From assembly GCA_003283875.1 (NCBI GenBank), contig QBXD01000009.1, forward strand, positions 1 through 41,505: 41,505 nucleotides of DNA. Direction: 5' to 3'. The stretch comes from SAR116 cluster bacterium AG-321-A13. Lineage in GTDB: Bacteria > Pseudomonadota > Alphaproteobacteria > Puniceispirillales > Marisalimonadaceae. The first letter of the stretch is position 1; each line of letters opens with the position of its first letter. Shown piece by piece: positions 1-41,505 of this stretch. Under the pieces are notes generated by a model, which was not told where the DNA came from, searched no databases, and worked only from the letters and a program-made list of their open reading frames with translations. The position numbers and the translations under genes were made by a program.

Positions 1-287
1 TTAGGATAATACCAATATTTAAAGGTGTTGAGGAAGCAATAAAAAAAGGAGTGAAGTCGTCACTATTTGATAATAATTATCTCATAGCTAAAGAGAATAT
101 TGTTTATAGTCGAAATGAAGTTAGTGTTGATGAAATACTATATGATCCTCAAACTGTAGGGGGGCTAGCTTTTGTCATACCTAAAGAAGAAAAGGAAAAG
201 CAATTTCAACTCTTAAAGAAATATAAAATCAATTTTACTGAAATTGGTTATGTAAATAATTTAGAAAATAAAATTAAAATTTCGTAA
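1..287 (+). CDS. selD: selenide, water dikinase, C-terminal part
   Basis: SelD makes selenophosphate from selenide and ATP, the selenium donor for SelU. Only the last ~95 codons are in the window; the reading frame is open from base 3 and runs off the left edge, so the GTG at 51 is internal rather than a start. The C-terminal motif DPQTVGGL matches the family's DPQTSGGL, and a typical C-terminal tail follows (IGYVNN). The stop is 3 bp before selU, so the two genes form an operon dedicated to selenium modification of tRNA. No selenoprotein gene or SelA/SelB is visible here. Identification rests on this motif and the selU neighbour. Confidence 0.9.
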   Translation, partial: RIIPIFKGVEEAIKKGVKSSLFDNNYLIAKENIVYSRNEVSVDEILYDPQTVGGLAFVIPKEEKEKQFQLLKKYKINFTEIGYVNNLENKIKIS

Positions 288-290
288 ATA

Positions 291-1337
291 ATGCTTAAAA
301 AATATAAAATTAGAAAAAATTGGGAATATAATAATTTTGACACAATAATTGACGTCAGATCTCCTTCTGAATTTGCAGAGGATCACATTGTTGGGTCTAT
401 AAATTGTCCAGTTTTGTCCGACTTTGAAAGAGAGAAAGTTGGTACTATTTATAAAAGAGAAAGTACTTTTAAAGCCAAAATAATTGGTTCTTCATTAACT
501 GCAAGAAATATAGCTAAACATATTGAAGAAAGGTTTTTAGAATATAAAGGCTCCTGGCAACCTCTTGTTTATTGTTGGAGAGGTGGGCAAAGATCAAAAG
601 CATTTGCAATTATTTTATCTGAAGTTGGCTGGAGAACTCATCAATTAGAAGGAGGTTATAAAGAATATAGAAATCATGTACTTGAATTTATGGATACAAT
701 AGGTTCCAAACTTAAAATAATATTAATTAGCGGAAAAACTGGATGTGCTAAAACCAAAATTTTACAGAGTATAGCACAACAAGGTGGTCAGATATTAGAC
801 CTAGAAGGATTAGCTAATCATAAAGGTTCACTATTAGGAAAAATACCAAATTTAAAACAACCTTCTCAAAAATTTTTTGAAAGTAAATTATTTTATCAAT
901 TGAAACAATTAAATCTAAAAAAAGAAGTTTTTTTAGAGGCAGAAAGTAGTAAAATAGGGAATATTCATATACCTAAAACTATATGGGCTAAAATGATAGT
1001 TTCACCAAGAATTGAAATTAAAGCAGATATTCATTTAAGATCCACTTTTTTAGTAAAAGATTATGAGTATATGTGTAAAAACCCAGAATTAATAAATCCA
1101 ATTATTTTTGGTTTAAGAAAAAGGTTAAGTAAAAAATTAGTTGATAGCTGGAAAGAATTAATTGACCAAAAAAAATGGCAAGAATTAACAAGAAGCTTTT
1201 TAGAAAACCACTACGATCCTTCGTATTCTTCAAATACGATTAAAAATGACAGAAAGGTTATTAAAGAAATAAAAGCACAGTCATTTAATTCTTCTGAAAT
1301 CACAAAAATTGCAAGTTCTATTATTAAAGATTTTTAG
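291..1337 (+). CDS. selU: tRNA 2-selenouridine synthase
   Basis: SelU (MnmH) replaces sulfur by selenium in 2-thiouridine at the wobble position of certain tRNAs, using selenophosphate. The 348-residue protein has the family's two parts: an N-terminal rhodanese domain (about 1-135) with the catalytic Cys95 in the CWRGGQRS loop, and a C-terminal P-loop domain (from ~140). The P-loop at 148-155 reads GKTGCAKT, with Ala where the Walker A consensus has the last Gly. The length is normal. It starts with ATG 3 bp after selD, and the pairing supports the function. The unusual P-loop is the only oddity; the rest of the protein looks intact. Confidence 0.93.
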   Translation: MLKKYKIRKNWEYNNFDTIIDVRSPSEFAEDHIVGSINCPVLSDFEREKVGTIYKRESTFKAKIIGSSLTARNIAKHIEERFLEYKGSWQPLVYCWRGGQRSKAFAIILSEVGWRTHQLEGGYKEYRNHVLEFMDTIGSKLKIILISGKTGCAKTKILQSIAQQGGQILDLEGLANHKGSLLGKIPNLKQPSQKFFESKLFYQLKQLNLKKEVFLEAESSKIGNIHIPKTIWAKMIVSPRIEIKADIHLRSTFLVKDYEYMCKNPELINPIIFGLRKRLSKKLVDSWKELIDQKKWQELTRSFLENHYDPSYSSNTIKNDRKVIKEIKAQSFNSSEITKIASSIIKDF

Positions 1338-1425
1338 TATTTTACTGTTTACACACTAATATTAATTAGTTGCAATTTATAATTTTTACATTAAAAACGT
1401 TTTATATTATAGCTACTATAATTAT

Positions 1426-1500
1426 TCCCCGGTAGCTCAGCGGTAGAGCAGACGACTGTTAATCGTCTGGCCGGCGGTTCGAATCCGTCCCGGGGAGCCA
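1426..1500 (+). tRNA. tRNA-Asn(GTT)
   Basis: The sequence folds as a full cloverleaf: acceptor TCCCCGG/CCGGGGA, D-stem GCTC/GAGC, anticodon stem GACGA/TCGTC with loop CTGTTAA (anticodon GTT), and T-loop TTCGAAT. The discriminator is G and the CCA is encoded. Its last bases (1486-1501) are repeated exactly at 13639-13654, so it appears to have served as an integration site. Confidence 0.97.
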
Positions 1501-1501
1501 T
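1486..1501 (+). repeat. tRNA-Asn 3'-end direct repeat, left copy (attL-like)
   Basis: The 16 bases CGTCCCGGGGAGCCAT cover the 3' end of tRNA-Asn and recur exactly at 13639-13654 in the same orientation. Direct repeats of a tRNA 3' end are the usual footprint of tyrosine-integrase insertion. The two copies bound about 12.1 kb. Confidence 0.75.
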
Positions 1502-2153
1502 TTTCTACTCTTAAATCATTGTTTCTGTTACTCTTTTATATTATAGAATTATAAAGTTACCCTAAAAGTTACCCTTTAAATTTTTATTACTCGTTTTTAA
1601 TTTCAAATTTTAATTTTTACTAACGTACAAAGCTCTCAAAAATTCAAATAAGTTTATTTCGTTTATAACAAATGATAATTAAACAATGTAATATCAAACT
1701 CCATATCAACATCTTCTTGTAGGACAAGTAGCTAACGTTTATCTCAAAAAAGAATAAAATTACATGAAACTTGGATTTCATAAACTTACTAATTTAAGAT
1801 TGTACTTTTACAATTAACTAAAATTTTTTCTAAACCACACATAATTAAAAACATCATTTTCATCTTCAAGAAACTGAGAATATTTAATAAGCACAATACT
1901 TAATCACACTTCTTTCAAATCAAAATACAAAAAATTCAATAGTACATGCTTTAGATTTTGTTATAGAACCTCTTTTTGAAAATCTACAAGATTTAATTAT
2001 GTAAAAGCTTTTACATCTTATTATATGAATATTTTCGTGATAATTAAAAATTTAAGCAAATTTTATATATCAAACATCAATCACTATGATCTAATAATTT
2101 AGGAAGAATTTTTTCTTCTTGAAACAATATTCTTAACTTATTCTTACATAAAG
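1501..2153. other. 653-bp gene-free stretch after tRNA-Asn
   Basis: I see no convincing gene here. The stretch holds two 11-bp direct repeats AAAGTTACCCT (1553-1563 and 1565-1575), about 50 bp past the tRNA, and a perfect 16-bp palindrome TGTAAAAGCTTTTACA (2000-2015). Short open stretches on both strands are broken by stops and match nothing I recognise. It could be what is left of an integration module, but no integrase motif is readable. Confidence 0.5.
1553..1575 (+). repeat. tandem 11-bp repeats beside the tRNA-Asn site
   Basis: AAAGTTACCCT occurs twice with a 12-bp period. Such short direct repeats next to a tRNA att site can be arm-type binding sites for a tyrosine integrase. That role is inferred from position only. 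Confidence 0.4.
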
Positions 2154-2456
2154 TCAGTCAGACTTTTCATTTATTTTGAATCTATTTAAGAATTTTTTTA
2201 TAAATCTACTGAAATATTGAAACTCTCCAAATACTAGAGCAATTAATATTAATAGAATTTGGTAAATTACTATTAAAAATAATAACTTCAAAAATAAATA
2301 GACTATTAAAGTACTTATATATTTCCCCAAATCTATGTAATTTAATATGTATTCGGAAACAAAAAGTGACAAACTTCCTGTTATCCCAAATATCACAAAT
2401 ATCTTACACAGATGGTAAAATGACTTAGCTTTGAAAAAGTTTATGAGTTTCTGCAT
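2154..2456 (-). CDS. small membrane protein, DUF6787-like
   Basis: This is a ~100-residue protein with two strongly hydrophobic segments (about 20-40 and 50-80) followed by a short basic tail. The segment GEFQYFSRFIKKFLNRF resembles the conserved C-terminal block of DUF6787 proteins (small two-helix membrane proteins of unknown function, recognised from memory). The start is set at the ATG at 2456; the TTG two codons upstream seems less likely. It lies about 25 bp after hmuV on the same strand and is probably the last gene of the haem-uptake operon. A role in haem uptake is only guilt by association. Confidence 0.6.
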   Translation of the reverse strand: MQKLINFFKAKSFYHLCKIFVIFGITGSLSLFVSEYILNYIDLGKYISTLIVYLFLKLLFLIVIYQILLILIALVFGEFQYFSRFIKKFLNRFKINEKSD

Positions 2457-2481
2457 AACCAAAATAATTCAAATTATAAAG

Positions 2482-3243
2482 TTAATAATATTTTATAAAA
2501 AAAGGCTTACTAAAAATTTTCATTTTTAAACCATAAATTTTTTCTAAATTCTTTTTATTTAAAACCTTTTCAGGATTTCCAAAGTATTTTACCTTACCAT
2601 CTAACATTAGAGCTATTTTGTTTGAAAATTTATAAGCTAAATTTATGTCATGCAAAATCATAAGTATCCCTAATCCATTTTTGGCTAATTTTCTAATGAT
2701 TTTTATTAATTTAAATTCATAGAAAATATCTAAATTCGCTAAAGGCTCATCTAATAAAATATATTTGTTTTCATATATATTATCTATGCTCTTAATATGC
2801 AAAAGTGTTCTTGCTAAGTGTACTCTTTTTTGCTCCCCTCCGGATAGATACCTAAATTTTCTTTCAATAATATCTTCTATAGAACACTCCTTGGAAATTT
2901 CATTTAGTATTTTTTCAAAATTATTATTCAAATCATTTATCCATCCCATTTCAACAATATCTCTAACCGTAAAATCAAAGTTAATATTCTGTGATTGGGA
3001 CAAAACACTTCTTCTATGAGATTTATTTTCTAATGTAAGTTTGTTTAATAGGATTTTATCATATAATATTTCTCCAGAAGATGGTTTCATATCACCTGAT
3101 ATTAATTTAATTAGAGTTGATTTGCCTGCTCCATTGGGACCTAATATTGTAGTTATTTCACCAGGATTAATATCAAATGAAATTTTGTCTAAAAGACAAT
3201 TGTCATTTACCACGTATCTTACATCCTTGATTTCTATACTCAT
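2482..3243 (-). CDS. hmuV: haem ABC transporter, ATP-binding protein
   Basis: HmuV powers haem import by HmuU across the inner membrane. The 253-residue protein has Walker A GPNGAGKST near residue 35, the ABC signature LSGGEQKRVHLAR near 135, and Walker B ILLDEPLANLD. The switch His is in LHDINLAY. The FecCD-type permease and HmuT-like binding protein upstream favour haem over siderophore or B12, but the ATPase alone does not decide the substrate. It overlaps the end of hmuU by 4 bp (ATGA), which implies coupled translation. Length is normal for the family. Confidence 0.88.
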   Translation of the reverse strand: MSIEIKDVRYVVNDNCLLDKISFDINPGEITTILGPNGAGKSTLIKLISGDMKPSSGEILYDKILLNKLTLENKSHRRSVLSQSQNINFDFTVRDIVEMGWINDLNNNFEKILNEISKECSIEDIIERKFRYLSGGEQKRVHLARTLLHIKSIDNIYENKYILLDEPLANLDIFYEFKLIKIIRKLAKNGLGILMILHDINLAYKFSNKIALMLDGKVKYFGNPEKVLNKKNLEKIYGLKMKIFSKPFFIKYY

Positions 3244-4283
3244 GATTTCTTAATCCTTAAAACAAGCCACAGAAAAAATGGAGCACCAATAGCACTTGTT
3301 ACAAGGCCTACAGGCAATTCTGCTGGTTGAATTGTAATTCTTGAAAGAATATCTGATAAAACTAAAAGACTAGATCCTAAAAAGGCAGAACCAATCAATA
3401 AATAATTATGATTAACACCTCCAATTAATCTTACTAAATGTGGAATAACCAAACCAATAAAACCTATCATGCCAGAAATTGAAACACTAACTCCAACCAT
3501 TATTGCTGATGACATTATGACAATAAATTTCAATTTAATTACATTTATTCCTAGTCTTGATGCTTCAAGCTCTCCAATTTGAATGATGTCAATTTTTCTA
3601 GATTGAGGAATAATCCAAATAATTGATATTAATATTAAAAAAATAGAAGGTATTACTAGGTTCCACTGAGCATTAGCAAAACTTCCCATCATCCAAAAAG
3701 TCAAACCCCTTAGCTGAGCATCATCACTAACAAAAGTTAGTATACCTATTCCAACACTTGCCAAAGCATTTATAGCTATTCCTATTAACAGCATGTAAGT
3801 AACACCGTCATAGATGAAACCTTTACTGAGAGAATACAAAATTAAAATTACAAATAATGCTCCAGTTACTGATGAAATAGGTAATAAATATATTCCTAAA
3901 AAGTGATGCTCTAACAAATTTGAAAAAATAACAATACTCAACACGGCACCTAAAGCAGCACCAGCCGATACCCCTATTAACCCAGGATCTGCAAGTGGGT
4001 TTCTAAACAAACCTTGCAAACAGGCACCTGCTAGACCGAGAGCTGCACCTACAAAAGCACTTAATAATACCCTCGGCATTCTGATTTGATAAAGAATTTC
4101 TTTTTCTAATTGACTTAGATTCCCATGAACAAATTTTTTTATTGAAATGTCAAAGCTTCCAAAAAAGAATCCAAGTATCATACATATTAATGTGAATGCT
4201 ATAAAAACTGATATTAATTTTAATTGTATGTTACTTATATATCTGAAAAAATTTTTATCGACTTTAATTATATTAGTCCCCAA
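3240..4283 (-). CDS. hmuU: haem ABC transporter, permease (FecCD family)
   Basis: This is an inner-membrane permease of 347 residues with about ten transmembrane segments. It has hallmark FecCD motifs: GAALGLAGACLQGLFRNPLADPG near residue 80 and GFIGLVIPHLVRL in the C-terminal half, the latter contacting the ATPase. The only early start is TTG at 4283, overlapping the end of hmuT by 11 bp; the next Met is inside the first membrane helix, so TTG is accepted. It sits between hmuT and hmuV. The substrate assignment to haem comes from the binding protein. Confidence 0.88.
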   Translation of the reverse strand: MGTNIIKVDKNFFRYISNIQLKLISVFIAFTLICMILGFFFGSFDISIKKFVHGNLSQLEKEILYQIRMPRVLLSAFVGAALGLAGACLQGLFRNPLADPGLIGVSAGAALGAVLSIVIFSNLLEHHFLGIYLLPISSVTGALFVILILYSLSKGFIYDGVTYMLLIGIAINALASVGIGILTFVSDDAQLRGLTFWMMGSFANAQWNLVIPSIFLILISIIWIIPQSRKIDIIQIGELEASRLGINVIKLKFIVIMSSAIMVGVSVSISGMIGFIGLVIPHLVRLIGGVNHNYLLIGSAFLGSSLLVLSDILSRITIQPAELPVGLVTSAIGAPFFLWLVLRIKKS

Positions 4284-5109
4284 TTTTCTTATCTATCTCT
4301 AGAGCAACATTTATTGTTCTTGGTCCAAAACCCAACATAGACATTCCATCTTTAACAATTATATTCTTTTTTTTAGCTGCAATGGTAGAAGATATTCCTG
4401 GAATACTAACGAATTGATCTAATGATGAAAAATTTTTAAAAGCTCTTTTCGTTATAATTATATAATCAGGATTTTTCTTTATTATTTCTTCAGAACTTAC
4501 TGGTTTCCAACCATTTAAATCACTCATAGAATTTTCATGTCCAGTCATATCAATGAAACCTTGACCAGAAGTATTCTTTCCAGCAACCACTGGTGATGAA
4601 CCTCTCATCATTAAGATAAGAAGTATTTTTTTGCTGTTATTTTTTTTTAACTTTTTAACCCGGTTTAATTTGTTTTTAAATTTAACATAATTTTCATTGT
4701 CATCTAAAGAGACATCTAAAATCTTGGAAATACATAAAATTTTGTTATGGATACCATTTAAGTCATATTTTTCTTTTACAATTCTCAAATCTATTGATGT
4801 ATGTTTTAATTGATTTACAATTATAGGTGGACCTATGTCTTCTTCAGCTAAGACTAATCCTGGCCTCAAAGATAATATACCTTCTATGGATAAATTTCTT
4901 AAATAGCCAATTGATTTTAACTTTTTTGCCTCTTTAGGAAAATTAGAGGTAATATCAACGCCAACTAATTTATCTTCCATACCTAAAAAATAGACGATTT
5001 CAGTAATTGATCCTCCAGCTACAACAATCTTGGATCTAGACATTGATTGCTCACAAATCGCATAAGCATTGGATAATGACAATAATAGAATTAAAACAAT
5101 AAGTCGCAT
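4273..5109 (-). CDS. hmuT: periplasmic haem-binding protein
   Basis: This is the substrate-binding protein of the haem importer. It has an N-terminal signal peptide (about 1-18, ending NAYA), then VVAGGSITEIVYFLG, GVDITSNFP and SIGYLRNLSIEGILSLRPGL, which follow the HmuT family pattern closely. About 278 residues is the usual size. It starts with ATG at 5109, 40 bp after the LysR gene, and overlaps hmuU, so lysR-hmuT-hmuU-hmuV probably form one transcript. No TonB-dependent outer-membrane receptor or haem oxygenase is in the window, so uptake across the outer membrane must be encoded elsewhere. Confidence 0.86.
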   Translation of the reverse strand: MRLIVLILLLSLSNAYAICEQSMSRSKIVVAGGSITEIVYFLGMEDKLVGVDITSNFPKEAKKLKSIGYLRNLSIEGILSLRPGLVLAEEDIGPPIIVNQLKHTSIDLRIVKEKYDLNGIHNKILCISKILDVSLDDNENYVKFKNKLNRVKKLKKNNSKKILLILMMRGSSPVVAGKNTSGQGFIDMTGHENSMSDLNGWKPVSSEEIIKKNPDYIIITKRAFKNFSSLDQFVSIPGISSTIAAKKKNIIVKDGMSMLGFGPRTINVALEIDKKIGD

Positions 5110-5149
5110 TTTTTACCTTTATAAAAATTTTTTATTTTTTACAATTATT

Positions 5150-6046
5150 TTATGGAAATGACTTTTTAATTTCAGATACTAAAAAATCCTTAAAAGCCTT
5201 CACCCTGGGATCATTTTTTAATTGATCTTTAAATGAAAGAGAAATATTTAATTCAGGCCCCCTTAATTCGGGTAAAATTTCAGTAAGTGAATTCATATCA
5301 AACTCCATCCAATCTGGTAAAGAGGCAATACCCATTCCTATTTCAGCAGCCTTAGCAATACCAGAAATACTTGATACTTCTAATACTGACTTTCTAGGGT
5401 TTTTATCATCTCTACCAATAAATAATAGCCAATTTAATCTATTTCTATCAAGAGGTGGTTGTGCTGTCTCACCATAGGAAATGATACGATGGTCGTCCAA
5501 TTCTTGAATATTATAAGGCACTTTGTTCTTTTTGAGATAGTGTCTAGATGCATAAATTTTATATCTGCATTTTGCTAAATTAATTTGAATATCATCTTGA
5601 GAAGAACTTGGTGTCATTCTAATTTCAACATCTGACTCTATATGTACCACTTTTGGTTCCGAATCTCTTAAATTCAAGGCAACTTCAATATTTGGATATT
5701 GTTCGTTAAATTTAATCATATTTGGGGCAACCCAAAGTGATCCAAAAGCATTTGTTGCTGACACCCTTAATTTTCCTGCTGGCACATTATCATGATGTCT
5801 AATTTTATTATGAATTTCCTCAATACTTTCAGCCAAATTTGAAACATGAGAAAACAAAGATTTACCTTCATTTGTTAAATAAATACCATTAGATTTTCTT
5901 AAAAAAAGTGTAGATCCAATTTCATGTTCTAAAGATTTCATTTGTCGACTAAGTGAAGATTGGCTTTGATTCAGAATTTCTGAGGCGTGAGTGATGTTGC
6001 ATGTTTGTGCAACAATATTGAATAATTTAAGTCTGTCCCATTTCAT
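5150..6046 (-). CDS. LysR-family transcriptional regulator
   Basis: A 298-residue regulator. It has an N-terminal winged helix-turn-helix (about 3-60; NITHASEILNQSQSSLSRQ is the recognition region) and a C-terminal effector-binding domain starting around 90 (GKLRVSATNAFGSLWVAPN). The effector is unknown. It is 40 bp upstream of hmuT and about 60 bp downstream of the diflavin reductase, on the same strand, so it could control either its own transcript or the gltB-reductase pair. LysR regulators are usually divergent from their targets; here all genes are co-directional, so the target cannot be read from the layout. A Fur-box-like palindrome lies 20 bp upstream of its start. Confidence 0.9.
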   Translation of the reverse strand: MKWDRLKLFNIVAQTCNITHASEILNQSQSSLSRQMKSLEHEIGSTLFLRKSNGIYLTNEGKSLFSHVSNLAESIEEIHNKIRHHDNVPAGKLRVSATNAFGSLWVAPNMIKFNEQYPNIEVALNLRDSEPKVVHIESDVEIRMTPSSSQDDIQINLAKCRYKIYASRHYLKKNKVPYNIQELDDHRIISYGETAQPPLDRNRLNWLLFIGRDDKNPRKSVLEVSSISGIAKAAEIGMGIASLPDWMEFDMNSLTEILPELRGPELNISLSFKDQLKNDPRVKAFKDFLVSEIKKSFP

Positions 6047-6065
6047 ATGATTAGAATAGTAATAA

Positions 6066-6080
6066 TGATAACGATTATCA
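6066..6080 (-). promoter_or_regulatory. Fur-box-like palindrome before lysR-hmuTUV
   Basis: TGATAACGATTATCA matches the 7-1-7 Fur half-site pattern TGATAAT-N-ATTATCA at 13 of 14 defined positions. It lies 20 bp before the LysR ATG, ahead of a haem-uptake operon, which is where an iron-responsive operator is expected. Many alphaproteobacteria use Irr or RirA instead, so the acting regulator is uncertain. Confidence 0.6.
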
Positions 6081-6106
6081 ATATCAAAATTTAAAATTAT
6101 TATTTT

Positions 6107-7855
6107 TTAATAAACATCCCTAAGATATCTTTTCTCTTTTTTTAAGTTATTCAAGTATTCAAGTGCCGCATCAAAAGAAATATTAGAACATTCCATAATT
6201 ATTTTAATTATCATATCCTCAACATCTTTAGCCATACGATTAGCATCTCCACATATATACAAATAAGCGCCTGATTCTAACCAATTGTAAAATTCGTTTT
6301 TATTTTCGTACATTACATTCTGAACATAAATTTTATTTTTTTGATCTCTAGAAAAAGCTAAATCTAATTTATTTAAAACCCCAGAGAAAATGTAATCTTC
6401 AAGCTCATTTTTATAAATGAAGTCATCATTTTTTGTTTGATCTCCAAAAAATAACCAGTTCTTGCCTGAACTATTTCTATATTCCCTTTCTTGTAAAAAA
6501 GCTCTGAAAGGAGCAATACCTGTACCTGGGCCAATCATTATTATATCTTTATTGTCATCTGGTAACCTGAATGATTTGTTTGGTGTAAAGAAAACTTTTA
6601 TAATATCACTCGGGGTACAGTCATCAGCAAGAAAAGTAGAACAAACACCATTGTAATTTCTAGAATCTCTTTTCCATCGCACAGATGATACTGTTAAATG
6701 AACCTCATTTTTAACTTTATTTAAACTTGATGAGATTGAGTAAGTTCTGTGTTGTAAAGATTTTAAAAGGTCAAGAAAATCTGTAACATCAATTTTTAAA
6801 TTGGGATTAATATTCATGAAATCTAGAACATCCATACCCCATTTGTAATTTTCAAGTTCTTTGTTGTTATTATGATCAATAATTGACTTTAAATTTTTAT
6901 CATTTGCGTGTTTTGCAATATATTCTATCAACCTCTTCGTAGGAGTTAGTATTTCAAACTTTTCAGTTAATAACATTTTAATATCATTTTCATAACCTAC
7001 TGGAACATAGTCAAATTCAACTCCTAATCGGTCAATGATTTTGTTCACAAGATCTTCTTTATTTTTTGGGAAAATACTCAATGAGTCACCAACTTCGTAT
7101 TTTAAACCACTATCTCCTAAATCAATCTCATAATGCATAATCTCTTTATTTGAATTAACGCCGGAAAGCATTCTATTTGATAAAAGTTTTGCACTATATG
7201 GATTTTTTCTATTGTATTCCTTTAAATTGGATTGATCATTTGATTTTTCTTTTATAACTTGAACCTCTGGTTTCCATTTGGCAATTAATGATGAAGTCCA
7301 TTTTTCAGATAATTCTTCATAATCAACGTCACAGTCAACACGATCTTGAATTCGAGTTGCTCCGAGTTGTTCAAACCTAGTATCAATAAGTTTCCCAGCA
7401 TGACAAAATTCTTCATATCCAGTATCACCAAGAGCTAGAACGGAATATTTAATATTACTTAAATTAGGGGCTGTATTAGCTGATAAAGCATCCCAAAATA
7501 GTTGTGCGTTATCAGGCATCTCACCTTCTCCATAAGTGGAAGTAATAATGGCTACATTTTCCATGTTACCTAAAATATCCATTGTTATATTGTCTAAAGA
7601 ATTTACTTTTGCTCTAAACCCAGCATCGTTAGCAATTTTAGACATGTCTTCTGCTATTGCTTCTGAATTACCAGTTTGTGTGCCAAATAAAATATCTAAA
7701 TTTATAAGGTTTTTGTTATGTTCTTGAATTAGACTACTATTAGAAAGAGAGGCAGATTGTTTCATGCCAGCAATAAAACCTGAGATCCAAGCTTCTTGGT
7801 CATAGCTAAAGGGTTTTGTGTCTTCACCAGTTTCAATTTTCTTATAATTATTCAT
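6107..7855 (-). CDS. cysJ: diflavin reductase, CysJ-like
   Basis: A 582-residue NADPH-dependent diflavin reductase. Domains in order: a short N-terminal region with QEAWISGFIAGM (about 21-32); a flavodoxin FMN domain with FGTQTGNSEAIAEDM (~57-71) and STYGEGEMPDNAQLFW; an FAD domain with RTYSISSS (~370); an NADPH domain with GPGTGIAPFRAFLQER (~441) and YICGDANRMAKDV; and the C-terminal RYLRDVY typical of CysJ. In CysJ it feeds electrons to the CysI haemoprotein, but no cysI is present. Instead it starts 23 bp after gltB ends, with no gltD nearby. It may therefore supply electrons to that glutamate synthase (inference) or serve sulfite reduction encoded elsewhere. Confidence 0.85.
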   Translation of the reverse strand: MNNYKKIETGEDTKPFSYDQEAWISGFIAGMKQSASLSNSSLIQEHNKNLINLDILFGTQTGNSEAIAEDMSKIANDAGFRAKVNSLDNITMDILGNMENVAIITSTYGEGEMPDNAQLFWDALSANTAPNLSNIKYSVLALGDTGYEEFCHAGKLIDTRFEQLGATRIQDRVDCDVDYEELSEKWTSSLIAKWKPEVQVIKEKSNDQSNLKEYNRKNPYSAKLLSNRMLSGVNSNKEIMHYEIDLGDSGLKYEVGDSLSIFPKNKEDLVNKIIDRLGVEFDYVPVGYENDIKMLLTEKFEILTPTKRLIEYIAKHANDKNLKSIIDHNNNKELENYKWGMDVLDFMNINPNLKIDVTDFLDLLKSLQHRTYSISSSLNKVKNEVHLTVSSVRWKRDSRNYNGVCSTFLADDCTPSDIIKVFFTPNKSFRLPDDNKDIIMIGPGTGIAPFRAFLQEREYRNSSGKNWLFFGDQTKNDDFIYKNELEDYIFSGVLNKLDLAFSRDQKNKIYVQNVMYENKNEFYNWLESGAYLYICGDANRMAKDVEDMIIKIIMECSNISFDAALEYLNNLKKEKRYLRDVY

Positions 7856-7878
7856 TTTATCAATCTCAATTTTATATT

Positions 7879-10800
7879 TCAGACAAAACTATGTAGTGAT
7901 TGTTCAAAAAACAATTCTTCATAAGAAGGCATATTGTAAATAATTTTTCTGTTCTTATTTTGCTGATAAATTAACCAACCATAAGTGCTTGGACTATCAA
8001 TTGAAATGACATTTCGTAATCTTAAGGCTGATTTATAATCATCAATTCTTTTATTAGATATTAATACTGACAATTCTTCATCATTATATTTAGATATAGC
8101 ATCTTTTGAAAACTTCAATAATTTAGATATAAGATTAAAGTCTTCAGTTAAAATTAAGTCTCTAATTGTTTTTGAGTCACCTGGAACGATAAGAGTTTTT
8201 GCTGTTTCATATATCTTCCAATTATTTAGGAGTTCATGAGTTTTTCTTTTGTCTGTCTCATCAGCATTAGGAACATGACCGTCTAAGACATGTTTGCCAT
8301 CTTTCCATATTTTTTTTAATTTCTGTATTTGATATTTGACCAAGTAAGAAGATAATTCTTCTAATAATTCTTTTCTAGTTTTGGATTTTAAAATTTCTTC
8401 GTAATCTTGATACTGTAATAGAGATTTCGGAGTTACAAAAGAAAAGTTATTTTTTTCTATACTCCAATTATCTAAAATATATTTGGCTTTCTTAGATCCA
8501 GACGCGTCAAAGTGCCATTTTAGTAAATTATGTATGGTATGTGCATGTATTTTTGAAATTTCTGTATTTTCAGACAATTCTCCAATGAAAACAGACTCTG
8601 TACTAATAAAATTACTTAATTTTTTATATGGGTCATATTGATATAAAAATCCTCCAGACATTCCATTTCCATAACCTCTTGAAAAAGAACCAAGGTTTAA
8701 AATAGTTCCATTGGTCATATATTCGCCGCAATAATCTCCTACTCCTTCAATAACAGCTGTCGCACCTGAATTTCTAACAGCAAATCTGTCGCCTGCTTGA
8801 CCTTCTACAAATAATTTTCCTCCTGTTGCACCAAATAAAGCAAAATTACCTATCAAAACATTTTGAGTTATATTCTTTTTATTACTTATTGGAGATTTGA
8901 TAATTATTTCTCCACCAGAGCAAGATTTACCTACTCCATCATTACATGTCCCAATATGTTTGAATACCATACCATCATTACAAAAAGCTGCATATGATTG
9001 GCCAGCAGAACCGTCTGTATTTATGAAAAGTAATTTGGGTTTTAAAGACTTTCTTCCAGAAGGAAGAGTAAAAATTCGAGATTGCCCTATTTTACCGATT
9101 TTGGTTTCGTAATTTAAATATCTTTCAATATCAATTGAAAGTTGTCCACCAAATGTTTTATTTCGATTATTTAGCGTAATTTTTTTAGCTGACATTGCAT
9201 CGTCTTTAGAAGAATTAAATTTTTCTAAGAACCAATTGTATAGATTTTGATCATGATCATAGTTTTTTTCAAGATAGATTGGTTTCAAAATTTCAAGATT
9301 CTCCACCTGCTTCAACATCATTTTAAGGTTAAGTTGCCCTACAGAAGATTTATGATTAACTAAATGTAACAAATCAGTACGCCCTCTAACATCTTTAAGA
9401 GATTTAAATCCAATATTGGCTAAAATTTCTCTTATCTCATGTGCAATATTTAAAAAATATTGGGCTAGTGCTCTTGGATCACCATCAAATAACTCTGAAT
9501 TTGTTGTTAAGCCAGCTGGACATTTAATGTTACAATTTTTGGCCATGACACATTTCAGCATCATCATTGCCGACGTTCCAAACTCAAAACTATCGGCGCC
9601 TAATATAGCTGATTTAACGACGTCAGTACCGGTCTGGTGTGCTCCAGAGCAACGTAAGATAACTTTTTGTCTTATTTTATTAATACATAGGGCTTGGTTA
9701 ACTTCAGCCAATCCAATTTCTGCTGATCTTCCCGTATATTTTAGTGATGTTACAGCTGCCGCACCAGTACCCCCAGTACCACCTGCTATATTTATTACAT
9801 CAGCTCCAGCTTTGGCGACACCAACGGCAATGGTACCTATACCATCAGATGATACAAGCTTTACAATAACCTTTACCCTAGCTGCTTTTGCGTCATGTAT
9901 TAGTTGAGCTAAATCTTCAATTGAGTAAGTATCATGATGGGGAGGTGGAGAAACCAACTCAACGCCAGGAACACCCCCTCTGGCAGCAGCTATTTCAACT
10001 GATACTTTAGATGCGGGTAGCTGTCCACCTTCTCCAGGCTTTGCCCCTTGTCCTATCTTTATTTCAACTTGTTCTAACATTGGATCAGCAAGATATCCTG
10101 CCCAAACACCAAAACGACCAGAGGCAAATTGTTTAATTTTGGATGCACGAATAGTACCATATCTTGACATATGCTCTCCACCTTCACCGGAGTTTGAGAG
10201 TGCTCCTACCATATTAGTACCATGAGCTACTGCTTCGTGCGCATTTGAAACTAAAGCACCATGACTCATAGCTCCTGAAGCAAAAGTTTTTGTAATCTCT
10301 GAAGCAGGCTGAACTTGACCTAATTCAATTGAATTAGGTGCTGTTTTAAAATTTGAGAAAAAATTGTCAGCTTTACTTTTTGCTCTAAATTGCAAATGTT
10401 GGTTTTTAATCAACATTTCAGAGACATTCTCTTTAAAAACTTTTTGAAGAGAAATTGAAAAGTTTTTTATTTTGATATTGATATTTTCCTTGTTACTAAA
10501 TGTAACACAGTAGATGTTTCTAAGGACTTTATTTACTATTAATCCCTTTATTAAAAAATTATTGTTACCAACATAATCTAACTTTAATAGTTCACCAGTA
10601 AAATCATGTGTATCAATTGTGTTTTCAAAATTTATCGGAAAGTCAAGCACATCTCTCAACGCAGCCGGTCTAACAAATCTTTCTTTTCCTACCAATTTTA
10701 TAAAATTCAAGTAACCAGGAGTGATTTTAAATTTATCAATTTGTTTATCACTTAATAAATCAAAACTTGTGTTTTTGTAACCTGCATCACTAATACCATA

Positions 10801-13299
10801 AGCGTCCTCCATTTGATTAATAGTGAAAAAACTTAATCTCTTAATATCTTCTGAATTACTTAGTTTTTTAAAAGAAATCTTTTCTTCTGTTAAGTCAACA
10901 AACTCTCTTACAGCTGTTATACCATAAGAATGACCTGCACCTTCAGAACGCTCTTTAAAAAGTCCAAGGATGGGAATGTCTTTTTCATTATTTACAATTT
11001 TAGATCTTAAGTGCCAATCAAGAGAACTTTGGGCAATAGTTTTAAATCTCACACCCCCAACAGGAGAAAACATGTTAGGAAAATATTTTTTTAATGAGGG
11101 ATCAGTTGTATCTAAATAATTAGGTTCAAAAAATTCGCCACCTGAGTAACTTTCTACAGTGCATAATCCTACCTTACCCATGATTTTCATTAGTGATTTT
11201 TCAGAAGCTTTAATAAATTTGTTGTAAGCTAAAATTTTATTTTGTGAGTGTTTTTCTTTTATTCTCATTTCAACACATAATGGGTAAATTGCGGCAGCTC
11301 CGAAACCTAGTGTGCACGCTATATGATGCGACGAACAAATCTGACCACTTTCAACTATAATTGAAACATTAAAACGTAAACCCTCATTAATAAGGCTTTG
11401 GTTTATGGCTGAAACTATAAGAATTAATGGTATTACTGCCTTTTTTGCATCAATATTGGCATCTGAAATTATAATTATTCCTCCACTAGATGATGCAAAC
11501 TCGCATATATCAAAACAAATTTTTTCAATTTGATCTTTTAAAATTCGTTCATTATTTTGAGCGTTTTTATGATCAGGTTCATACAAAATTTCAAAGTTTT
11601 TAGTTGGGGTATAATTCTGGTTTTTAATTTTATTTAAATCTTCAAGCTTTAAAATAGGAGTGTCTATTATTATTTGTGGTGACTTCTTATTTAAATTTTT
11701 AGTTTTACAACCTAGTGATACCCTAAGTGTCATTCCATCGGCTTCTCTTATGGAGTCCAGTGGGGGATTAGTTACCTGCGCAAACTTTTGTGAAAAATAT
11801 TTGGCCATCCCACCTTCTTGATCAGACAATGCATTAATCGCATTGCCATACCCCATTGCAGAAACTTTTTCAGCTCCAGTTTCAAGCATCGGGTCCAAAA
11901 AAAATCTAAAAGTTTCTTGATTGTGATGATAAGCAACGTATTTAGCTGATAAATTATCTATATTTTCTATTGAATTTTTACTTCCATTAAATTGTTCAAT
12001 TTGGTGCAGCTTAATGCTGCACTCATGTAAAAGTTTTTTGTAATTAGTCTTAGAAGATAAAAGCTTTAGTGCATCTTCTGTATTATATGTTTTTTGTTCT
12101 TGATGGTTGTAATATAGGATACCTCCTGCTTCTATTCTTCCCCTAGAAATAATATCTTCCTCTGGAAAGTTTATTTGTCCTGCTTCTGACATTGCTGATA
12201 AATATTCAACAGTTTCAATGGTTCTCAATGGTCTAAGACCTAATCTATCAAGTCTTGCACCAATAATATTCCCATCTCCAAATATAACAGCAGCTGGACC
12301 ATCATTTTTTTCTTCAAATAACGAAAAATATTCAAACATTGATATAATGTCTTCAGATAAACTTTTGTCATTCTCCCATGCTGGTGGCATCATAGAGATT
12401 ACAGCAGAAACAATGTCTAATTCATCTTCAAAGATTCTATTTTGCAAGGTTTGATCTAATCTACAGCTGTCAGATTGGCCCCTTGGTCTTATAATATCTT
12501 TATTTTTAGATTTATATGATGCATTTTCTGATAAAATATTCTTTTTATTTGTATTTAACTCTCCATTATGGGCTATTAATCGGAAAGGTTGAGCCATAAA
12601 TGGATGTGGTTCAGTATTTGTTGAAAATCTTGTATGAAAATATAAAGAAAAAATTTTATGAGATGTATCATTTAAATCTTTAAAATAGGGGATAATTTCA
12701 TTTGACTTTAACCTACCTTTTAATACTTGTAATTTTCTAGATAAGGAAAGAGGATACAACTCTTCTAAATTCTTATCTTTAAATGCCACTGCTTCAATGT
12801 CCAGTAAACAACGATATATAGATTTATCTATATTTTTATCGCTAGTGTTTTGCATACTAAAGATAAATTGCTTTATTGTTAGTTGAGACGATTGAGAAAA
12901 TTTATTTAAAACTGACTTATTTACAGGCACATCTCTTGATTTAATAAGTTTAAAACCGCTATTTTCTAAAGTATTAATAATTAAGTTATTTGCTTTAATT
13001 TTGTAAACTTTATTTTTTGGCATAAAAAAATTACCAACGACGAAATCACCAAATTTTAGAGTTTTGTTTGTAATTTTTGAAAAAAAATTTACTGATAAAT
13101 CTATTGATATTCCTGCACCATCCCCAATTCCTTCAGATGACATTCCTCCACGGTGAGGAACTGAGCATAAAGCTTCATTAGCCTTAATTATTAAATCATG
13201 GGTTTGTTTGCTATCTTTTTTAGTAATAAAACCAACTCCACAACTGCTTTTTTCAACATTATGGTCGTATAATAATCTTGGTTGTTTGATATTATTCAT
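7879..13299 (-). CDS. gltB: glutamate synthase large subunit, long variant
   Basis: GOGAT large subunit: takes the amide nitrogen of glutamine and makes two glutamates from 2-oxoglutarate. At 1806 residues it is about 300 longer than usual GltB. It has a ~19-residue propeptide then Cys20 (CGVGF), the class II amidotransferase nucleophile; HRGG and GDGAGI follow. After the central domain, the FMN/synthase domain (about 1010-1330) has SNSGEGGEH, GQGAKPGEGGQLP and GGTGGTGAAAV. The Fe-S cysteines are C1250, C1256 and C1260 (spacing x5, x3; usual GltB is x5, x4). A GXGXG domain follows, then a ~230-residue C-terminal extension. No GltD is present; a diflavin reductase follows directly. Confidence 0.92.
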   Translation of the reverse strand: MNNIKQPRLLYDHNVEKSSCGVGFITKKDSKQTHDLIIKANEALCSVPHRGGMSSEGIGDGAGISIDLSVNFFSKITNKTLKFGDFVVGNFFMPKNKVYKIKANNLIINTLENSGFKLIKSRDVPVNKSVLNKFSQSSQLTIKQFIFSMQNTSDKNIDKSIYRCLLDIEAVAFKDKNLEELYPLSLSRKLQVLKGRLKSNEIIPYFKDLNDTSHKIFSLYFHTRFSTNTEPHPFMAQPFRLIAHNGELNTNKKNILSENASYKSKNKDIIRPRGQSDSCRLDQTLQNRIFEDELDIVSAVISMMPPAWENDKSLSEDIISMFEYFSLFEEKNDGPAAVIFGDGNIIGARLDRLGLRPLRTIETVEYLSAMSEAGQINFPEEDIISRGRIEAGGILYYNHQEQKTYNTEDALKLLSSKTNYKKLLHECSIKLHQIEQFNGSKNSIENIDNLSAKYVAYHHNQETFRFFLDPMLETGAEKVSAMGYGNAINALSDQEGGMAKYFSQKFAQVTNPPLDSIREADGMTLRVSLGCKTKNLNKKSPQIIIDTPILKLEDLNKIKNQNYTPTKNFEILYEPDHKNAQNNERILKDQIEKICFDICEFASSSGGIIIISDANIDAKKAVIPLILIVSAINQSLINEGLRFNVSIIVESGQICSSHHIACTLGFGAAAIYPLCVEMRIKEKHSQNKILAYNKFIKASEKSLMKIMGKVGLCTVESYSGGEFFEPNYLDTTDPSLKKYFPNMFSPVGGVRFKTIAQSSLDWHLRSKIVNNEKDIPILGLFKERSEGAGHSYGITAVREFVDLTEEKISFKKLSNSEDIKRLSFFTINQMEDAYGISDAGYKNTSFDLLSDKQIDKFKITPGYLNFIKLVGKERFVRPAALRDVLDFPINFENTIDTHDFTGELLKLDYVGNNNFLIKGLIVNKVLRNIYCVTFSNKENINIKIKNFSISLQKVFKENVSEMLIKNQHLQFRAKSKADNFFSNFKTAPNSIELGQVQPASEITKTFASGAMSHGALVSNAHEAVAHGTNMVGALSNSGEGGEHMSRYGTIRASKIKQFASGRFGVWAGYLADPMLEQVEIKIGQGAKPGEGGQLPASKVSVEIAAARGGVPGVELVSPPPHHDTYSIEDLAQLIHDAKAARVKVIVKLVSSDGIGTIAVGVAKAGADVINIAGGTGGTGAAAVTSLKYTGRSAEIGLAEVNQALCINKIRQKVILRCSGAHQTGTDVVKSAILGADSFEFGTSAMMMLKCVMAKNCNIKCPAGLTTNSELFDGDPRALAQYFLNIAHEIREILANIGFKSLKDVRGRTDLLHLVNHKSSVGQLNLKMMLKQVENLEILKPIYLEKNYDHDQNLYNWFLEKFNSSKDDAMSAKKITLNNRNKTFGGQLSIDIERYLNYETKIGKIGQSRIFTLPSGRKSLKPKLLFINTDGSAGQSYAAFCNDGMVFKHIGTCNDGVGKSCSGGEIIIKSPISNKKNITQNVLIGNFALFGATGGKLFVEGQAGDRFAVRNSGATAVIEGVGDYCGEYMTNGTILNLGSFSRGYGNGMSGGFLYQYDPYKKLSNFISTESVFIGELSENTEISKIHAHTIHNLLKWHFDASGSKKAKYILDNWSIEKNNFSFVTPKSLLQYQDYEEILKSKTRKELLEELSSYLVKYQIQKLKKIWKDGKHVLDGHVPNADETDKRKTHELLNNWKIYETAKTLIVPGDSKTIRDLILTEDFNLISKLLKFSKDAISKYNDEELSVLISNKRIDDYKSALRLRNVISIDSPSTYGWLIYQQNKNRKIIYNMPSYEELFFEQSLHSFV

Positions 13300-13500
13300 T
13301 TAATTCCGCATAAATTTTAATCTTTTTAATGCAAAATGAATAACTTTTACTCTGTTAATGATATATTTCAGACATGCAAAAAAAGCAATTCACATATTTT
13401 TTGAACAATATTTAAAAAAAATCTGTTGAGTCATTAAATAAATATAGAGGTAACGTTTAAGAAAGATATTCATCATAAATACTAAAAAAAATACGATAAT

Positions 13501-13526
13501 AATTAATTAATTAATTAATTAATTAA
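13501..13526. repeat. (AATT)6 microsatellite
   Basis: Six perfect AATT units plus AA. The run is self-complementary and lies about 200 bp upstream of gltB. It could be a slippage-prone tract or a DNA-opening element; nothing more can be said from sequence. Confidence 0.8.
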
Positions 13527-13638
13527 AATTAAATGAATTTATTTTATATATTAACATTATAAAATTATTTTAAATTGGTAGGGATATCCTTAAACGAACC
13601 GAGAAGCTTTTTAGCATTGGATTTTTACATCATCGTTT

Positions 13639-13654
13639 CGTCCCGGGGAGCCAT
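13639..13654 (+). repeat. tRNA-Asn 3'-end direct repeat, right copy (attR-like)
   Basis: An exact 16-base copy of the tRNA-Asn 3' end including CCA, standing alone with no tRNA body. It is GC-rich in a very AT-rich background, so chance is unlikely. It marks the far end of the block that begins at tRNA-Asn. Confidence 0.75.
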
Positions 13655-13762
13655 AAACTACCATTAAATTTAATATTAAAATTATAATAACAAAATTTAT
13701 TTTGTGCAGTATGATGTTTTAAACAGTATATATACAATTTTAAGAATAAACTTAAAATTATA

Positions 13763-14446
13763 GTGATTTCTTATTTTAAATATTTTAGTATAATTTTGAT
13801 ATTTATTTTAATTGAAAGTAATAGATTGCTTCAGATTGTAAAAGTTGACCACCCATTTTCATCACCACTTATATATATTAAAATAGACAATTATACAAAA
13901 TTAAATGATTTGTTAATCAAAGAATCATATGAATGGAAGAGATTAGATAAGGGTAACGATAAATCTAATAAGGGCAATGGCTGGCAATCTCCTGAAACTT
14001 TGATGCTAAAGAAAACTCGGGGCTTTAAGAATTTTACTGATATAATTCCAAATGCAGCAGCCTTAGCTGTTTCAAAGATTAATCCACAATTACAAATTGC
14101 TGATTATACTTACAAAGCAAATGCATGGGTAAATATAAATCAAAAAGGTGGATATAATTCAATCCATCATCATGGAGAATTTCATTTATCTGGAGTATAT
14201 TATGTTAAAAATTCCATTCAAAATTACGATAACGGTAAAATTGAATTTATAAATTCTAGAAATGATTATAACATTCATAAAGTAATAGGAGGAAATGCGT
14301 TTTCGACTTCAATTAGAGTTACACCTAAAGAAGGTTTTATGATAATATTTCCTTCTTCATTACTACATTTGGTACATCCAAACAATACAAATGAAGATAG
14401 AATTTCTATAGCATGGAACATTAAATTTGAGAAAAAAATATCATGA
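13763..14446 (+). CDS. 2OG-Fe(II) oxygenase, TIGR02466-like
   Basis: A predicted non-haem iron, 2-oxoglutarate-dependent oxygenase of unknown substrate. The double-stranded beta-helix core shows His135-His137 with Glu139 in HHHGEFHLSGVYYVK, a distal His202 in LLHLVHPN, and an Arg in RISIAWNI, following the TIGR02466 family layout. The open frame begins with GTG at 13763, but the first ~20 residues are hydrophobic and atypical; family members usually begin near the segment VDHPFSSPLIYIKI, so the true start may lie ~20-25 codons downstream at a TTG. It lies just outside the att-like repeat and is convergent with the YqaA gene. Confidence 0.75.
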   Translation: MISYFKYFSIILIFILIESNRLLQIVKVDHPFSSPLIYIKIDNYTKLNDLLIKESYEWKRLDKGNDKSNKGNGWQSPETLMLKKTRGFKNFTDIIPNAAALAVSKINPQLQIADYTYKANAWVNINQKGGYNSIHHHGEFHLSGVYYVKNSIQNYDNGKIEFINSRNDYNIHKVIGGNAFSTSIRVTPKEGFMIIFPSSLLHLVHPNNTNEDRISIAWNIKFEKKIS

Positions 14447-14464
14447 CTTAATTTTTAATTTTTT

Positions 14465-14905
14465 TTAAAATAATAAGTTCTGCGAGATCAAAACAACCAT
14501 AACATACCTAAATACTTTTGCTATTGATACAAATATAATAAATGTAAAGAGTCTAATTCTTAAAATACCTGCGACAACCGTCAAAGGGTCTCCAACAAAA
14601 GGAACCCAACTAAATAACAAACAATATTTTCCGTAACTTGAAAACCACGATATTCCTTTTTCTAATTGTAATTTTTTTACAGGAAACCATTTTTTGTTTT
14701 TTAGATTTGTGAGATAATATCCTATACACCAATTTAATATCGAACCTAATATATTTCCAATACTTGCAAATAAAATAAGATATATAACTGGATATTTCTT
14801 CAAAATAATAAATGCTGTTAACGTTAACTCTGAATGACCTGGTAGTAACGTGGAAGAAAGAAATGAAGAGATAAAAAGACTACTGTAGACCTCAATGGCA
14901 CTCAT
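14465..14905 (-). CDS. YqaA/DedA-type membrane protein (VTT domain)
   Basis: An inner-membrane protein of 146 residues with about four hydrophobic segments. It resembles the YqaA branch of the SNARE-associated/DedA (VTT) superfamily: an early SSTLLPGHSE loop, GNILGSILNWCIGYYL in the middle, and SWVPFVGDPLTVVAGILR near 110-125. The family's molecular role is poorly defined (membrane lipid or ion homeostasis). It overlaps the ABC-F gene by 4 bp (ATGA) and is translated with it. Confidence 0.85.
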   Translation of the reverse strand: MSAIEVYSSLFISSFLSSTLLPGHSELTLTAFIILKKYPVIYLILFASIGNILGSILNWCIGYYLTNLKNKKWFPVKKLQLEKGISWFSSYGKYCLLFSWVPFVGDPLTVVAGILRIRLFTFIIFVSIAKVFRYVMVVLISQNLLF

Positions 14906-16761
14906 TTACTGCTTGTTTCTATATTTTCAGCTATTTTTTCCCAATTTTTTTCTTCTTCAGCTATCTGTTGTAATACATTTTTGAGATTGACATTTACTTC
15001 GAGAGCACGTTTTTGATTGTTAGATGAATAAAAATTTTCTTTTAACATTTCAATTTCCAATCTTTTTCTTTCTTTTTCATATTCAAGTATTTTCTTTTCT
15101 GAATTAGTTAGCCTCTTTTTTAAATCTGTAAGAGAGAAGTTAGAAATTGAATAATTAATATTTTTGTTTTTTAGAACAGGCTCTTGTTTTTTTTTCTTAG
15201 AATTATTGTTTAATATCAATTTTCTATAATCATGAATATCACCAGAGAATTCAGATACATTTCCATTTTTTATTATCAAGAGTCTATCAACTAATCTTTC
15301 AACCAGAAACGAATCATGACTTACTAATATTAATGAACCTTTATAGTCATTTAAAGCCATGATGAGAGCTTCTCTACTTTCTATATCTAGATGATTAGTA
15401 GGTTCATCTAAAATTAATAAATCAGGCTTTTCAATTACAACTAATAACATTAATAATCTTGCCTTTTGCCCACCAGATAACCTTCTAACTTCTAGATCCA
15501 TTGTTTCAGGAGTAAACCCTGCTGAACCAAGCTTTGCTCTAATTTTAGAAGGAATTTCTTTATTTAATTTTAGATATAGATGTTGATATGGTGTTTCGTC
15601 ATGCCTTAACTCATCTAATTGATGTTGAGCAAAATATCCTATCTTTAGTTTTTTAGGAATTTGTAAATTTCCTTTCATTACATTGATTTTTTTTGCAATT
15701 AATTTGGAAAAAGTAGATTTTCCTTCACCATTTACACCTAACAACCCTACTCGATCATCAGGATTGATTTGTATATTGATGTTTTTTAAAACCTCTACCT
15801 GATTATATCCAACAGATGCCTGATCAAGAGTTACTAACGGTGGAGCAAACTTACTAACTTCTTCAAATTTAAACTTAGGAATTTTTTGATCTTCCTCTAT
15901 AACAATAGGTTTCATCTTTTCTAAAATTTTAATTCTTGATTGTGCCTGTCTAGCTTTAGATGCTTTTGCTTTAAATCGATCGACAAAGCTTTGTATATGA
16001 GCTGTTTGAGCATCTTGTTTATTTTTTTGAGAAATTTTTTGTTCTAGTTGGTTTCTTCTTTCATTATCAAAAGTGTCATAATTTCCAGTATAAAACTGCA
16101 TTTTTTTACTTGATAAATGTAAAATTCCACTTACAGATTTATTGAGTAAATTTCTATCATGAGAAATAACTAAAACTGTATTTTTAAACTTTTGTAAATA
16201 ATTTTCTAACCATGCAGTACCTTCAAAATCTAAGTAATTAGTTGGTTCGTCCAACAACAACAAATCTGGATTGGAAAATAATACGCTTGCAAGTGCTACC
16301 CTCATTCGCCACCCACCAGAAAATTTTGAACACGGACTATGCTGATCAGTTTGACTGAAACCTAAACCACTTAAAATTGATGAGGCTCTTGCTTCAGCAG
16401 AATAAGCATCAATATCAGCTAATCTTATATGTATATCAGCAATTTTATTTGGATTAGTTTCTATTTCTGAAGCAGTAAGTAGTTTAGCTCTTTCAATGTC
16501 TGCTGCTAATACTGTATCTATGAGTTTTTCTTCATTAGATGGCGCCTCTTGAGCAACTGCCCCAATTTTATAATTTTTAGGTACTTCAATAACTCCTCCA
16601 TCTAGAGTTATTTCTTTAAGAATTAATTTAAATAATGTTGTCTTCCCTACTCCGTTTCTTCCAACTATACCTACTTTATGACCAGTAGGAACAAAAGCTG
16701 ATGTACCATCAAAAAGAGAAACACCACCGATAGAAAAAGAAATATTTTTAAAATTTATCAT
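14902..16761 (-). CDS. ABC-F ATPase, YheS-like
   Basis: A soluble ABC-F protein of 619 residues with two ATPase domains; such proteins act on ribosomes. First domain: Walker A GRNGVGKTT (~34), signature FSGGWRMRVALA, Walker B LLLLDEPTNYLD. The linker (about 235-300) is charged and helical. Second domain: GVNGEGKST, signature LSGGQKARLLML, LLILDEPTNHLD. A Lys/Glu-rich C-terminal tail (~540-619) is predicted coiled coil. The FSGGWRMR signature favours YheS over Uup or EttA. ATG at 16761. It shares a transcript with the YqaA-like gene and is divergent from cysK. Confidence 0.9.
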   Translation of the reverse strand: MINFKNISFSIGGVSLFDGTSAFVPTGHKVGIVGRNGVGKTTLFKLILKEITLDGGVIEVPKNYKIGAVAQEAPSNEEKLIDTVLAADIERAKLLTASEIETNPNKIADIHIRLADIDAYSAEARASSILSGLGFSQTDQHSPCSKFSGGWRMRVALASVLFSNPDLLLLDEPTNYLDFEGTAWLENYLQKFKNTVLVISHDRNLLNKSVSGILHLSSKKMQFYTGNYDTFDNERRNQLEQKISQKNKQDAQTAHIQSFVDRFKAKASKARQAQSRIKILEKMKPIVIEEDQKIPKFKFEEVSKFAPPLVTLDQASVGYNQVEVLKNINIQINPDDRVGLLGVNGEGKSTFSKLIAKKINVMKGNLQIPKKLKIGYFAQHQLDELRHDETPYQHLYLKLNKEIPSKIRAKLGSAGFTPETMDLEVRRLSGGQKARLLMLLVVIEKPDLLILDEPTNHLDIESREALIMALNDYKGSLILVSHDSFLVERLVDRLLIIKNGNVSEFSGDIHDYRKLILNNNSKKKKQEPVLKNKNINYSISNFSLTDLKKRLTNSEKKILEYEKERKRLEIEMLKENFYSSNNQKRALEVNVNLKNVLQQIAEEEKNWEKIAENIETSSK

Positions 16762-16876
16762 TATTAATATTTTTTAATTAAAAGATTTAAGTTATTTTTT
16801 TGAAGCAATTGTTATATTATGCTTAAGAATTATTTAATTTTTATATACAAAAACACATAATTAGTAAGTAAAATTT

Positions 16877-17884
16877 ATGAAAAAAAATATTAAAAAAGAT
16901 TTCATTGATACTATAGGCAACACTCCACTAATAAAATTAAATAAAGCGAGTGAACTTACTGGTTGTGATATTTATGGAAAAGCAGAATTTCTTAATCCAG
17001 GCTCTTCGATCAAAGACAGAGCAGCTAAAGGAATAGTACTAGACGCTATTAACAAAAAAGAGTTGCACCCTGGAGGTTTAATTGTTGAAGGCACGGCGGG
17101 AAATACTGGGATAGGTCTAGGTTTAGTGGGAAACTCTCTTGGTTATAAAACGTTAATTGTAATGCCTGAGACACAAAGCCAAGAGAAAAAAGATGCATTG
17201 AGATTAATTGGGTGTGAATTGAAATTGGTTCCTGCATTACCATATTCTAACCCTGGAAATTATATAAGACAATCACAACAAATTGCAGAAAATCTTGCAA
17301 AAACACATGATTCTGGGGTTTTATGGGCAAATCAATTTGACAATATCGCCAATCAAATATCTCATTATAATTCAACTGGTCCTGAGATCTGGGATCAGAC
17401 AAATGGTAAAATTGACGGTTTCACATGTGCTGTTGGAACCGGTGGAACTTTGTCAGGGACTGGTTTATTTTTAAAAGAAAAAAATAAAGAAATTAAAATA
17501 GCTTTATCAGATCCATTCGGATCAGGACTATTTAATCATTATCAAAAAGGTGAAATGAAGGCAGAAGGTAACTCAATAACTGAGGGAATTGGACAAGGTA
17601 GAATTACAAAAAATTTAGAAAACTGTCCTGTAGATTTATCTTTTAGAATTAATGATAATGACGCACTTACAATTATTTTTGATTTACTAAAGGAAGAAGG
17701 AATTTTTCTTGGTGGTTCAAGTGGTATCAACGTAGCTGGAGCAATACAATTAGCTAAAGAACTTGGACCTGGTAACACTATAGTAACTATATTATGTGAC
17801 TCTGGTCAAAGGTATCAATCAAAAATATGGAATCCTGAATTTCTTAAATCAAAAGATTTGGTTGTCCCATATTGGCTTGAATAA
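16877..17884 (+). CDS. cysK: cysteine synthase A (O-acetylserine sulfhydrylase)
   Basis: PLP enzyme making cysteine from O-acetylserine and sulfide. The 335 residues contain the substrate motif TIGNTPLIKL (11-20), the PLP Lys46 in NPGSSIKDRAA, the asparagine loop GTAGNTGIGL, and the phosphate-binding GTGGTLSGTG. The C-terminal half has GGSSGIN and LCDSGQRYQSK. ATG at 16877, 12 bp before sseA. A related enzyme such as cystathionine beta-synthase is possible by fold, but CBS regulatory domains are absent. The cysK-sseA pair suggests sulfur assimilation and trafficking. Confidence 0.9.
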   Translation: MKKNIKKDFIDTIGNTPLIKLNKASELTGCDIYGKAEFLNPGSSIKDRAAKGIVLDAINKKELHPGGLIVEGTAGNTGIGLGLVGNSLGYKTLIVMPETQSQEKKDALRLIGCELKLVPALPYSNPGNYIRQSQQIAENLAKTHDSGVLWANQFDNIANQISHYNSTGPEIWDQTNGKIDGFTCAVGTGGTLSGTGLFLKEKNKEIKIALSDPFGSGLFNHYQKGEMKAEGNSITEGIGQGRITKNLENCPVDLSFRINDNDALTIIFDLLKEEGIFLGGSSGINVAGAIQLAKELGPGNTIVTILCDSGQRYQSKIWNPEFLKSKDLVVPYWLE

Positions 17885-17896
17885 AAGAGGCAAAAA

Positions 17897-18760
17897 ATGA
17901 ATCCAAAAAATACAAATATATTTATAGAACCAAAAGAATTAATAAAGAAAATCAATGATGATCCAAATTTTCGTTATAAAATTCTTGATGCAACCTTTTA
18001 TTTACCTAATTCTAGGCTTAACGCAGAACAAGAGTTTAACGATGAACACATAAAAAATTCAGTTTTTTTTGATATAAATAAAATTGCTGCATCAGATAAT
18101 AACTTGCCACATATGATCCCTTCGAAAAATGAGTTCTCATCAATAATGCAAAAACTAGGTGTAAACAAGGATGATGTTATAATATTTTATGATAATTCTC
18201 CTTTTTTATCATCTTCTCGGGGTTGGTTTTTATTTAGGTACTTTGGCCATAATGATATTTTAATTTTAAAAGGTGGTCTTAAGAATTGGAAAAATTGTAA
18301 TGGTGCTGTGTCAAGTAAAAAATCATATCCAAAACAAGGTAATTTTGAAGCCACTATAGAAAGAAAAGAACTTGTAGTTAATTTGAATCAAATGATTTTT
18401 GAATCAAAAAATAATTCTAAGTTGATTTTAGATGCGAGATCAGAAAAAAGATATTTGGGTGAAGAAAAAGAACCTAGACCTGGATTACCTTCAGGCCATA
18501 TTCCCAACTCAAAAAGCATTCCAGCCTCAGATTTAATTTCAAGTGATGGTTACTTGAAATCATTAGAAGAATTAAACGAATATTTTTTAGGAAAAAATAT
18601 TAATAAAAAAGATGATATCATAGCTACATGTGGATCAGGAGTTTCTGCATGCGTTATATCAATAGCTTTGTACTGTTTAGGTAAAGAGGATGTCCCTATT
18701 TATGATGGTTCTTGGACAGAGTGGGCCTCATCTGGACAAAAAATTAAAACAAGTGTTTAA
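17897..18760 (+). CDS. sseA: 3-mercaptopyruvate/thiosulfate sulfurtransferase
   Basis: A two-domain rhodanese of 287 residues that moves sulfur from 3-mercaptopyruvate or thiosulfate to an acceptor. The N-terminal inactive domain (about 8-140) includes IIFYDNS and SSRGWFLFRYFGH. The C-terminal catalytic domain (~155-285) has LDARSEKRYLGEEKEPRPGLPSG split by the usual turn and the catalytic Cys245 in CGSGVSAC. The CGSGV loop favours mercaptopyruvate over thiosulfate. It follows cysK with a GAGG ribosome site and is convergent with the aap operon, ending only 18 bp from aapP. Confidence 0.9.
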   Translation: MNPKNTNIFIEPKELIKKINDDPNFRYKILDATFYLPNSRLNAEQEFNDEHIKNSVFFDINKIAASDNNLPHMIPSKNEFSSIMQKLGVNKDDVIIFYDNSPFLSSSRGWFLFRYFGHNDILILKGGLKNWKNCNGAVSSKKSYPKQGNFEATIERKELVVNLNQMIFESKNNSKLILDARSEKRYLGEEKEPRPGLPSGHIPNSKSIPASDLISSDGYLKSLEELNEYFLGKNINKKDDIIATCGSGVSACVISIALYCLGKEDVPIYDGSWTEWASSGQKIKTSV

Positions 18761-18778
18761 TGATCTCACCTACAAAAC

Positions 18779-19540
18779 TTAGTGATTAAGTATTTGACTT
18801 AAAAATAACTTAGTTCTGTCATTTTTAGGATTATTAAAGAAATTTTTAGGATCACTTTGTTCAATTATTTCCCCTTCATCCATAAAAATAACACTATCCG
18901 CAACTTTTTTTGCGAAACCCATTTCATGAGTAACAACCAACATTGTCATTCCGGTTTCAGCGAGCTCTATCATAGTGTCTAAAACCTCTTTTATCATTTC
19001 AGGATCTAAAGCTGATGTTGGTTCATCAAAAAGCATAATTTTAGGTTGCATGCATAATGATCTTGCTATTGCAACTCTTTGTTGTTGTCCACCAGATAAT
19101 TGACCTGGGAATTTCAAAGCTTGTTCCGGTATTTTAACACGTGTTAACAATTCCATTGCTAGTTCATTCGCTTCTTTTTTTGGAAGACCTTTGACCCAGA
19201 TTGGTGCTAAAGTACAGTTTTCGAGAACAGTTAAATGAGGAAAAAGGTTAAAAGATTGGAATACCATTCCAACGTCGCTTCTTATTGATTCAAGATTTTT
19301 TAAATCACCGGTAAGTTTGACGTCATTAACTATAATATCTCCTTTTTGGTGGACTTCCAGACGATTTATGCATCTAATAAGTGTTGACTTACCAGAACCT
19401 GACGGACCACATATAACAATACGTTCACCTTGATTAACACCCAGAGAAATATTTTTTAAAACATGAAATGTTCCAAACCATTTGTGCATTTCTTTAATTT
19501 CAATAACTGGTTTAGATAATTTGTTTTTATTTTTTACCAT
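18779..19540 (-). CDS. aapP: general L-amino acid ABC transporter, ATPase
   Basis: ATP-binding subunit of the Aap/Bzt importer for polar amino acids such as Glu, Gln, Asp and Asn. The 253 residues contain Walker [10 protein letters not shown] (~45), signature [15 protein letters not shown] and Walker [14 protein letters not shown], then the switch region [16 protein letters not shown]. It is the last gene of the aapJ-aapQ-aapM-aapP operon, 8 bp after aapM. It may also energise the ATPase-less transporter at 28569-30732 (inference). Confidence 0.93.
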
Positions 19541-19548
19541 TTTTTATC

Positions 19549-20658
19549 TCACTTGTGATCAGTGTTTAATTTATTTTCAAGCCAGAGAGAATATCTAGAC
19601 ATCGCGAAGCAACTTACAAAGAAGAATAATGCCACAAATAAATATGTTTCTGTAGATAAACCATTCCATTTTGTATCAGCTAATGCGGCTCTTCCTATAC
19701 CAAGAGGATCTAATAACCCTATCACCACAACAAGTGTTGTATCCTTATATAGCCCTATAAAAGTATTCATTATACCAGGTATTGAAATTTTTAGGGCTTG
19801 AGGAAGTGTTATAAATCTAGTTGTTTGCCAATAATTCATACCTAGAGCGTCTGCTGCTTCGTATTGACCTTTTGGAATTGCTTGGATGCCTCCCCTAATA
19901 ACTTCGGCAATATAGGCAGCTGAAAAAAAGGTAAACATGATGATAACCCTAACCAAGATACTAAAATTAGTGCCAGGGGGCATGAAATAGTTAAGCATTG
20001 AAGAAGCTACAAAAAGTAAGGTTATTAATGGGACACCTCTCATAAATTCTATGAAACAAATGCTTAATGTTCTAACCACAGTTAATTTAGATTGTCTACC
20101 AAGGGCTAAAAGTATACCAATAGGCAGTGAACACACAATACCCGTAACTCCTAAAATAACAGTAAGCATAAATCCACCAAATAAACTATATTCAATCTTA
20201 GCTAGCCCAAAAAAACCGCCATTTATTAAAATAAAAGCAAAGAAAGGGAAAATTCCACTAAACCATAATAGCCATTTCCTCTTCGGCAAGTCTGGATATA
20301 ATAAGGGTGCAAAGGCAATAAACATTGTTAAAAATGAAATATCAATTCTCCACCTTTCTGCTTCAGGATAGAAGCCATAAACAAACTGCCCTACTCTTCT
20401 AGTTATAACTGCCCAACAGGCACCATCATTAATTTTTCTACATTCTATTTTTGAATCTGCATCAAATACAGCATCAAAAAAGAACCAACCAATTATTCCG
20501 TCTATTAAATAATAAACCAGCACTACCGAAACAATTGTTAATAAAGTATTGCTTATGGATGAAAACAAATTATTTCTAATCCAACCATAAAAGCCAACAG
20601 TCCCTGGTGGGGGTGGAAGATTTGGATATGAACCTGGTTTATACATTTCTGTACTCAT
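19549..20658 (-). CDS. aapM: general L-amino acid ABC transporter, permease 2
   Basis: Inner-membrane permease of 369 residues, the usual size for AapM/BztC, which is longer than ordinary His/Glu permeases because of extra N-terminal helices. The N-terminus has the Pro-rich PNLPPPPGTVGFYGWIRNN stretch typical of this subunit. The C-terminal half carries the His/Glu/Gln permease signature (FFSAAYIAEVIRGGIQAIPKG then YEAADALGM) that docks to AapP. It sits 1 bp after aapQ and 8 bp before aapP. Confidence 0.93.
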   Translation of the reverse strand: MSTEMYKPGSYPNLPPPPGTVGFYGWIRNNLFSSISNTLLTIVSVVLVYYLIDGIIGWFFFDAVFDADSKIECRKINDGACWAVITRRVGQFVYGFYPEAERWRIDISFLTMFIAFAPLLYPDLPKRKWLLWFSGIFPFFAFILINGGFFGLAKIEYSLFGGFMLTVILGVTGIVCSLPIGILLALGRQSKLTVVRTLSICFIEFMRGVPLITLLFVASSMLNYFMPPGTNFSILVRVIIMFTFFSAAYIAEVIRGGIQAIPKGQYEAADALGMNYWQTTRFITLPQALKISIPGIMNTFIGLYKDTTLVVVIGLLDPLGIGRAALADTKWNGLSTETYLFVALFFFVSCFAMSRYSLWLENKLNTDHK

Positions 20659-20659
20659 T

Positions 20660-21823
20660 TTATCTTCCCACTAATTTAACTTTATTATTATACCAGTTCA
20701 TAAAAGCCGAAATACTTAATGAAACTGATAAATAAATTAACATAACTATTACCATTGTTTCCATTTCTCTACCTGTTTGGTTTAGAGAAATACCACCAAG
20801 TGTTGCTACAAGATCCATATAACCAATTGCTATTGCTAATGAAGAATTCTTGGTTAAATTTAAATACTGACTGGTTAAAGGCGGAATTATAACTCTTCTA
20901 GCTTGAGGCAAAATCACTAATTTCATTACTTTTGAAGATTTTAAACCAATTGATTCAGCAGCTTCTCTTTGACCTTTGTCAACAGCCAAGATTCCAGCCC
21001 TTACTATTTCTGCAATAAAAGCGGCCGTATAAATACCTAATGCGAAAGTCAATGCGGCAAGCTCAGGGCTCATGTGCATACCACCCCTAAAATTGAACCC
21101 CTTTAATGCAGGTATCTCTAAAGAAATTGGCATTCCAGAAATAACAAAAGCAATTAGAGGTAATGAAATTAATACAAAAAAATTAATCCAGAAAACTGGA
21201 TACTGTACGCCTGTTAAATCTTGTTTTTTCTTAGCATATTTGAAAAATAAAACTGAAAAAATTATGGCAATTACTAAAAACAAATATACAAGTTCGATTC
21301 CATTTTCCGTTAATGGCTTTGGAATATAAAAACCTCTGTTAGAAAGAAAAGTCACATCAGCTAAGTTTAAGGCTTTTCTTGGATGTGGAAGAGTATTAAT
21401 TATTATACCGTGCCATAGAAGTATATGTAATAAAATAGGAACATTTCTCGTAAATTCTATATACCAGTATGCGATTTTACTGGCTAACCAATTTTTGGAT
21501 AATCTTATTATTCCCAAAGAAATTCCTAAAACTGTGGCTAGAATTATACCAAATACTGCAACTAAACCTGTGTTTAAAAGGCCAACAATGCCTGCTCTTA
21601 AATGACTATCTCTATTATTATAGTCAATTAAGTATTGATTTATATCGTAGCCAGCTGGAATAAATAAAAATTCAAAACTAATGTCTTTCCCAAGAGCTTT
21701 AAAATTTGCATCAACATTTGATATTAACCATGATAAAAACCAACCGATGCACAACAAAACAAATATTTGCACAATTATTTCTCGGCTTTTTTCATTTCGC
21801 CATATGTTGCTTAAAAAACTCAT
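20660..21823 (-). CDS. aapQ: general L-amino acid ABC transporter, permease 1
   Basis: Inner-membrane permease of 387 residues, partner of AapM. It has about eight transmembrane segments; family marks include FIPAGYDINQYLIDY near 50, ILLHILLWHGI in the middle, and the coupling motif IYTAAFIAEIVRAGILAVDKG followed by QREAAESIGL. ATG at 21823. A stable hairpin lies between aapJ and this gene, which likely lowers its expression relative to the binding protein. Confidence 0.93.
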   Translation of the reverse strand: MSFLSNIWRNEKSREIIVQIFVLLCIGWFLSWLISNVDANFKALGKDISFEFLFIPAGYDINQYLIDYNNRDSHLRAGIVGLLNTGLVAVFGIILATVLGISLGIIRLSKNWLASKIAYWYIEFTRNVPILLHILLWHGIIINTLPHPRKALNLADVTFLSNRGFYIPKPLTENGIELVYLFLVIAIIFSVLFFKYAKKKQDLTGVQYPVFWINFFVLISLPLIAFVISGMPISLEIPALKGFNFRGGMHMSPELAALTFALGIYTAAFIAEIVRAGILAVDKGQREAAESIGLKSSKVMKLVILPQARRVIIPPLTSQYLNLTKNSSLAIAIGYMDLVATLGGISLNQTGREMETMVIVMLIYLSVSLSISAFMNWYNNKVKLVGR

Positions 21824-21850
21824 TTATGAATTCTATATCTAATTAAGAGT

Positions 21851-21887
21851 AAAAAAGCTGTATCTAAAATATAAACACAGCTTTTTT
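21851..21887 (-). terminator. hairpin between aapJ and aapQ
   Basis: AAAAAAGCTGT and ACAGCTTTTTT form a perfect 11-bp stem around a 15-nt loop, ending in a T run on either strand. Its place directly after the binding-protein gene fits a partial terminator or 3' mRNA stabiliser that gives more AapJ than permease. Confidence 0.8.
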
Positions 21888-21895
21888 TAAAAGTC

Positions 21896-22918
21896 TTATT
21901 TAATTGGTGGTATGTAGAATAGTCCACCATCTCTGTAAAGTTGGTTCATACCTCTAGCAATTTTAAGAGGTGTGCTCATGCCAAGGTTTTTTTCGAAAAC
22001 TTCTTCATAGTTTCCTACTTGACCAATAATATTAACAGCCCAATCAGCAGATAAACCTAATTTAGAAATACCTTGTAAAGGATCTTTACCTAACAAACGG
22101 TTGATTTCTTTGTTTTTATTATCTTTTCCAGCCAAAGATTTAACATTAGCTGAAGTTATACCTAATTCTTCACCAGCCATCATAGCTTTTAAAGTCCAAG
22201 CAACTATATCTGCCCACTGATCATCACCATGTCTAACAACAGGTCCTAAAGGCTCTTTAGATACAATCTCAGGTAAAACCATGTGGTCAGCAGGATTATC
22301 AAAACTTGACATTGTTGCATATAGTCCTGAAGCATCAGTTGTATACACATCACATCTTCCAGCTTTATATAATTCTTGTGCTTCAGCATTAGTTTCAATT
22401 GGAACTGGATTATATTTCATTCCATTTCCAGCAAAAAATTCAGCAAGGTTTAATTCTGTAGTTGTACCAGTTTGAATACATACTGATGCTCCGTCCAAAC
22501 CTTTAGCAGATTTAACACCTAAAGCTTTAGGAACCATAAAACCTTGGCCGTCATAATAACTGACACCTACAAAAGTTTGCGATAAATCAACATCTCTTGA
22601 AAAAGTCCATGTTGTATTTCTTGAAAGTATTTCACCTTCACCTGCAGCTAATTTTGTAAAACGTGTTTTACCAGTTGCAGTCGTGTAATTAACTTTATCT
22701 GCATCACCTAATGTTGCTGCTGCTACTGCTCTACAAAAGTCGACATCAAAACCAGTCCACTTTCCTTTATCGTCAGGTGCAGCAAAACCAGCTAAACCAG
22801 TATTAATGATACAGTTTAACTTACCTCTTGCTCTCACGTCGTCTAAAGTGCTTGCTAAAACTGATCCAGCAAACATCACTCCAGCAGTCGCAGCTGCTAA
22901 AAGTATTTTTGTTTTCAT
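21896..22918 (-). CDS. aapJ: general L-amino acid-binding periplasmic protein
   Basis: Periplasmic substrate-binding protein of the Aap/Bzt importer, 340 residues. It has a clear signal peptide (1-22, ending SVLA) followed by LDDVRARGKLNCIINTGLAGF, split across the mature start. Family marks are WTGFDVDFCRAVAAATLGD, LSRNTTWTFSRD and the C-terminal RGMNQLYRDGGLFYIPP. The start ATG at 22918 has GGAG about 8 nt upstream. Its codon use looks richer in G and C than its neighbours, as expected for a very highly expressed binding protein in oligotrophic marine bacteria. Confidence 0.95.
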   Translation of the reverse strand: MKTKILLAAATAGVMFAGSVLASTLDDVRARGKLNCIINTGLAGFAAPDDKGKWTGFDVDFCRAVAAATLGDADKVNYTTATGKTRFTKLAAGEGEILSRNTTWTFSRDVDLSQTFVGVSYYDGQGFMVPKALGVKSAKGLDGASVCIQTGTTTELNLAEFFAGNGMKYNPVPIETNAEAQELYKAGRCDVYTTDASGLYATMSSFDNPADHMVLPEIVSKEPLGPVVRHGDDQWADIVAWTLKAMMAGEELGITSANVKSLAGKDNKNKEINRLLGKDPLQGISKLGLSADWAVNIIGQVGNYEEVFEKNLGMSTPLKIARGMNQLYRDGGLFYIPPIK

Positions 22919-22942
22919 ATTATTTCTCCACTATTAAAATTT

Positions 22943-22957
22943 TCATGATTATCATGA
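22943..22957 (-). promoter_or_regulatory. inverted repeat in the aapJ leader
   Basis: TCATGAT and ATCATGA form a perfect 7-1-7 palindrome 25 bp before the aapJ ATG. It could be an operator for a dimeric regulator. It differs from the Fur-like box near 6066 (10 of 14 positions only), so it is not called as Fur. Confidence 0.45.
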
Positions 22958-23105
22958 TTTTGTTAGTACTTTCGTTCTTATTTAGTATAGTTTCAAGATA
23001 AAAATTAAAAATTTTTTTTAAAATGTTTATAGATTAAACATTATTTGGGATAAAATTATCTAAAAATTAATTTAGAAGACAGAAGTTAGGTTCAGTTAAT
23101 AATCC

Positions 23106-24293
23106 ATGAAGCAAGAAGATAAAAATTTACATATAGAAACAATTACTTCACATGTTGGAAAAAATCCTCATGAAAACCACGGTATACCATCACCTCCAGT
23201 ATATAGAACAAGTACTATTTTAAACAAGACAATGGAGTCTTATAAAAATAAAGATTTAAAATACACTTATGGAAGAAATGGGACGCCTACTTCAGAGTCA
23301 TTAATCAAAGCAATTTCTTCAATATATAATGCAGAAGGATGTGTTCTTGCTTCTTCTGGAATGAACGCTATAACAACTGGATTAATGTCATTAATAAAAT
23401 CTGGCGATCATATTTTGTTACCTGATTCTGTATATGGATCAACTAGACGATTTGCTAAAGAAGAATTTCCCAGATTAAATATTGATTATGAGTTTTACAA
23501 CTCAAGAGATTTAAAAAATTTAGAAAGTCTGATCAAAGAAAATACAAAAGCAATTTATTTAGAAAGTCCAGGTACATATACTTTTGAGGTAATTGACATA
23601 ATTAAGGTTATGGAAATTTGTAAAAAATATGATTTAAAATCTTTAATAGACAATACTTGGGCTACTGCAATTTATTTCAATCCATTTGATTTTGGTGTTA
23701 ATATTGTAATTGAAGCCATAACAAAATATATCTCTGGTCATTCTGATATTATGATGGGGGTAGTTCTTGCAAATAATGAAGATCTCGTAGGAATCGAAAG
23801 GTGGACTAAAAACGCTGGAGTTTATGTTAGCCCTGACGATATTTTCATGTCTCTTAGAGGTTTAAGAACACTTCCTTTAAGATTAGAACAATCATCTTTT
23901 AACAGTTTGAAATTAGCTAAATTTTTGGAAAATCTTAAAGAAGTAAAATATGTAATGCATCCTGCTTTAACTCAACATCCTGATCATAAATTATGGAAAA
24001 GAGATTTTAAAGGCGCATCTGGTCTTTTTGCTATCGAATTTAACGACAATATCTCTGAAGAAGCAGTTAATAAATTAGCTAACAGCCTTAAAATTTTTGG
24101 AATTGGTTCTTCTTGGGGAGGATATTCAAGCTTAATATCAATGATGAATGTTTCAGAATCTAGAAATATTAAAACAAGTTATATCCCGAAAGGTGTTTAT
24201 CTAAGGATTTATACCGGCTCGGAAAATATAAATGACTTATTAAATGACTTCAAAAATGGGATAAAAATTTTAAGAAAATTCTTAAAACTTTAA
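23106..24293 (+). CDS. metC: cystathionine beta-lyase
   Basis: PLP enzyme that splits cystathionine to homocysteine, pyruvate and ammonia. The 395 residues follow the Cys/Met metabolism PLP family: YTYGRNGTPT near 57, ASSGMNAITTGLMSL, SVYGSTRRF, and the PLP Lys207 in AITKYISGHSDIMMG. The late GIGSSWGGYSSL and RIYTGSEN segments fit MetC rather than cystathionine gamma-synthase or MetZ. ATG at 23106. It is divergent from aapJ and convergent with the dioxygenase gene, so it is probably a single-gene unit. I saw no SAM riboswitch before it. Confidence 0.88.
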   Translation: MKQEDKNLHIETITSHVGKNPHENHGIPSPPVYRTSTILNKTMESYKNKDLKYTYGRNGTPTSESLIKAISSIYNAEGCVLASSGMNAITTGLMSLIKSGDHILLPDSVYGSTRRFAKEEFPRLNIDYEFYNSRDLKNLESLIKENTKAIYLESPGTYTFEVIDIIKVMEICKKYDLKSLIDNTWATAIYFNPFDFGVNIVIEAITKYISGHSDIMMGVVLANNEDLVGIERWTKNAGVYVSPDDIFMSLRGLRTLPLRLEQSSFNSLKLAKFLENLKEVKYVMHPALTQHPDHKLWKRDFKGASGLFAIEFNDNISEEAVNKLANSLKIFGIGSSWGGYSSLISMMNVSESRNIKTSYIPKGVYLRIYTGSENINDLLNDFKNGIKILRKFLKL

Positions 24294-24298
24294 AGAAA

Positions 24299-25183
24299 TT
24301 AGATCAATTTCTCTTCGCCTAAGACAGTTGTTCTTCTCATATCCCTAGTTTCTTTCAAATCATCATAAGCCCTCGCTCTATGCATTGTTTGTCTATTATC
24401 CCATATTATTAGATCATTTTTTGACCATTCATGAACATACTTAAATTTTAATTGGGTAGCATATTCAATCAAATCATCAATAAAACACATTGAATCTGGC
24501 CTTATCCAATTTTTTATTTTACCAATATGGCTTGATAAGAAAATTGTTTTCCTATTTGTTACTTTATTTTTTCTTACAAGAGGTTGTTCAACAGGAGTAA
24601 AATTTTTAATTTCTTCTGATGATAGCTCTTTAACCATATCAAAACCTAGTCTTTGTCGGGAATATATCAGAGAATGTTCACAAATCATTTTATCGATTTT
24701 ATCTTTAGTTTTCTTTTCTAGACTATCATAAGCATTTCTCATATCCGCAAACTCTGTATTACCTCCTACATTTGATATATTTCTTGCTGACAAAAGAGAA
24801 TATTTTGCAGGAATTTGTTTAAAAGAACTATCGGTATGCCATAAACGATTACCTAAATTAAATATTCTTCTTGGATCATCTTGAGTAAAAGGTTTATTGT
24901 TTTTATCAAGGTTAGATACATCTGCTAAATCTGTAGATAATCGTCTATCTTTCTCTTTAGTAATGTTAGATTTATTTCCAGAAGCCTCGATTTCTCCAAA
25001 ATATTTAGTAAATTTCACCTGTTCATCATCATCTATATTTTGATTTCTAAAAACTAAAATAGTTAACTTATTAATAGCATTATCAATCTCTTTTACAATT
25101 TTGTTATCTAATTTTTTTTTTAAATCCACTCCAGAAACAAACCCAACAAAGTCTGGGGATTCAGTTCTTGTTTCTATAATCAT
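24299..25183 (-). CDS. TauD/TfdA-family dioxygenase
   Basis: A 2-oxoglutarate-dependent Fe(II) dioxygenase of about 294 residues. The iron-binding facial triad is visible as His116 and Asp118 in WHTDSSF and His268 in TMHRARAYD, with the 2OG-binding Arg just after. Family layout is closer to TfdA (2,4-D/alkanoate-type ethers) than to taurine dioxygenase, but the substrate cannot be read. The start is the ATG at 25183, which has GGAG 8 nt upstream; a TTG four codons earlier overlaps that site and is rejected. It is convergent with metC. Confidence 0.88.
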   Translation of the reverse strand: MIIETRTESPDFVGFVSGVDLKKKLDNKIVKEIDNAINKLTILVFRNQNIDDDEQVKFTKYFGEIEASGNKSNITKEKDRRLSTDLADVSNLDKNNKPFTQDDPRRIFNLGNRLWHTDSSFKQIPAKYSLLSARNISNVGGNTEFADMRNAYDSLEKKTKDKIDKMICEHSLIYSRQRLGFDMVKELSSEEIKNFTPVEQPLVRKNKVTNRKTIFLSSHIGKIKNWIRPDSMCFIDDLIEYATQLKFKYVHEWSKNDLIIWDNRQTMHRARAYDDLKETRDMRRTTVLGEEKLI

Positions 25184-25278
25184 ATTAATCTCCAAATTTA
25201 TTTTTTTTAAAAAATATATGGTTATATCTGTATAATTGATTATAAAATCTAAGTTGTAAAATCAAAAGAGTTAAATTT

Positions 25279-25764
25279 ATGTATTTTGTTAAAACTAATA
25301 AATTATTACTATTAATAACTTTGTTATTTTTAAATTTAAGCTTTAACGTGTTTGGCATTGATAAATTAGATGGTGCATGGTTTGAATGTGAATTCTCTGG
25401 TAAAACTAGTGAACCAACTGATAATTGTAACATGCTAGATAATGACGGTTTCATTTTTTCGAACAATATTGCGGCACATATATCAGTAATTGATAGTCAA
25501 GAAACAAATTGTAAAAAAAATAAAATTGGTCAATGTTTTCAAAGCAACTTAAGCTTTATAACGATAAGACAAGGTAGAGAGGACAAAGTGAAGTTTGAAA
25601 ATAGTAAGTTAATATTAACCTTTTTAGGTTGCGGTCAAGTCTTTCACCTAACAAATAAAACAGACTACGTTGAAGCTAAACCTGATGAAAAAAAGTGCTT
25701 CTGGGCAGGTAAAAAAGTTTTCTATTTAAAAAAATACGATGGTAAATTAATATTTAAGAAATAA
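25279..25764 (+). CDS. secreted Cys-rich protein, unknown function
   Basis: I do not recognise this 161-residue protein. It begins with a hydrophobic signal peptide (about 1-26) ending near VFG. The mature part starts with DGAWFECEFSGKT and contains six Cys, an even number that fits disulfides in the periplasm. Beta-rich composition with a GxW start is reminiscent of lipocalin-like or small secreted barrel proteins, but this is weak. It is 13 bp before a membrane-protein gene on the same strand, and probably cotranscribed. Confidence 0.7.
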   Translation: MYFVKTNKLLLLITLLFLNLSFNVFGIDKLDGAWFECEFSGKTSEPTDNCNMLDNDGFIFSNNIAAHISVIDSQETNCKKNKIGQCFQSNLSFITIRQGREDKVKFENSKLILTFLGCGQVFHLTNKTDYVEAKPDEKKCFWAGKKVFYLKKYDGKLIFKK

Positions 25765-25777
25765 TCAATAGAATATC

Positions 25778-26254
25778 ATGTATATATTAAGACAAACAAA
25801 CTTACTTAAATTTGGATTAATAACAATTGGGATAATAATAGCTCTTTTTTGTTTTTATGTAATTGTTGGCTTTCTAGGTATACAATATATTATGGAACCA
25901 TATAAATATGGGACTTTTTTTGCCTGGGTGATTATTTTATTTGGTATTTTTTATAGGTTTACTTTTTTACTTTTAACTATTGGTGTTTTTTTTGGTATCA
26001 TAAACGTACTAGAGTGGCATCTAATATTTGCTATTTTATTCACTTTACCAAGTCTTCTTTTTATTTTTCCTAAACAAATTCTTAACTTTAAAATGGGGAC
26101 AAAAAAAACAGAAAAGAAAGATAATGATTTTAATGTGTATACTAATACTAATAGACAACAGACTATGAAAAGATTTAAAACTAAATCTCAAAATAATGAA
26201 GTAATTGATGGAGATTATGAGATTATTAATGAAAATGATAAAAATAAAAATTAA
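25778..26254 (+). CDS. small membrane protein, unknown function
   Basis: A 158-residue protein with three hydrophobic segments (about 14-36, 46-70 and 75-103) and a hydrophilic, Lys/Asn-rich C-terminal tail of some 50 residues that probably faces the cytoplasm. No known family motif was recognised. It follows the secreted protein by 13 bp and overlaps the convergent phosphatase gene by 4 bp at its 3' end. Confidence 0.65.
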   Translation: MYILRQTNLLKFGLITIGIIIALFCFYVIVGFLGIQYIMEPYKYGTFFAWVIILFGIFYRFTFLLLTIGVFFGIINVLEWHLIFAILFTLPSLLFIFPKQILNFKMGTKKTEKKDNDFNVYTNTNRQQTMKRFKTKSQNNEVIDGDYEIINENDKNKN

Positions 26255-26814
26255 TCATTTAATTTTAAATAGTATGATTTTTTTGTTTTCATATCATAAA
26301 CTACCATTCCTCCACTTGGTAATGAAATGCCGGTGAAAGCTTGAATTACCACATAATGAGTAACCATCAAATAAGTACCTGTTTTTATTTGAAGTTTGTT
26401 AATCAATTTATTTAGCTCAGCTAGCGTTTTATCTTTATTTACATGTCCTTCATAAAAAGAATTAAGACCTTTGTGAGTAACAAATTTACCTATTTTTAAG
26501 AATGATGCAGTATCTTTACACCTACACCAAAAACTTGAAAAAATTTTTGTAAATGTTATTTGAAATTTTTTGAAAATTTCTCCTAACATCTCACTTTGGT
26601 AAATACCATTCGCATCAAGATTTCTTTGAGTAGAACAATCATCTATCTTAAAATTTGAAGGATCTCCGTTTCCAGGTGCCAAAGCATGTCTCATAAAAAT
26701 TATTTTGTTGTGACTGGCTTTTTTAAAGTTTTCTATTAAAATGTAATCTTCACTTGCATGAGTGTTGTTGCCTAATAAAATGCAAAAAATAGATATCAAA
26801 AGTGTTCTAAACAT
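26251..26814 (-). CDS. histidine phosphatase family protein, exported
   Basis: A phosphoglycerate-mutase-like phosphatase of about 187 residues. The RH signature is Arg42-His43 in IIFMRHALAPG and the second catalytic His is in VTHYVVIQAFTG. An N-terminal hydrophobic segment ending near NNTHA is a likely signal peptide, suggesting a periplasmic enzyme. The start is set at ATG 26814; a TTG five codons earlier is possible. The substrate is unknown. It is convergent with the membrane protein gene, with a 4-bp overlap. Confidence 0.83.
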   Translation of the reverse strand: MFRTLLISIFCILLGNNTHASEDYILIENFKKASHNKIIFMRHALAPGNGDPSNFKIDDCSTQRNLDANGIYQSEMLGEIFKKFQITFTKIFSSFWCRCKDTASFLKIGKFVTHKGLNSFYEGHVNKDKTLAELNKLINKLQIKTGTYLMVTHYVVIQAFTGISLPSGGMVVYDMKTKKSYYLKLND

Positions 26815-26854
26815 TACTTTAAAATACAAATCATTTTAAAACCTACAAACTTTT

Positions 26855-27739
26855 TTATGATTTTTTTTGAGTTTCTCTTCTTATAATAATCAATGAAGAG
26901 GAAATTATTATTAAAGTTCCAATATAAAAAGTTGAAGTTAATGATTCATTAAATAAATAAACACCTATCAAAATACCAATTGGAACTGATATATATCTTA
27001 AAGGAGCCAACAGGCTTGCTGGTGCTAACTTCAGGCTATATGCTAAACAAATTTGTTGAAAGCTAGAAACCACACCAATAACAATCAAAACAATTAGAAC
27101 CTCATCATAGTTAGGCCATTCAGTTTTGATTAACATACAAATAACTAAGAAAACTATGGCTCCGAATATATTATACCATAATGCTGTAGTTGCAGGATGA
27201 TCTGTTTGACCAAGTTTTCTAACAGATAGCGTCATAAGTGCTCCAAAAAAAGGTGAAAAAACACCTAACACTAATCCATAGTTAAACCAATTTTCTTTTA
27301 AAGGATCCAGTATTAGTATTACTCCTATAAATCCAATTAAAGCTATTATTCGTCTAAACCATCCGACAACTTCCTTTATGACAATAGGTGCAAGTAAGGT
27401 AATAAATATTGGCATTGTTTGAAATAAAGTGGTCATAAGGCTTAGATCTATAAATTGTAGTGCCGCAAACAAGCATCCAAAAGAGCCTAAACCAGTTATA
27501 GTCCTAATCATCAGACCAGACTTGGATTCTATTTGAAAAGCATATGATTTGCGTTGAAAATATGCCGTTATCATTAGTAAAGGGATACAAAACAAATATC
27601 TAAAAAATAAAACCATAAAAACTGAAAGATCACCTGCTATCAGTTTTACTAAACTGGCTATAGTTATCGTGCATATAACTTCAGTTATGGAAAAGGAAAC
27701 TCCAAGAGGAATATTTGAATTATTATTCGTTAGTGACAT
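26855..27739 (-). CDS. EamA/DMT-family transporter
   Basis: A 294-residue inner-membrane permease with ten predicted transmembrane helices made of two EamA repeats. The second repeat ends with LAPASLLAPLRYISVPIGILIG split over helix 9, the typical conserved region. The family exports or imports small metabolites (amino acids, SAM, nucleosides); the substrate is unknown. It is 40 bp upstream (in the transcription sense) of the phosphatase gene on the same strand, and 36 bp downstream of tRNA-Pro. Confidence 0.88.
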   Translation of the reverse strand: MSLTNNNSNIPLGVSFSITEVICTITIASLVKLIAGDLSVFMVLFFRYLFCIPLLMITAYFQRKSYAFQIESKSGLMIRTITGLGSFGCLFAALQFIDLSLMTTLFQTMPIFITLLAPIVIKEVVGWFRRIIALIGFIGVILILDPLKENWFNYGLVLGVFSPFFGALMTLSVRKLGQTDHPATTALWYNIFGAIVFLVICMLIKTEWPNYDEVLIVLIVIGVVSSFQQICLAYSLKLAPASLLAPLRYISVPIGILIGVYLFNESLTSTFYIGTLIIISSSLIIIRRETQKKS

Positions 27740-27775
27740 ATGTAGTTTTCATTCTAAATCTTTTTTGATGATTTA

Positions 27776-27852
27776 TGGTCGGGCCAGCGGGATTTGAACC
27801 CACGACCTTCCGCCCCCCAGACGGACGCGCTACCAAGCTGCGCTATGGCCCG
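27776..27852 (-). tRNA. tRNA-Pro(GGG)
   Basis: Full cloverleaf on the minus strand: acceptor CGGGCCA/TGGCCCG, D-stem GCGC/GCGC, anticodon stem TCCGT/GCGGA with loop CTGGGGG (anticodon GGG), T-arm GTGGG-TTCAAAT-CCCGC, discriminator A and encoded CCA. Confidence 0.96.
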
Positions 27853-27906
27853 ATTTTTTGCAATATTAGCAAAATATACTAAAAGCTATAAATTTAATAA
27901 TTTTAT

Positions 27907-28353
27907 TTAAATACCACCATAAGATTTTTGAGGAATACCACGATTCAATGAAAAATGTGTATGTATGCACTTCCAAGTATCATTTATATTATTCCTCTTT
28001 AAAGTAACCGTAGCTCTTCCATTTCTTTTAAAAGAATTGCTATTTTTTTTATACCCTGTAGAGTCCCAAACTACAATAGAGTTTGCAAGTAATCTGTCAG
28101 GAGAAATTTGAATATAAAGTGTATCAGTCAAGAATTTAAAATTATTAATAGTTGGCCAAACACTTTTCCATTGGTTAGCACAAAGTTTTTCTAAACCTTC
28201 AACTACATTCATCCAAGTACCACAACTAACAACATCATTTTCAAAAAGATTTTTAGCTGATTCATAATCTTTATTTTGGACTTTATTTTCCCAAGTTTTA
28301 AACCAAAATATTATAGAATTGTGATCTTTATTATCAGTATCAAGTTTATACAT
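27907..28353 (-). CDS. SnoaL/NTF2-like fold protein
   Basis: A soluble 148-residue protein. The pattern of an early helix with WENKVQNKDYESAKNLF and later strands (SIVVWDSTG, GRATVTLKR, WKCIHTHFSLN) fits the SnoaL-3/DUF4440 branch of the NTF2-like fold. Such domains bind small ligands or act as minor subunits. It is preceded by no obvious partner; tRNA-Pro follows on the same strand. Function unknown. Confidence 0.75.
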   Translation of the reverse strand: MYKLDTDNKDHNSIIFWFKTWENKVQNKDYESAKNLFENDVVSCGTWMNVVEGLEKLCANQWKSVWPTINNFKFLTDTLYIQISPDRLLANSIVVWDSTGYKKNSNSFKRNGRATVTLKRNNINDTWKCIHTHFSLNRGIPQKSYGGI

Positions 28354-28519
28354 TACTAAAATGTCTCATTGATATTATATCAGTTTTAATTTTATCTATT
28401 TGAAATTTAATAGTCAATTTCATAGAAGCATTAACAAGTGAAAAAAATAATACGAAACATGTCTTTTAGTTTAAAATAGAAGAATTCCTTTACATCCTAG
28501 GATTTAACTACTTCTTATG

Positions 28520-28559
28520 AAAAGATGCCTGAATATGTAATTTTGATCAGGCATCTTTT
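28520..28559 (-). terminator. Rho-independent terminator after the amino-acid ABC genes
   Basis: AAAAGATGCCTGA and TCAGGCATCTTTT form a perfect 13-bp stem with a 14-nt loop and end in four T. It starts 9 bp past the stop of the binding-protein gene at 28569, so it closes that three-gene operon. Confidence 0.88.
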
Positions 28560-28568
28560 AAATAAATT

Positions 28569-29354
28569 TTATAATGATGGTAATGCAGGAAGATCCTGAC
28601 CAAGCCATTTTTGAGAGATTTTATTTAAAGCCCCTCCTAGCTTTTTATGAAGTATAAAAACGTTTACCCACCTCAATAAATCTTCATTTCCCTTTTTAAC
28701 ACCAATAAAACAAGGACTATCTTTAATAATAAACTTCCTCTCTAAATCAAAGTCTGGATTTGCTTCAGTTACAGAAGCTGCAACAGTATTACCTGCGACA
28801 AGCACTTGAACTTGCTTTGATTTGATAGCGCTTAATGTAGCAGCATTGTCACCAAATCTTGTAATTTTAGCACCTTTAGGAGCCATTTTAGTAAGTTCTA
28901 AATCCTCTAGAGTTCCTCCAGTTACTCCTATTGTAAGACCATCTAAATCTTTGTACGAAGAAACTTTAATTGTAGAGGGTGCAAATACACCTGAATAGAA
29001 TGGTGCATAAGCACTAGAAAAATTAATTGACTTAGCTCTAGAAGGATTAGCTCCCATTGTAGATATGACTAAATCAACCTTATCTGTTTCAAGAAAAGGT
29101 ATTCTTTGCTTTGATACAACAGGTACTATTTTAAGTTTGACTCCCAAGTCTTTTGCAATAAGTTTTGCAACGTCAACATCATAACCTTCATGTTCACCAG
29201 TTTTCCCAACTGAGCCAAAAGGCGCAAAAGCCTCTGGTACAGCAATTTTAACTTCACCACTTTTTAATATACCATTAAGATCAGCGGAATTAGCTGAAAA
29301 ACTTAGAAAAAATAGACTTAATAAAAAACTATAAATTATTTTTTTTGAAAACAT
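28569..29354 (-). CDS. amino-acid-type ABC transporter, periplasmic binding protein
   Basis: A family 3 solute-binding protein of about 261 residues. It has a signal peptide (about 1-23, ending ANSA) and family marks such as VAVPEAF-like KIAVPEAFAPFG, GYDVDVAKLIAKDLG and DLVISTMGANPSRAK. The start is ATG 29354, which has GAAAGGA about 8 nt upstream; a start ten codons earlier would lie within the upstream gene and lacks such a site. The substrate is probably a polar amino acid or a related compound. It is the third gene after two permeases; no ATPase gene is with them. Confidence 0.87.
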   Translation of the reverse strand: MFSKKIIYSFLLSLFFLSFSANSADLNGILKSGEVKIAVPEAFAPFGSVGKTGEHEGYDVDVAKLIAKDLGVKLKIVPVVSKQRIPFLETDKVDLVISTMGANPSRAKSINFSSAYAPFYSGVFAPSTIKVSSYKDLDGLTIGVTGGTLEDLELTKMAPKGAKITRFGDNAATLSAIKSKQVQVLVAGNTVAASVTEANPDFDLERKFIIKDSPCFIGVKKGNEDLLRWVNVFILHKKLGGALNKISQKWLGQDLPALPSL

Positions 29355-29373
29355 TTTTTTTCCTTTCAATAAA

Positions 29374-30057
29374 TTAATTTTCAATGATGTATTTTTTTTC
29401 TAAATATTTGGCGTAAATTGCCAGGGGGTAACATAGGCAGAAATACAAAACTGCCATTATAGGAAAAATAATAAATGGTTCTGAACCTATGACAGGAGCG
29501 TTAGCCCACCTTTTCCCTAATAACATTAAATCTTGAAAGCCAATTATATAAGCAAGAGAAGTTCCTTTTATAATTTGAATAAGAAAACTTACTGTAGGAG
29601 CAATACTATACTTATAAACTTGGGGTATAATGATAAACCTTAATGTCTGAGTAAAGTTTAGATTAAGAGCTACTCCTCCCTCCCATTGACCAGAAGGGAT
29701 TGCCATAATTGCACCTCGCCAAACTTCTGATAAGTAGGCCGAGGTAAATATTATCAATGATATGCTTGCAGCGTACCAAGGATCGAAGTCTTGACCAATA
29801 AACCTTGGTATACCAAGCCCAATTATAAATAATAACATTAAAAGAGGAAGAGACTGAAATAACCATGTATAACAAAAACTTATATAGTTAAGAATTTTAG
29901 ATGGATATATTCTTAAAAAAGTTATAATTACAGCAACTAATCCTCCCCCTAGAAAAGCAATTAATGATAAATAAATTGTAAATCTAGTCGCCAATATCAA
30001 TTGAGTTAAAATTATTCCTAATGGTTTATCAAATATGTTTATTAATAAATCTTGCAA
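29374..30057 (-). CDS. amino-acid-type ABC transporter, permease
   Basis: A HisM/GlnP-type inner-membrane permease of 227 residues with about five helices. The coupling motif is SLIIFTSAYLSEVWRGAIMA, then IPSGQWEGGVALNL, where the ATPase docks. It begins with TTG directly after the stop codon of the preceding permease (TAATTG), with AAGAGA about 8 nt upstream. Together with the next permease it would form a heterodimer. Confidence 0.87.
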   Translation of the reverse strand: MQDLLINIFDKPLGIILTQLILATRFTIYLSLIAFLGGGLVAVIITFLRIYPSKILNYISFCYTWLFQSLPLLMLLFIIGLGIPRFIGQDFDPWYAASISLIIFTSAYLSEVWRGAIMAIPSGQWEGGVALNLNFTQTLRFIIIPQVYKYSIAPTVSFLIQIIKGTSLAYIIGFQDLMLLGKRWANAPVIGSEPFIIFPIMAVLYFCLCYPLAIYAKYLEKKYIIEN

Positions 30058-30732
30058 TTACATTCTCTTTTTTAATGATCTATTGAAAATAATTTCTAAT
30101 GAAGACTTAAATAATAAAGAAAGCATTACATATAAAATTGATAAAATAATAAATATTTCAAACGTCCTAAAAGTTCTACTATCTATATAGAGCCCTGCGT
30201 GAGTAAGATCGTTAACCCCAATTTCAGAGATAATTCCTGTGGTCAAAAATATAAAAATAAATTGACTTGATAATGAAGGAAACATTTTAATGAGTGTATG
30301 GGGGAGAACAATTTTCCTAAAAATTGTTATTTTATTCAAATTTAAAGAGTAAGCAGCTTCTAGCTGATTTGTTGGAGTTGAATTATAACCTGATCTCAAA
30401 ATTTCACCAAAATAACCAGTAAAATTTATAGTCAATGCCAGCAATGCGTGTGCCCAAAATGGCCATACATACTCGAATATAAGTGGTAAACCAAAAGTAA
30501 CAAAAAATAATTGAACTATTAATGGAGTATTTCTAATAAAATCAATCCAACAAACTGAAACAAAATTTAAAGGAAAAATTTTCCAATAAATCATTGCTGC
30601 TAAAAAAAAAGCAATTATAAAACCTAAAAAACCAGAGGCTATCGTTAAACTTGAGCTTATTAAAATGCCATCGAAAATTAAGTGTAAATATTCTGATGAC
30701 CTGTATATTTCAAAAAAACGAAAATCAAACAA
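30058..30732 (-). CDS. amino-acid-type ABC transporter, permease
   Basis: A second HisM/GlnP-type permease, 224 residues. The motif TINFTGYFGEILRSGYNSTP with NQLEAAYSLNL is the ATPase-coupling region. The start appears to be TTG at 30732, preceded by GGGG about 8 nt upstream; no ATG is available before the first helix. It is the promoter-proximal gene of the three-gene operon. The operon carries two permeases and a binding protein but no ATP-binding subunit, which is unusual. Confidence 0.87.
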   Translation of the reverse strand: MFDFRFFEIYRSSEYLHLIFDGILISSSLTIASGFLGFIIAFFLAAMIYWKIFPLNFVSVCWIDFIRNTPLIVQLFFVTFGLPLIFEYVWPFWAHALLALTINFTGYFGEILRSGYNSTPTNQLEAAYSLNLNKITIFRKIVLPHTLIKMFPSLSSQFIFIFLTTGIISEIGVNDLTHAGLYIDSRTFRTFEIFIILSILYVMLSLLFKSSLEIIFNRSLKKRM

Positions 30733-30950
30733 ATTGTATCCCCATCACATAACTAATCTACAGAATATATTAAAATATTAATTAACAACCTGAAATCATT
30801 AACATTTAGATACATGATTAATAATTAGTCATTTAATTAATAAATTAAAAAAATGGGCATTATTTAGGCAAATAATTGAATGTTATTAAAAACTATCACT
30901 AAAATAAAAAATTCTAGTCACTAGTAATGAAATTTATCAAAATAAACAGG

Positions 30951-32486
30951 TTAATCTGGTGTAAATATATTAATATCTTTTGATTTTTTTACTTTTCCAC
31001 TTTTGCCTAGGTAGTCTTCTAAAACCATTGCATTCATTAAGCTTTTATCGTCAGGTATATTTGCTATAAATCTAGTTTCATTATTAAGTCTTCCAAATAC
31101 AATTCCAAATGAGGGACCCTTTCGATCATGCATAATTGTGTAAGTTTCAATTATAGCATTTCCCTCAGCAAATTCTGAAAAAACAGGTCCTTTTTGTTTA
31201 TTAATTTCAACTTGATAAACACTTGGATCTTTTGGAGAAAACATTTTTTTTAGAGGTTCTGTTGAGTAAATTCCTGCTGATTGCTTTGTTATATAATTAC
31301 CATTGGCCGTAACCAACCCTTTTATACCAGGTCGAGCCCTAACCTTGTTCATCATTTCAGATATAGAATGTGTTACATAGTTATTTCCTGGACCACCAAA
31401 ATAAGGGAGACCTCCGGTTATAGTTAAACCTCTGGCATCATTTAAGCAAATACCCATTTCATCACAGGCAACCTGAACTGCAGAGGGAAAACAACTATAT
31501 AAGTCGAGAGCATCAATATCATTGATTGTACAACCAGCCATTTCGAAGGTCTCACGAGCAACAATCCTCATGGCAGGAGAAGAATAATAATTTACTCTAT
31601 CACTTAAGTACCAATGATCATAAGCATCAGCACATCCATGCAAATAAACCCATTTATTCTTAGGTATACCTAACTCTTTTGCTTTAGCAACTGACGTTAA
31701 TATTATTGCTGCCGATTGATCTATAAATGCATTGGAATTCATCAATTTTGTATATGGAAAACCTATGTATGGATTGTTAGGATTAACATTAGCTATTTGT
31801 TGTGGGGTAAAACCCTGCCTCCTATCAGCTAACAAATTACTAGCAGCAACTGCAGCAAAACCAGAAAACAACTTACCCATTTCTAAGGAATGTTCTCTAA
31901 TTGTACGACCTTTTTTTCCTCGAATTGAATTTTCGATCATTGGGTAAGCAAATATGGCTCCAGACATGTGATGTCTGTCTTCAATTTCTGACCATCCACG
32001 TTTTTCAACACCCCACTCTTCGTATTCGCCTCCAGTATCTTCATTCCAATTAAGAGAAATGCCAGCACGTTCAGCTCTTTTTTGGGTAGCTAATGACTCA
32101 CCTCCTGCAATCATCCCAATCTCCAGCTCTCCTCGAGTAACCATTTCAAACATTCTATTAACACACCACTGAGGCATATTTCCTCCTGGATAGGTATAAA
32201 TTAAACGATTAACATTTTCTGCACCCAAACGTTTTGATAATGAAAGTGGTGGATTACTGTATTTACCAAATGGGCATTTAAAACGCCAACTTGTGTCTGA
32301 AAATGAACGAATAACAACAATTGTATCTAACTTTTTTAAGATAGATTTACCAATGTGAGTATCGTCGGCTGCTTTAAATCCAGCTGAAGCAGTTAGATCC
32401 ATCGGAGATAGAGCAACTAAAGGATCTTGCTCACGTTGCGTAATTTGACCACTACCAACTAATATTGGTATTCTTTTTTCATCCAT
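30951..32486 (-). CDS. thiolase-like acyl-CoA protein (TLP1 type)
   Basis: A 511-residue member of the thiolase superfamily. The first ~400 residues have the thiolase fold with DALDLYSCFPSAVQVACDE and GGLPYFGGPGNNYVTH near 330-375, but not the usual catalytic Cys motif of biosynthetic thiolases. The C-terminal part (about 420-511; NAIIETYTIMHDRKG, GIVFGRLNN) matches the additional domain of thiolase-like protein type 1. The reaction is unknown; these proteins are annotated as acetyl-CoA acetyltransferases. It is divergent from the methyltransferase gene 32648, and a role in the nearby catabolic cluster is possible. Confidence 0.82.
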   Translation of the reverse strand: MDEKRIPILVGSGQITQREQDPLVALSPMDLTASAGFKAADDTHIGKSILKKLDTIVVIRSFSDTSWRFKCPFGKYSNPPLSLSKRLGAENVNRLIYTYPGGNMPQWCVNRMFEMVTRGELEIGMIAGGESLATQKRAERAGISLNWNEDTGGEYEEWGVEKRGWSEIEDRHHMSGAIFAYPMIENSIRGKKGRTIREHSLEMGKLFSGFAAVAASNLLADRRQGFTPQQIANVNPNNPYIGFPYTKLMNSNAFIDQSAAIILTSVAKAKELGIPKNKWVYLHGCADAYDHWYLSDRVNYYSSPAMRIVARETFEMAGCTINDIDALDLYSCFPSAVQVACDEMGICLNDARGLTITGGLPYFGGPGNNYVTHSISEMMNKVRARPGIKGLVTANGNYITKQSAGIYSTEPLKKMFSPKDPSVYQVEINKQKGPVFSEFAEGNAIIETYTIMHDRKGPSFGIVFGRLNNETRFIANIPDDKSLMNAMVLEDYLGKSGKVKKSKDINIFTPD

Positions 32487-32647
32487 TTGAGGATCTCATA
32501 TATAATACACATAAGCCAAATATAATTGATAAGCACTCTTAACAATAAAAATAACATAACTCAGTTCTAAAGGTTAATAATTTAGATTATTAATTGTATT
32601 TAAACAAACAGATAGTACAATTTTTATATGTTTTATGGAGTTTATGT

Positions 32648-33700
32648 ATGACTAATATTGAAGAAACAAGAAAGCTACAATACAAAATTATGCAAGATAT
32701 GGCATCAGGCGCACTAATACCCATGATGAGAATTGGAGACGAGCTCAATTTGTTTAAAAATTTATTTAGGTTAGGTCCATGTACCTCAGATAAATTTAGT
32801 GCTCAAGTTAAAATGGATCAAAGATATATAAGAGAATGGTTACTTTCCTTAGCCGCTGCTGGATATATTAATTATGACAAAAAAAGTCAGGAATTTTTTC
32901 TAAGTGAGGAGCAATTTGCAGTTTTAGGAGATGAAAATAGCATTTCTCTAATGATTGGAGGTTTTGAAAATTTAGTAGGAGCAATTCATAATATAGATAT
33001 CATAAAAGACAATTTTAAAAATGGTAAAGGAACAGGTTGGGGAAATCTACATCCATGTTGTTTATCTGGATCCGCAAGATTTTTTAAGCCATCATATTCT
33101 ATTTTTTTAATTAAAAAATGGATACCTAGTCTTGATGGAGCAGACGAAATGCTTAGTAAAGGTGCTACTTTTGCAGATATTGGTTGTGGCCATGGATATT
33201 CAACCTCACTAATAGCTGAAAAATATAGTAATTCAAGAGTAATAGGAATTGATCCACATGAACCTTCAATTACAGAAGCGAAAAAAAATAATACAAATCT
33301 TAAAAATTTAGAATTTAGAGTAAATAATGCTAAGAATTATGAAGGAAAATACGACATAATTGCTTTTTTTGATTGTCTTCACGATATGGGTGATCCAATA
33401 GGAGCTATCCAATATGCAAAAACAAAACTTAATGCAAATGGAATAATTATGCTCGTCGAACCTACAGCTGATGATTTACCAGAAAATAATTTTAATTTAA
33501 TAGGACAAATGTACTATTCATTTTCTACAATTGCTTGTATTCCAGCTTCTAAATCTCAAGAAGTTGGTTTAGCACTTGGAGCTCAAGCGGGTCCAAAAAA
33601 ATTATTTTCTATATTAAATCAAGCAGGATTTAAAGATACTAAAGTAACATATAAGACTGCCTCAAATATGGTTATACAAGGGAGGTTGTTGAATAATTAA
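32648..33700 (+). CDS. class I SAM methyltransferase with winged-helix N-domain
   Basis: A ~350-residue methyltransferase. An N-terminal winged-helix dimerisation region (about 25-85; GPCTSDKFSAQVKMDQRYIREW) precedes a Rossmann methyltransferase core with motif I ADIGCGHGYST and IGIDPHEPS, then FFDCLHDMGDP. The layout resembles the Rv2258c-type and small-molecule O-methyltransferase group. The start is ATG 32648, with GGAG 7 nt upstream; an earlier ATG at 32594 has no ribosome site. The substrate is unknown. Copy 1 of the tRNA-like repeat begins 10 bp after its stop. Confidence 0.8.
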   Translation: MTNIEETRKLQYKIMQDMASGALIPMMRIGDELNLFKNLFRLGPCTSDKFSAQVKMDQRYIREWLLSLAAAGYINYDKKSQEFFLSEEQFAVLGDENSISLMIGGFENLVGAIHNIDIIKDNFKNGKGTGWGNLHPCCLSGSARFFKPSYSIFLIKKWIPSLDGADEMLSKGATFADIGCGHGYSTSLIAEKYSNSRVIGIDPHEPSITEAKKNNTNLKNLEFRVNNAKNYEGKYDIIAFFDCLHDMGDPIGAIQYAKTKLNANGIIMLVEPTADDLPENNFNLIGQMYYSFSTIACIPASKSQEVGLALGAQAGPKKLFSILNQAGFKDTKVTYKTASNMVIQGRLLNN

Positions 33701-33709
33701 TTAAGTATA

Positions 33710-33904
33710 TGGTGGAACTAACTAGGATTGAACCTGTCGTATGGCCCTGTAACCCAATGAAATAATTAATTTTATTTTTCGTACGAGTCAGCACAAGATA
33801 CCCTTTTGTCTATTTTTTAATGTCTACATTATAATTTGGATTAAAAAAACAGGTAAAATTATTTAACAAGACACTTTAAACCTGTTACGCCCTATACTCT
33901 TTTC
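33710..33904 (-). repeat. tRNA-3'-half-like intergenic repeat, copy 1
   Basis: The first of three related elements. On the minus strand it ends in CCA (33710-33712) after a T-arm-like sequence GGTTCAATCC and an anticodon-arm-like segment, with a conserved block to 33763. Inner block GATACCCTTTTGTCTATTTTTT is shared with copy 3, and the far end CCTGTTACGCCCTAT is shared with both others. It begins 10 bp after the stop of the first methyltransferase gene and fills most of the gap before the second. Confidence 0.75.
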
Positions 33905-34000
33905 ATAATCACCTAATTTATTATTAAATCTAAAATTAGTTTGCAATTTGATATTTAATTAATGAACATGTTTTTAAATACATACATAGAGAGGTTTATA

Positions 34001-34849
34001 ATGTCACCTACGATCATTAATCATGAGCAATCTGAATATTGGAATAAAAAAAATGGTCATAAGTGGGTAGATAATGATAATTCTATGAATGAAAGACTAA
34101 CTATTTTAACCAAAGCACTTTTTTTAAAAACTAATATTGAAAAGGGTGACAAAGTTTTGGATATAGGATGTGGAGGTGGACAAACATCTTTTGAAGCATC
34201 TCAGTTAGTTGGAGAAAATGGTTATGTGTTAGGAGCTGATATTTCTTACCTTTTGTTGGATTTAGCAAAAAGTAAGTATTCAAAAATAAAAAATTTAGAT
34301 TTCAAAAATTGCGATGCTGAAAACTTTGATTTTAAAAAAGATAATTTTAATAAAGTTATATCAAGATTTGGAGTTATGTTTTTTAAAAACCCTATTCACG
34401 CTTTTCAAAATATCAACAAATCAATAAAAAATGGGGGTTCTTTAAATTTTGTATGTTGGACAAATATGATGGAAAATGAATTCCATACTGCTGCAACAAA
34501 TATAATTCTTCGACACATTAATAAAGAATTTCCAAAATTAACAAGAGATCCAGGTCCTTTTGCATTTAATGACAAAGAATATATTCAAGAGATTTTAAAT
34601 AATTCTGGATTTAAAAATATTAAAGTTGAAGAGACATATACTTCAATTTCAACTGAAGATACTGCTAAAAAAGATGCTGAGCTTCTTTTGAACTTAGGTA
34701 TGGGAGCCAGATTACTAGCAGAAGAGGATTTATCAGACGATAAGCTTTTAAGTATAAAAAAAGAAATAGAAGCGATGTCTAAGAAAAGACAAAAAAATGG
34801 TAAAATAAGTTACAAGGCTTGTCTCAATTATGTTTCAGCAACTAAATGA
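34001..34849 (+). CDS. class I SAM methyltransferase
   Basis: A ~282-residue methyltransferase (UbiE/Methyltransf_11 type). Motif I is VLDIGCGGGQTSFEA, followed by ADISYLLLDLAKSKY and DFKNCDAENF; a later VISRFGVMFFKNP matches the post-II region. The start is ATG 34001 with AGAGG 8 nt upstream; an upstream ATG at 33962 seems part of the leader. Substrate unknown. It lies between copies 1 and 2 of the tRNA-like repeat in direct orientation, so it has the look of a discrete cassette; it is not closely similar to the neighbouring methyltransferase. Confidence 0.82.
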   Translation: MSPTIINHEQSEYWNKKNGHKWVDNDNSMNERLTILTKALFLKTNIEKGDKVLDIGCGGGQTSFEASQLVGENGYVLGADISYLLLDLAKSKYSKIKNLDFKNCDAENFDFKKDNFNKVISRFGVMFFKNPIHAFQNINKSIKNGGSLNFVCWTNMMENEFHTAATNIILRHINKEFPKLTRDPGPFAFNDKEYIQEILNNSGFKNIKVEETYTSISTEDTAKKDAELLLNLGMGARLLAEEDLSDDKLLSIKKEIEAMSKKRQKNGKISYKACLNYVSATK

Positions 34850-34859
34850 AAGAAAAAAA

Positions 34860-35050
34860 TGGTGGACTAAATGGGATTGAACTTGTCGTATGGCTTTGTA
34901 AGTAATTGAAATATATAGTTATATTTTTAGGTAGAAACTTTTGCAGTCTCATAAAACAATCCTTTTGTTAAATAATTTTAACTAATTATGAAACTGCAAG
35001 TCAAAATTTATTTTAACAGACTATTTCATACCTGTTACATCCTACGCATT
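34860..35050 (-). repeat. tRNA-3'-half-like intergenic repeat, copy 2
   Basis: The most diverged copy. The CCA-proximal block (34860-34912) aligns with copies 1 and 3 but lacks one acceptor base. The middle is replaced by a 14-bp stem: TTGCAGTCTCATAA (34941-34954) against TTATGAAACTGCAA (34986-34999). Its one mismatch becomes a G-U pair only in minus-strand RNA. It begins 11 bp after the stop of the second methyltransferase gene, and lies in the 3' region of the ComA-like gene on the minus strand. Confidence 0.7.
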
Positions 35051-35083
35051 ATTACTTTTAGGAATTTTGTTTAATTTAAAATA

Positions 35084-35902
35084 TCAGAATTGTCTTAATA
35101 AGTTTTCATCTCTTAATGGCTCTACTTGTAGAATCTGACTTGGCATAATATTACATACATTACAGTCTTGTCCGAATAATTTAATATAGGCAGATAGGTC
35201 TTTATGCCATTGTTTTAATCCTTCTCGAGGTGAGGTAACCTCAAAACATAGCTTCTCTAATCCCAAGTTGTTAATAACTTTATCAAAAACATTCTTAGCG
35301 TTATCATTTTGCAATTCAAACTCCTCGTGATCGAGTATAACAAAATCAGCACCATCATTTAAAAAAGGATCAGCAGTTTTTAAGATTTCTTCTGATGTAG
35401 AAGGTATATCTGGGCTTCCATGTTTCCAATTTCTTAATGGATGGTGTTCATACATAAATTTTATTGAAACTTTTTTTGCTAATTTTCTCCAATCTGACCA
35501 TTGCTTTTCAGAGATTTCACCTCCTGTATTCATAAATTCCATACTATCAAATCCAAGTGTTTTTCCATGTTCGATTGCATGTTCAACACAATTTTTTTTG
35601 TAAGCAAATTTGAAGTATGTATGGTCTAAAAAGGGTATTACATCATATTTTTTGTACAATCTTATTTTTTTATTCAACCATTCGTGAGGAGAATATAAAA
35701 CTTGTGGAGTTGTAAATTTAACATAATCAATTCTATCAGCTGCAACCTCTAAAAAATCTTCTAATTCATTTAATCCCAATCTTTCTAAATAATGAGGAGC
35801 TTCGTGAAATCCAACGTCTTTAAGCCACGTTTGTCTGATCTTTCTTGGCTTTTTAGGTAATTTAAGCCTAGGAAAAGTGTTTAAGGGGATGCTATTATCC
35901 AT
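35084..35902 (-). CDS. ComA-like protein 1 (phosphosulfolactate synthase family)
   Basis: A soluble TIM-barrel protein of 272 residues related to ComA, which in methanogens joins sulfite and phosphoenolpyruvate in coenzyme M synthesis. Family pattern: LEDFLEVAADRIDYVKFTTPQVLY (in two parts around 48-70), LGFDSMEFMNTGGEIS near 117, GADFVILDHEEFE near 185 and CFEVTSPREGLKQW near 222. Active-site surroundings differ from canonical ComA, so the sulfolactate reaction is not assured. It is divergent from the TTT transporter and has a paralogue on the far side of it. Confidence 0.68.
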   Translation of the reverse strand: MDNSIPLNTFPRLKLPKKPRKIRQTWLKDVGFHEAPHYLERLGLNELEDFLEVAADRIDYVKFTTPQVLYSPHEWLNKKIRLYKKYDVIPFLDHTYFKFAYKKNCVEHAIEHGKTLGFDSMEFMNTGGEISEKQWSDWRKLAKKVSIKFMYEHHPLRNWKHGSPDIPSTSEEILKTADPFLNDGADFVILDHEEFELQNDNAKNVFDKVINNLGLEKLCFEVTSPREGLKQWHKDLSAYIKLFGQDCNVCNIMPSQILQVEPLRDENLLRQF

Positions 35903-36037
35903 ATTAAATTTAATATATTAATTTTCTAAGTTTTTCAAATCTTATATAATTTTAAATCAATGTAATTATTTGATTTTATTATATCTAAAAACATGATTTA
36001 ATTATTTAACTTATTAATTAAAACTAAAGGAGGATTT

Positions 36038-37114
36038 ATGTTCAGGTTTTTTATACTTTTATTAGCTGGATTATTTGCATTTTCTTTCAATGCTCATGCT
36101 AAAGTTGATTTTTCAGGTAAGACTATTACTTGGGTTGTCCCTTTTAAAGAAGGTGGTGGTACCAGTAGATTTTCTAGGTTTATTGAACCATTTTTAACAA
36201 AATATCTACCAGGTAATCCTACAATTAAGATTATGCATATTCCAGGTGGTGGGGCTATCAAAGGGTCAAATTATTTTCAAAAAAATGCTAAGCCAGATGG
36301 CACATATATTTTTGGCTGCTCTACATCCGTAATTGTTAATGTGGCAACAGGTAACCCTCTAGTTAAATATAACTTAAGTTCCTACAAACCAGTACTTTTG
36401 TTACCTCAAAATACACATTGGTTTACAAGAAGCGATTTGATAGATGAAGCACACGATATTAGTAAATTACAAAAGAGAAAACTTGTTTTATATGGTTTAA
36501 AAACTCCTGCTTCGGCTGATCTATTTCATATTTGGGTTTTTGATAAAATTGGTATCAAAGGAGCTAAGCCTATACCAGGATTATCCTCGTCAGGTGCATG
36601 GCAAGCATTCCAAAGAGGAGAAATACATCTTAATTCGCAAGGCGCAGCTAAATATATAAAAAATGTTAAGCCCCAAATTGAAAAAGGGAAAATTTTAGAT
36701 ATTATGACACTTGGACTTGTTGACGCAAATGGCAATATTTCAAGAAATCCATTAGCTCCAAATGCACCTACATTTGCTGAGATGTACGAAAAAGTTAACG
36801 GTAAAAAACTATCTGGAGATGATTTAGAAGCTTTCTATTCAATTGCGGCTGCATGGTCTCAAGCATCAAAATCAATGTTATTACCCGAAAATACACCAGA
36901 CGATATTGTTAAAGTGTATAGAGATGCAGCAAAAAAAATGGTAAATGATCCAGACTTCAAAGCGAAAGCAACAAAGGTATTAGGACCATATCCTTTGACT
37001 GTTGGCGAGGAAGCTGGTGCTATTATAAAAAAGGCAGCTATTTTTTCTGACAATACAAAGAAACAGCTTAACAAGGTTTTAAAGAAACATAAATTTACTT
37101 ATAGAGTTAAGTAA
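36038..37114 (+). CDS. tctC: TTT transporter substrate-binding protein (TctC/Bug)
   Basis: Periplasmic binding protein of a tripartite tricarboxylate transporter, 358 residues. Signal peptide 1-21 (ending NAHA), then the TctC start GKTITWVVPFKEGGGTSRFSRF, MHIPGGGAIKGSNYF and KPDGTYIFG. Such proteins bind carboxylates or similar small acids. ATG 36038 has an excellent AAGGAGG site 8 nt upstream. A perfect palindrome follows it before the membrane gene, as in aapJ, consistent with high binding-protein expression. The ligand is unknown; the ComA-like neighbours hint at a sulfonate or hydroxyacid. Confidence 0.85.
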   Translation: MFRFFILLLAGLFAFSFNAHAKVDFSGKTITWVVPFKEGGGTSRFSRFIEPFLTKYLPGNPTIKIMHIPGGGAIKGSNYFQKNAKPDGTYIFGCSTSVIVNVATGNPLVKYNLSSYKPVLLLPQNTHWFTRSDLIDEAHDISKLQKRKLVLYGLKTPASADLFHIWVFDKIGIKGAKPIPGLSSSGAWQAFQRGEIHLNSQGAAKYIKNVKPQIEKGKILDIMTLGLVDANGNISRNPLAPNAPTFAEMYEKVNGKKLSGDDLEAFYSIAAAWSQASKSMLLPENTPDDIVKVYRDAAKKMVNDPDFKAKATKVLGPYPLTVGEEAGAIIKKAAIFSDNTKKQLNKVLKKHKFTYRVK

Positions 37115-37122
37115 GTTTTAAA

Positions 37123-37152
37123 AATAACTGCCGTTTATAAACGGCAGTTATT
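37123..37152 (+). promoter_or_regulatory. 30-bp perfect palindrome between tctC and tctA
   Basis: The arms AATAACTGCCGTTTA and TAAACGGCAGTTATT are exact inverted copies with no spacer. As RNA it folds to a ~13-bp hairpin 8 bp past the tctC stop and 12 bp before tctA. It probably protects or attenuates the tctC mRNA; there is no long T run. Confidence 0.8.
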
Positions 37153-37164
37153 GAATGATTTTAT

Positions 37165-39150
37165 ATGGAACAGTTTGTCTTTGCTTTTTTTCAATTATTT
37201 GAATTAACACACCTTTTATTTTTATTTGGCGGGACTTTACTTGGCCTTGTAGTTGGCATATTACCAGGTTTAGGAGGGACTTCCGGATTGGCACTTGTAT
37301 TGCCATTTGTGTATAGTCTAGAACCATCTTATGCATTAGCAATGATGATAGGTGTTTTAGCACCTACTACTACTTCAGACACATTTCCAGCAGTTTTAAT
37401 GGGGATACCAGGTACTGCTGGTTCTCAGGCGACTGTAATGGATGGCTTCCCTTTATCCAAAAAAGGAATGGCTGCAAGAGCTTTAAGTGCTGCCTTTTGT
37501 TCCTCTTTAATGGGAGGTATTTTTGGAGCATTCATATTATCTATTTCTATTTATTATGCCATACCAATTATAATGGCCTTTGGATTTGGAGAACAATTTT
37601 TACTTATTATTCTTGCCCTTCTTATGGTTGGGGCTTTAACTGGCGAAAATTTTATTAAAGGTATTACTGCGTGTATTTTAGGTTTAATTATTGGTTCTAT
37701 TGGTTCAGCTCCCATTACAGGTGATCTAAGATTTACATTTGGCACTCTTTATTTAGTTGAGGGAGTTCCAATTGTAATTGTGGGTTTAGGTTTATTTGCC
37801 TTGCCAGAAATTGTTGGACTTCTTGATTCTAAAGGAGCAATAGCAAAAGCATTGAAAAATGAAAAAGGTTGGTTTAGAGGTATCAAAGATGTTTTTAAAA
37901 ATTGGTTTCTTGTACTTCGTTGTTCTTCAATTGGTTGTATTGTTGGAGCACTACCAGGCTTAGGTGGAACAGTTGTTGATTGGATTGCATACAGTCATTT
38001 AAAACAAACATCAAAGGATACTTCAGACATAGGAAAAGGCGATATAAGAGGTGTAATAGCACCAGAATCTGCGAACAATGCTAAAGAAGGAGGTGCTTTA
38101 ATTCCTACATTGCTATTTGGTATACCTGGTTCTGGTAATAAGGTTTTACTCCTAGGTGGCTTTATTTTGATTGGTATTGAACCAGGTTTAGAAATGGTAA
38201 CCACTCACTTAGATCTCACTTACCTCATGATTTGGTCTTTGGCAATTGCTAATATACTAGGTGCTGGATTGTGCATCGGATTTGCATCACATATTTCTAA
38301 ATTAACACTGGTGAGATATTATATACTTGCACCTGTAATGATCGTTTTAATATTTTTTGCCACATTTAATATCAATAGAGATTGGTATGATTTTATTGGA
38401 TTACTTAGTTTTGGGCTAATTGGAATAACTTTTAAGGCATTTGGGTGGTCTAGACCTGCTTTGTTAATAGGTTTCTTTCTTTCTACTAAAGTTGAATTAC
38501 TTAGTTATCAGACACAAGCAGTATACGGATTAACTTTTCTTACACGACCAGTATCAATTATTCTTATAGTTTTATGTTTTGGAACTATATTATTACTTTT
38601 AAGGCAAAAATTTAAACAAAATTATAGTTCAAGTGCCTTGAAAAATAAAAAAAGTCAAATTTACTATGTATTAATTTTACTAATTTTACCGTTGTTGATG
38701 ATTTCAGTGATATCGTCTTTGGATTATAGGGCAAGTTTATATCCTATAAGTCTGTGTTTTATTTCAATAATACTTTTGATGGTTATATTTTTTGTAAAGA
38801 TTATTGATTATAATAAACATCATTTATTAAAATATTCGATTGTTAAATTTGTTAATATAAATATTTATGAACAAAATAGTGGTTTTAATAATCAATTTTT
38901 CTATTACTTAAGCTTTATAGGTTACTTAATAATGAATTTTATTGTAGGGTTTCCAATAGCATCTGTTATTTTTATTAATACTTTTATTATTTTTCATGAT
39001 AAGCGAGATTATAAAATCTCAATTATAATTTCTTTTGTGTTATTAGTAGTACTTTGGTTTCTATCGCATATGTTGACACTCCAATTTCCTAATGGTCTAA
39101 TTGGTTCGTTGATAGATACGCCATGGTGGTTAGGTGGTGAATTAAACTAA
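37165..39150 (+). CDS. tctA: TTT transporter membrane subunit, TctA-TctB fusion
   Basis: The large membrane subunit, 661 residues. Residues 1 to ~490 are TctA, with both signature repeats: GILPGLGGTSGLALVLPF near 31 and GALPGLGGTVVDWIAYSH near 262, then GVIAPESANNAKEGGALIPT and GIPGSGN. After a hydrophilic linker (~485-497, Ser/Lys-rich) there are four or five more helices (about 498-661) that fit the size and pattern of the small subunit TctB, which is otherwise missing. TctA alone is about 500 residues, so this is a fusion. ATG 37165, 50 bp after tctC. Confidence 0.87.
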   Translation: MEQFVFAFFQLFELTHLLFLFGGTLLGLVVGILPGLGGTSGLALVLPFVYSLEPSYALAMMIGVLAPTTTSDTFPAVLMGIPGTAGSQATVMDGFPLSKKGMAARALSAAFCSSLMGGIFGAFILSISIYYAIPIIMAFGFGEQFLLIILALLMVGALTGENFIKGITACILGLIIGSIGSAPITGDLRFTFGTLYLVEGVPIVIVGLGLFALPEIVGLLDSKGAIAKALKNEKGWFRGIKDVFKNWFLVLRCSSIGCIVGALPGLGGTVVDWIAYSHLKQTSKDTSDIGKGDIRGVIAPESANNAKEGGALIPTLLFGIPGSGNKVLLLGGFILIGIEPGLEMVTTHLDLTYLMIWSLAIANILGAGLCIGFASHISKLTLVRYYILAPVMIVLIFFATFNINRDWYDFIGLLSFGLIGITFKAFGWSRPALLIGFFLSTKVELLSYQTQAVYGLTFLTRPVSIILIVLCFGTILLLLRQKFKQNYSSSALKNKKSQIYYVLILLILPLLMISVISSLDYRASLYPISLCFISIILLMVIFFVKIIDYNKHHLLKYSIVKFVNINIYEQNSGFNNQFFYYLSFIGYLIMNFIVGFPIASVIFINTFIIFHDKRDYKISIIISFVLLVVLWFLSHMLTLQFPNGLIGSLIDTPWWLGGELN

Positions 39151-39166
39151 AATTTAAAGGAATATT

Positions 39167-39961
39167 ATGTCCAAAAAACCATTTCCTTATCTTCCATTTA
39201 TTAAAAGAGATAAAAAACCCAGAGAAACAGGTATTAATTATGTGAGATCACCTGTGTTGGTAGGTAGAACCATAGAAGACTATCTTGAAGCATATGGGGA
39301 CATGATTGACATATTAAAACTTTCAGGAAAACAAGCGGCTCAAATTAATGAAAAATCTTTAATTGATTACATTACTACATGTAAAAAATTCAATGTTATG
39401 GTTTCTATTGGTAATCCTGTCATGGACGTTGCTTTAATGGCTGGTAGAAAAGTAGTTGATGATTATATAAATAAATGTGAAGACTTAGGTGTTGATATAA
39501 TTGAAATATCGAGTATTGCGCGTTCAATTGATGATGACGATGTTTGTACAATAATTGAAAAAGTTTCTAACAAAGGTATTAAAGTTCTCAATGAAATCGG
39601 TGTGGCTTTTGCCCACTCTGAAGTAAATGATGAATCTATCTTTATACAAAGGTTAATTAATCAATCAAAAAAGTTCCTAAATGCAGGCTCATGGAAAATC
39701 TTATTAGAATCCGAAGGCTTAACAGAAAATATGAACAAAGAAAATCATAGATGGAATATTGTTGATAGGATTATTAGTCCTTTAAAATTATCACAATTTA
39801 TGGTTGAAGCAGATGATCAAGATGTCTTTTGCAAGTATATAGAAATTTATGGCCCAAATATTAATATGATGATCGACTATTCACGTCTCTTGAAAATGGA
39901 AGATGCGAGAATTGGCTATGGTCCCTCGCAATTCCTTTGGGGGAAAGTCGTAAAATATTAA
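39167..39961 (+). CDS. ComA-like protein 2 (phosphosulfolactate synthase family)
   Basis: A 264-residue ComA-fold protein, clearly different from ComA-like protein 1. Landmarks: DYLEAYGDMIDILKLSGKQA, LGVDIIEISSIARSIDDDD near 105, GIKVLNEIGVAF near 135, and AGSWKILLESEGLTEN near 170, which follows the ComA motif around the catalytic Lys (AGAxKVIIEAREsG-like). Thus it keeps more of the canonical active site than protein 1. It starts 16 bp after the tctA-tctB fusion with an AAAGGA site and shares its transcript. The likely substrate is the transported acid. Confidence 0.68.
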   Translation: MSKKPFPYLPFIKRDKKPRETGINYVRSPVLVGRTIEDYLEAYGDMIDILKLSGKQAAQINEKSLIDYITTCKKFNVMVSIGNPVMDVALMAGRKVVDDYINKCEDLGVDIIEISSIARSIDDDDVCTIIEKVSNKGIKVLNEIGVAFAHSEVNDESIFIQRLINQSKKFLNAGSWKILLESEGLTENMNKENHRWNIVDRIISPLKLSQFMVEADDQDVFCKYIEIYGPNINMMIDYSRLLKMEDARIGYGPSQFLWGKVVKY

Positions 39962-40023
39962 ATCAATTTAAATACTTTAATTAGTTCGTGTTAAATTTTA
40001 AAGGTATTTTATTTTGGTAGAAA

Positions 40024-40224
40024 TGGTGGGACTAACTGGGATTGAACCTGTCGTTTGGCTCTGTAAACCATTGAAATCATAAAGTTTATTTTTTATACTA
40101 GACAGCACTAGATACCCTTTTGTCTATTTTTTTACTGTCAAGATAATGATGTAGTTTTACTAGACAGGTCAAATTGTTTTACTAGCCACTTTAGACCTGT
40201 TACACCCTATGCCTTACGTCTTTT
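40024..40224 (-). repeat. tRNA-3'-half-like intergenic repeat, copy 3
   Basis: The best-preserved copy. On the minus strand it ends ACAGG-TTCAATC-CCAGT-TAGTCCC-A-CCA (T-arm, acceptor 3' strand, discriminator, CCA at 40024-40026), preceded by an anticodon-arm-like TGGT-TTACAGA-GCCA. The T-stem has one A-A mismatch and no 5' half follows the tRNA rules, so it is not a working tRNA. ACAGGTC and GACCTGT form a hairpin further upstream. A minus-strand promoter lies at 40291-40319. Confidence 0.75.
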
Positions 40225-40284
40225 AGCCATCTTGTTTGTTTTAATCTTTTTAACCATCTTAGGTTTTTTCTTCTTTAGTTTCAT
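40207..40284 (-). CDS. possible 25-residue basic peptide
   Basis: A short open frame at the 5' end of the copy-3 transcript starting with ATG at 40284. The product is very basic (14 Lys/Arg in 25 residues: MKLKKKKPKMVKK then IKTNKMAKRRKA). It has no ribosome-binding site; the predicted transcription start is at or within a base or two of its ATG, so translation would be leaderless. The matching region in copies 1 and 2 has only very short frames (KRV and MRRM before a stop), so it may be simply AT-rich RNA read by chance. Confidence 0.2.
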   Translation of the reverse strand: MKLKKKKPKMVKKIKTNKMAKRRKA

Positions 40285-40290
40285 AAATAT

Positions 40291-40319
40291 ATTATATTAA
40301 CTTATATAATATTACTCAA
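40291..40319 (-). promoter_or_regulatory. sigma70-like promoter reading into repeat copy 3
   Basis: On the minus strand TTGAGT (40314-40319) and TATAAT (40291-40296) are spaced exactly 17 bp. Transcription would start near 40284 and produce about 260 nt up to the CCA of copy 3. In an AT-rich genome a TATAAT alone is cheap, but the pair with perfect spacing is noteworthy. It lies just past the stop of the 109-residue gene. Confidence 0.45.
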
Positions 40320-40332
40320 AAGTGTAGCTATA

Positions 40333-40662
40333 TTACATCTCAGAATTAACTGTAATTTCAGCTGATATTGGCTCTGACTCATAATTGTAAACAAAAACAC
40401 CCGAGTATTGATTTTCTTTGAATGTAAATGACGCTTTTAAATCTTTAAAAATTGATGTAGCGTCTTTATCAAATTTATTTAAGTCAGCACCAGTTTGAAA
40501 TCTAATACTTATTGATAAACTACCACATGAGCCAATAGAAATATTTAGCGATCTAATATTGTATTGAGAAATTCTTTTGCCCAGATTATCGGAACAAAAA
40601 GAAGAAGCAACCTTAGCTTCAGATACACCAGAAAACTTTAAATTATATATTTTTGCAAACAT
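40333..40662 (-). CDS. small protein of unknown function, partner of the GAF protein
   Basis: A soluble 109-residue protein with no recognised motif. The pattern of short alternating strands (SLNISIGSCGSLSISIRF, GVFVYNYESEPISAEITV) suggests a beta-rich fold. It begins with ATG directly after the stop of the GAF gene (TAAATG), so the two are translated together and probably act together. Nothing in the sequence gives a function. Confidence 0.65.
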   Translation of the reverse strand: MFAKIYNLKFSGVSEAKVASSFCSDNLGKRISQYNIRSLNISIGSCGSLSISIRFQTGADLNKFDKDATSIFKDLKASFTFKENQYSGVFVYNYESEPISAEITVNSEM

Positions 40663-41484
40663 TTAGTTAATCTCAGATAATAATTCTTCAATTTTATTAT
40701 CAGCTTCATGACCTTTAATTTTGATTTTTTTCATATTTTTTGGTTTAAGCTCCATATCTTCTAATAGTTTTCTTCCAAAATGAGATAAAACAAAGGAACT
40801 ATTTGTGTTTTTTTCACATAAATTATATTTCAATAAATTAGAAGCATTGATTTCTAAAATATCAAGGTTTGCTGCCAAAGATAAAAATGCCTCAAGATCA
40901 CTAATTGTAAAACCTAGAAATTTTTGTTTAAAAATATTTATTATTTCTAGAACTTTATTTGATGTAAGTTCCTTTTGCTCAATATGTAAGTCAAGTAGAT
41001 GAGCCATATTTGAAGTGATCTTTTTTACCAACTCTATTTGTTTTTGAGATAATTCTCTGGGCTTGGGATGTTTCATACATAATGTCCCTAAGGCATAATT
41101 ATCTCTATTTATTACAGGAAAACCAGCATATCCTAGCGTTGTTGTTGTGCCATCTAAGATTTTTGGATGATTCTTCCAGATAGGATCCTTTCTAAGGTCA
41201 GGCATTAAAAGTGGTTCGACGTCAAGCAACACGTAAGCACAAATATTATTTACACCCTTGTCACTTATTGATCCCGAAACAAATTCATCTCTACCTGATG
41301 AAGAAATACTACATTGATTATTTCCGTCAAACAGGCTGAATGTAGCGCTTTGAAATCCAGTCAAATCTTTAGCTAGATCGCAGTAAACTAGAAACATCTC
41401 TGAGTTAGGAGAGTCAATTAATCCAGTTTTTATGACGGTTTTAACCCTTTCATTTTCGTTAAATGGTACTGGAGCAAGTTCCAT
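40663..41484 (-). CDS. GAF-domain protein
   Basis: A 273-residue soluble protein with an N-terminal GAF domain (about 15-165; marks FSLFDGNNQCSISSSG, LMPDLRKDPIWKNHP, LGYAGFPVINRDNYALGTLC) as in redox- or ligand-sensing proteins. The rest (~170-273) is helical and charged without an output domain I recognise: no kinase, GGDEF or HTH. The start is ATG 41484 with AAAGGTG about 8 nt upstream; a TTG five codons earlier overlaps that site. The only evident partner is the 109-residue protein that follows. A role as a small sensor is inferred. Confidence 0.8.
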   Translation of the reverse strand: MELAPVPFNENERVKTVIKTGLIDSPNSEMFLVYCDLAKDLTGFQSATFSLFDGNNQCSISSSGRDEFVSGSISDKGVNNICAYVLLDVEPLLMPDLRKDPIWKNHPKILDGTTTTLGYAGFPVINRDNYALGTLCMKHPKPRELSQKQIELVKKITSNMAHLLDLHIEQKELTSNKVLEIINIFKQKFLGFTISDLEAFLSLAANLDILEINASNLLKYNLCEKNTNSSFVLSHFGRKLLEDMELKPKNMKKIKIKGHEADNKIEELLSEIN

Positions 41485-41505
41485 AAAAACACCTTTCAAA
41501 TAAGT

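Follow-up and report, generated by a model that had tools for sequence, protein, structure and literature searches.

Dispersed repeats of a SAR116-type bacterium as probable scars of phage-type integration into tRNA-Val(GAC)

According to the accounts considered here, additive flexible genomic islands occur at tRNA genes of aquatic bacteria, as described for Actinomarinales (PMC7771536) and for fGI-2 of Methylopumilus (PMC10872708). Tycheposons, VEIMEs and PICMIs are site-specific chromosomal elements of marine bacteria proposed to be phage satellites, and tycheposons reside at tRNA sites (PMC11389934, PMC10803314, PMC10872708). The CALIN arrays of integrons are made of cassettes and recombination sites without an integrase, and are moved in trans (PMC11389934). 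Phages have also been tied to SAR116 bacteria, the tRNA-targeted phages of group G16 having been assigned to them by their integrase and by an attP matching a host tRNA (PMC3861242).

The window analysed here is a stretch of 41,505 nt of SAR116 cluster bacterium AG-321-A13 (contig QBXD01000009.1). Like the additive islands, it features variable cassettes at a conserved tRNA and repeats of a tRNA end. Its repeats are ~195 nt long because the phage arm has been kept, so that every scar reveals the recombinase family and its subtype; no recombinase is named for the Actinomarinales and fGI-2 cassettes in the relevant portions of PMC7771536 and PMC10872708. A tRNA border is shared with tycheposons as outlined in PMC10872708, but no tyrosine recombinase was found in the units of the window. 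The likeness to CALIN arrays resides in the cassette arrays devoid of integrase, whereas the sites are tRNA/phage attachment junctions in the window and attC in CALINs. Group G16 offers the same kind of link between phage and SAR116, through integrase and attP. Yet its members, as presented in PMC3861242, are phages, and possibly different ones from the L138 family described below, while the window hosts phage-free cargo arrays.

Three repeats and the blocks between them

Three repeats in the same orientation had been noticed in an initial annotation of the window, and are present at about 33709-33904, 34859-35057 and 40023-40222 (copies 1, 2 and 3, respectively; Table 1). Local alignment scores, judged for each pair against 500 shuffles of two-base blocks, were 203 for copies 1-3 (shuffle maximum 28), 80 for copies 2-3 (27) and 69 for copies 1-2 (36). 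A BLASTN search of the same genome with copy 1 as query retrieved copy 3 with an E value of 9.0e-47, and copy 2 with one of 1.4e-10. The distal block GTAACAGG is indeed conserved in all copies, and the inner block described for copies 1 and 3 is common to both and missing in copy 2. Copies 1 and 2 begin 9-10 nt past a stop codon, in agreement with the ~10 bp originally estimated; for copy 3 the distance is 62 nt.

In every repeat, the minus strand shows a recombination arm of ~150-170 nt joined to the final 24-25 nt of tRNA-Val(GAC), from T-loop to CCA. The annotation had perceived a tRNA 3' half: T-loop, 3' T-stem, 3' acceptor strand and CCA (the last 24-25 nt) do match tRNA-Val(GAC), but the putative anticodon arm and 5' T-stem are recombination arm and no tRNA sequence, which accounts for the "T-stem mismatch" shared by the copies. 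The notion that the elements are neither tRNAs nor simple products of tRNA decay was sound.

The methyltransferase and the ComA cluster lie, as first described, between copies 1 and 2 and between copies 2 and 3, respectively. Blocks between scars carry metabolic genes and no phage genes, and a scan of the array's 8 window proteins detected no tyrosine integrase. Members of the methyltransferase family fam5 directly adjoin the intact tRNA-Val in 4 congeners. Fam5 was considered as the ancestral flank, and this was abandoned; in one congener (G023) an arm comes after a fam5-fam6 block too. Fam5 may therefore be older cargo, and for this reason we refer to it only as located behind the farthest scar.

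Table 1. Features of the repeat array and its borders in the window
Feature	Position	Strand	Remarks
tRNA-Pro(GGG), far border of the variable interval	27776..27852	-	
Methyltransferase fam5, flank behind the farthest scar	32594..33700	+	
Displaced tRNA-Val(GAC) 3' end, copy 1	33710..33734	-	2 differences from the intact gene
Right-end (P) arm, copy 1	33735..33904	-	TGTCTTGT subtype; best phage match L138, 90% over 193 nt
SAM-dependent methyltransferase (fam31), cargo of the copy 2-1 unit	33962..34849	+	
Displaced tRNA-Val 3' end, copy 2	34860..34883	-	2 substitutions and a 1-nt deletion
Right-end arm, copy 2	34884..35055	-	third (GTCTGTAA-like) subtype; best phage match L153, 92% over 192 nt
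Copy 3-2 cargo unit as a whole	35084..39961	.	
ComA-like, copy 3-2 unit	35084-35902	-	
TctC-like, copy 3-2 unit	36038-37114		assigned by context; without Pfam match
TctA, copy 3-2 unit	37165-39150		
Second ComA-like, copy 3-2 unit	39167-39961		
Displaced tRNA-Val 3' end, copy 3	40024..40048	-	25/25 identical to the intact gene
Right-end arm, copy 3	40049..40222	-	TGTCTAGT subtype; best phage match L137, 91% over 281 nt including flanks
Remnant (25 codons) of a small lysine-rich gene	40207..40284	-	in phages the gene ends within the arm
Partial cargo unit, next in the direction of the tRNA, with a 109-aa protein and a GAF-domain protein	40333..41505	-	cut by contig end

Phage attachment sites and their integrase

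Uncultured phage contigs (IMG/VR) were searched with the left-arm pattern, and 13 contigs were retrieved. Right arm, tRNA 3' end and left arm are contiguous in 12 of them; no tRNA end was recognised in the other, L132. In the phage contigs a window-type arm and the same tRNA end are followed by a second arm in which the octamer repeats recur, and by a tyrosine integrase gene. Window repeats and viral attP sites of the L138 family share core, arm repeats and their order. The tyrosine integrase domain PF00589 was identified in L138 (4.6e-14), and in 15/15 aligned integrase members at E <= 0.1. One of six left-arm-pattern matches in genome contigs (L148, from a Lake Baikal Pedosphaera MAG) has no tRNA in 8 kb, looks unrelated, and was discarded.

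The integrase N-terminal domain is fully concordant with the arm type in 14 of 15 phage contigs, the remaining case being a mosaic; L159 is the single contig of the 15 with arms of two types. The catalytic part, sorted by eye into groups, follows the tRNA target (Val 6/6, Lys 7/7). In a predicted model the N-terminus folds into three strands and a helix, which we take to be the layout of an arm-binding domain. The three window copies match three phage subtypes differing in arm repeats and in integrase N-terminal domain, thus pointing to at least three integrations into one tRNA-Val.

A cognate integrase was found in none of 136 genomes of the order, a set of mixed completeness in which 43 have a completeness of >=90% and a contamination of <=5%; in phage records, the positive control was still recovered at 38% identity. 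Among known phages, tblastn with the integrase retrieved only integrases below 60% identity (85 records), two structural-region proteins gave one weak match and none, respectively, and the attP matched none of 50,697 phage records. Pattern-limited searches of IMG/VR virus contigs, with one ComA-like query and the fam31 query, yielded no cargo.

Arrays at tRNA-Val in congeners

Further copies were found in congeners, where the repeats stand in arrays at tRNA-Val; five additional matches to the model are weak (E 7e-4 to 0.008) and were left aside. A search with hits in 30 of 61 genomes is not used as an element count, since 32 of its 52 matches are the tRNA end alone. The genome hosting the window has an intact tRNA-Val(GAC) at G000:C1:342-416, followed by a left arm with TGTCTTGTAAGTGTCTTGT; contigs C1 and C9 of this genome plausibly touch each other, judging from contig ends. 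An intact tRNA at one end, and a displaced tRNA 3' end in the same orientation at the other, provide borders of attL/attR type, on one contig in congeners and across two contigs in this genome.

Insertions are nested. The order is tRNA-Val, fam31, arm, fam5 in G031, and copy 2, fam31, copy 1, fam5 in the window. Junctions occur also in tandem, as left-arm homology runs beyond the displaced tRNA end in G009, G034:C42, G001 and G035:C17. Cargo blocks recur in congeners at other positions of the array and with other arm subtypes, and the block fam43-42-87-86-85-41 stands behind a Val-end arm in one genome (G023) and behind tRNA-Lys in another (G021). Between G000 and G017, which are different species, fam31 has 94% identity, as against 56-79% for five locus-core families; between G031 and G017 it likewise has 94%, against 75% for the single comparable core family. 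For ComA-Tct in close relatives, cargo and core are roughly equal in similarity. The left arm is absent from Val units in which ComA-Tct or fam31 is next to the tRNA or to a displaced tRNA end; these are therefore not canonical attL/attR pairs at present.

Origin and meaning of the scars

The repeats are very probably the distal junctions (attR sites) of integration into tRNA-Val(GAC), made of a phage P arm and the displaced tRNA 3' end. In all likelihood, a marine SAR116-type bacterium acquired block after block of metabolic genes, without phage genes, and the scars mark these gains. The cargo units, devoid of integrase, were most likely inserted by the phage integrase acting in trans. Of the options initially raised, the cassette junction was well chosen. 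A MITE-like element is disfavoured, since the repeats end at the tRNA 3' end, form tRNA-anchored arrays in congeners, and correspond to half of a phage attP located beside a tyrosine integrase. A family of minus-strand small RNAs with a tRNA-like 3' end could be imagined from the CCA end and the conserved block, but the phage attP accounts for the sequence; RNAalifold predicted 0 pairs on 15 copies, no Rfam family was matched at gathering score, and a permissive scan of 33600-40400 was empty within the elements. We regard this option as the least probable of all. Hardly more credible are junctions made by fam8, a resident family of 316-323 aa integrases likewise using tRNA-Val(GAC). This was the first candidate, as 9 fam8 genes adjoin tRNA-Val genes or fragments in congeners and in the genome under study, and the GACTTAGC motif is common to a fam8 flank and the phage left arm. 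It was dropped because fam8 arms have TGTCAC repeats rather than TGTCTWGT, and because the partial tRNA-Val copies of fam8 islands comprise either nt 8-11 to 75 or nt 1 to 53-65, instead of only the final 25 nt.

Two other scenarios carry more weight. Cargo may have been swapped by homologous recombination, with the tRNA-Val and the conserved arm serving as anchors at either end, the integrase having made the first insertions only. The flank of fam31 and ComA-Tct cargo is constant up to the start of the arm, and the remaining arm switches subtype; moreover, fam31 of G000 or G031 is far more similar to that of G017 than the locus core is, and all three lack the left arm. The anchors are short, however, and the scenario leaves unexplained the first insertions, the nested tRNA ends, and the left arms that four genomes carry at tRNA-Lys; we consider it possible but rather improbable. 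Decayed prophages are unlikely. According to such a model, the repeats are what remains of integrated phages deleted thereafter, and the host genes either came in afterwards or had travelled with the phage, close to its attachment site. The 60-118 nt of phage sequence of varying length left upstream of the arm in copy 3, G029 and G035:C8 are what decay would leave, and the phage contigs may be temperate, given the integrase and an HTH protein below the Pfam cut-off. The integrase is nevertheless missing in the 136 genomes surveyed, closely similar cargo is associated with different arm subtypes, and only 3 of 509 ORFs (>=80 aa; 49 partly overlapping host loci) match phage ORFs, all across attachment sites.

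If integration by a phage integrase in trans is retained, the units would be passengers without integrase, made only of a phage-type attachment module and cargo. An infecting phage would supply the integrase recombining them, and new units would be inserted at the intact tRNA, displacing older units outward, so that the order from the tRNA would be the reverse of the order of arrival. Loss of the left arm may then fix a unit in place. As a tentative proposal, SAR116-type bacteria might host a virus-run, integron-like cassette system, in which the only mobile part is the attachment module of a phage family unseen as prophage. Units would be inserted stepwise at tRNA-Val or tRNA-Lys by the integrase of infecting phages, and could change helper by swapping arm subtype while keeping their cargo.

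Anonymous repeats become a readable record, with the responsible integrase subtype legible in every scar, and the order of arrival suggested by where the scar lies. An uncultured phage family is linked to SAR116-type hosts, and to the acquisition by ocean bacteria, through horizontal transfer, of transporters, methyltransferases and ComA-like enzymes. The loci represent a natural data set on integrase specificity, both for the arms (N-terminal domain against octamer repeats) and for the core (catalytic part against tRNA), and make it testable whether metabolic genes can travel with only the attachment site of a virus.

Repeats of the window and their tRNA-Val end

The three repeats of the window (copies 1, 2 and 3, see the Table), reported in the initial annotation to lie in a single orientation, were borne out by sequence inspection and alignment. 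Alignment scores of the pairs 1-3, 1-2 and 2-3 (203, 69 and 80) were set against the maxima (28, 36 and 27) of 500 shuffles per pair in two-base blocks; the similarity is far above chance. The tRNA likeness noted earlier holds, on the minus strand, for the final 24-25 nt, which are the 3' end of tRNA-Val(GAC), and fails for the remainder of the repeat. Compared to the intact gene, the displaced tRNA end of copy 3 is identical (25/25), that of copy 1 has 2 substitutions, that of copy 2 has 2 substitutions and 1 deletion.

The best explanation of the window repeats is that a phage-type tyrosine integrase acted at tRNA-Val and left them as attR junctions. Each carries a right arm, and the copies were scored against 10 right arms of uncultured phage contigs (IMG/VR), in which three arm-repeat subtypes (T, A and a third type) occur. 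The best match of copy 1 is L138 (T arms, 238; best A arm 183), that of copy 2 is L153 (third type, 255; next 91), and that of copy 3 is L137 (A arms, 298; best T arm 247). The inner block seen in copies 1 and 3, and missing in copy 2, is accounted for by three integrase subtypes having hit one tRNA.

Features of the tRNA-Val(GAC) locus and related sites (unit orders are read away from tRNA-Val)
Feature	Location	Remarks
Copy 1	window 33709-33904	
Copy 2	window 34859-35057	
Copy 3	window 40023-40222	
Intact tRNA-Val(GAC), own genome	G000:C1:342-416	near end of contig C1; the window is contig C9
Left arm, own genome	G000:C1:164-182	just downstream of intact tRNA-Val
tRNA-Pro(GGG)	window 27776-27852	
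ComA and TctC-like/TctA genes	window 35084-39961	
Inverted repeat	window 37123-37152	
tRNA-Asn(GTT)	window 1426-1500	
Repeat of tRNA-Asn end	window 13639-13654	
Two GTTACCCT repeats	window, about 1555-1580	after tRNA-Asn(GTT)
tRNA-Pro(GGG) nt 28-77 with preceding octamer repeats	L126 6250-6700 (G010:C19)	
fam8 integrase loci	L036 14356-15459; L037, L039, L040, L041, L042, L047, L048, L068	own genome and congeners
Units in G031		tRNA-Val, fam31 methyltransferase, arm, fam5
Units in G034		tRNA-Val, ComA-TctC-TctA-ComA unit, arm, fam5
Units in G001		tRNA-Val, ComA-Tct unit, arm, fam80, arm, fam5
Units in G021		tRNA-Val, fam40, arm, fam5
Units in the window		copy 3, ComA-Tct unit, copy 2, fam31, copy 1, fam5

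Phage attachment sites and integrases

The left arm, the second attP arm beyond the tRNA end, was searched for as a two-octamer pattern. Apart from the own genome, four genomes (G029, G031, G034, G035) have it just downstream of tRNA-Lys(TTT), and in G035:C8 it follows a partial tRNA-Val copy; the tRNA-Lys of G013, G017 and G021 have partial left arms. The pattern AAGTGTCTWGTAAGTGTCTWGTA occurs in 13 IMG/VR contigs. Right arm (the repeat of the window), tRNA 3' end and left arm are contiguous in 12 of them. Seven of these tRNA ends are Val, four are Lys and one (L140) is tRNA-Pro-like; no tRNA end was recognised between the arms of L132. Ten of the 13 contigs show an integrase gene after the left arm; none was seen in L135, L137 and L141, where available sequence stops <600 nt from the left-arm octamers. 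The phages have a small lysine-rich gene, present in two versions, whose stop codon marks the start of the right arm. The attP sequences, 5,109 nt in all, contain TGTCTWGT 76 times, 26 of these being present through selection, as contigs were picked by two octamers each; on the same strand, the remaining 100,350 nt of these contigs contain it 6 times.

In 3 of the 6 left arms found by the pattern (G000, G034:C46, G035:C17) phage homology stops at a common landmark, ...TTTTTTTAC.TG, immediately ahead of a phage palindrome that resembles an operator, as if the left arm acted as a module; it stops earlier in G029, G031 and G035:C8. In L138, L139, L153 and L161 the tRNA end and the left-arm octamers are separated by a module of ~55 nt that contains short repeats; three such modules occur interchangeably and are perhaps excisionase binding sites. 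In a G010 locus, octamer repeats precede nt 28-77 of tRNA-Pro(GGG), as in phage contig L140; this tRNA, the far border of the same interval, is a possible third target.

Integrases were examined in 17 of 18 integrase contigs, to which L132 and L140 had been added to an initial 16 (fragment L163 was left out); no attP was seen in L156 and L157, and 15 contigs with attP entered the comparison of arms and integrases. The L138 protein is a tyrosine integrase (PF00589, 4.6e-14), and the domain was found in 15 of 15 aligned integrases at E <= 0.1. The phage integrase carries the R, HxxR, H and Y residues, the catalytic invariants of tyrosine integrases. Its N-terminus is predicted to form a three-stranded sheet and a helix (mean pLDDT 77, pTM 0.49 for the whole model), a fold resembling the arm-binding domains of lambda and Tn916 integrases.

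Octamer sites read TGTCTTGT in five contigs with a YYYL N-terminus and TGTCTAGT in four with VYY; in another five, a distinct N-terminus (YYATVNGRR) goes with repeats of the GTCTGTAA type. L159 combines the third N-terminus and a third-type right arm with a TGTCTAGT left arm. Both T and third-type arms are found with Val and with Lys catalytic parts, T arms also with unassigned ones; A arms go with Val and Pro-like parts. Since arm types span several catalytic parts, the link between N-terminus and arm does not merely reflect descent, related as the contigs are. The groups into which the catalytic parts fall in the alignment, as judged by eye, match the tRNA end in 6/6 Val and 7/7 Lys cases.

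Distribution and nested units

The interval from tRNA-Val(GAC) to tRNA-Pro(GGG) spans ~3 to 14 kb in the 11 congeners with both on one contig. A sequence-only repeat model, built from 15 copies, three of them from the window, matched at E <= 0.01 a total of 25 sites, spread over 19 of the 40 genomes examined from the genus; 20, in 14 genomes, are at E <= 1e-8, 15 of which are the model-building copies. At E <= 1e-4, 15 of 136 genomes of the order match, 14 from this genus and one, weak (5e-7), from another genus of the family.

The unit orders fit a scheme in which new units insert at the intact tRNA and older tRNA ends are pushed away, and do not prove that order. The fam5 methyltransferase directly adjoins intact tRNA-Val in 4 congeners (G004, G009, G012, G023); in G023 it may be cargo itself. 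In the window, two ComA-family proteins lie either side of a TctC-like/TctA transporter pair, a possible sulfonate-type catabolic cluster. The TctC-like and TctA genes have between them a perfect inverted repeat of 30 nt. It is weakly similar to two sRNA families and is perhaps a partial terminator or an mRNA processing site.

Other traces occur. The last ~16 nt of tRNA-Asn(GTT) are repeated 12 kb downstream in the same orientation, probably a further integration scar of a different integrase. Another family of tyrosine integrases, fam8 (316-323 aa), targets tRNA-Val(GAC) as well. It leaves incomplete copies of tRNA-Val, and its arm repeats read TGTCAC; in some genomes, own genome included, two tRNA-Val copies bracket the fam8 island.

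Cargo, arms and mode of spread

Published work indicates that cassette islands bearing tRNA-end repeats are already known (PMC7771536, PMC10872708), that phages have been assigned to SAR116 through integrase and att (PMC3861242), that marine T7-like cyanophages integrate without stable lysogeny (PMC8776855), and that satellites are said to require self-encoded integrases (PMC10803314). Among titles and abstract openings of largely open-access literature, no paper on SAR116 arrays with phage arms was found.

Copy 3 keeps a 25-codon remnant of the small lysine-rich phage gene. That decayed prophages left the repeats is nevertheless less likely. Among 509 host ORFs of at least 80 aa, taken from 49 partly overlapping loci that include the window, 3 match phage ORFs at E <= 1e-5, and all 3 span attachment sites. 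None of the 40 genomes searched from the genus, and none of the 136 from the order (43 of the latter >= 90% complete, <= 5% contaminated), yielded the phage integrase; as positive control, an identical search that started from a close homologue retrieved members down to 38% identity (three phage records).

The cargo moves and its arms change. Cargo flanks are similar as far as the arm start for ComA-Tct (window, G034, G020, G001) and fam31. Nineteen host right arms were typed, leaving out G032, G078 and five weak model matches. In G034 the ComA-Tct cargo is joined to T arms; in G001 its arms are of type A (130 vs 110 for T), and both the window (copy 2) and G020 have it with third-type arms. 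A variant unit, which contains one additional gene and whose distal ComA is just 49-51% identical, has A arms in G013 and G035. Similarly, fam31 has T arms in the window (copy 1) and G031, third-type arms in G017, and fam40 has A arms in G021 (80 vs 65, a small margin), T arms in G035:C8 (118 vs 84). The fam31 proteins of G000 and G017 are 94% identical, five locus-core families 56-79%; for G031 and G017 the values are 94% and, for the single core family compared, 75%. ComA-Tct cargo and core are about equally alike in close relatives, so that this comparison alone does not demonstrate transfer. G023 and G021 share the block fam43-42-87-86-85-41, which is located behind a Val-end arm in the former and behind tRNA-Lys in the latter. 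The ComA-Tct variant of G035:C17 is flanked by tRNA-Lys with its left arm and by a Val-end arm, a rearrangement.

Exchange of cargo through homologous recombination is possible, if doubtful. Pattern-limited searches of IMG/VR with two cargo proteins retrieved no relatives. Ragged right junctions, and the fact that Val units with ComA-Tct or fam31 now lack left arms, count against the notion of integrase-less passengers. Next to the attR reading of the repeats, and with less certainty, we favor the view that the units would have moved as such passengers, the integrase acting in trans.
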